Of a stretch of 64,000 nt of DNA, positions 1 through 64,000 are shown piece after piece. The translations under genes were made by a program, and so were the position numbers. Origin of the DNA: Gammaproteobacteria bacterium (lineage in GTDB: Bacteria > Pseudomonadota > Gammaproteobacteria > Pseudomonadales > Halieaceae); the NCBI GenBank assembly GCA_024742415.1, contig JANSYN010000004.1, positions 124,001 to 188,000 on the forward strand, given 5' to 3'. The number at the start of each line of letters is the position of its first letter. The stretch's first letter is position 1. Below the pieces are notes generated by a model. It had not been told where the DNA came from. It saw nothing but the letters and a program-made list of their open reading frames with translations, and ran no database searches.

Positions 1-195
1 AGGTGTATTCGTGTTGCAGCAAAGATCAACGCAACGATCATGCCAAAGCGCGGCTATCATAGTCATTTTTGGTGTCAGTACAATGAAAGACAGCAGAAAC
101 AAGTCACAGTTCCACCGCGCACGGCGCTTGTAATGGCCCATGGAATAGCGATACTTAGCGCCTTCTCACATTTTAATAATCAACAGGGAGAACAC

Positions 196-1731
196 ATGCG
201 CTTATCACCTGTCCTGCCGGCGCTCTTGCTGCTTCTGGGCAGTCTTGTCGCGTTGCCGTCGGCCGCCGCTGGCAAACCCAACATACTGGTCATCTGGGGT
301 GACGATATCGGTATTACTAATATCAGTGCCTACAGCGATGGCATCATGGGCTATCGCACGCCCAACATCGATCGCATCGCCAATGAGGGCATCCGGTTTA
401 CTGACTACTACGGTGACCAGAGTTGTACCGCTGGCCGCTCCAGTTTTATCACCGGTCAAAGCCCCCTGCGTACCGGCCTGAGCAAGGTCGGTCTGCCTGG
501 CGCAGCGCTGGGTTTGCAAGACCGCGACGTGACGATCGCGGAAGTGTTGAAAACCCAGGGCTATGCCACCGGCCAGTTCGGTAAAAACCACCTGGGGGAC
601 AAGGACGAGTTCCTGCCGACGGATCACGGCTTCGACGAGTTTTTTGGCAACCTCTACCACCTGAACGCGGAAGAGGAGCCCGAAGACGTGGATTACCCCA
701 AGGATCCGGCGTTTCGCAAGATGTTTGGTCCGCGCGGCGTGATTCGCTCCTACGCGGATGGGCGGGTGGAAGATACCGGGGCGCTGACACGCAAGCGTAT
801 GGAGACGGTCGATGAAGAATTCGTCGCAGCAGCGCGCAAGTTCATCGATAAATCGGTCAAGGCCGGCACGCCGTTTTTTGTCTGGCTGAACACCACTGGA
901 ATGCATTTTCGCACGCACCCCGCGCCAAAACATATTGGCAAGTCGGGGCAGGATTTTTATAACGACGTGATGGTCGCCCACGACGAACTCGTTGGGCAGA
1001 TGCTGGATCAGCTCGACGCGCTGAAGATTGCTGACAATACGATCGTATTTTACTCCACCGACAACGGCGTGCACTACAACACCTGGCCGGATGCGGGGAT
1101 AACCCCGTTCCGCAGCGAAAAGAACTCCAACTGGGAGGGTGCCTACCGGGTGCCGGCCGTGGTGCGCTGGCCGGCGCAGATTGCGCCGGGCCAGGTCTCG
1201 AATGCTGTCATGTCTCACCTGGACTGGATGCCGACACTGGCGGCCGCAGCCGGCGACGCTAACCTGAAGGCGGAGCTTCTCAAGGGTCGCCAGATCGGTT
1301 CGAAACGGTCGCGGCTGCACCTGGACGGCTATAACTTTCTGCCGTTTCTCGTTGGACAGACCACCCAGTCGCCGCGCCGCGAGTTTATCTATCATTCGGA
1401 CGAGGGCATGCCGGTGGGTGTGCGCGTGGACGATTGGAAGATCGTCTATGCCGAGAACCGTGCTCGCACCATGGCGTTGTGGGCAGAGCCGTTTGTCACA
1501 CTGCGCATGTTTAAAATTTTCCATTTGCGGCGTGACCCCTACGAGCGTGCAGACCTGAATTCCAACACCTACTGGGACTGGATGATCGACAAGGCCGCCC
1601 AGGGCTATCGTGGTTCTGCGGTAACCACTCGTTACCTGCAGACCTTCAAGGCGTTTCCACCGAGTCAGCGGCCGGATTCATGGTCGATAGACAAGCTGAC
1701 AGATCGCTTCCTGAACTTTGACAAGCAATGA
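196..1731 (+). CDS. Exported sulfatase (arylsulfatase family)
   Basis: Hydrolyses sulfate esters, probably in the periplasm. The 511-residue product begins with a cleavable signal peptide (hydrophobic residues 8-20, small residues around 22-25). Metal-binding Asp36-Asp37 sit in the VIWGDDIG motif. C77-T-A-G-R81 is the sulfatase signature in which Cys is converted to formylglycine. FGKNHLGD and STDNG are further family motifs. The reading frame is open from 40, but the ATG at 196 has a GGGAG box 8-12 bases upstream and places the signal peptide at the N-terminus. No dedicated formylglycine-generating enzyme is in the window. The substrate is unknown; sulfated sterols or polysaccharides are possible. 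Confidence 0.93.
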   Translation: MRLSPVLPALLLLLGSLVALPSAAAGKPNILVIWGDDIGITNISAYSDGIMGYRTPNIDRIANEGIRFTDYYGDQSCTAGRSSFITGQSPLRTGLSKVGLPGAALGLQDRDVTIAEVLKTQGYATGQFGKNHLGDKDEFLPTDHGFDEFFGNLYHLNAEEEPEDVDYPKDPAFRKMFGPRGVIRSYADGRVEDTGALTRKRMETVDEEFVAAARKFIDKSVKAGTPFFVWLNTTGMHFRTHPAPKHIGKSGQDFYNDVMVAHDELVGQMLDQLDALKIADNTIVFYSTDNGVHYNTWPDAGITPFRSEKNSNWEGAYRVPAVVRWPAQIAPGQVSNAVMSHLDWMPTLAAAAGDANLKAELLKGRQIGSKRSRLHLDGYNFLPFLVGQTTQSPRREFIYHSDEGMPVGVRVDDWKIVYAENRARTMALWAEPFVTLRMFKIFHLRRDPYERADLNSNTYWDWMIDKAAQGYRGSAVTTRYLQTFKAFPPSQRPDSWSIDKLTDRFLNFDKQ

Positions 1732-2237
1732 AAGGCGGTGGCATGGTGTCCGGGGTCGCAGGTAGCGCAAGGGGTCTCTTGAGCGCGCTGTGCAAGGTCA
1801 TCGCAACTGTGCTCCTGCTGGCTGGCGCAGGGCTGCCGGCGCAGGGCAATGAGGCCCCGCCCGAGGGTTTGCTGACCGTGGAGGTGGCGGGTCTGGCGGG
1901 CGAATCGGGCTCGGTTTACATAGCGGTCTACAACAGCGCAGAAACCTGGCTGGGCGATGCGCCCGTCGACTTCAGGCAGGTTGATATACAGGAAGCCCTG
2001 GACCGGGAGTTGGTGGTGGCCAATCTGGTACTGCCAGTGGGCGAGTACGCGTTATCGGTTTTTTATGACGTGAATGCCAATGGCGAGCTGGATACTAGTT
2101 TTATTGGCATGCCGAAGGAGCCCATTGCTTTGTCGAACGATGCCCGTGCGAAATTTGGCCCGCCCAGGTACAGCGATGCAAAGTTCCAGTTGAGTCTTGA
2201 GCCTGTGATCCAGCGCATTACCATGCGCGTTTTCTGA
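1728..2237 (+). CDS. DUF2141 exported protein
   Basis: This 169-residue protein overlaps the sulfatase stop codon by ATGA, so the two are probably translationally coupled. A hydrophobic segment at about residues 17-38 ending in small residues looks like a signal peptide. The body matches the DUF2141 pattern: YDVNANGELD around residue 110, then IGMPKEP and FGPPRYSDA, and a C-terminal aromatic residue. DUF2141 proteins are small beta-rich secreted proteins of unknown function. An in-frame ATG at 1743 preceded by a purine-rich stretch is an alternative start. Confidence 0.85.
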   Translation: MKGGGMVSGVAGSARGLLSALCKVIATVLLLAGAGLPAQGNEAPPEGLLTVEVAGLAGESGSVYIAVYNSAETWLGDAPVDFRQVDIQEALDRELVVANLVLPVGEYALSVFYDVNANGELDTSFIGMPKEPIALSNDARAKFGPPRYSDAKFQLSLEPVIQRITMRVF

Positions 2238-2401
2238 TGCGTTAAACAGGCCTTTGCTGTTTTGGTAATTCTCCACAATACCTTGGAATTGCGGTGTTAT
2301 TTTTGTGTGTTGTTGCACAAATGGCTGCCGGTGTATTGCGTCGGTTCGCCAGAAGCTGCTATTTACTAGCGTAGGCAGGGTGTAGTTTTCGGGGTGAGCG
2401 T

Positions 2402-2617
2402 GTGTCGAGCGCGATGAACGAAGAAGTAGCGTTGGAATTATCGTCCAGCGAGGCATTTCGCCTCAGGATGGAAAGCCAGTGTCAGCAGATTGAGCAGTAC
2501 CAGCTCACCGAACAGCGCGATTGTGGGCGTGACCTCAGCCTTGATGAGGCGGCGCTGGAATGGATCGAGCGCTACGCCGCAGAATTTTCCCAGGACTGCG
2601 CATCGTCCGTCGATTGA
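2402..2617 (+). CDS. Small hypothetical protein with EWIERYA motif
   Basis: A 71-residue acidic protein starting at GTG 2402 behind a GGGGTGA box (2391-2397); ATG 2414 is the alternative. Residues 40-62 read as a LSLDEAALEWIERYAAEFSQ helix. This pattern resembles small uncharacterised proteins of gammaproteobacteria that end in a WIxxYAxxF motif. No membrane segment or catalytic motif is visible, and the function is unknown. It is separated from DUF2141 by 164 bases with no evident structure. Confidence 0.6.
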   Translation: MSSAMNEEVALELSSSEAFRLRMESQCQQIEQYQLTEQRDCGRDLSLDEAALEWIERYAAEFSQDCASSVD

Positions 2618-2703
2618 AGCCTCGCCCCAACCGTCTGCTGTGCAGTGTCTGGCCCATAAGCAGGTGACAAGGCGCCCTGTTTGTGACGGGCTGAACCCGC
2701 CGC

Positions 2704-3060
2704 CTAACTCTTGAAATTCTCCGGCCCCCAGTAGGCCTTCATGTCGATGATCTTGCCGTCATCGTTGAAGTAAAAAACATCGATGATGTCGATCGTGCTG
2801 TCCCCCATCAAGACCTGGAACGGGAACGCAGCGGCGGTGCCGGCGCAGCGCACGTCACCGGTCAACTTGAGTTTGGCGCCCGAGCTGAGTGCGTTTTCGT
2901 AGAAAGCGCAGATCGCCTCGATACCCTCATGCAGGTCGGTACCCACCGGATCCTCCACCCGGGCGTCAGCGGCGAACAGGTCTTTGATGATATTGATGTC
3001 CTGCGTGGCGAAGGCCTCCACGTAGCGGTGTACTGCGTTGATCTTGTCGCTGACTTCCAT
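2704..3060 (-). CDS. Ketosteroid isomerase-like (steroid Delta-isomerase, NTF2 fold)
   Basis: A 118-residue single-domain protein. It aligns by eye along its length with bacterial 3-oxo-Delta5-steroid isomerase. Y13 in RYV, D37 in VEDPVGT and D94 in IDIIDVF correspond to the catalytic Tyr14, Asp38 and Asp99 of the Comamonas enzyme. The KAYWGPEN ending is also typical. The family moves a double bond in conjugation with a ketone. An AGGAGA box lies upstream of the ATG. It is the last gene of a leftward operon with two acyl-CoA dehydrogenases, supporting steroid or isoprenoid catabolism. All three catalytic residues are present, so activity is plausible, but SnoaL-type proteins share the fold. 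Confidence 0.85.
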   Translation of the reverse strand: MEVSDKINAVHRYVEAFATQDINIIKDLFAADARVEDPVGTDLHEGIEAICAFYENALSSGAKLKLTGDVRCAGTAAAFPFQVLMGDSTIDIIDVFYFNDDGKIIDMKAYWGPENFKS

Positions 3061-3074
3061 TGGCTAATCTCCTG

Positions 3075-4214
3075 TTAGTATCCGCAAAGGCGGGCGTAGC
3101 GATCTTTGTGAAAGCCGGTATCACCCAGGATTTGAATGGCCACGCGCGCACGCTTGAGAAAGAAACCGATCTCCAGAGCATCGGTGACGCCAATACCGCC
3201 ATGCATTTGCACGGCCTCGTTGGTGGTTAGTGTGACCAGGTCATTCAGTCTGGCCTTGGCCAGGCTCGCCAGCAGCGGTAGTTGCTCGGGTGTTTCATCA
3301 ACGGCGGACAGCGCCTGCAGCATGACGGATCGACACAGCTCGATCTCCGACTGCATATGTGCCGCGCGGTGCTGCAGGGCCTGAAAGCTGCCAATCAATG
3401 CGCCGAACTGCTCGCGCTCCTTCAGATACTGCACAGTGCGCTCAAAGCACTCCAGCGCATAGCCCATCATTTCCGCGGCAATGGCGATGCGGCCGCGATC
3501 CAGCAGGGCTTCAAGAAACGTCCAGGCCTTGCCGTTTTCACCCAGCAGGTCGGCGCTGTCAATGTGTACATCTTCGAACGCGATGTTCGCCGCGTTGCGG
3601 CTGTCGGCCATGAAGGTGCGCTCTACACTGACGCCGTCGGCGCTGCGATCGACCAGGAACAGGCTTAGCCCCTCTGTGTCGTTGGTGTCGCCCGAGACGC
3701 GCGCAACCACAAGCAGTTTGTCGGCGCTGTGTCCGTCCAGCACAAAGCACTTCTTGCCGTTGATGACATAGCCATTGGCCGTTTCGCCGGCAGTAGTAGC
3801 GATGTGTGTGGGCCTGTGGTGGTGTGTTTCCTCAAGGGCAAGCGCCAGCGTCAGCTCACCGCTGGCGATGGCCGGCAGCAGCGCCTGTTTCTGTGCGTCG
3901 TTGCCCGCCAGAAGCAGTGCAGAGGCGCCCAGCACGGCCGAAGCGAATAGCGGCGATGCCGCCAGAGTACGACCCGACTCTTCCAGTACCACGCCCAGGC
4001 CAGTGAAGCCGAAGTCGGCGCCGCCATAGTCCTCGGGCAAAATAATCCCGGCCCAGCCCATTTGCGCCATTGCCTGCCACAGTTGCGTGGAGTAACCCGT
4101 CGCGTCTTTGCTGTCGCGCAGTTTGCGCAGTGCTTCTACAGGCGCGTTCTCGCTAAAGAAACTACGTGCGGTGTCCTGCAGGAAGCGTTGTTCTTCATTC
4201 AATACCAGGCTCAT
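3075..4214 (-). CDS. Acyl-CoA dehydrogenase, subunit lacking an obvious catalytic Glu
   Basis: A 379-residue flavoprotein of the acyl-CoA dehydrogenase fold: N-terminal helices (1-120), beta domain (120-230, ending AFEDVHI), and a C-terminal helical domain with REQFGALIGSFQALQH and VQMHGGIGVTD. The usual catalytic Glu positions are not occupied. The C-terminal YEGT equivalent reads ILGDT (362-366), and the helix-G position reads LLDRGR (237-242). It starts 2 bases after the stop of the other dehydrogenase with its own GGAG site. Adjacent dissimilar dehydrogenases forming heterotetramers are known for cholesterol side-chain enzymes such as FadE28-FadE29 of Mycobacterium. The same arrangement is inferred here. 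Confidence 0.9.
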   Translation of the reverse strand: MSLVLNEEQRFLQDTARSFFSENAPVEALRKLRDSKDATGYSTQLWQAMAQMGWAGIILPEDYGGADFGFTGLGVVLEESGRTLAASPLFASAVLGASALLLAGNDAQKQALLPAIASGELTLALALEETHHHRPTHIATTAGETANGYVINGKKCFVLDGHSADKLLVVARVSGDTNDTEGLSLFLVDRSADGVSVERTFMADSRNAANIAFEDVHIDSADLLGENGKAWTFLEALLDRGRIAIAAEMMGYALECFERTVQYLKEREQFGALIGSFQALQHRAAHMQSEIELCRSVMLQALSAVDETPEQLPLLASLAKARLNDLVTLTTNEAVQMHGGIGVTDALEIGFFLKRARVAIQILGDTGFHKDRYARLCGY

Positions 4215-4216
4215 AG

Positions 4217-5413
4217 TCAGGACTCCCCGCCCTGTGGCAGTTCAAGCACGTTCTTGGCAATGACGTTCAGCTGGATCTCTGACGTGCCGCCGGCGATGGT
4301 CATTGCATAGCTCATGGCCCATAACCGGGTGGTGTCGATTTCTGACTGGGTGAAGGCGTCGCCTTCCCAGCCGACGCCGCGGCTGCCCATGATGGCCAGC
4401 AGCAGTTCGCTCTTGGCTTTTTCCGCCTCGGTGCCTACGTACTTCATGATGAGAGGCGCAGCGCTGCGTATGCCGGCGATCTTTTCCTCAAAGGTGCGGA
4501 AGTGAGTGAGTCCCACCGCGTGCATCTGCATGTCGTAGTCCACCAGGCGGCTGCGTAGTTCAGCGTCGACAATCTTGCCGTCGTCAAACTCCAGGTACTC
4601 GCGCGCGGCGGTGTTGGGAACAAGCACGTGGCGCGGGGAGTCGCTGCCAATCTCGGACATCAGTTTGCGCTCATGCACCAGTAGCGCCTTGGCGACAGAC
4701 CAGCCTTCATTGAGTTTGCCAACGAGGTTCTCCTTGGGTACGCGCACCGCGTCGAAAAAGGTCTGGCAGAACTCGGATTCACCGCTGATCAACTCAATGG
4801 GAGTGGTGCTGACGCCCGGGTCATCCATGTCGATGAGCAGGAAACTGATACCCTCCTGTTTTTTGGCATCTGGATCAGTGCGCACCAGGCAGAAGATCCA
4901 ATCGCATTCGTCGGCTTTGGTTGTCCAGATTTTACTGCCAGTGACCAGGAAGTGATCGCCGATGTCCTCGGCCTTGCACTGCAAGCTGGCAAGGTCCGAG
5001 CCAGAGCCCGGTTCCGAATAGCCCTGGCACCAGCGTGTTTCTCCATTGACGATGGCACGCAGGTGTTTTTGCTTCTGTGCTTCCGTACCGTATTCCAGCA
5101 ACGCGGGCCCAAGCATCCACAGCCCGAGGCCAAAAATAGGCTTGCGCGCGTTGATCTTCTTCATTTCCTCGGTGATGATTTTGGCTTGCTGGGGCGACAG
5201 ATCGGCGCCGCCGTAAGCAGCGGGCCACTCCGGTGCGATCCAGCCCTTGTCGCGCATCCGTTCAAACCACAGGCGCGCATCTTCGCTGGCAAAGCTCCCG
5301 TTGCGGCCGCCCCAGTACTGCTCCTGGGCTTGCATGGGCTCGCGTTGCGAGGCGGGACAGTTTTCTTCAAGCCACTGGCTGACGTGCTGCCTAAATTGTT
5401 CCAGATCTTCCAA
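4217..5413 (-). CDS. Acyl-CoA dehydrogenase, probable catalytic subunit
   Basis: A 398-residue acyl-CoA dehydrogenase with GYSEPGSGSDLASL (131-144, flavin contact) and FDAVRVPKENLVG (220-232). IAGGTSEIQ (373-381) occupies the place where medium-chain enzymes have the catalytic Glu, and here it is Gly. Instead H247-E248-R-K places a Glu where isovaleryl-CoA dehydrogenase has its base (LDLER motif). Translation appears to start at TTG 5413, supported by a CGGGAG site 7 bases upstream; no better ATG is near. It is first in a tight operon with the second dehydrogenase and the isomerase-like gene. The substrate is probably a bulky acyl-CoA, such as a steroid side chain, but this is inferred. Confidence 0.9.
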   Translation of the reverse strand: MEDLEQFRQHVSQWLEENCPASQREPMQAQEQYWGGRNGSFASEDARLWFERMRDKGWIAPEWPAAYGGADLSPQQAKIITEEMKKINARKPIFGLGLWMLGPALLEYGTEAQKQKHLRAIVNGETRWCQGYSEPGSGSDLASLQCKAEDIGDHFLVTGSKIWTTKADECDWIFCLVRTDPDAKKQEGISFLLIDMDDPGVSTTPIELISGESEFCQTFFDAVRVPKENLVGKLNEGWSVAKALLVHERKLMSEIGSDSPRHVLVPNTAAREYLEFDDGKIVDAELRSRLVDYDMQMHAVGLTHFRTFEEKIAGIRSAAPLIMKYVGTEAEKAKSELLLAIMGSRGVGWEGDAFTQSEIDTTRLWAMSYAMTIAGGTSEIQLNVIAKNVLELPQGGES

Positions 5414-5420
5414 AATCTTG

Positions 5421-5426
5421 CTCCCG
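5421..5426 (-). promoter_or_regulatory. Ribosome binding site deciding a TTG start
   Basis: On the minus strand this reads CGGGAG and ends 7 bases before TTG 5413. It is the only good site near the N-terminus of the upstream acyl-CoA dehydrogenase, and the next Met codon lies well inside the conserved domain. Confidence 0.6.
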
Positions 5427-5692
5427 GAGGCTGTCCTTGGCGGACATCATTACAAAGTGTGCTCAGTGCGGTGAACTGGCGAGGACGTATGATACGAGGG
5501 GTGCCGCGGCAGTTAAAGGTACAGCGCCAGCCGTACAAAGCAATGGCTTAATAAGTCAGCCCGCGTTGACGAAAAAGCCCAGTGTCTTGTCCCGATTAAA
5601 TGGACAAGCGCGGTTTGCTGCCATGAACCGGGTGGTTTGACGCCAGCGGTCACGGACAGGCATGCTGCGGTCTTTTTTGCGAGACGGCAACT

Positions 5693-6442
5693 ATGCAGCG
5701 ATTCTCAAACAAGGTGGCATTGATAACAGGCTCCGCTGGCGGCATCGGCAAGGCGGCCGCGCAACGCATTGCCCAGGAGGGCGGCGCGGTGTTCTGTGTT
5801 GACCTCAATGAAGCCGCGGTGCAGGCAACGGTTGCCGAAATCACCCAGGCCGGCGGCGATGCGACGGCGTATGCCTGCGACGTTAGCGATGAAAGCAGTG
5901 TGCAGGCGTGTATCGAAGCCTGTGTGGCAAAGTACGGTGCGATCTACGCGCTGGTGAATATGGCGGGCATTCTGCGCTTTGACGATACCTGTGCGCTGCA
6001 CAGCACTGACTGGCAGCGCGTTATCGATATCAACCTCACCGGTACCATGTACCTCTGCCGCGCTGCCCTGCCGCACCTGATCGAGAGTCAGGGCAGTATT
6101 GTCAACGCGGCTTCAACGGCTGCGCTGTCTGGCCTGCCCTGTGGCCTGGCCTATTCCGCCAGCAAAGGCGGCGTATTGGCGATGACGCGCAGCATCGCGG
6201 TTGAGTACGCCAAGCGTGGCGTGCGCGCCAATTGTATTTGTCCGGGTGATATCAAAACCGATATGGCAAAGGGCATCGCCTTTCCCGACAGCATGGACTG
6301 GGATTTAATGCCCCGCATACAGTCCATCAGCGGCCCCAAGGGCGCGGAGACCGTGGCTGGCGTGATCGCCATGCTGGCATCGGAAGATGGCGTGCACATC
6401 ACCGGTGAGGATATCCGTGTTGATGGCGGCACGCTCTCCTGA
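5693..6442 (+). CDS. SDR family oxidoreductase
   Basis: A 249-residue classical short-chain dehydrogenase. It has TGSAGGIG at 12-19 for the NAD(P) cofactor and VNMAG (88-92) in place of the usual NNAG. N114, S141, Y154 and K158 (YSASK) form the catalytic tetrad. D37 after the second strand suggests NAD preference. It ends in the usual ITGEDIRVDGG pattern. It is divergent from the acyl-CoA dehydrogenase operon across a 279-base spacer and convergent with the HtrA gene. A hydroxy-to-keto oxidation in the same catabolic route is inferred; the substrate cannot be read from sequence. Confidence 0.92.
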   Translation: MQRFSNKVALITGSAGGIGKAAAQRIAQEGGAVFCVDLNEAAVQATVAEITQAGGDATAYACDVSDESSVQACIEACVAKYGAIYALVNMAGILRFDDTCALHSTDWQRVIDINLTGTMYLCRAALPHLIESQGSIVNAASTAALSGLPCGLAYSASKGGVLAMTRSIAVEYAKRGVRANCICPGDIKTDMAKGIAFPDSMDWDLMPRIQSISGPKGAETVAGVIAMLASEDGVHITGEDIRVDGGTLS

Positions 6443-6463
6443 GTCGCAGGCCGTGGGCGACGC

Positions 6464-7525
6464 TTACTGGGATTCGATCAGACGAACGCGATAGCGCTTC
6501 GTTGTATCGCCGAGCCGGGTTTCAATCGTGATTTTATCGCCGGGCTTGCGCGCCTCAATGGCGCTGAAGTAATCGTCGTGACTGCGTATGGGTTTGTCGT
6601 CAATGGCCGTTATGATATCGCCGAGCACGATGTCGCCGCGTCCGTTGCGCCATGCGCCCACCATGCCTGCTTCAGCCGCCGGCAGCCCCGGGAATACGTG
6701 CACCAGTGGCAGCCCCTCGATGCGATAGCGGCGCACCCAGCTATCGCTGGCCAGCTCGACACCAATCATTGGCCGCAGGACTTTGCCGTAGGCAATGAGC
6801 TGCGGCACGACATCCTTCACCGTATTCACGGGTATGGCAAAGCCAATGCCGGCACTCGCGCCTGAGGGGCTGTAAATAGCGGTGTTTACGCCGATGAGCT
6901 GTCCCAGGGAATTGAGCAGGGGGCCGCCGGAGTTGCCAGGGTTGATCGCCGCGTCAGTCTGGATCACCCCGCGTATCTTGCGATTCCCAGGGGCGCGTAT
7001 TTCACGGCCCAGGGCGCTGACAATGCCTGTGGTCAGCGTCGTGTCCAGCCCGAAAGGGTTGCCGATGGCCAGCACCTTGCGGCCAACCGTGAGCTCCGAG
7101 GAGTCACCCAGTGGCAGCTCGATGAGATCATCCGGTGGTGACTCAATGCGCAGGACGGCCAGGTCTTTTTCCGGTGCCACGCCGATCACAGTGGCTGCGT
7201 GGTCACTGCGATCGGGCAGGGTGACGGTCAGGCGGTGTGCGCCCGCAATCACGTGAAAGTTGGTGACGATAAGACCCTGCTTGTCCCAGACGAAGCCCGT
7301 GCCACTGCCGCGCGGAATTTCGCGGACATCGAGGCTGAACAGGCTGCGTCGCAGTGCAGTATTGGTGACGTAGACGACTGCAGGGCTGGCCTTGCGAAAA
7401 ATCTCTGTGGTGTTGGCCTCGTCTTCAGTCGCGAAGCTGAGGTAGTCCAGCTCGCTGGCTTGAGCGGCGAGTGCAGCCCATGTCAGCCACGCGACAAGCC
7501 AGATGCCCAGTACACGGCGGTACAT
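6464..7525 (-). CDS. HtrA/DegS-like trypsin-type serine protease with one PDZ domain
   Basis: A 353-residue envelope protease. An N-terminal hydrophobic segment (residues 7-23) is a signal peptide or anchor. The trypsin-like domain carries H91 (TNFHV), D121 (DLAVLR) and S199 (GNSGGPL). A single PDZ domain covers about 255-345. One PDZ and a short N-terminal anchor resemble DegS more than DegP. The frame is open upstream to 7609, but ATG 7525 has AGAGGT at good spacing and follows the DUF1499 stop by 13 bases. The two are probably co-transcribed. Confidence 0.92.
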   Translation of the reverse strand: MYRRVLGIWLVAWLTWAALAAQASELDYLSFATEDEANTTEIFRKASPAVVYVTNTALRRSLFSLDVREIPRGSGTGFVWDKQGLIVTNFHVIAGAHRLTVTLPDRSDHAATVIGVAPEKDLAVLRIESPPDDLIELPLGDSSELTVGRKVLAIGNPFGLDTTLTTGIVSALGREIRAPGNRKIRGVIQTDAAINPGNSGGPLLNSLGQLIGVNTAIYSPSGASAGIGFAIPVNTVKDVVPQLIAYGKVLRPMIGVELASDSWVRRYRIEGLPLVHVFPGLPAAEAGMVGAWRNGRGDIVLGDIITAIDDKPIRSHDDYFSAIEARKPGDKITIETRLGDTTKRYRVRLIESQ

Positions 7526-7538
7526 CCGGTGACCTCTT

Positions 7539-8261
7539 CTAGCCGGCGTTAAACGCATCGATGAAGCTGCGTATACGTGCCGCGTTGGCGCCAAGATCAC
7601 TCTCGCCAACGCGCGACACCGAGCGCAGGTCGATCACCGAGCCGCCGGCATCGGGGCGAATGCGAATGACCACGTCATCCTTGAACAGCATGATCCCCGT
7701 GGTGGCGACGGCCTCGATGACACCAGCGGTTTCGTTCTGGTGGTAGATTGCCCAATCCATCTCCTGGGCAATTTGCAGGGCGCGTTCAAACGCTGCCGCG
7801 GGATTCAGGCTCGATTGCACAGGTGCCAGGTCAGCATAGGCCGCTTGCTGCTGGGCAATCACCTCGGGCTTGATGGTCAGCGGATTGGCACCGTCACCGC
7901 GCTGGCTGGCCGCCATGGCGAACACCGGCGGGTCGGCGGTGTCAGTGGTGATGTCATGGATGCGCGGGTGGTCGCCTGCGCCCAAAGTGATGGACAGCAG
8001 GGCGATGGTGCCGGGCAGGGTGAACAGGGCACGTGCGCGCACCGCGCTGCGATGCTCAGCCCATTTTGGCAGCAGCATTGCGAGCACGAAGAAAATGAGC
8101 AGCACAATGCTGCCGAAGCAGGCCAGTGCATAGAGCAGTAAACCCTGCTGCCAGGCGCCGGAACGCACCGTCAGTACCGCCAGTGGCAGTATGATCAGGA
8201 AGGTGATCGCAAGGTAGCCTGTCCAGGTAATGGCGCGCGGTGGCTGTGCTGTCTGATTCAT
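7539..8261 (-). CDS. DUF1499 membrane protein
   Basis: A 240-residue protein with three hydrophobic segments in the first 100 residues, followed by a DUF1499 domain. The domain is recognised by the RIHDITTDTADPPVF motif, by DDVVIRIRPD, and by the closing SRVGESDLGANAARI. The function of DUF1499 is unknown. The frame is open to 8447, but ATG 8261 has GAAGGA upstream and puts the first hydrophobic helix near the N-terminus. It lies upstream of the HtrA-like protease, probably in one operon, and diverges from the SDR at 8466. Confidence 0.88.
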   Translation of the reverse strand: MNQTAQPPRAITWTGYLAITFLIILPLAVLTVRSGAWQQGLLLYALACFGSIVLLIFFVLAMLLPKWAEHRSAVRARALFTLPGTIALLSITLGAGDHPRIHDITTDTADPPVFAMAASQRGDGANPLTIKPEVIAQQQAAYADLAPVQSSLNPAAAFERALQIAQEMDWAIYHQNETAGVIEAVATTGIMLFKDDVVIRIRPDAGGSVIDLRSVSRVGESDLGANAARIRSFIDAFNAG

Positions 8262-8465
8262 GCTTGAGTGTCCTTCGAGGGTAAATGCTGTGGCGACAAG
8301 AATACTACTGGCGCCGGGTGCTGGCGAGTGCGGCAACGGTTCAATTGGGTAGGCCCGCAGGCGGTTTGCCCGGCTGGTGTTTGAGCTGTGCCCCGGCTTT
8401 TGCTTAACTTGCGCGCTGACAGCGCGGGAAACAACTCGTAGCAGCAATCACCTGGAGAGAAACCG

Positions 8466-9236
8466 ATGGGAAGAGTAGAGGGCAAGGTCGCCATTGTCAC
8501 CGGCGCAGCAAGCGGTATGGGCAAGGCAGATGCGTTGTTGCTGGCCCGTGAAGGGGCAAGCGTGGTCGTGACCGACATGAATGCCACCGATGGACAGGCA
8601 GTGGCAGACAGCATCGGGGGCAAGGCAGTCTTCATGACCCTGAATGTTACGGATGAGGACAACTGGAAGCAGGTCATCAGCAGCACGCTGGAGGTGTTTG
8701 GACGCCTGGATATTCTGGTGAATAACGCCGGCATGATCGCGCTCGGCTCGATCGTCGATACCGAACTGGCGGACTGGCGCAAGATTAACGCCGTGAACAG
8801 CGACGGCGTCTTCCTGGGATGCAAGCACGCCATCCCGGCCATGGCTGCCTCGGGTGGTGGCTCGATCGTTAACATGTCGTCGGTGGCGGCGATTCACGGG
8901 CAGTCTTTCGTCGCAGCCTACACGGCAAGCAAGGGTGCCGTGCGCGCGTTGACCAAGAACGTGGCGATGTTTTGCAAGGAACAGAAGAACGGCATACGTT
9001 GCAACTCGGTGCACCCGGACGGTGTGAAAACGCCCATGGTGGTGAAGGTCGCAACCGGCAAGGACACAGCCACGCAGGAAGACCTGGACCGCCTCAATGG
9101 TCTGGACAACATGTGTGAGCCCGAAGACGTCGCCAATCTCGTGTTGTTCCTGGCCTCGGATGAGTCACGATTTATCAATGGCGCCGAAATGCTCATAGAC
9201 AACGCATCGACCATCACTCCCCCCGTCGGCGTTTGA
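8466..9236 (+). CDS. SDR family oxidoreductase (hydroxysteroid/cyclopentanol dehydrogenase-like)
   Basis: A 256-residue classical SDR: TGAASGMG (12-19), D37 for NAD preference, NNAG (86-89), S138-S139, Y152 and K156. The GMG glycine motif, the NSDGVFLGCKHAIPAM helix and the VHPDGVKTPM loop resemble 3-alpha/20-beta-hydroxysteroid and cyclopentanol dehydrogenases, so a ring or secondary alcohol substrate is likely. A GGAGAG site precedes the ATG. Its stop lies 29 bases upstream of the EthD-like gene, so they probably form an operon. Confidence 0.92.
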   Translation: MGRVEGKVAIVTGAASGMGKADALLLAREGASVVVTDMNATDGQAVADSIGGKAVFMTLNVTDEDNWKQVISSTLEVFGRLDILVNNAGMIALGSIVDTELADWRKINAVNSDGVFLGCKHAIPAMAASGGGSIVNMSSVAAIHGQSFVAAYTASKGAVRALTKNVAMFCKEQKNGIRCNSVHPDGVKTPMVVKVATGKDTATQEDLDRLNGLDNMCEPEDVANLVLFLASDESRFINGAEMLIDNASTITPPVGV

Positions 9237-9265
9237 TGCGCCGCGACAGGCCTGAGGAACGCATT

Positions 9266-9985
9266 ATGGAAAAAATCATGTACAGTTTGTGGCGTGATCA
9301 AGCGCTGGCACAGGACACCTTTCGCGATCAACTGCTGGCCGCATTGACCGCGAACCTTGACGGCCTGGCCGGTGTGCATGGTGCGCGCCTGTGCGTTGCC
9401 GACAGCGCTGTGGCAGCGGCGAATGGGCGGCGTATGCAAAGTGGTGAATCGCTACCCGATGCAGTGCTGTCACTGTGGGTCGATGACGCCGGGCAGTCAC
9501 AGGGCTGGGAAGCCCTGATCGATGCGCAGGCGGCGCGTTGTGAGGGCTACCTGGTGGCCGAGGCAGAACCGCTGATTAATCAACAGGCGCATCCATCGGC
9601 ACCGGCAGCGCGCGTGTACGGAATGTGTCATGTGGTGTATATGAGCCCACCGGCGGCAATGGACAGGGAAGAATGGCTGGCGGTGTGGAAGGGCAGCCAT
9701 ACACAGATTGCGATCGACACACAGTCAACCTTCGGCTATCGCCAGAACGTGGTGGTGCGCCTGCTGGGACCGGATACGCCGGCGTGTCATGCGATCGTTG
9801 AGGAAAATTTCCCGCCCGAAGCCATGACCGATGATCACGCTTTTTATGCTACGGGCGGCGACGAGACACTCCTGCAGAAGAACATGGCAGCCATGATGGA
9901 GAGCTGCGCGCGCTTCATTGATTTCAACAGGATTGACGTCATCCCGATGAGCGAATACCTGCTCAAAGCGCTTGTAAGGCCTTGA
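9266..9985 (+). CDS. EthD domain-like protein (dimeric alpha/beta barrel)
   Basis: A 239-residue protein without signal peptide or membrane segment. The second half (about 120-239) contains the recognisable pattern [16 protein letters not shown], then [14 protein letters not shown] and a [10 protein letters not shown] helix. These are features of EthD-related ferredoxin-like barrel proteins found in catabolic clusters of actinobacteria and proteobacteria. The first half looks like a diverged copy of the same fold. The start at ATG 9266 follows TGAGGA; the frame also offers TTG 9233, which is less likely. Its 3' end overlaps the convergent htpX by 23 bases. The catalytic role is unknown. Confidence 0.7.
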
Positions 9986-10844
9986 TACGGTCATCCAGCG
10001 GGGGGTGCGTGGCCAGCAGGGCGCCCAGCCCCTGCTTGAGCTGCTCACTGATACCAAAAGCGGTCAGTTCGCCTGGCAAATCCTGATGCTGGCCCTGCTC
10101 CATCTGCAGGCGCTGCAAAGCGGCTGCCATGTGCGCTGGCGTGGTAAGCGTGGCGCCGGCGTGGTCGGCGCGATACTCGCGCCAGCGTGAGAACCAGGCG
10201 ACAATAAAGCTTGCCAGCAAGCCAAGAACAATTTCTGCAATAAACGTAACAACGTAATAACCGATGCCGTAGCCACGCTCCGTCTTGAACACCACGCGGT
10301 CAACGGTGTGGCCGATGATGCGCGCAAAGAACATGACAAAGGTGTTGATCACGCCCTGGATAAGGGTGAGGGTCACCATATCGCCGTTGGCGACGTGGCC
10401 AATCTCATGCGCCATGACCGCACGCACTTCCTCGGGACGAAAACGCTGCAGCATGCCTGCACTGACGGCCACCAATGCGCTGTTTTTGTTCCAGCCCGTG
10501 GCGAAGGCATTGGAGGCATCAGAGGGAAAAATCCCCACCTCTGGCATGCCGATACCGGCCTCCTGTGCCAGCTCGGCAACCGTGTCCACCAGCCATTGCT
10601 CCTGCTGGTTGCGCGGCTGTTCTATGATGTAGGTGCCGGTGCCGCGCTTGGCCATCCACTTGGAGATAAAAAGCGATACCAGCGACCCGCCGAAGCCAAA
10701 CAGGGCGCAGAATACCAGCAACGAGCTCAGGTTCAGGTCGACCCCATTGGCCGCCAGAATACCCTCCAGACCCAGCAGCCTGAAGATCGTGCCGGCCAGA
10801 ACCAGTACGGCCATGTTGGTGGCCAAAAACAGTAGTATTCTCAT
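9963..10844 (-). CDS. htpX: Protease HtpX
   Basis: A 293-residue inner-membrane M48 zinc metalloprotease of membrane protein quality control. HEIGH at 146-150 holds two zinc ligands and the catalytic Glu, and E223 in REYRAD is the third ligand. Transmembrane segments lie at about 4-22, 38-60, 160-180 and 196-218. Length and order match the E. coli protein. In E. coli it is under Cpx control; no CpxR site was identified here. Confidence 0.97.
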
Positions 10845-11007
10845 CGCGAGCCCTCAACTGGCACACAATCGTTAGTGATGCGGCACACGTTCAGGTGGTG
10901 CCGGTTTAGGTGATGGTACCGCAGACGACGCCTGGCGGGCTGCGGTTCCTTCCTGAGCTTAATATGCGGGTGCCAGCGTCTGGTTTCAAGAGCCCCTGGG
11001 GAGCTTG

Positions 11008-11376
11008 TCAGGATTCAGCCGCCGTGTCGGTGTGTGTCGGTGCAGCGCTGTCGTGTTGCGCGCGAGCGACCTCCTCTGATGTTGCGTCGGGGTCGTTTGC
11101 AGTGCCTGCCCCAGCCGGTGCCTTGCCCGGTTTTGGCGCCTTGGGCAACCGGTGTTCGCTGGGTTCAACCACGGGCTCGCCTTTGTCTGACAGTGCCACA
11201 GCCTGTACTTCACCGCGCAACGCTATGTCTCTGGAGCTGAGCTCAAACAGGGTGTTGACGGCCTCATCTTCATGGGCGCACAGCAGTATGGTCCGGGGCT
11301 CGGTGCCATCGACCCAGGCTTTGCCCTTGCCCCAGAAGTGACCCAGTTGATTGCGCACTACAAAACGTTCTGACAT
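11008..11376 (-). CDS. Conserved hypothetical protein
   Basis: A 122-residue protein. The first 75 residues look like a compact domain (FVVRNQLGHFWGKGKAWVDG, then HEDEAVNTLFELSSRDIALR), similar to small uncharacterised proteins of pseudomonads. The last 45 residues are Pro/Ala/Thr/Asp-rich and probably disordered. No signal peptide or known motif is present. It lies alone between htpX and the J-domain gene, all on the minus strand. Confidence 0.7.
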   Translation of the reverse strand: MSERFVVRNQLGHFWGKGKAWVDGTEPRTILLCAHEDEAVNTLFELSSRDIALRGEVQAVALSDKGEPVVEPSEHRLPKAPKPGKAPAGAGTANDPDATSEEVARAQHDSAAPTHTDTAAES

Positions 11377-11509
11377 TGGTATTGGCGTTCCCGGAAAGAG
11401 GGCAGATTCTATAGCGGTGCAGGAGCGGGGTAAAGTTCACCGCTGGATTTGCCTGCGACTCGCCCGCGCTCTGCCCGTGCAGTCCGCGGCAAACGCGCAG
11501 TTCCTGTGC

Positions 11510-12223
11510 CTAGCTCAGTACATCCTTGGCCTGGTTCACCTTCGCAGCGAGGTAGTCGTTGCCGCCCCGGTCGGGGTGCAGGCGCTGCATGAGCTTGCGG
11601 TGCGCCGTGACGATGTCTTCCGGCGTTGCGCTGTCATCCAGTCCCAACACGGCCAGCGCTTCACTGCGGTTCATCTGTCCTGTGGAATGGCTGCCCGGCG
11701 GCGGCTGGTTCGACTGGAAGGGCCCTTCACCGGGAAAACGCTGCTGCAGATAGCTGTCCAGCAGCTGTACTGAATCGTCGTCCTCGCTGGCGCAGTGCGC
11801 CATGAGTTCCTCCAGCTGCGCGCGCTCCATGTCCTGCAGTCGCCAGCCCGCATAGCGCCCCTTCAGGACCTCGCCGCTAAGTTCCCCGCTGTCATGGTCG
11901 AGCTGCATACGCAGCATAGTGCTTTCAACGGTAGAGGTTTGCCCGCTGCCTGCCGCGGCCTTGCTGCGCAGGCTCGCAAGCATCGGAAAAAACCGCAGCG
12001 CCAGCGGTAGTAGCTGGCGGCCGGCAACCAGCAAGCCAGTGAGGGCGGCGCCAAGCCAGTGCATGCGGCCGGTCAGGCTCAGCCCCAGTACGATAATCAC
12101 CAGAACACCCAGGCCCAGTTGGATATAGCCGTTGCGGCGCTTGTGCGGTGGCAGCGCCTGTATGCGTCGCCACAGGATATAAACGACGGCGGCGATGGCC
12201 AGTAGCAGGATGAGTCTTGGCAC
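11510..12223 (-). CDS. Membrane-anchored J-domain protein
   Basis: A 237-residue protein starting at GTG. Hydrophobic segments lie at 3-18, 33-51 and 56-76. A middle region starts with MLRMQLDHDSGELSGEVLKG, a pattern seen in proteobacterial J proteins. The C-terminal J domain spans about 185-237 with the HPD tripeptide at 216-218, needed to stimulate DnaK ATPase. The J domain at the extreme C-terminus of a membrane protein recalls DjlA and mitochondrial Pam18. It lies 18 bases downstream of the VWA gene, suggesting joint function. The client is unknown. Confidence 0.88.
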   Translation of the reverse strand: MPRLILLLAIAAVVYILWRRIQALPPHKRRNGYIQLGLGVLVIIVLGLSLTGRMHWLGAALTGLLVAGRQLLPLALRFFPMLASLRSKAAAGSGQTSTVESTMLRMQLDHDSGELSGEVLKGRYAGWRLQDMERAQLEELMAHCASEDDDSVQLLDSYLQQRFPGEGPFQSNQPPPGSHSTGQMNRSEALAVLGLDDSATPEDIVTAHRKLMQRLHPDRGGNDYLAAKVNQAKDVLS

Positions 12224-12241
12224 GCAGAAGTGTCCCCAAGT

Positions 12242-13012
12242 TTAATCGGTAAGTTGCTGCAGCAGCAGTTTAGCACCCTCGCTGCTGTTGTTGGCCAGCG
12301 CTTTCCTGCCACCGGTTGCGTAGCTGGCCACTGCCCCGAGGAGGCTGGCCAGGCGGGCCGCGCTGCCCGCATCAAAGCGTGCCCATGCACCAGCGCTGAG
12401 GCGGCTCATAGCGCGAAAAGTGCGCTCTACGGTCCGATCATGCCCTTCCTGGAAAACAAAGAGCGGTAGCTTGAGCAAGCCGCACTGACCGGCCAGGTCG
12501 CAAAGGGTATCGGGGTTCTCCTCCATGGCATCGCCGATAAACACCAGCGCCCTGATCGGACGTTTGCGATGTTCTGCGATAGCGTGCCGCAGTAGCCTTG
12601 CAATCTGCGTGTGACCGCCCTCACAGCGCACACTGGACATGATCCGGCTCAGGGCCGCGCTGTCCTGCAGCCAGCGACTGGCATAAAACTCGTGAAACCC
12701 GCGGAAATAACACAGCTGCACTGACAGCAGAGCGCGTTGTTGTAGAGAGGAGTGTAGAGAGGCGTGTGGAGAGGCGTCTGCCGATGATTGTGCGGAGGAT
12801 GCTGCACCAGGCGACGCTGTCTGCTGTGTCGCGCGGAACATTTCGTGCTGCAGCTGGCAGGCGGTATCCCAGGTGGGTTGTCGGCTCGCAGTGGCATCAA
12901 TGGCAAACAGCAGGCGTGGCTGCGCCTCGACAACCTTGGCAATTGCCTTGCTGGTGGCCAAAAACTGCGCAATGTCCCTTGAAGAGGACCGTTGCGAGGG
13001 CGGTTTTGCCAT
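12242..13012 (-). CDS. VWA-like domain protein
   Basis: A 256-residue cytosolic protein. The start LLFAIDATAS (D39, T41, S43) is a DxTxS variant of the metal-ion-dependent adhesion site of von Willebrand A domains. RALVFIGDAMEE around 180 is the later strand-loop of the same fold. A low-complexity Ser/Ala/His insert (about 70-95) is encoded by three imperfect 12-base repeats. VWA proteins of this kind are usually parts of chaperone or metal-insertion complexes. The gene is upstream of and close to the membrane J-domain gene. Confidence 0.8.
   Translation of the reverse strand: MAKPPSQRSSSRDIAQFLATSKAIAKVVEAQPRLLFAIDATASRQPTWDTACQLQHEMFRATQQTASPGAASSAQSSADASPHASLHSSLQQRALLSVQLCYFRGFHEFYASRWLQDSAALSRIMSSVRCEGGHTQIARLLRHAIAEHRKRPIRALVFIGDAMEENPDTLCDLAGQCGLLKLPLFVFQEGHDRTVERTFRAMSRLSAGAWARFDAGSAARLASLLGAVASYATGGRKALANNSSEGAKLLLQQLTD
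12742..12777. repeat. Three imperfect 12-bp tandem repeats inside the VWA gene
   Basis: The units GTAGAGAGGAGT, GTAGAGAGGCGT and GTGGAGAGGCGT follow each other without spacing. They keep the reading frame and encode repeated short His/Ser/Leu stretches in the linker of the VWA protein. Confidence 0.85.
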
Positions 13013-13083
13013 AGGCGAATGAGGCTGCTGCCTGGGCCGTGGTTAGTGGGCCAGTGACTGTACTGGCGTCGTGAGCGACCGCA

Positions 13084-13326
13084 TCAGTGACTGGAGCCAG
13101 CCCTCAGTTTACCAATTTTCTGGAGTTCCTCCAGGTAGTGGCGGCGTTTTGCGAGTTCCTCGATAGCGGCGGACAAGTCCTTGTCGCTGATTTTGTCGTG
13201 GTCGCTGTCCTTGACCCTGCCAGTCACGTTGCGGCTGACCAGCTGCCATAACTTGCGGCTGCACAGCTGTGAGGCGTCGAGCCCGGCCGAGTTGAAATTT
13301 GAAGTAGTGTATTTTGTAGTGTTCAT
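13084..13326 (-). CDS. Hypothetical protein, 80 aa
   Basis: A small basic and polar protein with no recognised domain. The start at ATG 13326 is chosen because AGGA precedes it; the frame is open to 13440 but the extra residues look non-coding. The C-terminal half (KDSDHDKISDKDLSAAIEEL followed by LEELQKIG) is predicted helical. It lies between phoD and the VWA gene on the same strand. The 219 bases upstream of it (13327-13545) show no other gene. Confidence 0.55.
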   Translation of the reverse strand: MNTTKYTTSNFNSAGLDASQLCSRKLWQLVSRNVTGRVKDSDHDKISDKDLSAAIEELAKRRHYLEELQKIGKLRAGSSH

Positions 13327-13545
13327 GATGTTTCCTGCTCTTTCCTGCTGGCCTGTCCTTGCGGCCAGTTCATCGTTTCGTCTGCTTCCGCGCCAATTAT
13401 AGGCGAATTTTTGTGACAGAGATATTAACCGCCCGGGCAAGTGCGCCTTTTCAGTGTTTTTCAGCGGGCGGTCCAGCCGGGTTTCGGGTCGGCCCCTGCG
13501 GGGCCGGGGAAGGCTGACAAGCCGTGCAAGCCCGATGCGCGGTCT

Positions 13546-15564
13546 CTATGTGTTGCTTTGATCGAAGGGGAAGGGCGAAGTTCCCTGGAAGTTCGGGCCC
13601 TGAAGTGTGGGCGCCTGTCCGGCCTGCCACAGTGGCAGTTTGAAATTGGCCGTATAGCGAATGGCCGGTGGTTCCGTGAAATCTTCGCGGCAGTCCTCAA
13701 GTGCTACCAGTTGCACCTGCAGTTGTTGCGCCTCGAACGTCGCAATGCCGTAGCCGTTGGCGGTGACATCCACAAACTGCAGCCCGGTATTGGCTTTGTT
13801 GGGCCCAATCCAGCGGGCGGGGCCCTTCAGGCTGGTATTTGCATAGAGAAAAGCCGGTAATACGCCATCGAGCATCGACATATTCCACACCGGGGTAATA
13901 CCCGAGGCGTCCTGGCTGTAGACGAGGGAGCTGAACGCGCCGTGACTGGCATCGGCAGCCGCCTTGAGATCATCAAACACCGGCGATGAACTGATGCCGG
14001 CTACGGCAAAATCGGCGATGACGGGGGCGGTCAGTGGCTCTGACAGTGACGGTACAACGGTGGCTGCTGCATGCATATGGTGGTCTCCGGACAGCGACAC
14101 CACGCCGCTGGCCCCACGTTGAGCAATGCCTTCCATCAGGGTGCGCACTTCGTGGGGATAGCCTGCCCAGCTATCAATATTCACCAGGCTGTCTTGATAA
14201 TCGGTGAACGGCAGTGAAGACAGGTCCAGGCGCATGGGCACCAGCGGTATGGCATTGCCCCAGAGCTTCCAGTGGGCCCCGGACTGCGCCAGTGTGTCCA
14301 GCAGCCAGTCGCGCTGTTGCAGCCCGAGCATGGTGCCCGGCTCGCGGTCCAGCCCGGGGTTGGCGGTGGTGCCATCGCCGTAGGGCAGAAACTGTGGCGG
14401 TGCATGGTTATTGTAGGTGTTGCCGGCATCGGCGATCTCTACCAGTTCTACCGTGGCCAGCGGCAGCCCGAGTGATTCTGCCATGCCGTCCTCAAGGCAG
14501 GCCGCCGTGCGATAACTGCGCGAATCGGTCAGCACGATATCAACATAGCGACCCCAGGACAGTTTGCGGTAGATGCGCAGGCTGTTTACCGCCGCCTGGT
14601 TGTCGGCTGCCGCGCCAGCGCCCAGTGGCTGTTCGCGGAAACCGTGTGCGGTCTGCCCCTGCAGCTCATCCAGTGCCGCAGGAATAAACTCAAACCACGC
14701 CTGGTTCGCGACTTGTTTGCGCGGCGCGTCCAGTTTCACCGTGCTGTTGTAGTTGGAGTAGCTCTGGAAATTGTCATTGGAGTACTCGTGATCATCCCAG
14801 GTACACACAAACGGCCAGCGCGCGCGAGCCTCCTGCAAGTGTGGATCTTCCAGGTAGGTTTTGTACAACATGCGATAGTCCCGCAAGGACACCGCATAGC
14901 GGTTGTCCTGCGTGGTGATGCCGTCGGGGAAGGGAGGCACCCGCCGCGCCTGCGCTGTGCCGTCAATGCGCTTGTGCCAGCACCGTTCGTAGATAAAGTC
15001 ACCCAGGTGCAGTACGAAATCGATCTGCAGCGCCTCGTCAGCCTGTTTGTCCTGCGCGATCATGCGTGCCCAGGCGCCGTAGTGGCCCTGCTCATAGCTC
15101 TGGCAGCTGGCAAACGCAACGCGGGCACTGCGCTGCGCTTGGGGCGCTGGTGCGGTGCGGGTTCTTCCGATTCGTGAGGCAGTGTCCTGCCCCCCGCGGA
15201 AGCGGTAAAAGTAGCGTGTATCTGGCTGTAAACCCTCGATGTGGGCGCGCACGGTGAAGTCGCTGTCGGCAGAACTGCTCACGGGCCAGGTCAGGAGCGG
15301 CCCGGAAAACGCCGCGTCTGTGCTGACCTCCAACTGCAGTTGCACGCCGCTGGCAGAGGCCTCGAGCGGCGCGGCACGCGTCCACAATATGATCGAATCC
15401 GGCTGCGGGTCGGCCGACGCAACTCCCTGTGGGAAGGATGCGGACGTCAGTGCGGGCTGCGCGGCCGCTGCCGGCCCGACCTGCGGCCGCGCGGCAGTGC
15501 TGGCGCTGAGAAAAAACGTGCTGCTGGACATCCAAGCCAGCAGCGAGCGGCGGGTGATCGGCAT
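13546..15564 (-). CDS. phoD: PhoD family alkaline phosphatase/phosphodiesterase
   Basis: A 672-residue exported phosphoesterase. TRRSLLAW at residues 4-11 is a twin-arginine motif followed by a hydrophobic stretch and Ala-rich cleavage region, so Tat export is likely. An N-terminal fibronectin-like PhoD domain (about 38-135) precedes the metallophosphatase domain, which has VAFASCQ, LHLGDFIYE, CTWDDHEYSNDN and SGDHHMHAA motifs carrying metal ligands. PhoD enzymes release phosphate from mono- and diesters using Fe and Ca. AGGAGAAG precedes the ATG. It is divergent from msrA with only 56 bases between starts. No Pho box was recognised. Confidence 0.93.
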   Translation of the reverse strand: MPITRRSLLAWMSSSTFFLSASTAARPQVGPAAAAQPALTSASFPQGVASADPQPDSIILWTRAAPLEASASGVQLQLEVSTDAAFSGPLLTWPVSSSADSDFTVRAHIEGLQPDTRYFYRFRGGQDTASRIGRTRTAPAPQAQRSARVAFASCQSYEQGHYGAWARMIAQDKQADEALQIDFVLHLGDFIYERCWHKRIDGTAQARRVPPFPDGITTQDNRYAVSLRDYRMLYKTYLEDPHLQEARARWPFVCTWDDHEYSNDNFQSYSNYNSTVKLDAPRKQVANQAWFEFIPAALDELQGQTAHGFREQPLGAGAAADNQAAVNSLRIYRKLSWGRYVDIVLTDSRSYRTAACLEDGMAESLGLPLATVELVEIADAGNTYNNHAPPQFLPYGDGTTANPGLDREPGTMLGLQQRDWLLDTLAQSGAHWKLWGNAIPLVPMRLDLSSLPFTDYQDSLVNIDSWAGYPHEVRTLMEGIAQRGASGVVSLSGDHHMHAAATVVPSLSEPLTAPVIADFAVAGISSSPVFDDLKAAADASHGAFSSLVYSQDASGITPVWNMSMLDGVLPAFLYANTSLKGPARWIGPNKANTGLQFVDVTANGYGIATFEAQQLQVQLVALEDCREDFTEPPAIRYTANFKLPLWQAGQAPTLQGPNFQGTSPFPFDQSNT

Positions 15565-15620
15565 GGTCTTCTCCTGCGTAATCCACTAATGTATCCCAAA
15601 TGCCCTGACACTTGCAGCCT

Positions 15621-16274
15621 ATGAGCCTTTTCAGCAGACGCGCCATTGCCATGCCCACCGCCGAGACCGCGCTACCTGGCAGAGCACAGCGCATGGCCGT
15701 TGCCAGTGCGCATTATGTGAACGGTAATCCCCTGGAGGGGCCTTACCCTGCGCACCTGCAGCAGGCACTGTTTGGCATGGGTTGCTTCTGGGGTGTTGAG
15801 CGCATGTTCTGGCAATTGCCAGGGGTATACACCACCGCTGCCGGATACGCCGCGGGACTCACAGAAAATCCCACCTACCAGGAGGTCTGCTCGGGCATGA
15901 CCGGCCACAACGAGGTTGTGCTGGTGGTGTTTGACCCACAGCTGATCGGCTATGACGAGCTGCTGCGCGTGTTTTGGGAAGGCCACAACCCCACCCAGGG
16001 TATGCGCCAGGGCAACGATGTCGGTACGCAGTACCGCAGTGGAATCTACACCTTTGATGATGCGCAGGCGCAGATGGCGCAGCGTTCCCGGGCCGCATTC
16101 CAGGCGTCATTGCAACAGGCCGGCTACGGCGCCATCACCACTGAAATCCTGCCGGCGGGGGAGTTTTATTTCGCCGAGGACTATCACCAGCAGTATCTGG
16201 CAAAGAATCCCGGTGGCTATTGCGGCCTGGGTGGCACCGGGGTTAGCTGCCCGACCGGTCTGGTGCTCGATTGA
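15621..16274 (+). CDS. msrA: Peptide methionine-S-sulfoxide reductase MsrA
   Basis: Reduces the S epimer of methionine sulfoxide in proteins. The 217-residue product has the GCFWG motif with catalytic C55, EVVLVVFDP and the [11 protein letters not shown] block. The C-terminal [12 protein letters not shown] holds resolving C201 and C210. The N-terminus ([20 protein letters not shown]) parallels the long E. coli-type MsrA, supporting ATG 15621 over the in-frame TTG at 15612. Confidence 0.96.
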
Positions 16275-16389
16275 GCCCGGTGCCTGCACCCGGTGCGGGC
16301 TTGCCTCGAGCACTCAGGTAGCTGCACTGCCATCGACCCTGCAACAAACCCTGGCCCGCCTCCCGGTGCGGTTTGATGTTTCTGGGGTG

Positions 16390-16419
16390 ACGCCCCCCGT
16401 ACTCACGCCCCCCGTACTC
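16390..16419. repeat. Perfect 15-bp tandem duplication
   Basis: ACGCCCCCCGTACTC occurs twice in direct succession in the non-coding gap between msrA and the flavin oxidoreductase, followed by a partial third copy (ACGCC). Confidence 0.9.
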
Positions 16420-16544
16420 ACGCCGTATAGAGCTGCCGCGGTGGTGCACAACGCACATCGAAGTGAAGGTTCATGTTGTTCAGTTCCGCCTGCCGCTGGG
16501 CTATTCTGCCGGGCCAAACAGGATTTCTGCAACAGGACGCAAGC

Positions 16545-18665
16545 GTGGCCTCCAAATACTCCAACCTGACCCAACCTGGTCGCATCGGTTCGCTGGAACT
16601 GAAAAACCGCATGGCGGTGGCCGCGATGGGCGTCAACCTGGCCGAGCAGGACGGCAGCTGCGGCGAGCGTATCCTGGCTTACCATGAACGCCAGGCGCGC
16701 GGCGGCGCAGGCCTGATCGTGCTGGGCGCCACCGGCATTGCCTGGCCGGCAGGCGCGGTGCAACCGTTTCAGGTGGCGATCTCCGAGGATCGGCACATAC
16801 CCGGCCTCAAGGCCCTCGCTGACGCCTGTCATCGCTACGGCGCTAAAGTGGCTGCGCAAATTCATCACGGTGGCCTGGTGGCTGCCCAGGGGTTGAACGA
16901 TCGCCCGGTATGGATGCCGTCCATGCCGCCGCAAGGTCGCAGCGATCTTGGGCAGTACATGCTCGAAGAAGAAATGATGGCCATGTACAACCCGGATGCG
17001 CCGAAGCAGGACATGCACGTCATGACGCACGAGGATATTGCAGTCCTCGCCGGGTGTTACGCTGACGCGGCAGTGCGCGCGCGCCAGGCGGGTATTGACG
17101 GGGTTGAAATCCATGCGGGGCACGGGTACATCATTTCAGAATTCCTGTCGCCGGCGATGAACCAGCGCGATGACGAGTATGGCGGCTCCCTTGAGAACAG
17201 GGCGCGACTGTTGCTGCAGGTAATAGCGGCGGTCCGTGCTAAAGTCGGTACAGACTACCCGGTATGGGTGAAACTGGATTCCCAGGAATACGGGCGCGAG
17301 CAGGGCATCACCCTGGAGGACGCCAAGGCCACGGCAAAACTGGTCGACAAGGCGGGCGTTGATGCCATTGCGGTGTCGGCGTATCACGACCCAAACCGCG
17401 GTGCTACCCACGCCGATTCCAATATTCCACACCCGCCAGAGCAGATGGTAGAGAACGCCATGGCGATGCGTCGCTGCGTGTCGATACCCGTCATCGGCGC
17501 CGGCCGCATTGAACCCGAATCCGCAGACCGGCACATCGCACGTGGTCACTTCGATTTTTTAAGTATGGGACGCAAGATTCTCGCTGACCCTGATCTTCCC
17601 AACAAGCTACACGCGGGTCAGCCCGACAAGATACGCCCCTGTATTTACTGCTATTGCTGTGTCAGCCAGATCTATGTGCGTCAGGGGGTAAAGTGCGCGG
17701 TGAACCCTGAAACCGCGCGCGAACGCGAGTACAGCATCGTGCCCAGCGATCATCCGCGCCACGTCGCCGTCATTGGCGGGGGCCCCGGGGGCATGGAGTC
17801 GGCGCGGCGTTTGAGTCTGCGCGGCCACCGGGTGAGCCTGCTGGAGGCGAGCGCGCGACTGGGAGGCACCTTGCAGTTTGCCAGCATCCCTTACGAGCCC
17901 AACCAGCGTTTGCTCAAGTGGCTGCGGCAGCAGGTGGCACAGTCTTCCGTAGAGGTCAAACTGAATACGGTGGCAACGCCCGAACTACTGCACACCCTGC
18001 AGGTTGACGAGGTGGTTGTTGCAACGGGTGCGACCCGCAGCATGCCGGATATTCCGGGCAATACGCAGGATTTCGTCTTCAGCGGTGATGAAATGCGCGC
18101 GCTGATGATGGGCGAGCATCATCCCGAACTGCAGCGCAAGACCACGGCCTTTACGCGGGCCATTGTGGGCCTGGGCACTGCCAGTGGCGCGACCGCGATT
18201 CCCGCCGTGGTGCGCCTGGCATCGAAAGCCTGGATGCCCTTGGGTCAGCGAGTCACCATTATTGGTGGTGAACTGGTCGGTTTGGAACTGGCCGAATACC
18301 TGGCTGAACGCGGGCGTCGTGTGACGGTCGTGGAGCCTTCAGGCAGGGCGGGCAGGGGCCTGTTCCTGGTGCGCCGCATGCGCCTGCTCGATGAGCTGCG
18401 GCATCACCTGGGCGTCAGCATCAATGTCGATGCGACCGACATACGCATCGAGGACCACAGCGTGGCCTATACCAATGCGCGCGGCCAGCAGCGCCGCGTC
18501 GCCGCCGATCATGTCATCGTCGCCCAGGGCGCCACTGGCAACACGGCGCTGGCAGAGACGCTGTCGGCCGCTGGGTTTACCGTGCACACCATTGGCGACT
18601 GCACCGGGGTAGGCTACATCGAAGGTGCGATGGAAGACGCCGCGCAACTCGCGGCGCGTTTGTGA
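16545..18665 (+). CDS. NADH:flavin oxidoreductase / 2,4-dienoyl-CoA reductase-like iron-sulfur flavoenzyme
   Basis: A 706-residue multidomain enzyme. An Old Yellow Enzyme FMN barrel covers about 1-345 (HAGHGYIISEFLSPAMNQR and DEYGGSLENR motifs). A [4Fe-4S] cluster segment near 365-385 reads CIYCYCC...KC. An FAD/NAD module follows (VAVIGGGPGGMESARR near 406, VTIIGGELVGLELAE near 570). The order is that of E. coli FadH and trimethylamine dehydrogenase. The cysteine spacing C-x2-C-x2-C-x11-C is one residue shorter in the second gap than FadH. The likely reaction is reduction of an activated double bond. GTG 16545 is preferred; the frame is open from 16473 but the extension is not conserved-looking. 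Confidence 0.9.
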   Translation: MASKYSNLTQPGRIGSLELKNRMAVAAMGVNLAEQDGSCGERILAYHERQARGGAGLIVLGATGIAWPAGAVQPFQVAISEDRHIPGLKALADACHRYGAKVAAQIHHGGLVAAQGLNDRPVWMPSMPPQGRSDLGQYMLEEEMMAMYNPDAPKQDMHVMTHEDIAVLAGCYADAAVRARQAGIDGVEIHAGHGYIISEFLSPAMNQRDDEYGGSLENRARLLLQVIAAVRAKVGTDYPVWVKLDSQEYGREQGITLEDAKATAKLVDKAGVDAIAVSAYHDPNRGATHADSNIPHPPEQMVENAMAMRRCVSIPVIGAGRIEPESADRHIARGHFDFLSMGRKILADPDLPNKLHAGQPDKIRPCIYCYCCVSQIYVRQGVKCAVNPETAREREYSIVPSDHPRHVAVIGGGPGGMESARRLSLRGHRVSLLEASARLGGTLQFASIPYEPNQRLLKWLRQQVAQSSVEVKLNTVATPELLHTLQVDEVVVATGATRSMPDIPGNTQDFVFSGDEMRALMMGEHHPELQRKTTAFTRAIVGLGTASGATAIPAVVRLASKAWMPLGQRVTIIGGELVGLELAEYLAERGRRVTVVEPSGRAGRGLFLVRRMRLLDELRHHLGVSINVDATDIRIEDHSVAYTNARGQQRRVAADHVIVAQGATGNTALAETLSAAGFTVHTIGDCTGVGYIEGAMEDAAQLAARL

Positions 18666-18682
18666 CTGCGTCCGGTTGGCTA

Positions 18683-19753
18683 TCAGGCCGGCAGGAATTC
18701 CTGTGATTCCAGGTCCAGGCACTGCTGCAGGTGGCGTTGTATCATCGCCAGAAACATCTGGTCGCTACGCTTTGCCGGGCTGCTGAAACTGGCGCCCAGC
18801 ACAGTGATGATGATGCCGTGCATGGCGAACTCCCTGTACTGATCCCAGCATTCCTGGCTGCTCAGGGCAACGCCGGCCTTGTCCAGTGCCACGCGGTAGT
18901 TCTCGATCAGGGCCTTTTCCCAGGCGCGTCGGTCTGCGAGCTCAAGGCTGCCGCCCAGGAAATAGGCGGCATCGGTCAACACACTGGACTCGCTGACAGT
19001 TTGCCAGTCCACCACCGCCGCCTCGTTGTCGCCAAACAGGATGTTCTCGCAGCGAAAATCCCCGTGAATCAGCGTCTTCGCACCCTGGTAACGATTCACA
19101 AAGTGCACGTGCCCGCGCACATAGCGTTCACCAAAACGAATCGCTTCCTTGCTCAGGCCGTGTCCGAACCGATCGACAAAACCCGGCCAGGATTGCTCCA
19201 TTAACGCGCCGCCAAACTCACCGCCATCATCGTGAACCGGGGTAACAACGTAGTCCCTGTCACGGAAGCTGTCATTGCCGTAGTAGGCCGCCGCCAGCTT
19301 GGCGACCTCGTTCAATGCCAGCTCCGCATGCTCGCGTGACTCGCCAACAAGTTGGCTGCCCGGTGCTGCGGGGGCCATATCTTCCATGATCAGCAGGAAC
19401 TCCGTGCGGTCCGCGCTGAGTTCACTGGCATAGATGTGGGGTGTGCGGATGGAGGTTCCCGGCGCCAGCTCGCGATAGAACATGACTTCGTTGTAATACG
19501 CACCCTGGGCACCGGCCATGGCCCTGGCGTGTTCATCCGAGGCAGGCAGTTTGGCAACGAGCGTTTGCGGCGCATTCCCGGGGTCGCCCTCATAGGTCAG
19601 GCGCAGCCGTGCGTTGTCGCCCATCTTGCCGGTACCAATGAGGGTTGTTTCAAGCCCGGTGACACGCGCCTCACCGAGGCAGCCGTGGGCGCGCAGGTAG
19701 TGATCCATCTGCTGGGCAGTGAGTTGGTCGGGCCGGGTGGCAAAATCGGTCAT
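18683..19753 (-). CDS. Phosphotransferase of the APH / ecdysteroid-kinase-like family
   Basis: A 356-residue cytosolic kinase-fold protein. LIHGDFRCENILFG contains the catalytic Asp and the metal-binding Asn, and AAVVDWQ holds the second metal-binding Asp. The N-lobe has TLVAKLPASDEHAR with the ATP-anchoring Lys. Bacterial members near beta-oxidation genes often act on small hydroxylated or CoA-linked molecules; LvaA of Pseudomonas putida is one example. The substrate here is not determined. ATG 19753 is preferred over the frame start at 19801. It is convergent with the flavin oxidoreductase gene, 17 bases apart. Confidence 0.85.
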   Translation of the reverse strand: MTDFATRPDQLTAQQMDHYLRAHGCLGEARVTGLETTLIGTGKMGDNARLRLTYEGDPGNAPQTLVAKLPASDEHARAMAGAQGAYYNEVMFYRELAPGTSIRTPHIYASELSADRTEFLLIMEDMAPAAPGSQLVGESREHAELALNEVAKLAAAYYGNDSFRDRDYVVTPVHDDGGEFGGALMEQSWPGFVDRFGHGLSKEAIRFGERYVRGHVHFVNRYQGAKTLIHGDFRCENILFGDNEAAVVDWQTVSESSVLTDAAYFLGGSLELADRRAWEKALIENYRVALDKAGVALSSQECWDQYREFAMHGIIITVLGASFSSPAKRSDQMFLAMIQRHLQQCLDLESQEFLPA

Positions 19754-20054
19754 AGCGATGTCTGGCCATTTAAAGAGTTTGTGGGCGGTATAGTAGGGCA
19801 TTTCTGCGTGCAGTAACGCAGCGCAACGAAAACTTTCACCGGCGGTGAGTCTTTGTAAACTCGGCCAGGCCTGTCATGAGCGTCGCACATGCTGTTCTGG
19901 CGAAGGCATTCCACGCTGGTGCGAATCCGCGCCGTTACGCACCCGCCCGGCACAAGCCATGCAGCATTTTTAGTTAGGCCGGGCACAAAAAAACCGGCAA
20001 TTTCGCCGGCTCTTTTGTCGTGGTAGTCAGTGACGCTACCGTTTGAGAAGAATC
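19754..20054. other. Intergenic region between kinase and TonB receptor genes
   Basis: About 300 bases hold the 5' region of the kinase gene and the 3' region of the receptor gene. The only structure seen is the terminator at 19987-20011. No further gene is supported. Confidence 0.6.
19987..20011 (-). terminator. Rho-independent terminator of the TonB receptor gene
   Basis: Read on the minus strand, CCGGC-GAAATT-GCCGG forms a short GC-rich hairpin directly followed by seven T residues. It starts 43 bases after the receptor stop codon. Confidence 0.8.
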
Positions 20055-22586
20055 CTAGAAATCGTAGGCGATCTCTACGCCATAGGTGCGTGGCAGGTTA
20101 TAGATCGTGCCTGCGGTTTGCGTCACATCAACCAGTGGTGTACCGCCGGTGACGTAGCGCTCGTCCGTCAGGTTGTTACCATAAGCACTCACACGCAGGT
20201 TTTCGTCGTTGGAGAACCACGTGAGTCGGGCGGTGACATCTTCCTGGTCTACCAGGTACACGCCAGACAGGCAGCTTGAACGGTCAAAACAGTTGTCGAC
20301 ATCGGTGCGATACGACACTGCAACCATCGGGACGATGCGGCCCATTTCTGTTTCCCAGTTGTACTGCGCAGCCAGGTAGTAGATCTGCTTGGGCAGGCGC
20401 GGCAGGTTCTCGTCGGAGCGGTCTATCGGGCAGTTCATCACATTGCCGGTGCCCACAGGAATGGAATCACATTCGGCTGGCACGCCGCTGTCGGGAATAC
20501 TGAGAATGCGCTCGTCATCGTACTCGTCGATATCACCTTCGTTGAAGGTAATGTTGGCGGTGATTTGCAGGTTGTCTACGGGGATGATCTGCGTCTCGAT
20601 TTCGATACCGGAAATAGATGAAGATTTCGCATTGATCAGGGCGCCGGCAATACGGCCAGTGTCAGGGTTGATGCTGACAGTGGTGAGCTGGCGATCGGTG
20701 TAGTCCATGTAGAACATGGCGATGTTGGCGCGCAGGCGACGATCCCACGCGTCCATTTTGACACCCACTTCGTAGTTCCACACTTCCTCAGGATCAAACT
20801 CCTCGATTTCGCGAGTCACCACAGAAGTGGTGTCGGTGACGCCGCCCGACAGGAAACCATTGGAAATGGTGGCGTAGACGGTGCCGCCATTGATGAAGCC
20901 AAGCTCTTCAAAGCTGTACTGTAAGCTGGCCATGGGCGTGATGTCGTCGTTGTCAATCTTCAGCTTTTGGTCAGCAAGCGGATCAGGCTGCCCGGGGTTG
21001 TCTGGGTCATCAGCCACGATAAAGCCATGATTGGGATTGAAGGTGTCTATGCCACTTGGGAAGATCGCAAACTGTGCGCCCAGTGGTGAAGCCTGTGCAT
21101 CGCCGGTGGTCGCCAGTGTCGCCAGCTCGGCAATACGGAACTTGCGTTCGAGTTCACGCTCTTCCCATGTGTAGCGCACACCCAGCGTCAGGCGCCATTG
21201 CTCGTTGAAGTTCCAGTCAACCTGGCTGAACGCTGAAGCCGATGAGTTTTCGGTGAGCAGTTCAGTGGATGAATTGGTGTAGAACGCCTGTAGCGGATTG
21301 AACACGGCACCAAAGAAAGGTCCGGTTGGAGAAACTGCCGTGCCCGCATCAGATTTCTCGGTAAACCCGAAGACACCCACCACGTACTCCAGTTTGTCGT
21401 CAAAAGCGGTTCCTGCAAACTGGAACTCCTGGCTGTAGGCGTCGGTTTCGCGCAGGGCGGCGACGTCATAGCCGAAATTGGTGCGATCGAGCAGTGGTAT
21501 GCCAATCGCATCCAGTTCGTTGGTTTCGCCGCCGTCCGAGCTGCGCCAGGCGGTGATGCTCTTGAAGTTGACGTTGTCGTTGATATCCCAGTCTGCGGTG
21601 AATGACAGCCCCTGGGTTTCAGCTTCATACCGTGGCATCAGGTTGCCCATGATCTTGTCGATACCCAGGTCGTCGTTGTCCTGACACCATTCCTGAATGG
21701 TCTTACCGGTGGCGGGCACAATAATAAACTGGTTTTGCAGTTCCGCCTGCCATCCCGCACCGGGGATCGTATCGACCACTTCACAGTTCTGGCCGCGTGC
21801 GGACTGGTCGGTCTTGGCGTAGTTGTAGTTCAGGTCGAGAGTCAGGTCGTCGGATGCTGCCCAGCGCAGTTGTGCCTGGCCGCCCCTGCGGTCGACGTCG
21901 TTGTACTCCTCGCCGTCGAGAAAACCGGGGTTGCCATTGGAGACAGACTCAACATAGCCGTCGCGGGTGGTGGCGTAGATGGAGAATCGGGAGAACAGGT
22001 CGTCGGTGATAGGGACGTTGACTGTGGCCTGCCCGTCCAGCTGGTTATAGTTGCCCAGGCGCACCTCAGCGTGGCCTTCGAACTCTTCCTGGGGCTTGTT
22101 GGTGGTATAGAGGATTGCGCCACCGGTGGTGTTCTTGCCAAACAGGGTGCCCTGGGGGCCGCGCAACACCTGCACGGACTGCAAGTCTACGTTGTCCAGA
22201 ATGGCGCCATCAGGACGTGATACGTAAACACCGTCAACATAAATACCTACGCCAGAGTCAAAGTTCACCCCGGTGTTGCGCGCGCCAACGCCGCGGATAA
22301 AGGCGTTACCGGCGCCGGTGGTGCCGTTGCCATCGTAGATATCGACGTTGGGTGCGACCTTGCGCAAGTCGGAGAGGTCACGAAGACCCAGTTCCTGGAG
22401 GTTTTCGCCGCTCAGGGCCGTAACCGCAATGGGAATATCCTGCAGGGATTCCTCACGCTTACGCGCTGTAACCACGACTTCTTCGAGTGCCATCTGCGCT
22501 GATGCAGATAGCGGAACAAGTCCGATCGAGCCTGCTGAGAGTGCGGCGGCAATGCCGGAGACAAGGAAACGTGTTGTGCTGCTCAT
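20055..22586 (-). CDS. TonB-dependent outer membrane receptor
   Basis: An 843-residue receptor. The signal peptide (1-31, ending SASAQ) is followed by a TonB box region (LEEVVVTARKREESLQDIP). The plug domain (about 40-160) has VDGVYVSR and VEVLRGPQGTLFGKNT-type motifs (here VQVLRGPQGTLFGKNTTGG). A 22-strand barrel ends in VEIAYDF with a C-terminal Phe. It transports an unknown large or scarce substrate with TonB/ExbBD energy. This subclass is abundant in marine degraders of sterols, terpenes and aromatics. A GAGG site precedes the ATG. It is monocistronic with its own terminator. Confidence 0.95.
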   Translation of the reverse strand: MSSTTRFLVSGIAAALSAGSIGLVPLSASAQMALEEVVVTARKREESLQDIPIAVTALSGENLQELGLRDLSDLRKVAPNVDIYDGNGTTGAGNAFIRGVGARNTGVNFDSGVGIYVDGVYVSRPDGAILDNVDLQSVQVLRGPQGTLFGKNTTGGAILYTTNKPQEEFEGHAEVRLGNYNQLDGQATVNVPITDDLFSRFSIYATTRDGYVESVSNGNPGFLDGEEYNDVDRRGGQAQLRWAASDDLTLDLNYNYAKTDQSARGQNCEVVDTIPGAGWQAELQNQFIIVPATGKTIQEWCQDNDDLGIDKIMGNLMPRYEAETQGLSFTADWDINDNVNFKSITAWRSSDGGETNELDAIGIPLLDRTNFGYDVAALRETDAYSQEFQFAGTAFDDKLEYVVGVFGFTEKSDAGTAVSPTGPFFGAVFNPLQAFYTNSSTELLTENSSASAFSQVDWNFNEQWRLTLGVRYTWEERELERKFRIAELATLATTGDAQASPLGAQFAIFPSGIDTFNPNHGFIVADDPDNPGQPDPLADQKLKIDNDDITPMASLQYSFEELGFINGGTVYATISNGFLSGGVTDTTSVVTREIEEFDPEEVWNYEVGVKMDAWDRRLRANIAMFYMDYTDRQLTTVSINPDTGRIAGALINAKSSSISGIEIETQIIPVDNLQITANITFNEGDIDEYDDERILSIPDSGVPAECDSIPVGTGNVMNCPIDRSDENLPRLPKQIYYLAAQYNWETEMGRIVPMVAVSYRTDVDNCFDRSSCLSGVYLVDQEDVTARLTWFSNDENLRVSAYGNNLTDERYVTGGTPLVDVTQTAGTIYNLPRTYGVEIAYDF

Positions 22587-22807
22587 GTGCGGTACCTCTG
22601 GACAGTTATGATTTTTTTGATGGAGTGCAGCGGCTGCCGATTCCCTGGATGTGGTTGGCGGCCAGGGGTTGCACCTGGCCGTCGAGAATCGGTGGGTAGC
22701 ACTTGCGTGCCCGCGGATTAGCTCCGTCTGTTGGTTCCCGAATTTAGCACCACTGACGCGTTAGCGCTATGCACATTCGTCACAAATGCACGGGATGATA
22801 CAAGTAA

Positions 22808-23515
22808 TTAGACAAGCCTGCCCAGCAGCAGGCTAACGGCGTTTTCCACGCGCAGGATGCGCGCACCCAGCGTCACTGTTTTCGCTCCGGCTGCTTGCAA
22901 CTGTTCGACTTCATAGGGAATGAAACCGCCCTCGGGTCCCACCGCAATCAGGGTGTCGTCATCCAGCTCGCGCGGGCAGGCTGGATAATGACCCGGATGG
23001 CAAAGCAGCAGCGTTTTGTCCATTTTTAGTAGTGGTAACTCATCTTCTACCCAGGGTTTAAATCGACGGTGCAGATGCACGCAGGGCAGCCGGGTGTCCA
23101 TCGCCTGTTCCAGTCCGGCCAGCAAGTGTTCACGCAGGTTGTGCTGTTCGAGCACCGGTGTTTGCCAGTAGCTTTTTTCGACGCGGTAGCTGTTGATGAG
23201 GTGCAGTTCACGCACGCCGAATTCAGCAACAGAGCGCAAAATTCTGCGCAGCATTTTTGGCCGTGGCAGGGCGAGTATGAGCGTAACAGGGAGTTTTTCG
23301 GGGGGCGCCTGCGACAGCTCGGTGTTGATGATGGCCTCATCTGCGCTGAGCTTTTCAACCGTGGCGGTACCCATCAAACCACCGATTTCACCCACGCGCA
23401 GGCTGCTGCCGACACTGGCGCCATGCACCTGGAGCATGTGCGTGACGCGCCTGCCGGTGATGCGAACGCGCTGCGCATCAAGGCGCTCGCGCTGGTCAAA
23501 CAGCAGCAGGTTCAC
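22808..23515 (-). CDS. rsmE: 16S rRNA m3U1498 methyltransferase RsmE
   Basis: A 235-residue SPOUT-class methyltransferase that methylates N3 of U1498 in 16S rRNA. An N-terminal PUA-like domain (1-70) contains HMLQVHGASVGSSLRV. The SPOUT knot motifs AVGPEGGF (near 193) and LGARILRVENA (near 217) bind SAM. It starts at GTG, 9 bases after the rimO stop, so the two are probably co-transcribed. Confidence 0.95.
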   Translation of the reverse strand: MNLLLFDQRERLDAQRVRITGRRVTHMLQVHGASVGSSLRVGEIGGLMGTATVEKLSADEAIINTELSQAPPEKLPVTLILALPRPKMLRRILRSVAEFGVRELHLINSYRVEKSYWQTPVLEQHNLREHLLAGLEQAMDTRLPCVHLHRRFKPWVEDELPLLKMDKTLLLCHPGHYPACPRELDDDTLIAVGPEGGFIPYEVEQLQAAGAKTVTLGARILRVENAVSLLLGRLV

Positions 23516-23524
23516 TGCAGCAGC

Positions 23525-24853
23525 CTAACCGGCCCACAGGTCATAGTCATCAGCAGCGGTGACGGTTGCGGCCACGAAGTCGCCGGGCGCAAAGTCATGC
23601 TCGCCATCGATGTAGACCTTGCCATCAATTTCCGGCGCATCGGCACTGGAGCGTCCAACGATACCCTGTGCATCAACGTGATCAACGAGCACTTCAATGC
23701 GGCGGCCGATTTTCGCCTGTAGCTTCCGGGCGCTGATTTTTTGCTGTAGCGCCATGAAGGTTTCCCAGCGCGCCTTTTTGACGTCTTCGGGTACGTGGTC
23801 GGGCAGGGCGTTTGCGGTGGCACCCTGCACAGGCGAATATTCGAAACAACCCACGCGATCCAGTTGCGCTTCTTCGATAAAGTCCAGCAGCAGGTTGAAG
23901 TCGGCTTCGGTCTCACCGGGAAAGCCCACAATAAATGTACTGCGCAGGGTGATATCCGGGCAGGTTTGCCGCCACGCTGCGATGCGCTCGAGGGATTTCT
24001 CCGCTGCGGCGGGCCTGCGCATGCGGCGCAACACGTCCGGGCTGCCGTGCTGGAACGGAACGTCCAGGTAGGGCAGGATCTTGCCTTCTGCCATCAGCGG
24101 AATCACGTTATCAACATGCGGGTAAGGATAGACGTAATGCAGGCGCACCCAGATACCAAACTCTGCCAGCGCTTCGCACAGTTCCTGCATGCGGGTCTTC
24201 AGCGGGCGACCATTCCAGAATCCTGTGCGGTACTTCATGTCTATCCCATAGGCACTGGTATCCTGGGAGATAACCAGTAACTCCCGCACGCCCGCGCGTA
24301 CCAGGCGTTCCGCTTCTTCCATCACGTCGCCAATAGGGCGGCTGACCAGGTCACCACGCATTGACGGGATAATGCAGAAGGTGCAACGGTGGTTGCAGCC
24401 TTCGGAGATTTTCAGGTAAGCGTAATGGCGCGGCGTAAGCTTGACACCCTGTGGGGGCACAAGATCGACGTAGGGGTCATGCACGGGTGTGTGTGGCACG
24501 TACTGGTGCACTGCGCTGACCACTTCTTCATAAGCCGCCGGCCCGCTGACGCTGAGCACCCTGGGGTGGAGGGACTGAATGCGCTGTGCATCTTCTCCCT
24601 TGCCCATGCAACCGGTCACTATGACTTTGCCGTTCTCGTTCAGTGCTTCGCTGATCGCATCCAGCGATTCCTGCTTGGCGCTGTCGATAAAGCCGCAGGT
24701 GTTCACGACAACAATGTCGGCATCCTCGTAAGTGGGAACGATGTCGTAACCGTCCACCTTCAGCTGGGTGAGAATGCGCTCTGAATCCACCAGCGCCTTG
24801 GGGCAACCCAGGCTGACAAATCCGACCTTGTTGTTTGTAGTTTCTTCAGGCAT
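23525..24853 (-). CDS. rimO: Ribosomal protein S12 methylthiotransferase RimO
   Basis: A 442-residue radical-SAM enzyme that methylthiolates an Asp of ribosomal protein S12. The N-terminal UPF0004 domain has C17, C53 and C82 for the auxiliary [4Fe-4S] cluster. C153-x3-C157-x2-C160 is the radical SAM triad. A TRAM domain closes the protein (about 370-442). [15 protein letters not shown] is diagnostic for RimO over MiaB. It forms a translation-related pair with rsmE. Confidence 0.97.
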
Positions 24854-24970
24854 GCGTGTAAGCGACCGTGGTTGCAGGTGGAAAAAGCGCGGGCCAGGGC
24901 AAGCAGGCGCGCATCTTTTGTGTGTTCATCAAGTGGAAAGCCCCAAGGCGCCACAACGGCTTGCGATGCC

Positions 24971-25270
24971 CTAGAACGGCTGGATTTCCTGCACCTCGTA
25001 AAAGGCGACATCCATCGACAGAGGGGGACGTTCGCCCATTGCCGCCTGGAAGGCTGCCATGTGTGGCATTTCGAAGTGTTTTTGCAGTGCCTCGAGCGTC
25101 TCCCATTTCTCGGTGATGCGCACAACGGCACTGTCGTTGAGCTCTACACTGAAGGTGTAGTCCAGGCATCCGGGTTCCTCGCGGCTGGCCTGTTCCATCG
25201 TCGCAATGGCGTTTTGCAAGGCGACAATATCTTCCTGGGTGGTTCTGACGATACCGTTGACGACGATCAT
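24971..25270 (-). CDS. Antibiotic biosynthesis monooxygenase (ABM) domain protein
   Basis: A 99-residue single ABM domain of the ferredoxin-like dimeric barrel: MIVVNGIVRT strand, then SREEPGCLDYTFSV, RITEKWET and HFEMPHMAAF. Such proteins act as cofactor-free oxygenases or heme/quinone-binding enzymes; the role here is unknown. ATG 25270 with GGAG 8 bases upstream is chosen over the in-frame TTG at 25282. Confidence 0.88.
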   Translation of the reverse strand: MIVVNGIVRTTQEDIVALQNAIATMEQASREEPGCLDYTFSVELNDSAVVRITEKWETLEALQKHFEMPHMAAFQAAMGERPPLSMDVAFYEVQEIQPF

Positions 25271-25363
25271 CGAGGTCTCCAAATGCTGGGCGGGTTAAAA
25301 GGTGCGAGCGCGCGGCGTCAATGTAACGCAATAGGCGCAGCGGTAACAGCGCATGTGTCTTGT

Positions 25364-26095
25364 CTAGCGACGACCGCGTCGCCAATCCCACGGTGGAATG
25401 GGAGCAGGGCGGCCCCACAATCCCAGCCCCTGCTGGCGGGCGCTTTTCTCGGCGGCTTCCAGGTGCAACTCGTGCGGCGCGTGGTAGCGGTACCACCAGG
25501 CATGGCCCGAAGCCACCATGAAGTGATTGACGTTAGTATCTTGCAGGTACAGCGTGCCTACCGTGCGGCCGTAGTTGTCGGTTTCAACGATCACCACGCC
25601 CACGTTCCTGTCCTCTACCAGCTGTGCCAGGGCGCGGCGTGCTTCCTCGCCATGTGGTTGGTCGCGCTCGGGAGCATCCACACCAAAAAACCGGATCTTG
25701 TGTTGTTTGTTGTTGCTGTCCAGCAGCGACACGGTGTCGCCGTCCGCAACTCGCACCACGCGCCCACGCAGGTCAGGCGTCGGAGCCGGAACGCCTTCAC
25801 GCGCGCTGCCCAGGCCGTCAACACCATCGACAGCCTTGCGCCAACTGGCATCGGGATTGCGGGCGTAATCTACTACGGACTGGCCGGAAGTGTTCAGGAA
25901 GCTCCCCAGCCAGCGGACCTCGCCGCTGGTCGCGTATTCGAATGCGCTATAGGCAATCAAGGCGGCTGCCACGTACAGCAGGCGACGTGAACGCACACGC
26001 GCCTTGCCAGCGCCGGCGCTTTTGCTGTGCGCTGCTGCGGCAGGTCCGGGCACGGTCCTGCTCTTATTGCGATTAAAAGGTGGACGGTATTTCAC
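25364..26095 (-). CDS. Membrane-anchored staphylococcal-nuclease-like protein (thermonuclease)
   Basis: A Lys/Arg-rich N-terminus is followed by one transmembrane segment (RRLLYVAAALIAYSAFEYA). A spacer and a SNase domain come next (RVVRVADGDTVSLLD, KIRFFGVDAPERDQPHG, DNYGRTVGTLYL, GHAWWYRY, GLGLWG). The domain carries the Asp and Arg residues used for Ca-dependent phosphodiester cleavage. The start is uncertain: GTG 26095 gives 243 residues, while the frame is open to ATG 26167, which would overlap the DUF3604 gene by 32 bases. Confidence 0.85.
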   Translation of the reverse strand: MKYRPPFNRNKSRTVPGPAAAAHSKSAGAGKARVRSRRLLYVAAALIAYSAFEYATSGEVRWLGSFLNTSGQSVVDYARNPDASWRKAVDGVDGLGSAREGVPAPTPDLRGRVVRVADGDTVSLLDSNNKQHKIRFFGVDAPERDQPHGEEARRALAQLVEDRNVGVVIVETDNYGRTVGTLYLQDTNVNHFMVASGHAWWYRYHAPHELHLEAAEKSARQQGLGLWGRPAPIPPWDWRRGRR

Positions 26096-26135
26096 CGTTG
26101 GCAGGCCTGCGTGCTGGTCGTGATGACGGTGCGCA

Positions 26136-28334
26136 CTAGCGTACACCAGCCATGATATCGGCATCACTGGCGGCGCCCTGTGCGGCGGGTCGGGGGGTTG
26201 CCTGCACTGTCGGCGGGGTCGCGTCCGGTGTCAAAGAGGTCGATGCCGCAGCGGGTGACTGCGCGCCCTTTGCCTTGCTGTACTGCGAGTTACCCGGTTC
26301 GGCCTGTGCAGATTTCTGCTGCCCGGTTTGGCTGGGGCGCAGCCAGATCGGCGAACTCCAGGCGCGCTCCTGCAGGGTCTTGGGTAAATCCGAGCGTGGC
26401 TCTTCGCCGGCATTCAGCGCATCCCACGTTGACCAGCGGCACGTCGGGTTTTCGAGCACGCGCACATAGTAGAAGGCCTCCTGCGTTGCCGAGAAGTCCG
26501 GGTCACGCCACAGTGTTTTGAGCTCACTGGCGCCTACGCCAGCGCTGATGGAGCAGTCTGACAGTGAAACGCTCGCGCCGTTGTCCGGGCAGCGGTGAAT
26601 GTCCGTATCAACCTCAAGACCGTCGGAACAGGCGACATCGTAGACCTGCTCATGGTGCTTGCCGTCCTGTAGCCAGCCCTTGATAACCTGCACACGTTGT
26701 AGTCGCGTGCCCGCCGGGTCAGCGGTTGCCCACACCAGAAACGCCGGTGCCTTGCCGGGGAGCGCCTGCAGATCACTACCCATGGTGACGCCGTGTTGAT
26801 AGGCTTTGGCCGTCAGGTCGGCGCGCTCGAGCATGTCATCGGCGAAATCATAGCCGGCAAAAAAACGCACCTTGATGCGCGGCCCCGTGGTGGCAAAGGT
26901 TTCCTTGCGTCGAAAAGCATCATAAATGGCCTCGCGCGTGTTCTTTTCTGCCCATACCGCCGCCAGGCCAGACGCCGACCAGTACTCGAAAGAGGAACTG
27001 GCCAGGTAATTCTTGCCGTCAACTTCGGTCAGCATGCTGGGGTCGGTGAACTTCACGGCCGTACCGTACAGGAATGAGACGGGAATAGAGCCGCGCAGTT
27101 CGGGCGTGCCATCGATCATGCCCGCCTTGGAAAAGAAGGATGATTCATCCAGCGAGTTTGCGCCGGTGTGCGTGTCGCTGGAGCCAATCAGTCCGAACTT
27201 GTAGGGGTTGGCAACACCGCCGGCCTGCAGTTCAAGGCCGCGCAGCAACCCATCCCTGACGTAGCTGCCGGCGGGTTCGCTGTAGAGTTTGGTGGCGACG
27301 CGATAGGGTGCGATCTCGAAATCCGCCCACTCGTCGTTCTTCGACAGCAGTGGGTGTGTGTCTGACGTCCCCTTGACCTGGGTCATTTCAACCAGGGGCT
27401 CATTACGTAGCCGCATGGCGGCGTAGTCGTCATCGATGGGGTTCTTCGCCCAGTCGACCAGTTTGAACATTTGTCCGTTCGAGCCATTGGAGTTATGCGG
27501 TATGGCCAGGCTTTCGATGCCCTGCTCGCGCAGGCCGTCCATCCATTGCCACAGGCCCTCCGGGTTCTGCGAGTTGAATCGCGAGAACGGCACCGCTGGC
27601 AGGCGGTCGGTGTCACGGAATATCACGTTGCGATGCAGGTTGCCGCGATCGTCCGTTGAGGTGGTGTATTCGAAGGCGGCAAAGGTCGTAAACTCGCCGG
27701 GCCGGTAGGCGTCGTTTGCGGCGCGCACGGTATCTTTCCAGGCGGATTTGGAAATACGCTCAACGAGTCGGGTGTCGACGCTGCCGTCGAGCATGCCCGC
27801 CAGTACTGCCGGTAAAAAGTTGCCAAAGGCTTCTCCACGGCTGGTCAGGGTGAGTGGCCCCATGTTGTCCGGTGCATTGATGTTGTGTAGTGGCCTGGTG
27901 ATCTCATACCTGGAAAACTCAGAATCGGTATTGGCAGACTCTTTGACGACGCCCAGCAGCATGGCGTGATCGGTGACGGCGTAGAAATCCATGGGACGCT
28001 GCAGTTGCACCTCGTAGCCGCTGGGGTGTGGCAGTGGTTCGCCCTGCGCATAGCGATAGGCGTCATCGGGTGTGCTGGTTGTACCAAAGACGTAAGCGTC
28101 AAAGGAATAGGCCGTGTGCACGTGCAGATCGCCAAAATAGGCGTTGCGATCCGGGTTGTAGATGGTATCGCCCTCAAGAATCTCGCGGTTCACGGGCAGC
28201 AGTGAATTCTGTGCGCGAGCGGCTCCGGCGATGCCGATATTTTCGTTGGTTTGCATGTCGTCCAGGTCCTGCTCGGCACAGCCGGCTGCTGCAAGAAGGG
28301 CGAAGAGGGCGGTGAGTGCGAGGCGCGGGGTCAT
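26136..28334 (-). CDS. DUF3604 lipoprotein (PHP-like metallo-phosphoesterase fold)
   Basis: A 732-residue exported protein. A lipoprotein-type signal (MTPRLALTALFALLAAAGC) puts a Cys at residue 19, with a slightly atypical lipobox (AAGC). The N-terminal DUF3604 part contains YFGDLHVHTAYSFDA and FYAVTDHA, metal-binding motifs of the PHP hydrolase superfamily. LIGSSDTHTGAN further on fits the same site. The C-terminus after about 650 is Pro/Ala/Thr-rich and repetitive. ATG 28334 has AAGGATAAG upstream. DUF3604 proteins are common in marine bacteria; the natural substrate is unknown. Confidence 0.88.
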   Translation of the reverse strand: MTPRLALTALFALLAAAGCAEQDLDDMQTNENIGIAGAARAQNSLLPVNREILEGDTIYNPDRNAYFGDLHVHTAYSFDAYVFGTTSTPDDAYRYAQGEPLPHPSGYEVQLQRPMDFYAVTDHAMLLGVVKESANTDSEFSRYEITRPLHNINAPDNMGPLTLTSRGEAFGNFLPAVLAGMLDGSVDTRLVERISKSAWKDTVRAANDAYRPGEFTTFAAFEYTTSTDDRGNLHRNVIFRDTDRLPAVPFSRFNSQNPEGLWQWMDGLREQGIESLAIPHNSNGSNGQMFKLVDWAKNPIDDDYAAMRLRNEPLVEMTQVKGTSDTHPLLSKNDEWADFEIAPYRVATKLYSEPAGSYVRDGLLRGLELQAGGVANPYKFGLIGSSDTHTGANSLDESSFFSKAGMIDGTPELRGSIPVSFLYGTAVKFTDPSMLTEVDGKNYLASSSFEYWSASGLAAVWAEKNTREAIYDAFRRKETFATTGPRIKVRFFAGYDFADDMLERADLTAKAYQHGVTMGSDLQALPGKAPAFLVWATADPAGTRLQRVQVIKGWLQDGKHHEQVYDVACSDGLEVDTDIHRCPDNGASVSLSDCSISAGVGASELKTLWRDPDFSATQEAFYYVRVLENPTCRWSTWDALNAGEEPRSDLPKTLQERAWSSPIWLRPSQTGQQKSAQAEPGNSQYSKAKGAQSPAAASTSLTPDATPPTVQATPRPAAQGAASDADIMAGVR

Positions 28335-28500
28335 CAGTCTTATCCTTTTTGAGTCTTGCGCGATCATAGGCTGTGACGACGGTATCGTCCAGCGCACGGC
28401 TCGCAAGCCGGGGGCCTTCTTACGCTACGGGCAGGTACCCAGGTCGTCGCGATGATGCTAGATTTTGGCGTTACTGACGAACCTCTAGGGAATGGGTGCC

Positions 28501-29277
28501 ATGGCGAGTGTCAACGTGGAACACAATGCACGTACAACGGTCATCTCGATTGCGCGGCCCGAGGTGCGCAATGCTGTGGATGGGGCAACCGCCCGTGCAT
28601 TGGCGCAGGCGTTTCGTGAATTCGATGCCAATGACGACAGCGATGTTGCCATTCTCTACGGCGAGTTTGGCAGCTTCTGCGCCGGTGCCGACCTCAAGGC
28701 AGTGGCAACTGCATCCGGGAGCAATACCCTGTCAATTGACGGCGATGGCCCGATGGGTCCATCGCGCATGACGCTGGGCAAGCCGGTGATCGCGGCGGTG
28801 TCAGGGCACGCCGTGGCGGGTGGGCTTGAGTTGGCCTGCTGGTGCGACCTGCGCGTGGCAGAGCGCAGCGCAACCTTTGGGGTGTTCTGCCGCCGCTGGG
28901 GGGTGCCTCTCATCGATGGCGGCACCATCCGCCTGCCGCGCCTGATCGGCCACAGCCGTGCGATGGATATGATTTTGACCGGCCGCGCTGTATCTGCCGA
29001 GGAGGCCTTTGCTTTTGGCCTTGCCAACCGGCTGGTAGAGGATGGTCAGGCCCTGGCTGGCGCGCTTGAACTGGCTGCCCAGTTGAGTCGCTTCCCGCAA
29101 CGCTGTCTGCGCTCGGATCGGCTCAGTGCGTGTGAGCAGTGGGGGATGCCGCTGGAGGAGGCGCTGCGCAACGAGTTTACCCGCGGGCTGGAGGTGATTG
29201 AGTCCCGCGAAACCGTGGAGGGTGCCAGCCGTTTTGCCGCAGGTCGCGGCCGGCACGGCGAGTTCGGGGATATCTGA
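28501..29277 (+). CDS. Enoyl-CoA hydratase/isomerase (crotonase family)
   Basis: A 258-residue crotonase-fold enzyme. Oxyanion-hole segments are FGSFCAGADLKA (about 55-66) and VSGHAVAGGLELA (about 98-110). CRRWGVPLIDGGTIRLPRLIG replaces the canonical region that holds the second catalytic Glu; here Asp in LIDGG is at or near that site. Members with this sequence act on varied CoA esters, and hydratase activity is not assured. ATG 28501 is used because AGGGA lies at better spacing from it than from ATG 28492. Confidence 0.9.
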   Translation: MASVNVEHNARTTVISIARPEVRNAVDGATARALAQAFREFDANDDSDVAILYGEFGSFCAGADLKAVATASGSNTLSIDGDGPMGPSRMTLGKPVIAAVSGHAVAGGLELACWCDLRVAERSATFGVFCRRWGVPLIDGGTIRLPRLIGHSRAMDMILTGRAVSAEEAFAFGLANRLVEDGQALAGALELAAQLSRFPQRCLRSDRLSACEQWGMPLEEALRNEFTRGLEVIESRETVEGASRFAAGRGRHGEFGDI

Positions 29278-29389
29278 CGTTTTCGGTTTACACACGGGGT
29301 GGGACCGCAGTGACGGGCAAGCGCGTGCATTAGGCCACGCAACAGCGGTGCGTGCCGGGGCGAGGGTCTGTGGTGCGCAGAGATCCGAT

Positions 29390-29893
29390 TTAGAAGGTGA
29401 CTTGTAGCGGGTGCGCTTTCGGCGCGACCTTGATTTCCTGCTGCAAAAGTTCGATGAGCCGCAAGGTGTCTTCCCGGCTGAGGAATTCGCCCAGCGGCAC
29501 TCTGTCCTTGCGGTCGTGCAGGGCCAGAGCGGGGCCTTCCCAGGGGTGTTTTTCGGCGACGACGCACAAGCCGGTCGTGTCGCGCGGAAAGCGCCAGTGC
29601 TCGGTCGGCATGCCAAACCCTTTGGCAAGGGTAACGGTGTCCTGTTCAACGGTAATCACGTGGCGACATTGCAGCCTGCGGTTTACGACATACAGCGCTG
29701 CAGTCAGGCATGCCAGTTCAAGGCCCGCCAGTGGGAGTATGGGCCACGCCCCCATGAAGGCGAAAACGATGCCGAAACCCAGGCAGGGGATAGAAAGGGC
29801 TGCCACGACCAGCAAATTGGTATGCCAGGTCGAGCTGTGGTCGGGTTTGGCAACTATCCGAAGCGCTGCCCCCTGGCGTGTGCTGGTGACCAT
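29390..29893 (-). CDS. DUF2244 membrane protein
   Basis: A 167-residue protein with two adjacent transmembrane segments (about 27-47 and 51-70) followed by a cytoplasmic beta-rich part with EHWRFPRD and LGEFLSREDTLRLIELLQQ. This is the DUF2244 layout, often found near cytochrome oxidase genes in proteobacteria. No oxidase genes are near in this window. Function unknown. Confidence 0.85.
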   Translation of the reverse strand: MVTSTRQGAALRIVAKPDHSSTWHTNLLVVAALSIPCLGFGIVFAFMGAWPILPLAGLELACLTAALYVVNRRLQCRHVITVEQDTVTLAKGFGMPTEHWRFPRDTTGLCVVAEKHPWEGPALALHDRKDRVPLGEFLSREDTLRLIELLQQEIKVAPKAHPLQVTF

Positions 29894-30029
29894 GACGCGT
29901 CCAGCCCTATTCTGTTCACTGGTGATGGCATTTAGTCTAAGGAAATCGGGCGGTCTCGCCTACTGTTATTTGGCGCTGCCAGCAGCATGATCTGTGCGTT
30001 TTCTGGACTGCCCGGCGAGTTCGCTCGCA

Positions 30030-30740
30030 TTAAAAATCAGCCGGGCACTCGCGCTGCAACCATTGGCCGGATGTGGGGTGTTCCAGGCCAAGCTGGCAGG
30101 CGTGCAGCAACAGCCGCGCAGACATGGCTAACGCCTGCTCATGCGCGTACATGTCGCAGCCCAGGATGGGGTGCCCGAGCTCACGCATATGGATACGCAA
30201 CTGGTGCGAGCGCCCGGTGACGGGTTTGAGCAGTACTCGGCTGCGGTCCTCGCGGCGTTGGGTGACCTCATAGTGGGTCAGGGCGGATTTGCCGCGCTCG
30301 TGACAGATCATCTGCAACGGCCGGTTTGGCCAGTCGGTGGCAATGGGTAAATCGATCTGCCCGCGATCGTGCTCCACCACGCCATACACCACCGCGTCGT
30401 AACATTTGTGGATGCGCCTTTCCTGGAATTGACGGCTGATATGCGCATGGCTTGCCTTGTTCAGTGGCACGACCATAATGCCCGAGGTGTCCAGGTCCAG
30501 GCGATGCACGATGCTCGCGCCAGGGTACTGTTGCCGCAGGCGCGTGATCAGGCAATCCTTGTTCAGTGGGTGTCGCCCCGGAACACTGAGCAACAGGTGA
30601 GGCTTGCGCACCAGCAGGAGGTCCTCATCTTCATACAGGATGGCAATGGACTCCTGGCTGTGCGGCACCAGATAGGGAGGCTGCTCACCAGGCGGTGGCG
30701 AGGGTGGCTGCGAAGGTGGCTGCGAAGGTGGCTGCGACAT
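30030..30740 (-). CDS. RluA-family RNA pseudouridine synthase
   Basis: A 236-residue pseudouridine synthase without an S4 domain. HRLDLDTSGIMVVPLN contains the catalytic Asp (HRLDxxTSG). KCYDAVVYG, GRSHQLRIHMRELGHPILGC and RLLLHA are family motifs. Size and lack of S4 resemble E. coli RluA, which modifies 23S U746 and tRNA U32. The start at ATG 30740 follows GGAGACC. The N-terminus has three PPSQ/PPSP repeats encoded by tandem 12-base units. Confidence 0.9.
   Translation of the reverse strand: MSQPPSQPPSQPPSPPPGEQPPYLVPHSQESIAILYEDEDLLLVRKPHLLLSVPGRHPLNKDCLITRLRQQYPGASIVHRLDLDTSGIMVVPLNKASHAHISRQFQERRIHKCYDAVVYGVVEHDRGQIDLPIATDWPNRPLQMICHERGKSALTHYEVTQRREDRSRVLLKPVTGRSHQLRIHMRELGHPILGCDMYAHEQALAMSARLLLHACQLGLEHPTSGQWLQRECPADF
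30703..30737. repeat. 12-bp tandem repeat at the start of the RluA-type gene
   Basis: GGTGGCTGCGAA is present twice perfectly and a third time with one change (30727-30737). On the coding strand it gives the PPSQ repeats immediately after the initiator Met. Confidence 0.9.
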
Positions 30741-30869
30741 GGTCTCCAGAGTCTGTGAACAAACATAGCAAACAGGGCTTGCTTCTACCGGCATGCCGAT
30801 GCGGCCAACCCCGGCCGCCTGGCAGTCAGGCTGGGCTCGTACAGGGTTGCCCGGGCGTGCAGGAACGCG

Positions 30870-30921
30870 TAACTACGCTCAGTAACTACGCTCAGTAACT
30901 ACGCTCAGTAACTACGCTCAG
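30870..30921. repeat. Four perfect 13-bp tandem repeats
   Basis: TAACTACGCTCAG is repeated four times without any mismatch or spacing. It lies in the 263-base divergent spacer between the RluA-type gene and the methyltransferase gene. The spacer holds no other recognisable signal. Confidence 0.97.
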
Positions 30922-31003
30922 CCGCCTGCCGCCAAGGGTAGCAGTAATGCGCGCGAAGTAGCAGTCTGGCGGTGCGCTTGGGGAATCGTGGGATTGATAA
31001 TCG

Positions 31004-31717
31004 ATGGACGATAGACAACAGGCCGATTCAGGCTTGTCCGACTTGCAGGGGTCGCTGGCGGCGATTATTCCCGGTGCCCGGCTCGAGCCCACAGTACTGC
31101 CGGGTTGTCGTCGCCTGGCCCTGCACTTGCTCAATGCCGATTTCCCCCGGGACGCACTCGCCCCTGAGGTCATGCGGCGCGTCATGGACAACCCGCTGTA
31201 CTGGGTGTTCTGTTGGGCATCAGGGCAGGTTCTGGCGCACTGGTTGCTGGCGCGGCCCACGCTGGTGGCAAACCGGCGCGTGCTCGACTTCGGTTGCGGC
31301 TCGGGCGTCGTGGGCATCGCAGCCAAACTGGCCGGGGCAGCCCAGGTCATCGCCTGCGACATTGACCCACTGGCGCGTGCTGCTACCCGCGCCAACGCCC
31401 AGCTCAATGGAGTGGAGCTGACGTTATGTGAGGATTTTTATGCCGTGGCGGGTCCAGTGGATGTCATCCTGGTGGCCGATGTGCTCTATGATCGGGCCAA
31501 TCTCGTCTGGCTGGACCGGCTTGCCGCCTGCGCCGATGCCGTGGTGATTGCCGATTCCAGGGTCAAGGATTTCACGCACCCGCGTTTTCGGCAGCTGGCA
31601 GCGCAGTCCAGCTATACACTGCCTGACCTGGACGAATCTGCGGAGTTTCGGGATGTACGCATTTATGGCACCGGCGCAGCCCATGCGCTGCTGGCCGAAT
31701 CGCCAGACACACCCTGA
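31004..31717 (+). CDS. Class I SAM-dependent methyltransferase (ETF-beta/L11 lysine methyltransferase-like)
   Basis: A 237-residue protein. VLDFGCGSGVVGIAAKLAGA (motif I) and ACDIDPLARAATRANAQLN (acidic loop binding SAM) are clear. VDVILVADVLYDR follows where protein-lysine methyltransferases of the METTL20/PrmA-related group carry a D/N-x-x-Y/F motif. NPLYWVFCWASGQVLAHWLL before motif I is typical of that group. The target protein is not known. It is the first rightward gene before accA, with 88 bases to the accA ATG. Confidence 0.85.
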   Translation: MDDRQQADSGLSDLQGSLAAIIPGARLEPTVLPGCRRLALHLLNADFPRDALAPEVMRRVMDNPLYWVFCWASGQVLAHWLLARPTLVANRRVLDFGCGSGVVGIAAKLAGAAQVIACDIDPLARAATRANAQLNGVELTLCEDFYAVAGPVDVILVADVLYDRANLVWLDRLAACADAVVIADSRVKDFTHPRFRQLAAQSSYTLPDLDESAEFRDVRIYGTGAAHALLAESPDTP

Positions 31718-31805
31718 TGAGCGCTAAATCCACGCGTCGACAGCCAATACAGTGGCGTTCTTATGTATACTATGCCCACCTCCGTTTGCCCGAGACCCGC
31801 AGCAC

Positions 31806-32753
31806 ATGAACCCCAACTATCTGGATTTTGAGCAGCCCATTGCCGATCTCGAAGTGAAGATTGAAGAGCTGCAGCTGGTCGGCTCAGACAACGAAATCAA
31901 CATCAGCGAAGAAATCGACACACTGCGCGAAAAAAGCATCAAGTTGACCGAGAAAATCTTCTCCAACCTCAGCGCCTGGGACATCGTCAAGGTGGCTCGC
32001 CACCCCAAGCGCCCCTATACCCTGGATTACATCCCACGCATCTTCACGGAGTTTGACGAGTTGCATGGCGACCGGCGTTTTGGCGATGACCGCGCGATCG
32101 TTGGCGGCGTGGCGCGGCTCGAGGGGCGCCCGGTCATGGTGATCGGGCAGGAGAAGGGCCGCGCGGTGAAAGATAAAGTCATACGTAACTTCGGGATGCC
32201 AAAGCCCGAGGGCTACCGCAAGGCGCTGCGCCTGATGGAAATGGCCGAGCGTTTTCGCATGCCGGTGATCACCCTGATCGATACGCCCGGTGCCTACCCC
32301 GGTATTGATTCCGAAGAGCGAGGCATCAGCGAATCGATTGCGCAAAACCTCGCCGTGATGTCGCGTTTGGCAACGCCGATTATCTGTGTAGTGATCGGTG
32401 AGGGCAGTTCCGGCGGAGCATTGGGAATTGGCGTGGGCGATCATCTGGCCATGCTGCAGTACTCTACCTATTTTGTCATTTCGCCTGAGGGCTGCGCGAA
32501 TATCATCTGGAAGAGCACAGAGAAAGCGCCTGATGCAGCCGAGGCCATGGGGGTGACCTCCTCGGTTCTGCAGGAGCTGGGTATTGTCGACGCCACCATT
32601 CCCGAGCCGCTGGGCGGTGCGCACCGTGATATCGACCTCATGGCAGAGCGCATCAGGGCGCATCTCGTTGAGCAGTTGGACGCGATGACGCAACTGCCCA
32701 TTGAAGACCTGCTGTCAAAGCGCTACCAGCGGCTCATGTCTTACGGCAACTGA
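31806..32753 (+). CDS. accA: Acetyl-CoA carboxylase carboxyltransferase subunit alpha
   Basis: Forms malonyl-CoA with AccBCD, the first step of fatty-acid synthesis. The 315-residue product is close in length to E. coli AccA (319). It has [16 protein letters not shown] at the N-terminus, [11 protein letters not shown], the [12 protein letters not shown] block and the oxyanion segment [15 protein letters not shown] 31806 is chosen by homology although the Shine-Dalgarno is weak. A TATACT hexamer at 31766-31771 may be its -10 box; no matching -35 was found. Confidence 0.97.
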
Positions 32754-32800
32754 TCGTCGACCAGCGTGCCGAGCATCCGCTGCTGCCTGGACCTGTGTGT

Positions 32801-34120
32801 ATGCTTGCTGAGTCAGTTTTTGATCAACTCCTGGCCAAGAGGGACATCGCGAACCACTGGTACGTGGGCTTTAGCGGCGGTGTCGATTCCACCGTGCTGT
32901 TGTACTCTCTGGTGCAGTGGCGTCGCCGCCAATCTGCACCGCCACCCCTTAGCGCGATTCATGTGAATCACGGTTTGTCGGCACAGGCTCCGCAGTGGCA
33001 GGAGCACTGTCAGCGGGTCTGTGCGCAATGGGAGGTGCCATTCCTGGCCGAAACCGTCGACGTCGCTTCCCTGGGTGGTGGTGAGGCTGCCGCGCGCGAT
33101 GCGCGCTATGCGGTGTTCGAATCCCTGCTGGGCGCGGGTCAGGCGCTGTTTCTGGCGCACCATCTGGACGATCAGGTCGAAACCTTCTTCCTGCGCCTGC
33201 TGCGCGGTGCGGGGATCGAGGGGCTGGCAGGAATGCCGGCGTCGCGCCCCCTGGGTCGCGGCCGCCTGGTCAGGCCCTTGCTTGACTATACGCGGCAAGA
33301 CATAGCGCAATTCGCGCAGCAGCACGGGCTTCCCTTTCTGGAGGACCCCAGCAACGCCAACACCGATATTGACCGCAACCTGCTCCGCCAGGAGGTCTTG
33401 CCACTGTTGGCCCGGCGCTGGCCGGCGTATCGGCGCACGGTGTCCAGGGCAGCCAGTCACATGGCTGATGCCGCTCGCGAACGCGCGCCTGCCGTGCCCC
33501 TGGTACACAGTGTCACCGGTGACCGCGGCCTTGCATTGGCGCAGCTCACGCAGTGCGAGCCATCCGATGCGGCACTGCGCCTGCGCGCCTGGCTGCGGCA
33601 AGAGGCGTTGCCAGTGCCGGACCAGTCCGCGCTGCGGGAGTTTCTGCGCCAGTTGCGCGGCGCTGCCAGCAGTGCTACCCCGCAACTGGCGACGGGCGCA
33701 TACACCCTGACTCGCTTTGCTCAGGCCGTTTACCTGCAGCCAGTATTCAGCCAGCCGCCGCCGTCTGCAGCGCCGGTGATGCCGGATCAGCCTGTGAGTA
33801 TTCCCGGCGTGGGCCGTATGGTGTTAGCCCCCTGCGAGCACGGTATTGCGCTGCCAGCAGGGCAGTCACTGGAGCTGCGCTGGCGGCAGGGCGGCGAGAC
33901 CTGTCGTCCGCGCGGCCGTGGTGGAGCGACCTCGTTGAAGAAGGTTTTGCAGGAATGTGCGGTGCCGCCCTGGTGGCGCTCGCGGGTGCCGCTGCTGTTT
34001 GCCGGTGATGAGTTGCTCTGCGTTGCGCATCTTGTGCAATGTGAGTCGGCCCGGGTGCCGCCCGCCGATGCAGCCGCCATGCCACGGTGGCGGCTGCTCT
34101 GGGAACCATCGGCGCGCTGA
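32801..34120 (+). CDS. tilS: tRNA(Ile)-lysidine synthase
   Basis: Modifies C34 of tRNA-Ile(CAU) to lysidine so that it reads AUA. The 439-residue protein has the PP-loop SGGVDST near residue 26, HVNHGLS and HHLDDQVETFFLRLLRGAG in the N-terminal domain, and the long C-terminal substrate domain with CRPRGRGGATSLKKVLQE. ATG 32801 and GTG 32795 are both possible starts; neither has a strong ribosome site. It follows accA by 47 bases as in Pseudomonas. Confidence 0.95.
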   Translation: MLAESVFDQLLAKRDIANHWYVGFSGGVDSTVLLYSLVQWRRRQSAPPPLSAIHVNHGLSAQAPQWQEHCQRVCAQWEVPFLAETVDVASLGGGEAAARDARYAVFESLLGAGQALFLAHHLDDQVETFFLRLLRGAGIEGLAGMPASRPLGRGRLVRPLLDYTRQDIAQFAQQHGLPFLEDPSNANTDIDRNLLRQEVLPLLARRWPAYRRTVSRAASHMADAARERAPAVPLVHSVTGDRGLALAQLTQCEPSDAALRLRAWLRQEALPVPDQSALREFLRQLRGAASSATPQLATGAYTLTRFAQAVYLQPVFSQPPPSAAPVMPDQPVSIPGVGRMVLAPCEHGIALPAGQSLELRWRQGGETCRPRGRGGATSLKKVLQECAVPPWWRSRVPLLFAGDELLCVAHLVQCESARVPPADAAAMPRWRLLWEPSAR

Positions 34121-36105
<1,985 letters not shown>

Positions 36106-36117
36106 CCCCCAAGGTAA

Positions 36118-38284
<2,167 letters not shown>

Positions 38285-38293
38285 CGTAGTCCC

Positions 38294-38602
38294 ATGCGCT
38301 GGCTGCTGGCTGCTCTGGTTGTTGTCCTCGGGCTGTTGCAATACCGCCTGTGGTTTGCCGAGGGCAGCCTCGCTGAGCGTCATCGGCTTGAAAAACAGGT
38401 TCGCGAACAAACACGCATCAATCAGGAACTGAAGGCGCGCAATGCGGTACTTGAGCGCGAAGTCATGGATTTACAGTCAGGTAATGCCGGGCTGGAACAG
38501 CGCGCTCGGGAGCAGTTGGGCCTGATTCGCGAGGGCGAGTCCTTCTACCAGATGGCGGAAGATCCGGATCCGACCGCCGCCAGGCGGGGCGGCAGCGAAT
38601 GA
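38294..38602 (+). CDS. ftsB: Cell division protein FtsB
   Basis: A 102-residue bitopic division protein. One transmembrane segment (about 3-20) is followed by a Leu-zipper-like coiled coil (RLEKQVREQTRINQELKARN and onward to about 70) and the REQLGLIREGE motif. It joins FtsL and FtsQ in the divisome. Its stop overlaps the ispD start by four bases. Confidence 0.95.
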   Translation: MRWLLAALVVVLGLLQYRLWFAEGSLAERHRLEKQVREQTRINQELKARNAVLEREVMDLQSGNAGLEQRAREQLGLIREGESFYQMAEDPDPTAARRGGSE

Positions 38603-39357
38603 GTGTCGCAGGGCCTCGTTACTGGGCCGTGCTTCCCGCGGCGGGCATTGGCAGTCGAATGGGTGCAGATGTTCCCAAGCAGTATCTTGAAGTTGCCGGC
38701 CATACCTTGCTGGAACATGCGCTGCACGCCTTGCTGTCCTGTGAACAAATTGCCGGGGTGTGTGTGGCACTGCATGCAAACGACACGCGTGCGCGGCACT
38801 TGTCGCTGATGTCTGACCCCCGTGTGCAGCACACCACCGGCGCAGCACAGCGCAGCGGCTCGGTGCTGGCAGGACTGGAAGCATTGGCCGACGTGGCGGA
38901 TGACAACGACTGGATACTGGTGCACGATGCCGCGCGACCTTGCCTGCGGCGGGCTGATATCGTCGGCCTGCTGCATTGCGTTGTTGGCGCGCAGGTTGAC
39001 GGCGCCCTGCTGGCCGAGCCGCTGGTAGATACGGTAAAACAGGTGAATGGCGATGCGCGCATCACGCGCACACTGGATCGCTCACAGCTGTGGCGCGCCC
39101 AGACACCACAGATGTTTCGCCTGGGCCAGTTGCGTGACGCACTCAAGCGCGCGCACAGCAGTGAGACAGGCATTACCGATGAAGCCTCGGCGATGGAGCT
39201 GGCCGGTTACAGTGTGCAGGTCATCCCCTGTGGTGCGCACAACATGAAAGTCACGGTGCCGGCGGATCTCGAACTGGCCGCGTTTTATTTGGCGCAGGCG
39301 GCCGCAGATGACACTGCTGCGCCCGCCCAGGCCGACCCCGGCACGCAGGAATTCTAG
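38599..39357 (+). CDS. ispD: 2-C-methyl-D-erythritol 4-phosphate cytidylyltransferase
   Basis: Third-step enzyme of the MEP isoprenoid pathway, using CTP. The 252-residue product has [22 protein letters not shown] (nucleotide-binding loop), [10 protein letters not shown] and TDEASAMEL. It is translationally coupled to ftsB through ATGA. It carries a short extra Ala/Pro tail at the C-terminus. Confidence 0.97.
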
Positions 39358-39365
39358 GAAACGCT

Positions 39366-39845
39366 ATGCGAATTGGTCACGGTTATGATGTCCACAGGTT
39401 CGGGGCGGGCGATCACGTAGTCCTCGGTGGCGTGACCATTCCCCATGAGCGCGGACTTGACGCACACTCGGATGGCGATGTGCTGGTGCATGCCCTGTGC
39501 GACGCGCTGCTCGGGGCGAGCGCACTTGGTGATATCGGCCGGCACTTTCCCGATACCGATCCAGCCAATGCGGGCATCGACAGCCGTGAGCTGCTCAGGG
39601 AGGTGGTTGTCATCATCGGTCAGCGCGGCTGGCAGGTGCTGAATGTGGACATCACCGTGGTTTTGCAAGTCCCGCGGCTTGCGCCCTACATCGACGCTAT
39701 GCGCAGTAATCTGTGCCACGACCTGAACGTGCTGCCCGGCCAGGTCAACGTCAAGGCAACGACGACCGAAAAACTGGGTTTCACCGGGCGCCAGGAAGGC
39801 ATTGCCGCGCATGCCGTGGCACTGTTGCAAGCTATTGCCGAATGA
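39366..39845 (+). CDS. ispF: 2-C-methyl-D-erythritol 2,4-cyclodiphosphate synthase
   Basis: MEP-pathway enzyme, 159 residues. D8 and H10 in [13 protein letters not shown] bind zinc. [30 protein letters not shown] and [13 protein letters not shown] are the further family motifs. It lies 8 bases after ispD and overlaps truD by four bases. Confidence 0.98.
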
Positions 39846-40900
39846 ACACCGTCTGGCCTTGCGCCGGCGTTGAACCGCTTGCCAGCGCGGTCATTCGACG
39901 CCAGCCTGAAGACTTCCTGGTACAGGAGTGCCTGGGTTTCGAACCCAGCGGTGACGGCGAACATGCGTTCATATCGCTGGAGAAGCGCGCGCTGACAACC
40001 AGCGAACTGGTGCAGCGTGTTGCAGCTGTCAGTGGAGTGACGCAGCGCGACATCGGGGTGAGCGGCCAGAAGGACCGCAATGCCGTAACACAACAATGGC
40101 TCAGTGTGGGGCTGGCAGGCAAGCCCGAGCCGTGCTGGCAGGAACTGGAGCAGGACGGCCACGTTCGTGTGCTGCACGTTGCCCGGCACCAGCGCAAACT
40201 CAGGACGGGCGTGCACAGTGGCAATCGCTTCAGCCTGCGCTTGAGCAGCGTGCGGGGTGATCACCAGCAGATCCTGCAGGCGCTGTCCCGGGTCAGGGCG
40301 TCTGGCTTCCCCAATTATTTTGGGCCGCAGCGCTTTGGACGTGACGGCTCCACACTTCATGGCGCTACGCGCTGGGCAGCGCGGCCTGTGCGTCTTGGGC
40401 GTAACAAGCGCTCACTGTATCTGTCGGCGCTGCGTGGTTTTCTCTTCAACGAACTGCTGGCACACCGCGTGCGCGCCGGAAACTGGAACAGGCTGCAATC
40501 GGGCGACCAGTGCATGCTGCACGGCAGTCGCAGTTTCTTTGCCTGTGCGACAGTCGATGACGAGCTGGCCCTGCGCGCGCAACAAGGTGATATTCATCCC
40601 GGCTTGCCGCTGTGGGGTGTACCCCAAGACGCAGTCGATTCGTCATCGATGGCCGTTCTACTCGAGACGCTGGGCGAGAACATCTACCTGGCTCGCGCGC
40701 TGGAACAGCAGGGCCTGGTGATGGCCTACCGCGCCGCTCGGGTCAGCCCGGATGACTTTTCATGGCAGTTTTGTGATGATGACGGCTTGCGACTGGACTT
40801 TTTTTTACCGGCGGGCAGCTACGCGACAGCGCTGCTCGCCGAGGTGGTGCAGTACACGGATGGGAGCATGATGAGTGGTAACGGCAGTGAACAGAGCTGA
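39842..40900 (+). CDS. truD: tRNA pseudouridine(13) synthase TruD
   Basis: Makes pseudouridine 13 in tRNA-Glu. The 352-residue product has [13 protein letters not shown] with catalytic D78, [12 protein letters not shown] and the [16 protein letters not shown] segment. The upstream frame is open to 39713, but ATG 39842 overlaps the ispF stop as ATGA and matches family N-termini. Its 3' end overlaps the region in which pcm may start; surE, normally next, is absent. Confidence 0.96.
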
Positions 40901-40916
40901 TCTAAGCGGTATCGGG

Positions 40917-41549
40917 ATGACCTCGCAGCGCACCAGGGCGCGACTGGTACAGCGTTTGTCTGAGCAGGGCATCAGCAATACTGCTGTGCTCGATGTGATG
41001 CGCAACACACCGCGCCATTTGTTCCTGGATGAGGCGATGGCCCACCGTGCCTATGAAGACGTTGCCTTGCCGATAGGTTACCAGCAGACCTTGTCGCAGC
41101 CTTACATCGTGGCACGCATGACAGAGCTGTTGTTGGCCCAGGGTCCGAGGCGCCGCGTGCTCGAGATAGGCACTGGCTCAGGGTACCAGACGGCCGTCCT
41201 GGCCCAACTGGTCGATGAAGTGTTCAGTGTTGAGCGCATTAAACCGTTGCAGTTGAAGGCGCGCCAGCGGTTGCGCCAGTTAAAGTTGCGCAACGTACAG
41301 ATGAATCATGCCGATGGCGCCATGGGGTGGCCGGAGCGTGGCCCTTTTGATGGCATTCTGGCGGCCGCTGCGCCGCAGCGCATACCGCAAGAGCTGTTGC
41401 AGCAGCTGGACATTGGCGGGCGGCTGGTCATTCCCGTGGGTACTGAGGAACAACAGCTGCAGGTGGTCAGTCGAACGCGCGAGGGGTTTCAGACCGACAT
41501 TGTCGAGTCAGTGTACTTTGTGCCACTGCGTCCCGGCACGGAGAAATAA
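40917..41549 (+). CDS. pcm: Protein-L-isoaspartate O-methyltransferase
   Basis: Repairs isoaspartyl residues in aged proteins with SAM. The 210-residue product from ATG 40917 begins [14 protein letters not shown], as Pseudomonas Pcm does. It has [22 protein letters not shown] and [18 protein letters not shown]. An in-frame ATG at 40875 would overlap truD and give 224 residues. The operon continues into the DUF368 gene 2 bases after the stop. Confidence 0.95.
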
Positions 41550-41551
41550 GC

Positions 41552-42466
41552 GTGACTTCACTGGGTGTTTACCTGCGCGGCGTACTCATGGGTGCCGCGG
41601 ATATTGTTCCGGGCGTTTCAGGCGGCACCATGGCCTTTATTACAGGCATTTACGACACGTTGCTGGCAAGTATCCGTGCGGTTGACCTGGAGTTTGCCCG
41701 GCGCGTGCTTCGCCTGGATATCCAGGGTGCATGGCGCCACATCAACGGCGGATTTTTACTGGCGCTACTTTTGGGTATTGCTACCAGTGTTGTTTCACTG
41801 GCGCGACTGCTGTCATGGATTCTGGAAACACACCCGGTACCACTGTGGGCATTTTTCTTCGGGCTGATTTTCGCCTCGGCGCTGGTTTTGCTCAAGGAGG
41901 TAGAGCGCTGGCGGTTCGTTCCCATTCTGTGCCTGTTGCTGGGTAGCGCGATCGCGCTGGCGATCGCCCTGTCTCCCGTCGTGCATTTCAAGGTGGGCTA
42001 TGTAGGCGTCTTTGTGGCGGGGTTCGTGGCGATCTGTGCCACCATTTTGCCCGGCATATCCGGTAGTTTTGTGCTGGTCTTGCTGGGCATGTACGCAACG
42101 GTACTGACCGCCGTAAAAACCTTTGATGTGCCTTTCCTGCTGGTGCTTGCCCTGGGGGCGATCTGCGGGCTGCTGTGTTTCTCACGCCTGCTGCACTGGC
42201 TGCTGCTGCGCTTTCACCAGGCGACCATGGCCCTGCTGACGGGCTTCCTGTTTGGGTCGCTGGCGGTAGTGTGGCCGTGGAAGCGCGTGTTGTCCTGGGT
42301 CGAGGGTAGTCAGGGCCAGCTCAAGCCCAGTCAGCAGGTGCCGGTGTTGCCCTTTGAGTTCCAGATGTACAGCGGCATCGAACCCCAGCTGGGCTTGTGC
42401 CTGGCACTGATGGTAATCGGGGCCGCATTGGTCTGGCTCGTTCATGTGCGCTGGGGGCGGGCCTGA
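41552..42466 (+). CDS. DUF368 membrane protein, PopT-like polyprenyl-phosphate transporter
   Basis: A 304-residue polytopic inner-membrane protein with about 8-9 hydrophobic segments. MGAADIVPGVSGGTMAFITGIY at the N-terminus and TILPGISGSFVLVLLGMY in the middle are the repeated DUF368 motifs. DUF368 (PopT) and DedA (UptA) proteins have been reported as undecaprenyl-phosphate recycling transporters. It starts at GTG, 2 bases after pcm and 71 bases before nlpD, so it probably belongs to the nlpD-rpoS transcript. Its position beside the amidase activator NlpD fits a cell-wall role. Confidence 0.92.
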   Translation: MTSLGVYLRGVLMGAADIVPGVSGGTMAFITGIYDTLLASIRAVDLEFARRVLRLDIQGAWRHINGGFLLALLLGIATSVVSLARLLSWILETHPVPLWAFFFGLIFASALVLLKEVERWRFVPILCLLLGSAIALAIALSPVVHFKVGYVGVFVAGFVAICATILPGISGSFVLVLLGMYATVLTAVKTFDVPFLLVLALGAICGLLCFSRLLHWLLLRFHQATMALLTGFLFGSLAVVWPWKRVLSWVEGSQGQLKPSQQVPVLPFEFQMYSGIEPQLGLCLALMVIGAALVWLVHVRWGRA

Positions 42467-42537
42467 CGTGGCGCACGTGACACCTCCGGGAGGGCCAGGA
42501 GCGGGCAGAATCCGGCGCGTAGGTGTGCGGAGTGACC

Positions 42538-43467
42538 ATGCCGGTTACATGCCCTGTTTTTTCTAAGCGCGATGCCCGTGGGCGCAGTTGGGCAGCAGGC
42601 CTGAGCTCATGGCGGCGATGCCCCGGCATGCAGCGTGGGGCAGGGCACCTGCGTGGCGGCGCTGTGCTGGCGCTGGGTGTTGCGCTGATTGTGCTCAGCG
42701 GATGTGGCAGTAACGCGCGCGCACCGGTGGAGGACAGGGGCGCCCGGTCGCAGCCAGGGCCGCCGGTCTACAGCACACAGACGCAGGAGACTTACCGCGT
42801 GCAGCGCGGCGAAACCCTGTACTCGATTGCCTTTCGCTACGGTATGGATTACCGCAGGGTCGCCGCGGCCAACAACATTGCAGCCCCCTATACCATTTAC
42901 CCCGGCCAGGTCCTGCGTATGAATGAGGCCCCGTTGTCGTCTGCGGTAACGGTGGGTAAGGCGCCGCTGCCGCCGGCATCGCCGGCACCGAAACCCGGTG
43001 GCGCCATCGTTGCGCCGCCACCCCGGCCCGCACCTGCACCGGCCGCGACTTCCCCTGCTGCCAGGCCGGCTGCTTCTTCCAGTGATTACGTTGGGTCATC
43101 CGTAAGCCGTTGGCGCTGGCCTACGGCGGGCAAGGTCACGCGCGGCTACTCGGGCAGCGTACACAAGGGTATTGATATCGGCGGCCAGCGCGGTGATGCC
43201 GTGGTGGCTGTCGCCGATGGCAAAGTGGTGTATGCCGGTACCGGAATTGTTGGCTTTGGTGAGCTGCTGATTATCAAGCACAACGAACTGTACCTCAGCG
43301 CCTATGGCCACAATGATCGCCTGTTGGTGAGTGAGGGCCAGGTGGTGCGCGCCGGTGAAAAGATCGCCGAGAAGGGCAGTTCCGGAACCGACAAGGTAAA
43401 ACTTCACTTCGAGATCAGGAAAGAAGGCAAACCTATTGACCCGCAAAGGTTATTGCCTCGCCGCTAG
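42538..43467 (+). CDS. nlpD: NlpD-type lipoprotein, LysM plus M23 (LytM) domain
   Basis: Amidase activator in the outer membrane, known to act on AmiC. A lipobox LSGC follows a hydrophobic stretch. LysM is YRVQRGETLYSIAFRYGMDY to VLRMNE. A Pro/Ala linker leads to the M23 domain (HKGIDIGGQRGDAVVAVADG, AYGHNDRLLVSEGQVV). The usual HxH near the end reads K-L-H, so the peptidase site is degenerate, as in E. coli NlpD. ATG 42538 has GGAG upstream but leaves about 40 residues before the signal; ATG 42628 gives a more typical signal without a ribosome site. It precedes rpoS as usual. Confidence 0.93.
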   Translation: MPVTCPVFSKRDARGRSWAAGLSSWRRCPGMQRGAGHLRGGAVLALGVALIVLSGCGSNARAPVEDRGARSQPGPPVYSTQTQETYRVQRGETLYSIAFRYGMDYRRVAAANNIAAPYTIYPGQVLRMNEAPLSSAVTVGKAPLPPASPAPKPGGAIVAPPPRPAPAPAATSPAARPAASSSDYVGSSVSRWRWPTAGKVTRGYSGSVHKGIDIGGQRGDAVVAVADGKVVYAGTGIVGFGELLIIKHNELYLSAYGHNDRLLVSEGQVVRAGEKIAEKGSSGTDKVKLHFEIRKEGKPIDPQRLLPRR

Positions 43468-43635
43468 TAAAAGCAGAAGAATACGCGCGGCGGACAGACA
43501 AACAATCATAACAATTTGTCATGTGTCACAGATTCTATATACCTGTTTGCATTGTGTAATTATTCTGGGTTAGTCTGATCGGCCCGGCGCGAAATACTCA
43601 AGTATTCGTAGAAGAACAAAGAGTGGTATGTAGCC

Positions 43636-44778
43636 ATGGACGTTGATCCAACAGCCGCAGCATCGAAAGGCAAGTCCAGTTCAAAATCTGCACCTGAGTC
43701 TGCCAGAGCAAGAGCAGCGTCGGCCAGCAATGCAACCCCAGCAGCATCATCGCGGCGCGTCCGATCAAGTTCGAGTGCGGGCAAGAAAAGTGCCGCCAAA
43801 ACCCAATCTCATGGCAAGGACGCGTTCGATGAAGCCAGTGCGGTAGAGCAGATGCTCGACCTGGACAGCGTTCCTCCGCCTCTGGAAGAAGAGATCGATG
43901 AAAGTTTTGAGGCTGCCAAGGCCAACACTGCGCGCAAGGTCGAAAAGTCGCTGGACGCAACCCAACTGTATCTCAATGAAATAGGCTATTCGCCGCTGCT
44001 GTCGGCGGACGAAGAAAAGTACTACTCGCGCCTTGCTTTGGCCGGTGACGAATCTGGTCGCCAACGCATGATCGAGAGCAATCTGCGTCTGGTCGTGAAA
44101 ATATCCCGCCGTTACCTGAATCGTGGCCTGACCTTACTGGACCTTATCGAAGAGGGCAATCTTGGCCTTATTCGGGCTGTTGAGAAGTTCGATCCTGAAC
44201 GTGGCTTTCGCTTTTCGACCTATGCAACCTGGTGGATTCGCCAGACGATTGAGCGCGCCATCATGAACCAGACGCGAACCATTCGCCTGCCGATTCACGT
44301 GGTCAAGGAGCTCAACGTCTACCTGCGAGCCGCACGGGAACTGACCCAAAAGCTCGACCACGAACCGACCGCCGAAGAAATCGCCGACATGCTGGACAAG
44401 CCAGCGGCCGACGTAAAGCGCATGTTGGGCTTGAATGAGCGTGTGACTTCCGTAGACACGCCGCTGGGGCCTGATTCCGACAGGGCAATTGTCGATACCA
44501 TTCCTGATGCCCGCGTGTGTGATCCCTCGCAGTTACTGCAAGATACCGACATCAAGGACAACATCGCTCTGTGGCTGGAGGAACTCTCCGAAAAACAGCG
44601 TGAGGTGGTGTCGCGCCGCTTTGGCCTGCGTGGCTACGAAAGCAGCACACTGGAGGAAGTGGGCAGGGAGATCGGCCTGACCCGCGAGCGGGTGCGCCAG
44701 ATTCAGGTGGAGGCACTCAAGCGGCTGCGCTCCATCATGGAGACACAGGGCCTCAACGGCGAATCACTGTTTAGTTAA
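43636..44778 (+). CDS. rpoS: RNA polymerase sigma factor RpoS
   Basis: Stationary-phase and stress sigma factor. From L106 the sequence follows E. coli RpoS closely: [54 protein letters not shown] (region 2), [18 protein letters not shown] (region 3) and [19 protein letters not shown] (region 4). At 380 residues it is about 50 longer than E. coli RpoS. The excess is a Ser/Ala/Lys-rich N-terminus (about 1-60). As in other gammaproteobacteria, the promoter is probably partly inside nlpD. Confidence 0.97.
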
Positions 44779-44810
44779 GGGCGCCTGCCTGCTGCGCCAC
44801 GGCCAGGCAT

Positions 44811-45029
44811 TCACCACTTGAGCTCAATTTCCAGGCTCGACTCGTCTGACTCGATTTCCACTTCTACTTCGACCTCTACGCGAGGCGCAACCTCTACCTT
44901 GACCTTGATGCCATTGCGCACGAAGGCAATCTCATTGTGTCTCTCCAGCGAATCGGCCAGTTGATGAAGGAGCTTGGCAGCAGCCTCGCGTGTCATGTTG
45001 TGTGTTTCACTGATTTCCAGAAGGTCCAT
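44811..45029 (-). CDS. Amphi-Trp domain protein
   Basis: A 72-residue protein matching the amphi-Trp family: a helix (SETHNMTREAAAKLLHQLAD), then alternating charged/hydrophobic strands (VKVEVAPRVEVEVEVEIE) and the closing LEIELKW with the hallmark Trp. ATG 45029 follows AAAAGGA. Function unknown; relatives occur widely in bacteria and archaea. It is convergent with rpoS and divergent from the VOC gene. Confidence 0.85.
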   Translation of the reverse strand: MDLLEISETHNMTREAAAKLLHQLADSLERHNEIAFVRNGIKVKVEVAPRVEVEVEVEIESDESSLEIELKW

Positions 45030-45214
45030 GTTTGTGTTCCTTTTACCCGCGTCAATAAACACTGTACGGCGCGTGGCCATTGGGTGTCCAGCGCCGTGAT
45101 GATTGGTCGTTGGCAACCCGGTTTGCGCCCAAGACAATCTAATATATTCGTATTAATATGTGGCTGTTCTGGCCTGCAGCGACGCGCCAGCCCTCACAGA
45201 CAGGAGTGCCCCGA

Positions 45215-45667
45215 GTGACTAATGAAATACATGAAAAACTGGACCTGCCGCAGATGGACCAGGTGGGTTTTGTGGTTCGTGACCTTGAGGCGTCGATGGC
45301 GCTGTATGCGCCCATGTTCGGCCCGTTCTCCACGATGGAGCCCGGCCCAATGAGCTATGACTACCGCGGCAGCAGCGAAGAGTGCGAAATGCGTCTGGCT
45401 TTCGGCAAGAGTGGCGATGTTGAAATCGAACTCATCGAGTGGTTGCGCGGCGGGTGCCCGCATAAAGAGTTTATTGATGCGGGTCACGAAGGCATGCATC
45501 ACCTGCGTTTTCGCATTGACGATATCGACAGCAAGGTCGCCCAGGCCCAGGCTATCGGCTATGCGGCGATCTGGAGCAAGCGCTACGGCGAGGGTTTGGC
45601 TGTAGCCTACTTACAGCGTGAGGGAGACCCGCTGCTGATCGAGCTGTTTGAGAACCACCACGGCTGA
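45215..45667 (+). CDS. VOC (glyoxalase/epimerase-like) family protein
   Basis: A 150-residue single VOC protein with two beta-alpha-beta modules: QMDQVGFVVRDLEASMALY and GMHHLRFRIDDIDSKVAQAQ. Possible metal ligands are the Gln/His/Glu positions starting with Q in LPQMDQ and ending E in LLIELFE. The layout resembles methylmalonyl-CoA epimerase and related catabolic enzymes. GTG 45215 with AGGAGTG upstream is the chosen start. The substrate is unknown. Confidence 0.88.
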   Translation: MTNEIHEKLDLPQMDQVGFVVRDLEASMALYAPMFGPFSTMEPGPMSYDYRGSSEECEMRLAFGKSGDVEIELIEWLRGGCPHKEFIDAGHEGMHHLRFRIDDIDSKVAQAQAIGYAAIWSKRYGEGLAVAYLQREGDPLLIELFENHHG

Positions 45668-45678
45668 GCCCACGGCGT

Positions 45679-46416
45679 CTAGCGTGCTATCGGAATGGCG
45701 CCGGGAAAGGGTTCGGCGCCTTCATCGCCGCGCGCGTAACTGATAATACGGTAGTACAGCCCATGGGCTGAGCCGTTGAGCAGGGCGTCGGTAATCATCT
45801 CTTCCGGATCAACGGATTGGGCGGCTTTGAGGAGCTTTTCGAAAGTCGTCGCATAGTTGTTGGTATGGCGAATGCGAATGTCGGTGCCAAACAGGATATC
45901 GTTGACAACCTCAGGTTCCTCGCGATGGGTGATAATCGCGGCGATCATTTTGCGCACAAACCAGGCGTGATCGCCGGTACTGGAGATGGCGCGTTGTTCG
46001 GTAAACTCATCGCCGGTCATCTCGCCGGTGCCGGTGGGGCCGGCGTAGGACATATAGTGGAACGCGGCAATTCCGCCCAGTTGCTCCTGCACCAGCGTCA
46101 GTAGCTTGAAGTAGCTGTCCTGACGGGAGTGTAACTCCAGCCTGCGGGCGCTTTTTTCCTGCAGTTTGATGGCACGCGTGTTGGCGGAGATTTCTTTTTG
46201 CTGCATGAAGTGGCCGATCACCAGCCACAAAAAGGCTAGCGGTGCGAAAGCTCCTTCCAGGAAGCTGCCAATATCTGCCGTGGGCAGGTGGACAAAATTG
46301 CCCCAGCCGACAATGCCCAGCAGGTAAATGAGGCCGGTGGTTATCCAGATAAGGGTGACCACCAGCCCCAGGGTGACGCGCCAGTCGATTGAGAATCTGT
46401 GGTTGTGCTCGGTCAT
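45679..46416 (-). CDS. Hypothetical membrane protein with two N-terminal helices
   Basis: A 245-residue protein. Transmembrane segments lie at about 14-35 and 50-70, followed by a coiled-coil-like stretch (QQKEISANTRAIKLQEKSAR) and a soluble C-terminal domain of about 150 residues. The layout resembles uncharacterised membrane proteins of marine proteobacteria. No catalytic motif was recognised. Confidence 0.75.
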   Translation of the reverse strand: MTEHNHRFSIDWRVTLGLVVTLIWITTGLIYLLGIVGWGNFVHLPTADIGSFLEGAFAPLAFLWLVIGHFMQQKEISANTRAIKLQEKSARRLELHSRQDSYFKLLTLVQEQLGGIAAFHYMSYAGPTGTGEMTGDEFTEQRAISSTGDHAWFVRKMIAAIITHREEPEVVNDILFGTDIRIRHTNNYATTFEKLLKAAQSVDPEEMITDALLNGSAHGLYYRIISYARGDEGAEPFPGAIPIAR

Positions 46417-46482
46417 GGATGCAGTCTAGCAGAATGCTGGCGTAGGTGATGTCTGCGCGTGCGGCGACGTAGCGACACGCAT

Positions 46483-46512
46483 AAAAAAACCCCGCGGGCG
46501 AGCCTGCGGGGC
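46483..46512 (-). terminator. Rho-independent terminator downstream of fdxA
   Basis: On the minus strand CCCCGC pairs with GCGGGG around a short loop and is followed by seven T residues. It begins about 20 bases after the fdxA stop codon. Confidence 0.85.
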
Positions 46513-46531
46513 TTGCTGCGGTAGTCTTTGC

Positions 46532-46855
46532 CTAGCGCTGCAGGTACTGAAGTTTGTCTGGCTTGCCCGCCCATTCTTCGGAGTCGGGTAACGCTTCCTT
46601 CATCTCGGTAATGCACGGCCAGACCTCGGCCAGTTCTGCATTGAGTTCCAGAAACACAGCCTGGTCTTCAGGCAGTTCGTCTTCCGAGAAAATCGCATCC
46701 ACCGGGCATTCAGGTTCGCACAGGGCACAATCAATGCACTCATCGGGGTGGATCACCAGAAAGTTTGGGCCTTCGTAAAAGCAATCAACCGGACAGACTT
46801 CTACGCAGTCTGTGTGCTTGCAGTTGATGCAGTCTTCTCCAACAACAAATGTCAT
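46532..46855 (-). CDS. fdxA: Seven-iron ferredoxin FdxA
   Basis: A 107-residue electron carrier. [20 protein letters not shown] with CPVDC supplies the [3Fe-4S]/[4Fe-4S] ligands, and [12 protein letters not shown] supplies the second set. The acidic C-terminal extension is characteristic of the Azotobacter/Pseudomonas FdxA type. The frame extends to a TTG at 46885 but MTFVV is the conserved start. In Pseudomonas fdxA lies between rpoS and mutS; here the same order holds with extra genes inserted. Confidence 0.95.
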
Positions 46856-47050
46856 TCCTTCATGGCCTCTTGCGAAATAAATCAATGGAAGTGGGCGTAG
46901 TTAGTGGTCGTAGTGGCTGAAGTTGCTACTGCAACGGCTGCGCCTCGACTAAGGGGCGTTAGTTTACCCGCACCTTTGACAGATTAGAAGGCCCCAGAGT
47001 GTGCACCGGTAGGCAATTCGCTGACCGCGAAAACGCCGTTCCGGGGATAG

Positions 47051-47090
47051 AAAAAAGCCCCGGCAGCGTGCACTGCCGGGGCCGCTTTTA
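47051..47090 (-). terminator. Rho-independent terminator of the second TonB receptor gene
   Basis: A perfect 10-bp stem (GCCCCGGCAG with CTGCCGGGGC, 47057-47066 and 47073-47082) with a 6-base loop is followed on the minus strand by six T residues. It lies 14 bases after the receptor stop codon. Confidence 0.93.
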
Positions 47091-47103
47091 CGACTGACTG
47101 CAG

Positions 47104-49596
47104 TTAGAAGCTGTACTTGCCGCGCAGACCGAACACCTCGCCTTCATCCATGAAGTAGGAGTGTGAGCCGGCCAGTACTGGCGTGTCGAAACTTTGCTGC
47201 AGAGCGGCTTCGTCGAAGATGTTGCGGCCATAGGCCATAACTTCCCACTGGTCGCCGCGAATGCCCATGCGCAGGTTGACCTTGGTGTAGGCGTCAATCA
47301 CGTCGTTGGGGTCGTTATCACCGGCAGAATTGAATTCATCACGGTAGTTGATGTCACCGGAGATGAACATCTCCATGGAATCCAGCGGGATGATGTAGTC
47401 CCAGAACAACGAGGCACTGTAATCTGAGGCGTAGTTCGTGGGTTCGCCCGTCAGGTCGTTATTGGTGAAGCCTTGTGGCGTACCACAGGCTGGGTCAAAA
47501 TCCAGCTGGATAGCCGTACACGGTGCATCGGTGAAATCGCTGTATTCAGCGTCCAGCCAGGCCACGTTACCGCCAATCATCAGGTTTTCTGTGGCAGCCC
47601 AGCGAGCGTCCACTTCAATGCCGGTGATCTCCGCGGCACTGGCGTTAGTCACGCCGAAGCTGATGCCCTGGAAAATGGAGGTTTGCAGGTTGTCATACTC
47701 GGTGTAGAAGGCTGCCCAGTTCAGGGTCATCGCGCCGCCAAGCAGGGTGTGCTTACCACCGATCTCATAGGCGTCTACGCTTTCGTCCTCAAACTCGAAG
47801 TCTTCATTGGGGTTGGTAGGGTCGTAGCAGTCCTCAATATTGACCCTGCCACCGACGTTCTCACAGGGGAAGGAGCCGGCGATAAGATCACCCGGTTCGC
47901 CGTCATCCGCAGCCGTGAAACCACCGCTCTTGAAGCCCTGGGAAAAACTCACGTACAGCATGCTGTCGTCACCGACATCCCACTGCACGTTGATCGAGGG
48001 AATCAGGTCGTCGGTTTTGCGATCATCCGAGTAGTTGTAGGCGTAGGTGTTGAAGTTGGTGGCCTGCACCTGGGCCAGGAAGAAGTTGTCGCTGGCCACA
48101 CCCATTCCTGTGTCGCTGTCAGACAGGAACTGCGTGCTGACTACGTCTTTTTCTTCCTCGGTATAACGCACACCCAACGTCACCCGCAGGTAGTCGGTGA
48201 TGTTGAAGGTACCCTGGAAAAAGGCGGCATAGGACGTGGTGTCCAGTTCATAAACGTGATTCCGGCCAATCTGGTTTGGACCGTAGGCACCGCCAGTGAG
48301 TAGCGTGAGCAGACTTTCAACGCCCAGCAGATCGGGTACAAGGCCATCCATATTGATGTCGAAGGTCACGCGGCGATCAATGGCCAATGAGCTCTCGTCG
48401 TAATACAGGCCGGCAACGAAGTCGAAGAACTCCCCGCCGGGAGAGGCAATGCGCAGTTCCTGGCTGAATTGATCAAAGGTTTCGTCGTCGTCGCGCGCGA
48501 TGAACTGCAACGGTAACCAGTCGGCGTCGATATTGGCGACGAATTCATATTCTGACCAGCCCGTGATGCCGGTGATGGTGTAGTCGCCCACCGACCAGTC
48601 AACATTCAAGACAAAGTTGTCCACTTCGGCGTCGTCGCCATCCGGATTTTTGCCGATGCCAAGGCCGTCCTCGGCGCTTTGCCCGTAACCGTTGTCTCTG
48701 AAGGTTGTGAAGTCTTGACCGGCAATGTTACCGAAATCAGGGAAGTTGGCGTCCATCAGGTTGTACGCGATGTCGGCGAAAGCCGAGGCATTCGGGACCT
48801 GTTCAGCGCGCTGTTCGGGGCTCAGGAAAAGCCATGTCGCAGAGGGGGCGCCGACGCGTTCCGCATCGGAATGCGAATACTTGAACGTTGTGGCCAGATT
48901 GTCTGTGGGCTCCCACGCCAGGGTAATGCGATAGGATTCGCTCTCCAGTTCAGGTTCATCTTCGCCAAGGAATGTGTTGCTGACGTAGCCTTCAGTTTCG
49001 TTATATCGATAGGCGACGCGCGCTGCGAACGTGTCGGTGAAAGAGCTTTCAATAAAACCTTCACCGCCCATACCGCCGTTGCTTTCGGCAAACACCGCAA
49101 TTTCACCGGTGGTGTCGCCACCGATATCCGGGGAAGCGGTGGTCACGTTCATCGCCCCGGCAACGGTATTGCGGCCGAACAGCGTACCCTGGGGGCCGCG
49201 CAGCACTTCGACGCGCTCGATGTCCAGGAAGCCGTTACGGTACTGGTAACCGCGACCCATATAAACGCCATCGATGTACATACCCACGGACTGTTCAAAG
49301 CCTGCGTTGTTGCCCGAGCCGACGCCGCGCATGTAGATATTGGTGTTAACAGACGCTTTGGCGATGTGCAGGTTGGGTACGAAATCTGCCAGGGCCGTCA
49401 TGTCGGGAATGCCGGCATCCTTGATCTTTTCACCTTGCAGCGCCGTCACCGAGATGGGAACGTCCTGCAGGCTCTGTGCGCGCTTTTGCGCGGTCACGAT
49501 GACTTCTTCGAGCATGGGTTGTGCGGTCACCGCGCTACCGGCGCCAGCCAGTGCCAGGGCCGCAACAATGGGAGTCTTCTTGAGTAACTTGCGCAT
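47104..49596 (-). CDS. TonB-dependent outer membrane receptor
   Basis: An 830-residue receptor. A signal peptide ends near residue 25 (SAVTAQ). It continues with LEEVIVTAQKRAQSLQDVPI (TonB box region), plug motifs YIDGVYMGRG and VEVLRGPQGTLFGRNT, and a barrel ending LRGKYSF with a C-terminal Phe. AGAGGATAT precedes the ATG and a strong terminator closes it. It stands alone between fdxA and mutS. The substrate is unknown, and no regulator or binding protein adjoins it. Confidence 0.95.
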   Translation of the reverse strand: MRKLLKKTPIVAALALAGAGSAVTAQPMLEEVIVTAQKRAQSLQDVPISVTALQGEKIKDAGIPDMTALADFVPNLHIAKASVNTNIYMRGVGSGNNAGFEQSVGMYIDGVYMGRGYQYRNGFLDIERVEVLRGPQGTLFGRNTVAGAMNVTTASPDIGGDTTGEIAVFAESNGGMGGEGFIESSFTDTFAARVAYRYNETEGYVSNTFLGEDEPELESESYRITLAWEPTDNLATTFKYSHSDAERVGAPSATWLFLSPEQRAEQVPNASAFADIAYNLMDANFPDFGNIAGQDFTTFRDNGYGQSAEDGLGIGKNPDGDDAEVDNFVLNVDWSVGDYTITGITGWSEYEFVANIDADWLPLQFIARDDDETFDQFSQELRIASPGGEFFDFVAGLYYDESSLAIDRRVTFDINMDGLVPDLLGVESLLTLLTGGAYGPNQIGRNHVYELDTTSYAAFFQGTFNITDYLRVTLGVRYTEEEKDVVSTQFLSDSDTGMGVASDNFFLAQVQATNFNTYAYNYSDDRKTDDLIPSINVQWDVGDDSMLYVSFSQGFKSGGFTAADDGEPGDLIAGSFPCENVGGRVNIEDCYDPTNPNEDFEFEDESVDAYEIGGKHTLLGGAMTLNWAAFYTEYDNLQTSIFQGISFGVTNASAAEITGIEVDARWAATENLMIGGNVAWLDAEYSDFTDAPCTAIQLDFDPACGTPQGFTNNDLTGEPTNYASDYSASLFWDYIIPLDSMEMFISGDINYRDEFNSAGDNDPNDVIDAYTKVNLRMGIRGDQWEVMAYGRNIFDEAALQQSFDTPVLAGSHSYFMDEGEVFGLRGKYSF

Positions 49597-49767
49597 TGGA
49601 TATCCTCTGGGTACTTATAATTATTAACGACAGCAAGGTCATTGCTGGAGAATAGTAGCAACATGTGCGGCTGCGTAATAGCCTAAAAACGTGTCATCGC
49701 CTGACATTTTTCCGCACGGGGGGGAGGGTAAGAGGGGCGGATGGGCAGTGCGCCGTACCCGTGCGGA

Positions 49768-52332
49768 TCAGGGGTCCAGTGATTTGAGGGTGTACAGCAG
49801 GTCCAGTGCCTGGCGCGGGCTCAGGTCGTCTATGTCCAGCGATTCCAGCAGGGTAACGGCCGGATGCGGCGCCGCGCCAAACAGATCGTTCTGTGCCCCT
49901 GCCAGGGGTAGAGGCGCGTCAGCAACTGTTGCTGGTTTGCGCTGTTCCAGCTGCGTCAGCTTTTCCTGTGCCGCCCGCAGTACAGTGCCTGGAATGCCCG
50001 CCAGCCTGGCGACCTGCAGGCCAAAGCTGCGATTGGCTGGCCCTTCCTGAATATTGTGCAGGAAGACAACATGATCCTGGTGCTCAGTTGCATCCAGATG
50101 CACATTGGCCATGGTAGGGCAGTCCTGCGGCAGGCTGGTCAGCTCAAAGTAGTGCGTGGCGAACAGGGTAAACGCGCGCACGCGCTGTGCCAGTTCCACG
50201 GCGGCGGCCCAGGCCAGGCTCAGCCCATCGAAGGTGCTGGTGCCACGCCCTACCTCATCCATCAATACCAGTGAGCGTGGCGTCGCGTTGTGCAGGATAT
50301 TCGCGGTTTCGGTCATTTCGACCATAAACGTTGAGCGCCCGGAGGCAAGATCATCCGAGGAGCCAATGCGCGTGAATATGCGGTCAATCGGCGCCATGCG
50401 TACGGCATCCGCAGGCACGCAGCTGCCGATATGCGCCAGCAGCGCGATGACGGCGTTTTGTCGCATATAGGTGGATTTGCCGCCCATGTTGGGGCCTGTA
50501 ATCAGTAACATCCTGCGATGGTTGTTGAGCAGGGTGTCATTGGCGATGAATGGCTCATCAAGCACCTGCTCCACGACAAGGTGGCGGCCTGCCACGACTT
50601 CAAATACTTCCTCCTCACAGAATTGCGGAGTGCACAGTCGCAGTGTTGCAGCGCGTTCGGCCAGCGTTGCCAGTACGTCGATTTCGGCGACCGCCGCCGC
50701 GCTGTCCTGCAGCGCTCCCAATTGCTCGTTCAGAGTCTCTATCAGTGCGTCATACAGGGCCTTCTCTCGCGCCAGTGCGCGACTCTTGCTCGACAACGCC
50801 TTGTCTTCAAATTCCTTGAGCTCGGGAGTGATAAAGCGCTCAGCGTTCTTCAGCGTCTGTCGCCGCACGTATTCGGCGGGCGCCTGACCCGACTGCGCCC
50901 GGCTGATCTCGATGTAGTAGCCGTGAACGCGGTTGTAGCCAACCTTGAGCGTGCTGATACCGGTCGCCTTGCGTTCGCGCTGTTCGATCTCAAGCAGGAA
51001 TTCGCCGGCGCCGGTACTTATCTGGCGCAGTTCGTCGAGCTCCGCGTCGTAGCCCTGAGCGATCACACCCCCTTCGCGAATAACGACCGGAGGGTTCTCG
51101 ACCAGCGCCCGATCCAGCAGCGCGCACAGCTCGGGATACTCCGCACATTGCTCTGCCAGTTGGGCAAGTAGTGGCGCGTCACAGTGCGCAATGTGCGTCC
51201 GCACCTGGGGCAGGGCGGCAAGCGAACTGAGCAGGCGGGTCAGATCCCTTGGGCGCGCCGAACGCAAGGCGACGCGCGTCAGTATGCGCTCCATATCGCC
51301 GACCGCCTTCAGGGCGCTACGCAGCGGTTCGTAGCTATAGTTGTCGCCCAGTGCCGCGACGGCGCGCTGGCGCTGGCGCAGTGCGCTGACGTCGGTCAGC
51401 GGACGGTGCAACCAGCGTCGTAACAGGCGGCTGCCCATTGCTGTGATGGTGCAATCCATTACCGCCAGCAGCGTATTGCTGTCACCACCGGTGAGGTTGA
51501 CGTCAATCTCCAGGTTGCGTCGGGTGGCTGCATCGAGAATGACAGCGTCATCGCGACGCTCTTGCCGCAGTTGCCGAATATGCGGCAGGTTGCCGCGCTG
51601 TGTTTCCCTGACGTACTGCAGCAGGCAGCCGGCCGCGCAGATTGCCAGTTCCAGATCGTCGCAGCCAAAGCCCTGCAGATCATGGGTTTGCAACTGCGCG
51701 TTCAGCGCCCTGCGCGCGCTGTCCAGGTCGAACTCCCAGGCGGGTTGTGACCGTGCACCGGCACGCTTGACGATGTCGGTATGTCCGATCTGCTCGTGGT
51801 AGAGGGTCTCGGCGGGGTTCAGGCGCTGCAATTCACCGCGCATGGCCTCTTCGCCGTCGACCTCCAGTAGCCGAAAGCGGCCACTGGACAGGTCAAGATA
51901 GGCGATACCGTAGCGCTGCTTCTGCTGGAATATCGCCAGTATCAGTTTCTCGACACGTTCCTCCAGCAGTGCTTCATCAGATAGCGTGCCAGGGGTGACG
52001 ACACGCACCACCTTGCGATCGACAGGGCCCTTGCTGGTGGCCGGATCGCCAATCTGTTCAGCGATGGCAACCGAGACGCCGGCTTTTACCAGCCGCGCAA
52101 GGTAACCCTCGGCCGCATGGTAAGGCACACCCGCCATGGGAATAGGTTCGCCCGCCGATTTGCCGCGCGCAGTGAGGGTGATGTCCAGCAACTGGGCCGC
52201 CTTTTTGGCATCGTCGAAAAACAGTTCGTAGAAATCTCCCATGCGATAAAACACCAGGTCGTCAGGGTGCCCGGCCTTGATCGCCAGGTACTGCTGCATC
52301 ATGGGAGTGTGCTGTTCGCTGAGTTTGGCCAA
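49768..52332 (-). CDS. mutS: DNA mismatch repair protein MutS
   Basis: Recognises mismatches and small loops. The 854-residue product has the mismatch-binding [16 protein letters not shown] with the Phe-x-Glu element near residue 37, and [16 protein letters not shown] at the N-terminus. Walker [14 protein letters not shown] is near 612, followed by [12 protein letters not shown] and ATHYFELT. The start is TTG 52332; no ATG lies between it and the conserved HTPMMQQY, and a short N-terminal extension matches family length (E. coli 853). Confidence 0.97.
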
Positions 52333-52478
52333 GAATCTTATGCGTAGCTGGGAAGTGACAGGAGCGCGAATTGTACGCCATCAGGCGCACTTGCGCAGCC
52401 GTCGCTCCGAGTAGGCTGAAGTTCGCCCCTGTAGAGATTCACTCACTGCAAGCAGCGCTTACAGGAGGAGCGGGAGTC

Positions 52479-53810
52479 TCAGCTGCCTGGCGTGCCTGCC
52501 CTGACGGCGACTGCCACATGCAGCGGCGAGTCGTCTACTACAAAAAATTCGTCACCAAAGCGCAGCGATAATGTTGCACTTGCGGCGCTCTCGATGAGGT
52601 CTTTGGGCAGTTTCATCTCCAGTGACACGCTGGCATTGCCGCCAGGCTCTACAATCCCAATTCGTATCTGCTGGGCTGCAGGGGGGTGGACGAGTTGGGC
52701 GTCCTGATCACGTATTTCATAAACCACAAAGCAGGAGGGCAGGGCGTCAAAGTCCAGCCGGTATTTGCCGGTATTGATGATGATGGCGTTCACCAGCGCT
52801 TCCCCCTCGCTGTTGAACAGAAAAAACCCCTTGGTATAGATACTGACGAAGCGCGCAATCTCAGGCGCGCCTGTGAGAGGTACTTCCGGGTGCTCTTCTT
52901 CAAAGCTCTCTGCAAGCAATGCAGGCGGCTCGTAACCTCCCAGCCCAGCTTGTGCCGCCTGGTACAGTGCCAGATCGTCGCGATAGAAGGATTCGAGCAG
53001 GCCCACAAGGTCCGGTGCCATAAAATCCTCAGCGCTGAGTTGATCCGTTGTGTCGATGTCGCAAGGTAGCGTGTCTGCATAGCGTCCGTGTGTCGCGCTC
53101 TGGCCTGCCTTTGATGCTACGCTGGCATTGCGTTTGCCCAGCGTAATCCCCTTGCCGGTAATCGCCGATAGCCGGTTTGCCAGTTCATCCATTTGTTCCA
53201 TGGTGAAAATAGCGTCGTAGCGCGATACTCCACGCAGGTAAAGGGTTTGTGGTGCCCAGTGTGAGTCCAGTCTGTGCGGCTGCGATTGAACAAGATAGTG
53301 AACGAACTCGCGGAATGTAATGCCTCTATCCAGATCGGGTTTGGATTGGCAACGCGCCTGACGGATAGGATCGATAGTATGTACGGTGTTGGCCGCGTTA
53401 TGCCGGTTGACCAGAAACTTCTCGGTATAGGCACTGATGATCCTGCGCACCGGGTCGCGCACAACGGAAAACTTGAAGTACTCATCGCCATGGAGAATCG
53501 ATTCAACGGCTGCGCTGTCCTGGTCCTTCAGCTGCGCGCCGGTGATAAACACATCGGTGACCCGGTGCACACCGTGTTGCAGTATGAGATCCTCGTGCTC
53601 GAGTGCGGACAACTCCACCATCAGGGTCTTCAGTGACGTACAGCCGCATTTGGCAATCGGTGCGTAGAGCAGCTTTTCTTTGTTACACACAAAAAATGAC
53701 GCCGCCGGACGCGGGACTTTTGAAACCCTGCCCAAGGGCAGGTGCTCGGAGACGGCCTTGACCCACGGCTCATTGGTGTCGACATTCTGCCTGTTGCTGG
53801 ATAGCAGCAA
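52479..53810 (-). CDS. Sulfotransferase family protein with extra C-terminal domain
   Basis: A 443-residue protein. PIAKCGCTSLKTLM (51-64) is the 5'-phosphosulfate loop and VVRDPVRRIISAY (116-128) the 3'-phosphate site of the PAPS-binding sulfotransferase 2 family. These enzymes transfer sulfate to glycans or other acceptors. Residues after about 305 form a separate beta-rich domain (FVSIYTKGFFLFNSEGEALV, IRIGIVEPGGNASVSLEM) that looks like a carbohydrate-binding or Wzt-C-like module; this is uncertain. TTG 53810 has GGAGAG 7 bases upstream. The gene looks less GC-rich than its neighbours. Confidence 0.85.
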   Translation of the reverse strand: MLLSSNRQNVDTNEPWVKAVSEHLPLGRVSKVPRPAASFFVCNKEKLLYAPIAKCGCTSLKTLMVELSALEHEDLILQHGVHRVTDVFITGAQLKDQDSAAVESILHGDEYFKFSVVRDPVRRIISAYTEKFLVNRHNAANTVHTIDPIRQARCQSKPDLDRGITFREFVHYLVQSQPHRLDSHWAPQTLYLRGVSRYDAIFTMEQMDELANRLSAITGKGITLGKRNASVASKAGQSATHGRYADTLPCDIDTTDQLSAEDFMAPDLVGLLESFYRDDLALYQAAQAGLGGYEPPALLAESFEEEHPEVPLTGAPEIARFVSIYTKGFFLFNSEGEALVNAIIINTGKYRLDFDALPSCFVVYEIRDQDAQLVHPPAAQQIRIGIVEPGGNASVSLEMKLPKDLIESAASATLSLRFGDEFFVVDDSPLHVAVAVRAGTPGS

Positions 53811-53817
53811 GTTCGGG

Positions 53818-53823
53818 CTCTCC
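53818..53823 (-). promoter_or_regulatory. Ribosome binding site deciding the sulfotransferase TTG start
   Basis: GGAGAG on the minus strand, 7 bases before TTG 53810. No ATG or GTG with a comparable site lies between it and the conserved PAPS loop. Confidence 0.6.
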
Positions 53824-54225
53824 GTGTTAGGTGCCAGCAGTGGCGGTCAAGCACAGCCCCTGCGCCGGTTGTTGGTAACTCGCAAGACGATACGCGAGCC
53901 GACACCGAGTTTGAACCATTGGCGGCAGATTTACAGCCGCCTGATGAACCTACTGTGACAGACTGCTCATCTTGTTTCTGGCAGGCGCAGCTGTGTTGGC
54001 AGATACATTTGTTTCACCGGCCTGTTGTTTTGCCGGGCCGTGCCTGTGCGACGCCATACAGCCCTGCTGTTCCATGGTACGGGTGTTCCAGAGCTCTGGC
54101 GTTGCAGGTTCATGTTTTTCCGGAACGATGGTGTTTCAGAGTCATGCTTTTCCGGGGCCTCGGCCGCCCGGAACCACGGCCCAACGTGAACCCGGGAGGT
54201 CGACAGATAGTGGCGCAGCGCGAAC

Positions 54226-54249
54226 GGCAACGTAGTTGGCAACGTAGTT
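54226..54249. repeat. Perfect 12-bp tandem duplication
   Basis: GGCAACGTAGTT occurs twice without spacing in the spacer just beyond the SDR 3' end. Confidence 0.9.
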
Positions 54250-54283
54250 GCGTGGCATTGTGGTCATGCGCTGGCGGTGGGCT

Positions 54284-55093
54284 TCAGCCGGGCAGGTCAG
54301 GCAGCGGCAGCTTGTACAGGTGCGCCGCTCCGGCGCTCATCAGGGCGACTGACTGGCGGCGGTTCTCGGCGCGCATTATTGCGGCGGCAGCGCGATTGTT
54401 ATCGCCCGCCACGTGCACCGGCCCGTGGCGTAGTTGCGCCAGGCCTTCTCGCGCCACCTGGTCGGCGCTCATGGCGCTGTTCTGGCTAAAGTCGACGCCG
54501 GAGTCGCGCATGGCTGGTGTGTCAGTGGCACCGGCGATCAGGCCCAGCACATCCACCCCGTGTGGCAGTAATTCTGCCCAGAGGCCCTCGGCCAGCACGA
54601 TATCAAAGGCTTTGGTCGCCGCGTAGCTTGCCACGTAGGCACCGCCGGTCAGCCCGCTCATTGAACTCACCAGCAGGATGCCTCCGCTGCCGCGCTGGCG
54701 CATGCGTGGGCCGAGCAATTGCGTCAGTACGACAGGCCCGGTGCAATTGAGCGCAATCAGCTTTTCTTTGGCGGCCAGCGGAGTATCGAGGAACTCGCAG
54801 GCGCCATGAACGGCACCGGCGTTGTAGATCAGTAGCCCCACGTCCAGGGCGTGGACAAGTTCACTGACCTGTGCCGCCAGCGTTGGTTCGGTCAAGTCAA
54901 TGGCGAGCGTGCGGACTTCTATCGGGTAGTTTTCCGATAGGGATTGGCGGGCCTGTGCCAGTGGCTCCTCGCGGCGGGCAAGCAGCACCAGGTTGAGTCC
55001 TGCCGCAGCAAGCTGCTGTGCGAACGCCAGGCCAATCCCTTGCGATCCTCCGGCGATCAGCGCCCAGGGCCCGTAGCGTGACGATAAATCCAT
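54284..55093 (-). CDS. SDR family NAD(P)-dependent oxidoreductase
   Basis: A 269-residue short-chain dehydrogenase. ALIAGGSQGIGLAFA (cofactor loop, near 11-25) with LLARRE after strand two suggests NADPH use. YNAG replaces NNAG. SSMSGLTGG and YAATK supply Ser, Tyr and Lys. The layout resembles the DltE/very-long-chain ketoacyl reductase group. The frame is open to 55381, but ATG 55093 has GGTGA upstream and begins the cofactor domain at once. It is divergent from the reductase-like gene at 55215. Confidence 0.9.
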   Translation of the reverse strand: MDLSSRYGPWALIAGGSQGIGLAFAQQLAAAGLNLVLLARREEPLAQARQSLSENYPIEVRTLAIDLTEPTLAAQVSELVHALDVGLLIYNAGAVHGACEFLDTPLAAKEKLIALNCTGPVVLTQLLGPRMRQRGSGGILLVSSMSGLTGGAYVASYAATKAFDIVLAEGLWAELLPHGVDVLGLIAGATDTPAMRDSGVDFSQNSAMSADQVAREGLAQLRHGPVHVAGDNNRAAAAIMRAENRRQSVALMSAGAAHLYKLPLPDLPG

Positions 55094-55214
55094 GCTCACC
55101 TGGTCTGTGCTCCCCAAATTGTCCGGTGCGGTGCAAAATAGCGCCTTGGAGGTGATCTTAAAGCGACTGCTGCTGGTATATACTCGGTGCACAATAACAA
55201 GAGGTAAAACGTCT

Positions 55215-56288
55215 ATGCCACTGAAAATTGCTGTCTGGGGGACGGGCAACGTCGGTCGTCCCGCCATAAGAGCCGTGAACTCGCATGCTGACCTGGAGCT
55301 ATGCGCAGTCATCGTGTCCAACCCCGACAAGGTCGGTAAAGACGCCGGTGCCCTTGCGGGGCTGCCTGATCTGGGCATCACGGCAACCGATGACGCCGCC
55401 GCCGTGATTGCGTCCAGGCCGGATGCGGTCGTCTATACCGCCACCGCGGACATCCGCCCCGAAGAGGCGATGGCAGATTTACTGGGCTGTCTGCAGGCCG
55501 GCGTCAACGTCGTTTCCACTGCGTTCTATACTTACCTGGACCCGCGCTCCGCACCCGCTGAAGCCCTGGAGCCGATCAACGCCGCATGCGAAAGCAGCGG
55601 GGCCTCGTTGTTTGTTTCAGGCATCGATCCCGGCTGGGTGATGGACATGCTGCCAGTAATTGCCAGCGGTGCGGTCTCGGGGATTACCGAGATACGCACG
55701 CGCGAAATTTTCAACTATGCCCTGTATGACCAGCCCCATGTGGTGCGCGAGGTCATCGGTTTTGGCGGGTCCATGGATGAACTCCCCCTGATGTTGCACG
55801 ACTTTGCCATAGAGATGGTTTGGGCGCCGATGTTGCGCATTATCGGTGATGCCATGGGCAAGCCGGTGGAGAAAGTCGAAGTGCAAGTCGAGCGGTTACC
55901 CTTGCAGCGCACCATCGAAGTGCCGGGCATGGGCACGTTTGAACAGGGCACTCAGGGGGCGTTTCGCTTTGAGGTGCGCGGCTTGCACGCCGGTAAGGCA
56001 CTGTACGTCCTGGAGCATGTGACGCGCATCGATGACGCGTGCGCCCCCGACTGGCCCTATCCGGCCGAGGGCAGGGGGTGTCACCAGGTATTGATCAGCG
56101 GCGACCCGGACCTGCACATGAGCGTACATGCGCAGGATCACCACGAGCCTGGCGCGGCAGGTGGCGGTAATGCCAGTGCGGCCAACTGGGTGGTGAATGC
56201 CCTGCCTTCGGTGTGTGCGGCGCGCCCGGGTGTGGTGACAGTGCTGGATTTACCACGCATTAGCGGTGCGGCGCAGCTGGCAGTGTAG
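55215..56288 (+). CDS. Dihydrodipicolinate-reductase-like NAD(P) protein
   Basis: A 357-residue protein with a Rossmann start (IAVWGTGNVGRPAIRAV, residues 5-21) and ASRPDAVVYTATADIRPEEA. It resembles 2,4-diaminopentanoate dehydrogenase and related DapB-like proteins, which are widespread in steroid- and terpene-degrading bacteria but mostly uncharacterised. A His-rich C-terminal stretch (HMSVHAQDHHEP) is present. AGAGGT precedes ATG 55215. TATACT at 55179-55184 could be its -10 box; no good -35 was found. Confidence 0.85.
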   Translation: MPLKIAVWGTGNVGRPAIRAVNSHADLELCAVIVSNPDKVGKDAGALAGLPDLGITATDDAAAVIASRPDAVVYTATADIRPEEAMADLLGCLQAGVNVVSTAFYTYLDPRSAPAEALEPINAACESSGASLFVSGIDPGWVMDMLPVIASGAVSGITEIRTREIFNYALYDQPHVVREVIGFGGSMDELPLMLHDFAIEMVWAPMLRIIGDAMGKPVEKVEVQVERLPLQRTIEVPGMGTFEQGTQGAFRFEVRGLHAGKALYVLEHVTRIDDACAPDWPYPAEGRGCHQVLISGDPDLHMSVHAQDHHEPGAAGGGNASAANWVVNALPSVCAARPGVVTVLDLPRISGAAQLAV

Positions 56289-56302
56289 TGGCCAGCCAGG
56301 CC

Positions 56303-56330
56303 GGGCCACCCTGGCCGGGCCACCCTGGCC
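56303..56330. repeat. Perfect 14-bp tandem duplication
   Basis: GGGCCACCCTGGCC occurs twice in succession, preceded and followed by related partial copies (CCAGGCC and GGACCAGC), in the 89-base gap after the reductase-like gene. Each unit is itself nearly palindromic. Confidence 0.9.
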
Positions 56331-56377
56331 GGACCAGCAAACCGGGAATGCAGCCGATTGACGAGTAAAAAGGTGCG

Positions 56378-57094
56378 ATGATGAGCGAAGATACCCCCAA
56401 AGACGCCACGGCCACAGAAGCTACTGCGCAGCCGCAGGACGCGGCTGACGCCGCAGCAGGCCAGCAGGCAGAAGCAGGCCCGCAAACCATGGATGATGCC
56501 TTTGCATCACTGTCGCCAGACAGGCAGAACAGCTTCCGCCTGTTGCGCATTGTCGGTGCGCACCTGTTGGCCTGGCTTGCCGTCATGGGATTGTTTGCGG
56601 CTGCCGATAGCTGGCGCATGTTGACTGATATCAGCCTGGCCAGTCTGCTGGCTATCGCTGCCGGTGCATTGGCGGGCGTGACGACCACGACGCTGATCCA
56701 CGAGTGGGGTCACTTCTTCGGTGCGCAGCGCTCCGGCGGCCAGTTCACCATTCCCCGCAAGGTCGGTGTGTTTGTCTACGATTGGGATTTTAAGCGCAAC
56801 AGTGTGGATCAGTTCATGACCATGAGTAAGGCAGGGACGATTGGCGGCGCTGTGTCGCTGGCCCTTATCTGGCTGCTGCTGCCGCCCGAGACGCTGGCGC
56901 GCGCCGCGGTATTCGCTGGCGGCGTCGCCGGTTTCGCGTTTGCCGCAAGGATCGAATGGCCGGTACTGCGCGCGGTGCGTGATGGTGCAGACCCGCTGCA
57001 GGAGCTGTCCAGGATCAATGAGTATGTGCTGCGCCAGAGCGTGATCGTGGCGACGCTTGCCGGCCTGGCGGCGCTTTGGGTGGTTGCGCCATAA
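56378..57094 (+). CDS. Membrane protein with HExxH motif (M50-like candidate)
   Basis: A 238-residue protein. Residues 1-45 are acidic, Ala/Gln-rich and probably disordered. Hydrophobic segments lie at about 58-76, 86-107, 152-168, 173-192 and 218-236. The motif LIHEWGHFFGAQRSGG (106-121) puts HEWGH at 108-112 at the end of the second helix, as in site-2-protease-type M50 enzymes. No NPDG-type second metal motif was recognised, so peptidase activity is not established. AAGGTG precedes the tandem ATG codons at 56378 and 56381. Confidence 0.75.
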   Translation: MMSEDTPKDATATEATAQPQDAADAAAGQQAEAGPQTMDDAFASLSPDRQNSFRLLRIVGAHLLAWLAVMGLFAAADSWRMLTDISLASLLAIAAGALAGVTTTTLIHEWGHFFGAQRSGGQFTIPRKVGVFVYDWDFKRNSVDQFMTMSKAGTIGGAVSLALIWLLLPPETLARAAVFAGGVAGFAFAARIEWPVLRAVRDGADPLQELSRINEYVLRQSVIVATLAGLAALWVVAP

Positions 57095-57268
57095 TGCCCA
57101 AATGTCGACAGTCGCGTGAATGTTGAATGTGTGACGTGTAGATTGACAGTCAAGGCAGTGCAGTGCAGCGCGCACATTCCACCTGCCAGCGCCGCAGCGG
57201 CGGGGCAGGGAGCGCGCGCTTTTTTCAGTGAGTTAACCGGGTAACCATCAACGCAAGGGAGAACCACC

Positions 57269-58027
57269 ATGATCAATCGCTGGCCTGTTGCATCTATCAC
57301 CACACTCGTTAACGCGCTGGGTATGGTGGCACTGGTGTCCACCCTGATGGTGCTTACCCTGTCGCCGGCGTATGCCAACAATGCAGAGCAACAGCCGGTC
57401 ATCTCGGTCAACGGCGAGGGTGTCAGTACCATGGCGCCAGACATGGCCGTGCTCACATTGACAGTCATGCGCGAGGCCCCCACGGCGCGGGCCGCGCTCA
57501 CGGCCAGTTCCCGGGCGATGAGCGAAGTGATCGCGGCGATGAAGTCCTCCGGCGTTGCCTCCCGGGATCTGCAAACCTCAGGCTTATCCATCCAGCCACA
57601 GTACGTTTATCCCAAACGCAACGACCAGGGCGAGACGCGCAAACTCACGGGCTACACTGTGCGCAACACACTCACTGTGCGCGTGCGCGATATGGATAAC
57701 GTGGGTACGGTGCTGGATCAATCGGTCTCACTGGGTGTCAACGAGGGCGGTAGCATCGCCTTCACCAATGACGATCCGTCAGACGCGCTGCAGCAGGCAC
57801 GCAAGAGTGCGGTTGTGATCGCACGTGAAAAGGCCCAGACGCTGGCCAGCGCCGCCGGCGTGCGACTGGGCAAGGTGCTGACGATTACAGAGCAGTCTTT
57901 CTCGCGCGGACCCTCCCCCTATGTGGCGCGTATGGCCGTAATGGATGCCGCCGAGAGCGTCCCTGTGGAGGCGGGTGAGAACAGTTACCGCGTAAACGTG
58001 CAGATGACCTTTGCGATAGAGCAGTAA
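57269..58027 (+). CDS. SIMPL domain (DUF541) periplasmic protein
   Basis: A 252-residue exported protein. A long signal peptide (about 1-36, ending AYANN) precedes a SIMPL domain: ISVNGEGVSTMAPDMAVL, TSGLSIQPQYVYP, GYTVRNTLTVRVRDMDNVG and SAVVIAREKAQTLASAAGVRLG. The E. coli relative YggE is linked to oxidative stress; the biochemical role is unknown. AAGGGAG precedes the ATG. Confidence 0.92.
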   Translation: MINRWPVASITTLVNALGMVALVSTLMVLTLSPAYANNAEQQPVISVNGEGVSTMAPDMAVLTLTVMREAPTARAALTASSRAMSEVIAAMKSSGVASRDLQTSGLSIQPQYVYPKRNDQGETRKLTGYTVRNTLTVRVRDMDNVGTVLDQSVSLGVNEGGSIAFTNDDPSDALQQARKSAVVIAREKAQTLASAAGVRLGKVLTITEQSFSRGPSPYVARMAVMDAAESVPVEAGENSYRVNVQMTFAIEQ

Positions 58028-58119
58028 GCTTGCCTGATACCCATACGCCGGTGGGTAGGTCGGCACGCTGTTCTGCCGGTTGTTCCCCTGTTTGCGATCA
58101 GCGGCTGTAGCAGGCGACG

Positions 58120-59592
58120 ATGGGTGTAGAAATAGACAGAACCACGTTCTCTGATGAAGACTACCGCCGCTTTGGCACGGCCCTCGAGAACAACCTGCAC
58201 ACCTTGCAGAGCCTTCTGCACGCGCCGGGGTTTGGTCGTGGCGCGGCATCGCTGGGTGCTGAGCTGGAGATGTATATCATTGACCAGCAGGGTAGGCCGC
58301 TGCACGCCAACCAGGAAATCGCCGCGGCCGCGCAGGATCCGCAGCTCACCCTGGAGCTCAACCGCTACAACCTGGAATACAATCTGAGCCCCTACCTGAT
58401 CAGTGAACGCGCCTTTATCGCAACAGAGCGCGAGATCGAAGCAAAACTGGCCAGTGTGCGCGCCGTGGCCCGCAAGTTCGGTGGGCGTATCGTGCCCATT
58501 GGCATTTTGCCGACGCTGCTACAGTCTGATTTTGGCCCGCACTGCATCACCGATCGCAAACGTTTTCACGCCCTGGTGCAGCAGTTGCTGGCCCGGCGCG
58601 GCGGTAATTTCAGTATCGATATCAACGGTGAGTCACCCTTGCAGCTGGAGATGTCTGACATCACGCTGGAAGGTGCCAATACGTCGTTTCAGATCCACTA
58701 CCGTGTGGCGGTGGAGGACTTCGCCCAGATGTTCAATGCGATACAGCTGGTGACGCCACTGGTGCTGGCGCTGGGTGCCAATTCACCCACACTGTTTGGC
58801 CATCGATTGTGGCATGAAACGCGCATTCCCCTGTTCAAGCAAGCCATCGACACGCGCACGATTCATCGCTACTCGTGGAACCAGCCGCCGCGTGTGAGCT
58901 TCGGGCAGGGCTGGGTGCGGGAGGGCGCGGCGGAACTCTTCGCTGAGGTCGTGCGGCTTTATCCGCCGCTATTGCCCGTGTGTGCGCCACCGGCGCAGGG
59001 TGAGGGTGGTGGCGCTCCAGCACTGGCGGAACTGCGCCTGCACCAGAGTACCGTATGGTTGTGGAACCGACCGATCTATGACGATGCTGATGGCGGCCAC
59101 CTGCGCATTGAGATGCGCGCCCTGCCGGCCGGCCCGACGTCGATCGATATGGTGGCCAATGCCGCGTTGCTGATTGGCCTGGCCCAGGGCATGCGGCCGG
59201 AACTTGATCAGCTTCTGCCCGCGTTACCGTTTGCGATCGCCGAGTACAATTTTTATCGCGCGGCCCAGGCCGGTCTTGAAGCGCGGCTGGTCTGGCCCTG
59301 TGCTGGCCAGCCGGGGTTTCACGAGCGTCCGGTACTCGACATAGTGCGCGATCTGCTGCCGACCGCCGAGCGAGGACTCGACGCCATCGGCGTGACCGCG
59401 AGCGAGGCACAGCGGTATCTGGATGTTATTCGCGCGCGTATTCAGCGGGCGCAGAATGGCGCCACCTGGCAGCGCGCTGCGCTTGCGGCACTGGAGCGCA
59501 ACCAGCCGCAGGAAGTCGCCCAGCGCGAAATGCTCGAAGCGTTCTATGCCCACAGCCTGACCAACCAGCCTGTGGCGGAATGGCCCCTGTGA
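58120..59592 (+). CDS. GCS2-family glutamate-cysteine ligase-like protein
   Basis: A 490-residue ATP-dependent carboxylate-amine ligase-like protein. SLGAELEMYIID (near 45) and LELNRYNLEYNLSPYL (near 77) carry the Glu and Asn positions that bind Mg-ATP and the amino substrate. LRIEMRALPAGPT (near 330) is the later active-site strand. The acceptor cannot be inferred: members include gamma-glutamylcysteine synthases and YbdK-type ligases. The 3' end overlaps the next gene by 13 bases, suggesting coupled synthesis and hydrolysis of the same amide-type product. Confidence 0.85.
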   Translation: MGVEIDRTTFSDEDYRRFGTALENNLHTLQSLLHAPGFGRGAASLGAELEMYIIDQQGRPLHANQEIAAAAQDPQLTLELNRYNLEYNLSPYLISERAFIATEREIEAKLASVRAVARKFGGRIVPIGILPTLLQSDFGPHCITDRKRFHALVQQLLARRGGNFSIDINGESPLQLEMSDITLEGANTSFQIHYRVAVEDFAQMFNAIQLVTPLVLALGANSPTLFGHRLWHETRIPLFKQAIDTRTIHRYSWNQPPRVSFGQGWVREGAAELFAEVVRLYPPLLPVCAPPAQGEGGGAPALAELRLHQSTVWLWNRPIYDDADGGHLRIEMRALPAGPTSIDMVANAALLIGLAQGMRPELDQLLPALPFAIAEYNFYRAAQAGLEARLVWPCAGQPGFHERPVLDIVRDLLPTAERGLDAIGVTASEAQRYLDVIRARIQRAQNGATWQRAALAALERNQPQEVAQREMLEAFYAHSLTNQPVAEWPL

Positions 59593-60623
59593 AGCGTATC
59601 AAAACAGTAGCACAGGGGCAGGCGCTCGAACTGGGCAATAACGTCGAGGAGTTTCTGCATCACCTGGCGATGCCTGCCTGCCTGTTGCTGGAGGGGCATG
59701 ACAACACCCGCACACGCGCTATGGTGACGCTCTTGCACGGCAATGAGCCCTCGGGGGTGATTGCCTTGCACCGCTGGCTGGCCAGTGGCCAGCGTCCGTT
59801 GGTCAATGTGGTGTGCATCATCGCCGCCGTGACGGCAGCGCTGGCGTCGCCGGTGTTCAGTCATCGAATGTTGCCGCGGGCGCGCGATCTCAACCGCTGC
59901 TTCGGGCTACCTGTCGACGACGCCCAGGGCGAACTGGCGCAGGAAATTCTCGCGGTGCTGCGGGCGCACCGGCCAGAATCGATTATCGATGTGCATAACA
60001 CCTCGGGCTCGGGCCCGGCCTTTGGTGTGTGTACCTTTGCACACCCGCAGCACGAGGCGCTGGCCAGTTTGTTTACGCAGCGCCTGATTGTTGCCGACCT
60101 TGGCCTGGGTGCGTTGATGGAAATCAGCGAGCCGCGCTGTCCGGCGGTGACCATCGAAGTGGGCGGTCGCCTGGACGACGCCGCCCATGCGCTGGCCTAT
60201 GAAGGCCTGTGTCGCTATTTTAAGCAAGACGATGTACTGCAGCTGCCGGCGGGCGACTGGGGCATGGAGTTGCTGCACAATCCGGTGCGTCTGGAACTCA
60301 AAGAGCATGTCACACTGACCTATGCAGAGCAGCCCCAGGCGGACTATGACCTGACCCTGCGCGCCGATATAGAACACCTGAATTTCGGCACGGTGCATGC
60401 CGACACGCTACTGGGTTGGGCGCAAACGGCGGCAGCGGTGGATGTGTTCACGGCAATCGATGCCGGTGGGCGCTGCGCCGTATCCAGGCTGGTGCGTATC
60501 GAGCAGGGGCGAGTGTATGCGGCGCAGTCACTGCGCTTGTTTATGATTACTACCAACCCGGACATCGCGCACACCGACTGCCTGTTATATGCCGTTGCCG
60601 ATGACGGCGCAGAGATTCGCTAG
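59580..60623 (+). CDS. Succinylglutamate desuccinylase / aspartoacylase-like zinc hydrolase
   Basis: A 347-residue M14-type amide hydrolase. H53-G-N-E56 in LLHGNEPSG and H139 in IIDVHNTSG are zinc ligands. RDLNRCF (near 102-108) is the substrate Arg-Asn motif, and AVTIEVGG near 186 brings the catalytic Glu. The start may be ATG 59580 or GTG 59589; the latter overlaps the upstream stop as GTGA. The pairing with a GCS2 ligase suggests a dedicated N-acyl or gamma-glutamyl substrate. Confidence 0.87.
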   Translation: MAPVKRIKTVAQGQALELGNNVEEFLHHLAMPACLLLEGHDNTRTRAMVTLLHGNEPSGVIALHRWLASGQRPLVNVVCIIAAVTAALASPVFSHRMLPRARDLNRCFGLPVDDAQGELAQEILAVLRAHRPESIIDVHNTSGSGPAFGVCTFAHPQHEALASLFTQRLIVADLGLGALMEISEPRCPAVTIEVGGRLDDAAHALAYEGLCRYFKQDDVLQLPAGDWGMELLHNPVRLELKEHVTLTYAEQPQADYDLTLRADIEHLNFGTVHADTLLGWAQTAAAVDVFTAIDAGGRCAVSRLVRIEQGRVYAAQSLRLFMITTNPDIAHTDCLLYAVADDGAEIR

Positions 60624-60677
60624 CAGCCAGACAGCCCGACGAGGTACGGGTATTACCGATGTTACGCCTGGCTGGGT

Positions 60678-62408
60678 CTAGGACGATTTCGAAGCGACGT
60701 TCTTGCTACCCCTGCCACCACCGGGTTTACGCTTTGCCGTGCTGGTTGCGGCCGATGCACGCCTGGCTGCCGAGGCGGTGCCCGTGCGGGACTTGGCCCG
60801 CTTTTTAGCCGCCGCCTTGCCCGTTGGTGCGTTCCTGGCTGCGGCCCTGGCGGTAGTTTTGGCGCTGGTCTTTGCAGTGGCTTTGCCAGTGCTCTTGCTG
60901 GTGCTCTTGCTTGAGGCCTTGCCCGAGGCATTTGCCGGAGGCTTCTTCGCGGCACTGCTTGCTGCACTGCGCTGGCGTTTCTTTTCGAGTTGGCGGCCTG
61001 CGGCAATCAGCGCAGTATAAGATTCCAACAGGCATTGCTTGTAGAAATCGGGATCGGGCAGCATTTCGCGGCACGAGACAAAGTTGATCGTGATTTTGCC
61101 TGCCCCGCTAATGACAGCGTGAAACAGCCCCATCATGTGCAGTAGAGGGCCGATGCCCGTCATCAGGTGGACCTTTGCGCCGGCCAGGTACAATGGGAAC
61201 TGCGGGCCGGGCACGTTTGACACAATCACATGGAATGGCAGCGGAATATCCGTCCTTGCCACCGCCTGGCTCGCAGCCTGCAGGCTCCAGCCCAACACCT
61301 GGGGTACGAACATCTCGCTGATTTCCATGATGACGTTGGAGCCCAGGTTGCCGGAGTATTTCTTGGATTGCTGCGAGTTGATATTGACCGCGCGCACGCG
61401 CGCGATTGGGTCTTCGATATCCGTTGCCATGTTGATTTTCATCATGCTGATCTGGTTGCCCTTGGATTCACTGTTGCGCTCGCTGCGAATACTCATCGGG
61501 GCACCGCAGCTCAGGCTGCTGTCGGGCAGTTCGTTCTTGCTGCTGAGATACTTGCGCAGCGCGCCCGATACGATCGAGACCATGATGTCATTGACGGTGA
61601 CTTCGCCATCCAGTGCGCTGCGCAGCGCCTTGATCTCGTCCAGATCCATGATCAGCGCATCGGTTACGCGGGTCGATGAGACCAGCCCGTTGAAGCGGGT
61701 TTTGGCGACCAATGGCTTGCGCGGATCCTTGGCTCCACGGGTGGGACTGAGTCGGTTGGCCTTGATCACAGCGGGAACCAGTGAACCCACGGTCTCGAAA
61801 AACCGCACCGGACGTTTCAGGTTGTTCAGGTAGGCCCTTGACCAGACCTTCCACGGTGCGGGGTCGGGTTCACCGCGCCATGTGTCGATAACCTCTTTGG
61901 GTTCGATTTCGTCGGTGAGGCTGTGAATGGCGGTGAGGATCTCGGCGCCGGATACACCGTCTATCGCCGCGTGGTGGATTTTGATCATCAGTGCAAAGCT
62001 GTTTTCCGGCAGACCTTCCACATCATTCAGGCCTTCGATGACATAGGCCTCCCACAGGGGGCGCTTCATATCCAGGCCGCGCGCCTGCAGTCTGGACAGC
62101 AAAATGCAGAATTGGCGCCAGTCACCGGGTTTGGGCAGCGCCAGGTGGCGTACGTGAAATTCAAGGTCGAAGTTAGGATCCTCAACCCAGTACGGCGTAT
62201 CCAGACCTAAGGCGCCGCCAGCGAGCTTGCGGCGAAAAATGGCTGACTTGTGCAGGTTGCGTTCGAACACCGTCAGCACTTCCTTGAAACGTACTTTGCC
62301 GCCCTGGCGGTGGGATTGGTCGTAAACAATCACCGGGGAAATGTGCATCGGTGTGGCGCCACTTTCCTGTTGCAGGAAGTTGTTGTCCATCTCCGTGAGT
62401 TGTTCCAT
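60678..62408 (-). CDS. Wax ester synthase/diacylglycerol acyltransferase (WS/DGAT) with basic C-terminal tail
   Basis: A 576-residue bifunctional acyltransferase that esterifies fatty alcohols or diacylglycerol with acyl-CoA for storage lipid. HHAAIDG (145-151) is the catalytic HHxxxDG motif. MEQLTEMDNNFLQQE and the SNVPGPQFPLYLAGA segment are typical of bacterial WS/DGAT. The last 101 residues (476-576) are almost only Lys, Ala, Ser, Thr, Arg and Gly, resembling histone-H1/AlgP-like tails. ATG 62408 with GAAGGAG upstream is the start. It is convergent with the deacylase gene. Confidence 0.94.
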   Translation of the reverse strand: MEQLTEMDNNFLQQESGATPMHISPVIVYDQSHRQGGKVRFKEVLTVFERNLHKSAIFRRKLAGGALGLDTPYWVEDPNFDLEFHVRHLALPKPGDWRQFCILLSRLQARGLDMKRPLWEAYVIEGLNDVEGLPENSFALMIKIHHAAIDGVSGAEILTAIHSLTDEIEPKEVIDTWRGEPDPAPWKVWSRAYLNNLKRPVRFFETVGSLVPAVIKANRLSPTRGAKDPRKPLVAKTRFNGLVSSTRVTDALIMDLDEIKALRSALDGEVTVNDIMVSIVSGALRKYLSSKNELPDSSLSCGAPMSIRSERNSESKGNQISMMKINMATDIEDPIARVRAVNINSQQSKKYSGNLGSNVIMEISEMFVPQVLGWSLQAASQAVARTDIPLPFHVIVSNVPGPQFPLYLAGAKVHLMTGIGPLLHMMGLFHAVISGAGKITINFVSCREMLPDPDFYKQCLLESYTALIAAGRQLEKKRQRSAASSAAKKPPANASGKASSKSTSKSTGKATAKTSAKTTARAAARNAPTGKAAAKKRAKSRTGTASAARRASAATSTAKRKPGGGRGSKNVASKSS

Positions 62409-62606
62409 TGCGAATCTCCTTCGTTTAACGCCTGAGCAGTTGCACAGCTGCCGTGTCACGTAACCGGCGCCATGGCTCCTGCACAGTCTGCACTAACCAG
62501 GTTGGGCTGGAGTGGTCTAGAATGTTTGGGCGTATGATGTCGTGACCCCCGCGGCGTGACCCGCAGTTCCTGATAGAAAAGCCCATGACCTAACCGGCTG
62601 CACCGT

Positions 62607-63788
62607 ATGACCAACGCCAATAGATTAGCACGAATTTATGACGCGCCCGCTATAGGGGTGGTACGGCGGGCGGCAGCTTGGACGCGCAGTCGCGCCAGAA
62701 GTTGCGTCAGACCGCCAGGAACACCCGCCGCGCTAAGTCAGTTGATCGGCCCGGTGCGCGCCGCAATGGCAGTGCTGGCCGCCACTGTTCTGGCGGCTTC
62801 CACGGTGCTCGTGCAGCCGGCCCGGGCAGACATCTTTCGTTGCAACGTCAATGGTACAACGGTGTTCACGGATCAACCCTGCGACGGTGGTAAAACGGTG
62901 CAGCTGGGTAATACCAACACCACAACCAGACCCGATAGCAGTAATTACACAACAGCGCCGCGCCACTATAGCAGTGCGAAGTGGCACGTGGGTGCTGACG
63001 GCTATCACCAGGCAAAGCGCGTTGCCAGTGCCAGTCAGGCCCCAATGATCCTGTACTTTCGTACCGACTGGTGCGGCTTCTGCCGCGATGTCGAGCGCAA
63101 TCTTTTTCCCCAGACCGCGGCGGTGGATGTGATGCGCGGTTTTGTGAAAGTGCGTATCAACCCGGAGCTCGGCGCTGCAGAGCAGGCGTTGTTTGAACAA
63201 TACCGGGGGCGCGGTTTTCCCACCTTTCTCGTAGAGCCTTACACACGCATGCCGCTGCGGGTCAGCGTGACGCGCGCGCCGACCGCGGCGAACCCGGCGC
63301 GCAATGTGTCGGCGCAAACCCTGGTGACACGTTTGGAGCGTTTTCTGCCCGAGCCACAAGAACCGCCCCTGACCAGCGCAGCGGCCTATATTGAGCGCGC
63401 GATGGAGCGCCTCGATCGCGCTGACCCTGCGGCTGCCGCAAGCGATATCAAGCGCGCGATCGCCTTGCAGCCGCGGCGGCCGCAGTACTATCAGTTACTG
63501 TGCGAGGCCGCTGGCCCCAGCGACCAATTCCGCCAGTGTTTACAGTTCTGGAGCCGCTATATTGAGCTGGAGCCCGCTGATCCGGCCGGGTTTGCCGGGC
63601 GCTCGGCGGCGCATAGCCTGGCTGGCAACCTGGTGCAGGCCGGTGAAGATGCGCAGCGTGCCAGGCAATTGGGCGGCGCTGCCCGGGCTGTTGAGCCAGC
63701 GTCGGCACAGGGTGGTGAAGCGGAGACTCCTGAACCGCCCGCGTCCGGGCAACCGCAGCAACCCAACACAGTGCGCACAGCGCCTTGA
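62607..63788 (+). CDS. DUF4124 - thioredoxin-like - TPR fusion protein, periplasmic
   Basis: A 393-residue protein. A hydrophobic export signal lies at about 52-74, so the true start may be ATG 62766 (residue 54). DUF4124 follows (DIFRCNVNGTTVFTDQPC, 75-92), then a thioredoxin-like domain with C156-G-F-C159 (YFRTDWCGFC) and GRGFPTFLVEP. TPR-like helices cover about 265-350, and a Pro/Gln/Glu-rich end closes it. The thioredoxin part resembles DsbD-gamma/thiol-disulfide proteins, suggesting a redox role for envelope proteins. The partner is unknown. Confidence 0.85.
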   Translation: MTNANRLARIYDAPAIGVVRRAAAWTRSRARSCVRPPGTPAALSQLIGPVRAAMAVLAATVLAASTVLVQPARADIFRCNVNGTTVFTDQPCDGGKTVQLGNTNTTTRPDSSNYTTAPRHYSSAKWHVGADGYHQAKRVASASQAPMILYFRTDWCGFCRDVERNLFPQTAAVDVMRGFVKVRINPELGAAEQALFEQYRGRGFPTFLVEPYTRMPLRVSVTRAPTAANPARNVSAQTLVTRLERFLPEPQEPPLTSAAAYIERAMERLDRADPAAAASDIKRAIALQPRRPQYYQLLCEAAGPSDQFRQCLQFWSRYIELEPADPAGFAGRSAAHSLAGNLVQAGEDAQRARQLGGAARAVEPASAQGGEAETPEPPASGQPQQPNTVRTAP

Positions 63789-64000
63789 CCGCAGGTAAGG
63801 GCCGCAGCGCCCTGGTTGCCAGTCGACACCCGGATGCCGCAAACCGGCGCACGCAGGCGCACTGGCCACGCCGGCCCTGCGCAGTCTCTTTGGCGGATGT
63901 AGCCTGCGGCGATTTCGCCAGGCTTGCCGGCCATTGCAACACGCCAGCCGTGCGGGCCTGCTCATGAGCATACGGCCGCAACCCCTGGTTGTGTGGGGCG

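Follow-up and report, generated by a model that had tools for sequence, protein, structure and literature searches.

A probable heteromeric acyl-CoA dehydrogenase, likely of the steroid side-chain type, encoded in operon with a ketosteroid isomerase in Halieaceae

The window, by which we mean the whole 64,000-nucleotide stretch analyzed here, comes from a genome that its relatives assign to the Halieaceae, a largely marine family, and carries a compact minus-strand unit in which two acyl-CoA dehydrogenase (ACAD) genes, here called L and S, are followed by a gene for a ketosteroid isomerase (KSI; Table 1). The gap between L and S is 2 bases and that between S and the KSI gene 14 bases; the reading frames agree with the first-pass annotation, which had described two dissimilar dehydrogenases 2 bases apart. 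Translation of L probably starts at a TTG codon, with GGGAG upstream as judged by eye. Homologues of the first SDR gene, 62–82% identical, lie divergent just upstream of L in all 41 loci L057–L097, and its product possibly belongs to the same pathway as L-S-KSI; among the best 25 of 233 SDR models, no curated model reached its cut-off. A homologue of the second SDR gene (at least 71% identity) occurs together with one of the adjoining conserved protein in 25 of the 41 loci, counted by eye. The conserved protein, for which no Pfam or NCBIfam family was found at the limits used, has homologues in 36 of the 41 loci, and distant homologues are encoded directly downstream of S in loci L121 (37%) and L131 (33%). 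In the 64-kb window, the genes adjoining the operon include none for a CoA ligase, a hydratase or a thiolase.

Table 1. Genes of the L-S-KSI operon and conserved neighbors, with window positions
Feature	Position	Strand	Length	Remarks
ACAD subunit L	4217..5413	-	398 aa	Catalytic, flavin-side half of FAD site (predicted); E248
ACAD subunit S	3075..4214	-	379 aa	Predicted non-catalytic, AMP-side half of FAD site
Ketosteroid isomerase (KSI)	2704..3060	-	118 aa	Y13/D37/D94
SDR dehydrogenase	5693..6442	+		Divergent from L; conserved neighbor
Second SDR	8466..9236	+		Associated with operon, linkage looser
Conserved protein	9233..9985	+		EthD-like, by eye only

The first-pass annotation held that the upstream dehydrogenase has a Glu at the helix-G position and none at the C-terminal one, and that the downstream dehydrogenase has a Glu at neither, and the wider alignments bear this out (both the L and S sets were limited to matches that cover at least 220 query positions). 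In L the HER motif has its Glu at residue 248, and IAGGT lies close to the C terminus; in the phmmer alignment E248 falls on the HER glutamate of ChsE4 (4x28_A) and Tcur3483 (6wy9_A), and it is kept in 81 of 81 relatives, with Gly at the C-terminal site in 80 rows and a gap there in the remaining one. S has LLDRGR and ILGDT, and no Glu was found at either site in the 76 aligned rows, the helix-G site being Gly, Ala or Ser (62, 12 and 2 rows) and the C-terminal site Gly in all but one row (75 of 76), which has a gap. A structural model with a competent Glu in both subunits had been named beforehand as speaking against a heteromer; in sequence, S has no such Glu. The cofactor motifs are divided as well: L keeps YSEPGSGSD and KIWTT and has lost RxxFG and HGGxG, and S has lost TEPxxGSD and retains R267, F270 and Q278 in 76/76 rows and HGGxG in 75/76 (one gap). 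Flavin-side motifs in L and AMP-side motifs in S fit an FAD site split between subunits, so that each L-S dimer would likely have a single, shared FAD site, like the known alpha2beta2 steroid ACADs.

Of 80 relative loci, 78 have a complete or partial S immediately after L; the exceptions are L115 and L120, where the contig ends. The divergence of L is correlated with that of S (r = 0.95, 92 pairs). Among pairs from this genome the correlation is r = 0.86 (Mantel p = 2e-4) for 10 of 11, the remaining pair (L008, 9743/11015), whose S is absent from the S set, lying outside the test. In a Foldseek search with L the top six matches are chains of the two-protein ACAD complexes Tcur3481-Tcur3483, Fic32-33 and ChsE4-ChsE5; because the L monomer model is poor (pLDDT 79.8, TM 0.58, with pLDDT falling below 50 in stretches of the FAD loop, residues 134-143, and of the C terminus), we take this ranking as no more than supporting evidence. 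The AlphaFold2 monomer model of S is better (pLDDT 93.0) and finds Tcur3481 at rank 2 (E = 3.5e-25, TM 0.89/0.92), but it matches nearly every ACAD about as well: VIA Z scores span 45.7 to 49.3 over the best 50 entries, among which Tcur3481 stands at rank 36 (Z 46.2). Other ACADs of beta-oxidation are homotetramers or homodimers, according to the available text of PMC6678751, and S is about equally close in sequence to homomeric ACADs and to Tcur3481 (140, 138 and 137 bits); even so, given that S lacks both the catalytic Glu and the flavin-side loop, that L lacks the AMP-side motifs and that the two diverge together, it is highly improbable that L and S are two ordinary homomeric enzymes encoded side by side.

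The product of the third gene aligns with the steroid delta-isomerase 1ocv at a phmmer E of 4e-19 (46/108 aligned residues identical) and with 6p3l at 9e-22 (51/112). Among the best 60 of 79 structure matches, 6p3l and 6p44 come first, both deposited as SnoaL-like and both of which we take to be KSIs; all the others are steroid or ketosteroid isomerases. Grouping with unrelated SnoaL proteins, which the first-pass annotation had singled out as a possible objection, was not seen, and the identity of the protein as an unrelated SnoaL member is rejected on these matches. Its residues Y13, D37 and D94, already picked out as retained, align to the Tyr, Asp and Asp of 1ocv (presumably Tyr14, Asp38 and Asp99 in the numbering of the known isomerase), and the triad is present in 78 of 78 rows, tblastn matches shorter than 80 residues and window copies (L025, L027) having been left out. 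1ocv and 6p3l are similar in length to the window KSI and share its Tyr13 and Asp37; 6p3l has Ser in place of the second Asp, D94, of the window KSI and 1ocv. The KSI has one match in its own genome (E = 1e-10) among nine SnoaL_2-domain matches. Its NCBIfam matches are weak and all below cut-off; sigma-70 families lead with 27 bits, and the KSI-related TIGR02096 reaches 23 bits.

The closeness to FadE28-FadE29 implied by the first-pass annotation, on the other hand, is not borne out. Against Tcur3483 and ChsE4, window L reaches 154 and 141 bits, compared with 403 and 397 bits for a real ChsE-type subunit encoded on a Vibrio plasmid, and in a quick-search L tree the ChsE group excludes it (SH-aLRT 100), so that orthology with the FadE28-FadE29/ChsE clade is rejected. 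The nearest curated models are PimC for L (274.3 bits, cut-off 623.85) and PimD for S (237.7 bits, cut-off 652.7), and since both scores are far below the curated cut-offs, membership of these equivalogs is rejected too. Judged by these scores and the tree, the pair belongs to a PimC/PimD-like lineage outside the FadE28-FadE29/ChsE clade; the tree yielded no branching order for the three nearest lineages. Two further identities were rejected: S as IpdE2 (142.4 bits against a cut-off of 450), and a fused ACAD of the CasC/FadE34 type, since L and S are two separate reading frames (CasC has both ACAD halves fused, as described in the available text of PMC8399759).

Halieaceae are among the predicted marine steroid degraders, as confirmed by one isolate of the family, from a sponge, which grew on cholesterol (PMC5790920, available text). 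Of the 45 named Halieaceae-clade loci, 40 have the KSI gene immediately after S (it is absent from three, and two are cut); because greedy open reading frame choice missed some genes, the L-S-KSI adjacency was counted by tblastn, in loci some of which are cut by contig ends. Of the 15 rows of the Porticoccaceae/Luminiphilus-type lineage, at least 10 have both an EchA20-like and an IpdC-like gene in the locus, at least 7 a KshA-type Rieske gene and at least 6 KSI, all lower bounds since some genes were missed and some loci are cut. A CoA ligase gene lies upstream of L in four listed loci of this lineage, and the ligase of one of them, L124, fits best to the steroid-24-oyl-CoA synthetase CasG (382 bits, below the cut-off of 750). 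A 25.3-kb stretch of G001, a genome assembled as a single contig, contains both ring-type ACADs together with KSI, KshA, EchA20 and the window-type L. A plasmid of Vibrio alfacsensis carries a cousin pair, whose L is 50% identical, within an igr-like side-chain operon that also holds a ChsH2-type OB protein, MaoC, an Ltp-type thiolase and a ChsE pair. Across 140 genomes of the family, 51 have a close L (at least 540 bits, a threshold set by eye so as to exclude a paralogue at about 425 bits), and these contain KSI in 51, KshA in 48 and EchA20 in 48; the 89 others contain them in 36, 36 and 43. It should be noted that these co-occurrence tests ignore shared ancestry.

That L-S acts on a non-steroid acyl-CoA, such as a dicarboxylic, branched or terpenoid acid, with the KSI a passenger of the operon, is quite unlikely on this evidence. 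PimCD-like pairs do serve dicarboxylic acids in beta-proteobacteria (PMC12543098, available text), members of the clade carried by plasmids of Variovorax and Sulfitobacter lie among non-steroid genes, and in the Spongiibacteraceae-type lineage, the second of the nearest, L-S is kept with no KSI beside it, KSI lying apart from the tested steroid markers in four such genomes. However, one of the two nearest lineages is located in steroid clusters (as in G001), KSI follows S in most of the named Halieaceae-clade loci, and every genome with a close L has KSI. L-S could also be a steroid enzyme acting on the rings, e.g., on HIP-CoA or on methyl-oxo-octanedioyl-CoA, a late dicarboxylic intermediate handled elsewhere by IpdE1-IpdE2 or FadE31-32, a reading that we regard as rather unlikely. 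It agrees with the EchA20-like and IpdC-like genes that adjoin pairs of the neighboring lineage, with the 142 bits that S reaches to the IpdE2 model (cut-off 450) and with the resemblance to PimC/PimD, which act on dicarboxyl-CoA (PMC12543098, available text). Yet the ring cluster of this genome (C24) already has two other pairs, whose L subunits group with Novosphingobium and Sphingobium ring clusters (SH-aLRT 100), and in 14 chosen genomes (this one and 13 with a neighboring-lineage L), an orthologue of the first pair is present in 13 (at least 620 bits) and of the second in 12 (at least 628 bits), so that the ring steps look covered; moreover, the L124 ligase is nearer to CasG than to FadD3 (382 vs 262 bits).

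Both the heteromer and the steroid link are thus supported by evidence from sequence, monomer models and gene context, and we consider it fairly probable that L-S is an alpha2beta2-type heteromeric ACAD that dehydrogenates a CoA-activated steroid side chain, in operon with the KSI, probably as a member of the enzyme type known from cholesterol- and bile-acid-degrading bacteria. L and S would form a heteromer in which each L-S dimer has a single FAD and a single active site. L would contribute E248 as the catalytic base, together with the W-T strand and the loop that contacts the flavin (YSEPGSGSD), and S the Arg/Phe/Gln and HGGxG elements predicted to hold the AMP end of FAD. From gene context, the substrate is most likely a steroid side-chain acyl-CoA, into which the enzyme would introduce the alpha,beta double bond, candidates being a C5 steroid-24-oyl-CoA and the CoA ester of a longer sterol side chain; electrons would pass to ETF. 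The KSI would convert a delta5-3-ketosteroid to the delta4-3-ketosteroid, and the operon would therefore join preparation of the A ring to side-chain removal. The heteromeric enzyme first proposed for this locus accordingly stands in part (a probable heteromer, one Glu per pair, the KSI and the steroid link) and falls in its closeness to FadE28-FadE29, and the bulky ring-containing acyl-CoA proposed as its substrate is what we too infer from gene context.

If this is correct, the operon is a concrete candidate for one side-chain dehydrogenation step in Halieaceae, and at least two ACAD lineages have put the split-active-site plan to use in breaking down steroid side chains; L-S leaves the known plan itself unchanged. 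More tentatively, and with the balance somewhat against it, marine Gammaproteobacteria (Halieaceae and kin) may have recruited a heteromer of the PimC/PimD type, rather than of the ChsE or CasC type, for one round of sterol side-chain beta-oxidation, run with their KSI from one operon. L-S would then be the second lineage of steroid side-chain ACADs with a split active site, derived independently of the first. In the titles and abstract starts of the sterol literature on Halieaceae, Halioglobus and Zhongshania, in which subscription journals are thinly covered, we found no mention of this operon and no paper assigning side-chain enzymes in Halieaceae.

The systems closest in plan are the alpha2beta2 steroid side-chain ACADs ChsE1-ChsE2 (FadE28-FadE29), ChsE4-ChsE5 (FadE26-FadE27) and Tcur3481-Tcur3483, which like L-S are encoded by two ACAD genes; ChsE4 and Tcur3483 carry the catalytic Glu, present in one subunit, at the same helix-G site as L. 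The FAD site of these enzymes is split between subunits (PMC8399759, available text), as the motifs suggest for L-S, and this genome has a separate ChsE-like pair elsewhere (C26, L013). The nearest curated models, PimC and PimD of pimeloyl-CoA dehydrogenase (TIGR03204, TIGR03203), large and small subunit by name as in L-S, match L and S over nearly their full length, but the context of L-S differs in its KSI and, in part of the relatives, its steroid genes. Among proteobacterial C5 side-chain ACADs, Scd1AB with StdA1 in Pseudomonas stutzeri Chol1 and Scd4AB with SclA in sphingomonads, both compared by description only, resemble the four neighboring-lineage loci in which a ligase gene lies just upstream of L-S, whereas the window operon has a KSI and no ligase.

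The two adjoining acyl-CoA dehydrogenase (ACAD) genes, upstream L and downstream S, had been proposed in the first-pass annotation to share a single catalytic Glu, and the alignments bear this out: at the helix-G site, where L carries E248, Glu is found in 81/81 relatives of L, whose C-terminal site holds Gly in 80 and is gapped in 1. Across 76 rows of S, the helix-G residue is Gly, Ala, or Ser, and the C-terminal site has Gly in all but one row, which is gapped there (75 and 1). By phmmer alignment, the HER motif of L coincides with that of ChsE4 (4x28_A) and Tcur3483 (6wy9_A), subunits of known steroid ACADs. The division between the two chains extends beyond the catalytic Glu noted earlier: L retains the YSEPGxGSD loop of the flavin side as well as the KIWT strand, and no longer has RxxFG...Q or HGGxG. 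In S it is the TEPxxGSD loop that has disappeared; Arg267, Phe270, and Gln278 are conserved in 76/76 rows and HGGxG in 75/76. Both motif sets occur in a single chain of the homomeric ACAD 5ol2_C; in ACAD structures these motifs contact FAD at its flavin end and its AMP end. The simplest reading of these sequences is that each L-S dimer would hold a single complete FAD site with a single base, and L-S is very likely a heteromeric single-base ACAD.

S gives a good structure model (pLDDT 93.0), which Foldseek aligns with Tcur3481 at TM 0.89/0.92, although it matches ordinary ACADs about as well. The L model is uncertain at the FAD loop and C terminus; its six top Foldseek matches are chains of Tcur3481-Tcur3483, Fic32-33, and ChsE4-ChsE5, with a query TM of only 0.55–0.58. 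Distances among L proteins correlate with those among S proteins over all loci (r 0.95, 92 pairs, a figure inflated by shared ancestry) and among 10 of the 11 pairs of the host genome (r 0.86, Mantel p 2e-4), a paralogue test that is less inflated in this way. That genome (4.14 Mb, 27 contigs, 99.65% completeness) has 48 ACAD N-terminal domain matches and at least 11 neighboring L/S-like pairs, the window's included, which probably form a large set of heteromeric ACADs.

Features of the L-S-KSI operon and of related loci (KSI, ketosteroid isomerase; SDR, short-chain dehydrogenase)
Feature	Position	Strand	Remarks
L	window 5413-4217	minus	398 aa, TTG start
S	window 4214-3075	minus	379 aa
KSI	window 3060-2704	minus	118 aa
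SDR gene	window, start 5693		divergent from L
Sulfatase gene	window 205-1731	plus	past the KSI end of the operon
EthD-like protein (by eye)	window 9233-9985		250 aa
L/S-type ACAD pairs	host contigs C1, C5, C10, C12, C16, C18, C24, C25, C26		window and loci L008-L020
Halieaceae-clade loci without KSI after S	L098, L099, L119		L098: second copy, Parahaliea maris
Halieaceae-clade loci cut off	L079, L120
L138 operon	Vibrio alfacsensis plasmid pYa108, record 138325-145535		two ACAD pairs

The third protein, KSI, shares 46/108 aligned residues with 1ocv and 51/112 with 6p3l. Y13 and D37 align in both structures, and the position of D94 is Asp in 1ocv and Ser in 6p3l, a choice reportedly linked to growth temperature in KSIs. 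All three residues, which the first-pass annotation had listed as kept, are present in 78/78 rows. Pfam gives SnoaL_2 (50 bits) and NTF2 (24 bits), and NCBIfam only weak sub-cut-off matches, led by sigma-70 families. At E 1e-10 KSI has only itself as a match in the host genome, which holds nine SnoaL_2-domain matches; homologues of ∼50% identity belong to ring-degradation clusters on Novosphingobium aromaticivorans pNL2 and in Sphingobium herbicidovorans.

With gaps of 2 bases (L/S) and 14 bases (S/KSI), the spacing of the three genes is typical of an operon. KSI follows S in 40/41 best-scoring loci (L057-L097), the exception, L079, ending inside S; among 45 named loci of the Halieaceae clade it does so in 40, with 3 lacking it and 2 cut off, and it adjoins S in 0/39 of loci L098-L136. 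The divergent SDR is present in 41/41 of loci L057-L097. The EthD-like protein, without a Pfam or NCBIfam family match, has a homologue near the operon in 36/41 of these and distant homologues directly after S at L121 and L131. The sulfatase has one in only 1/41 related loci; a tie to sterol sulfates is possible.

The 80 best relatives (GTDB contigs) are mostly labeled Halieaceae or Halioglobus, Seongchinamella, Haliea, and Parahaliea, then Spongiibacteraceae and Porticoccaceae; on these labels we assign the host genome to Halieaceae. In 15 loci of Porticoccaceae/Luminiphilus type, EchA20-like and IpdC-like genes are found in 10, a KshA-type Rieske gene in 7, and 6 have a KSI gene on the opposite strand. 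A CoA ligase lies upstream of L at four of them (L121, L124, L128, L131), the best fit for that of L124 being CasG (382 bits, cut-off 750). These neighbor names rest on a host Rieske protein above the KshA_C cut-off and 75% identical to that of L124, on PRK07938 (above cut-off) and Pfam NMO, and on context. In one single-contig genome the two ring-type ACADs, one at 2.820 and the other at 2.825 Mb, share a cluster with KSI and KshA (2.838), EchA20 (2.839), and a window-type L (2.844). On the Vibrio alfacsensis plasmid, a 50%-identical L and its S end an operon that also encodes a ChsH2-type OB protein, a MaoC, an Ltp-type thiolase, and a ChsE pair, and that appears to be an igr-like steroid side-chain operon. 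Counting against a steroid context, relatives in Variovorax and Sulfitobacter have other neighbors, and four genomes of Spongiibacteraceae type have KSI apart from both L-S and the tested steroid markers, the exceptions being a weak ligase match in one genome and a weak match to a reductase in a second.

Across 140 family genomes, many incomplete and counted without regard to kinship, KSI is present in 87, of which 75 have KshA and 82 EchA20, compared with 9 of the 53 lacking KSI for each marker. A close L (≥540 bits) occurs in 51, with KSI in 51/51, KshA in 48, and EchA20 in 48; the corresponding counts in the other 89 genomes, kinship again ignored, are 36, 36, and 43. The operon is also present in a genome labeled Halioglobus japonicus isolate BC5_1, which, reading the names as one, would be the Halieaceae isolate BC51, which grew on cholesterol (PMC5790920). 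A steroid role for L-S with KSI is likely. We favor, with modest confidence, a steroid side chain as the substrate, because ring-type pairs exist separately in 13 and 12 of 14 chosen genomes.

In a quick maximum-likelihood tree of 104 rows, in which several deeper joins involve long branches flagged by the program, ChsE4, Tcur3483, the Vibrio ChsE-type protein, and a host paralogue (L013) form one group (SH-aLRT 100), whereas window L falls outside it. Host ring-degradation-type proteins (contig C24, L008) group with those encoded in the ring clusters of Novosphingobium pNL2 and of Sphingobium. Around window L are three lineages, comprising Halieaceae loci (52 rows), the Porticoccaceae/Luminiphilus type (15), and the Spongiibacteraceae type (14), whose branching order this tree does not settle. 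One metagenome-assembled genome labeled Klebsiella pneumoniae has a locus at 62% identity that groups with uncultured gammaproteobacteria; the label is probably wrong.

The nearest curated models for L and S are the pimeloyl-CoA dehydrogenase subunits PimC and PimD, both scoring well under cut-off; PimCD-like heteromers were already suspected for dicarboxylic acids (PMC12543098). The heteromeric plan is known in mycobacteria and has also been put forward for pseudomonads and sphingomonads, and ChsE1-ChsE2 and ChsE4-ChsE5 have one FAD site and one base per dimer (PMC8399759). L-S, for which the motifs predict the same single site and base, would add one more member to a plan already known.
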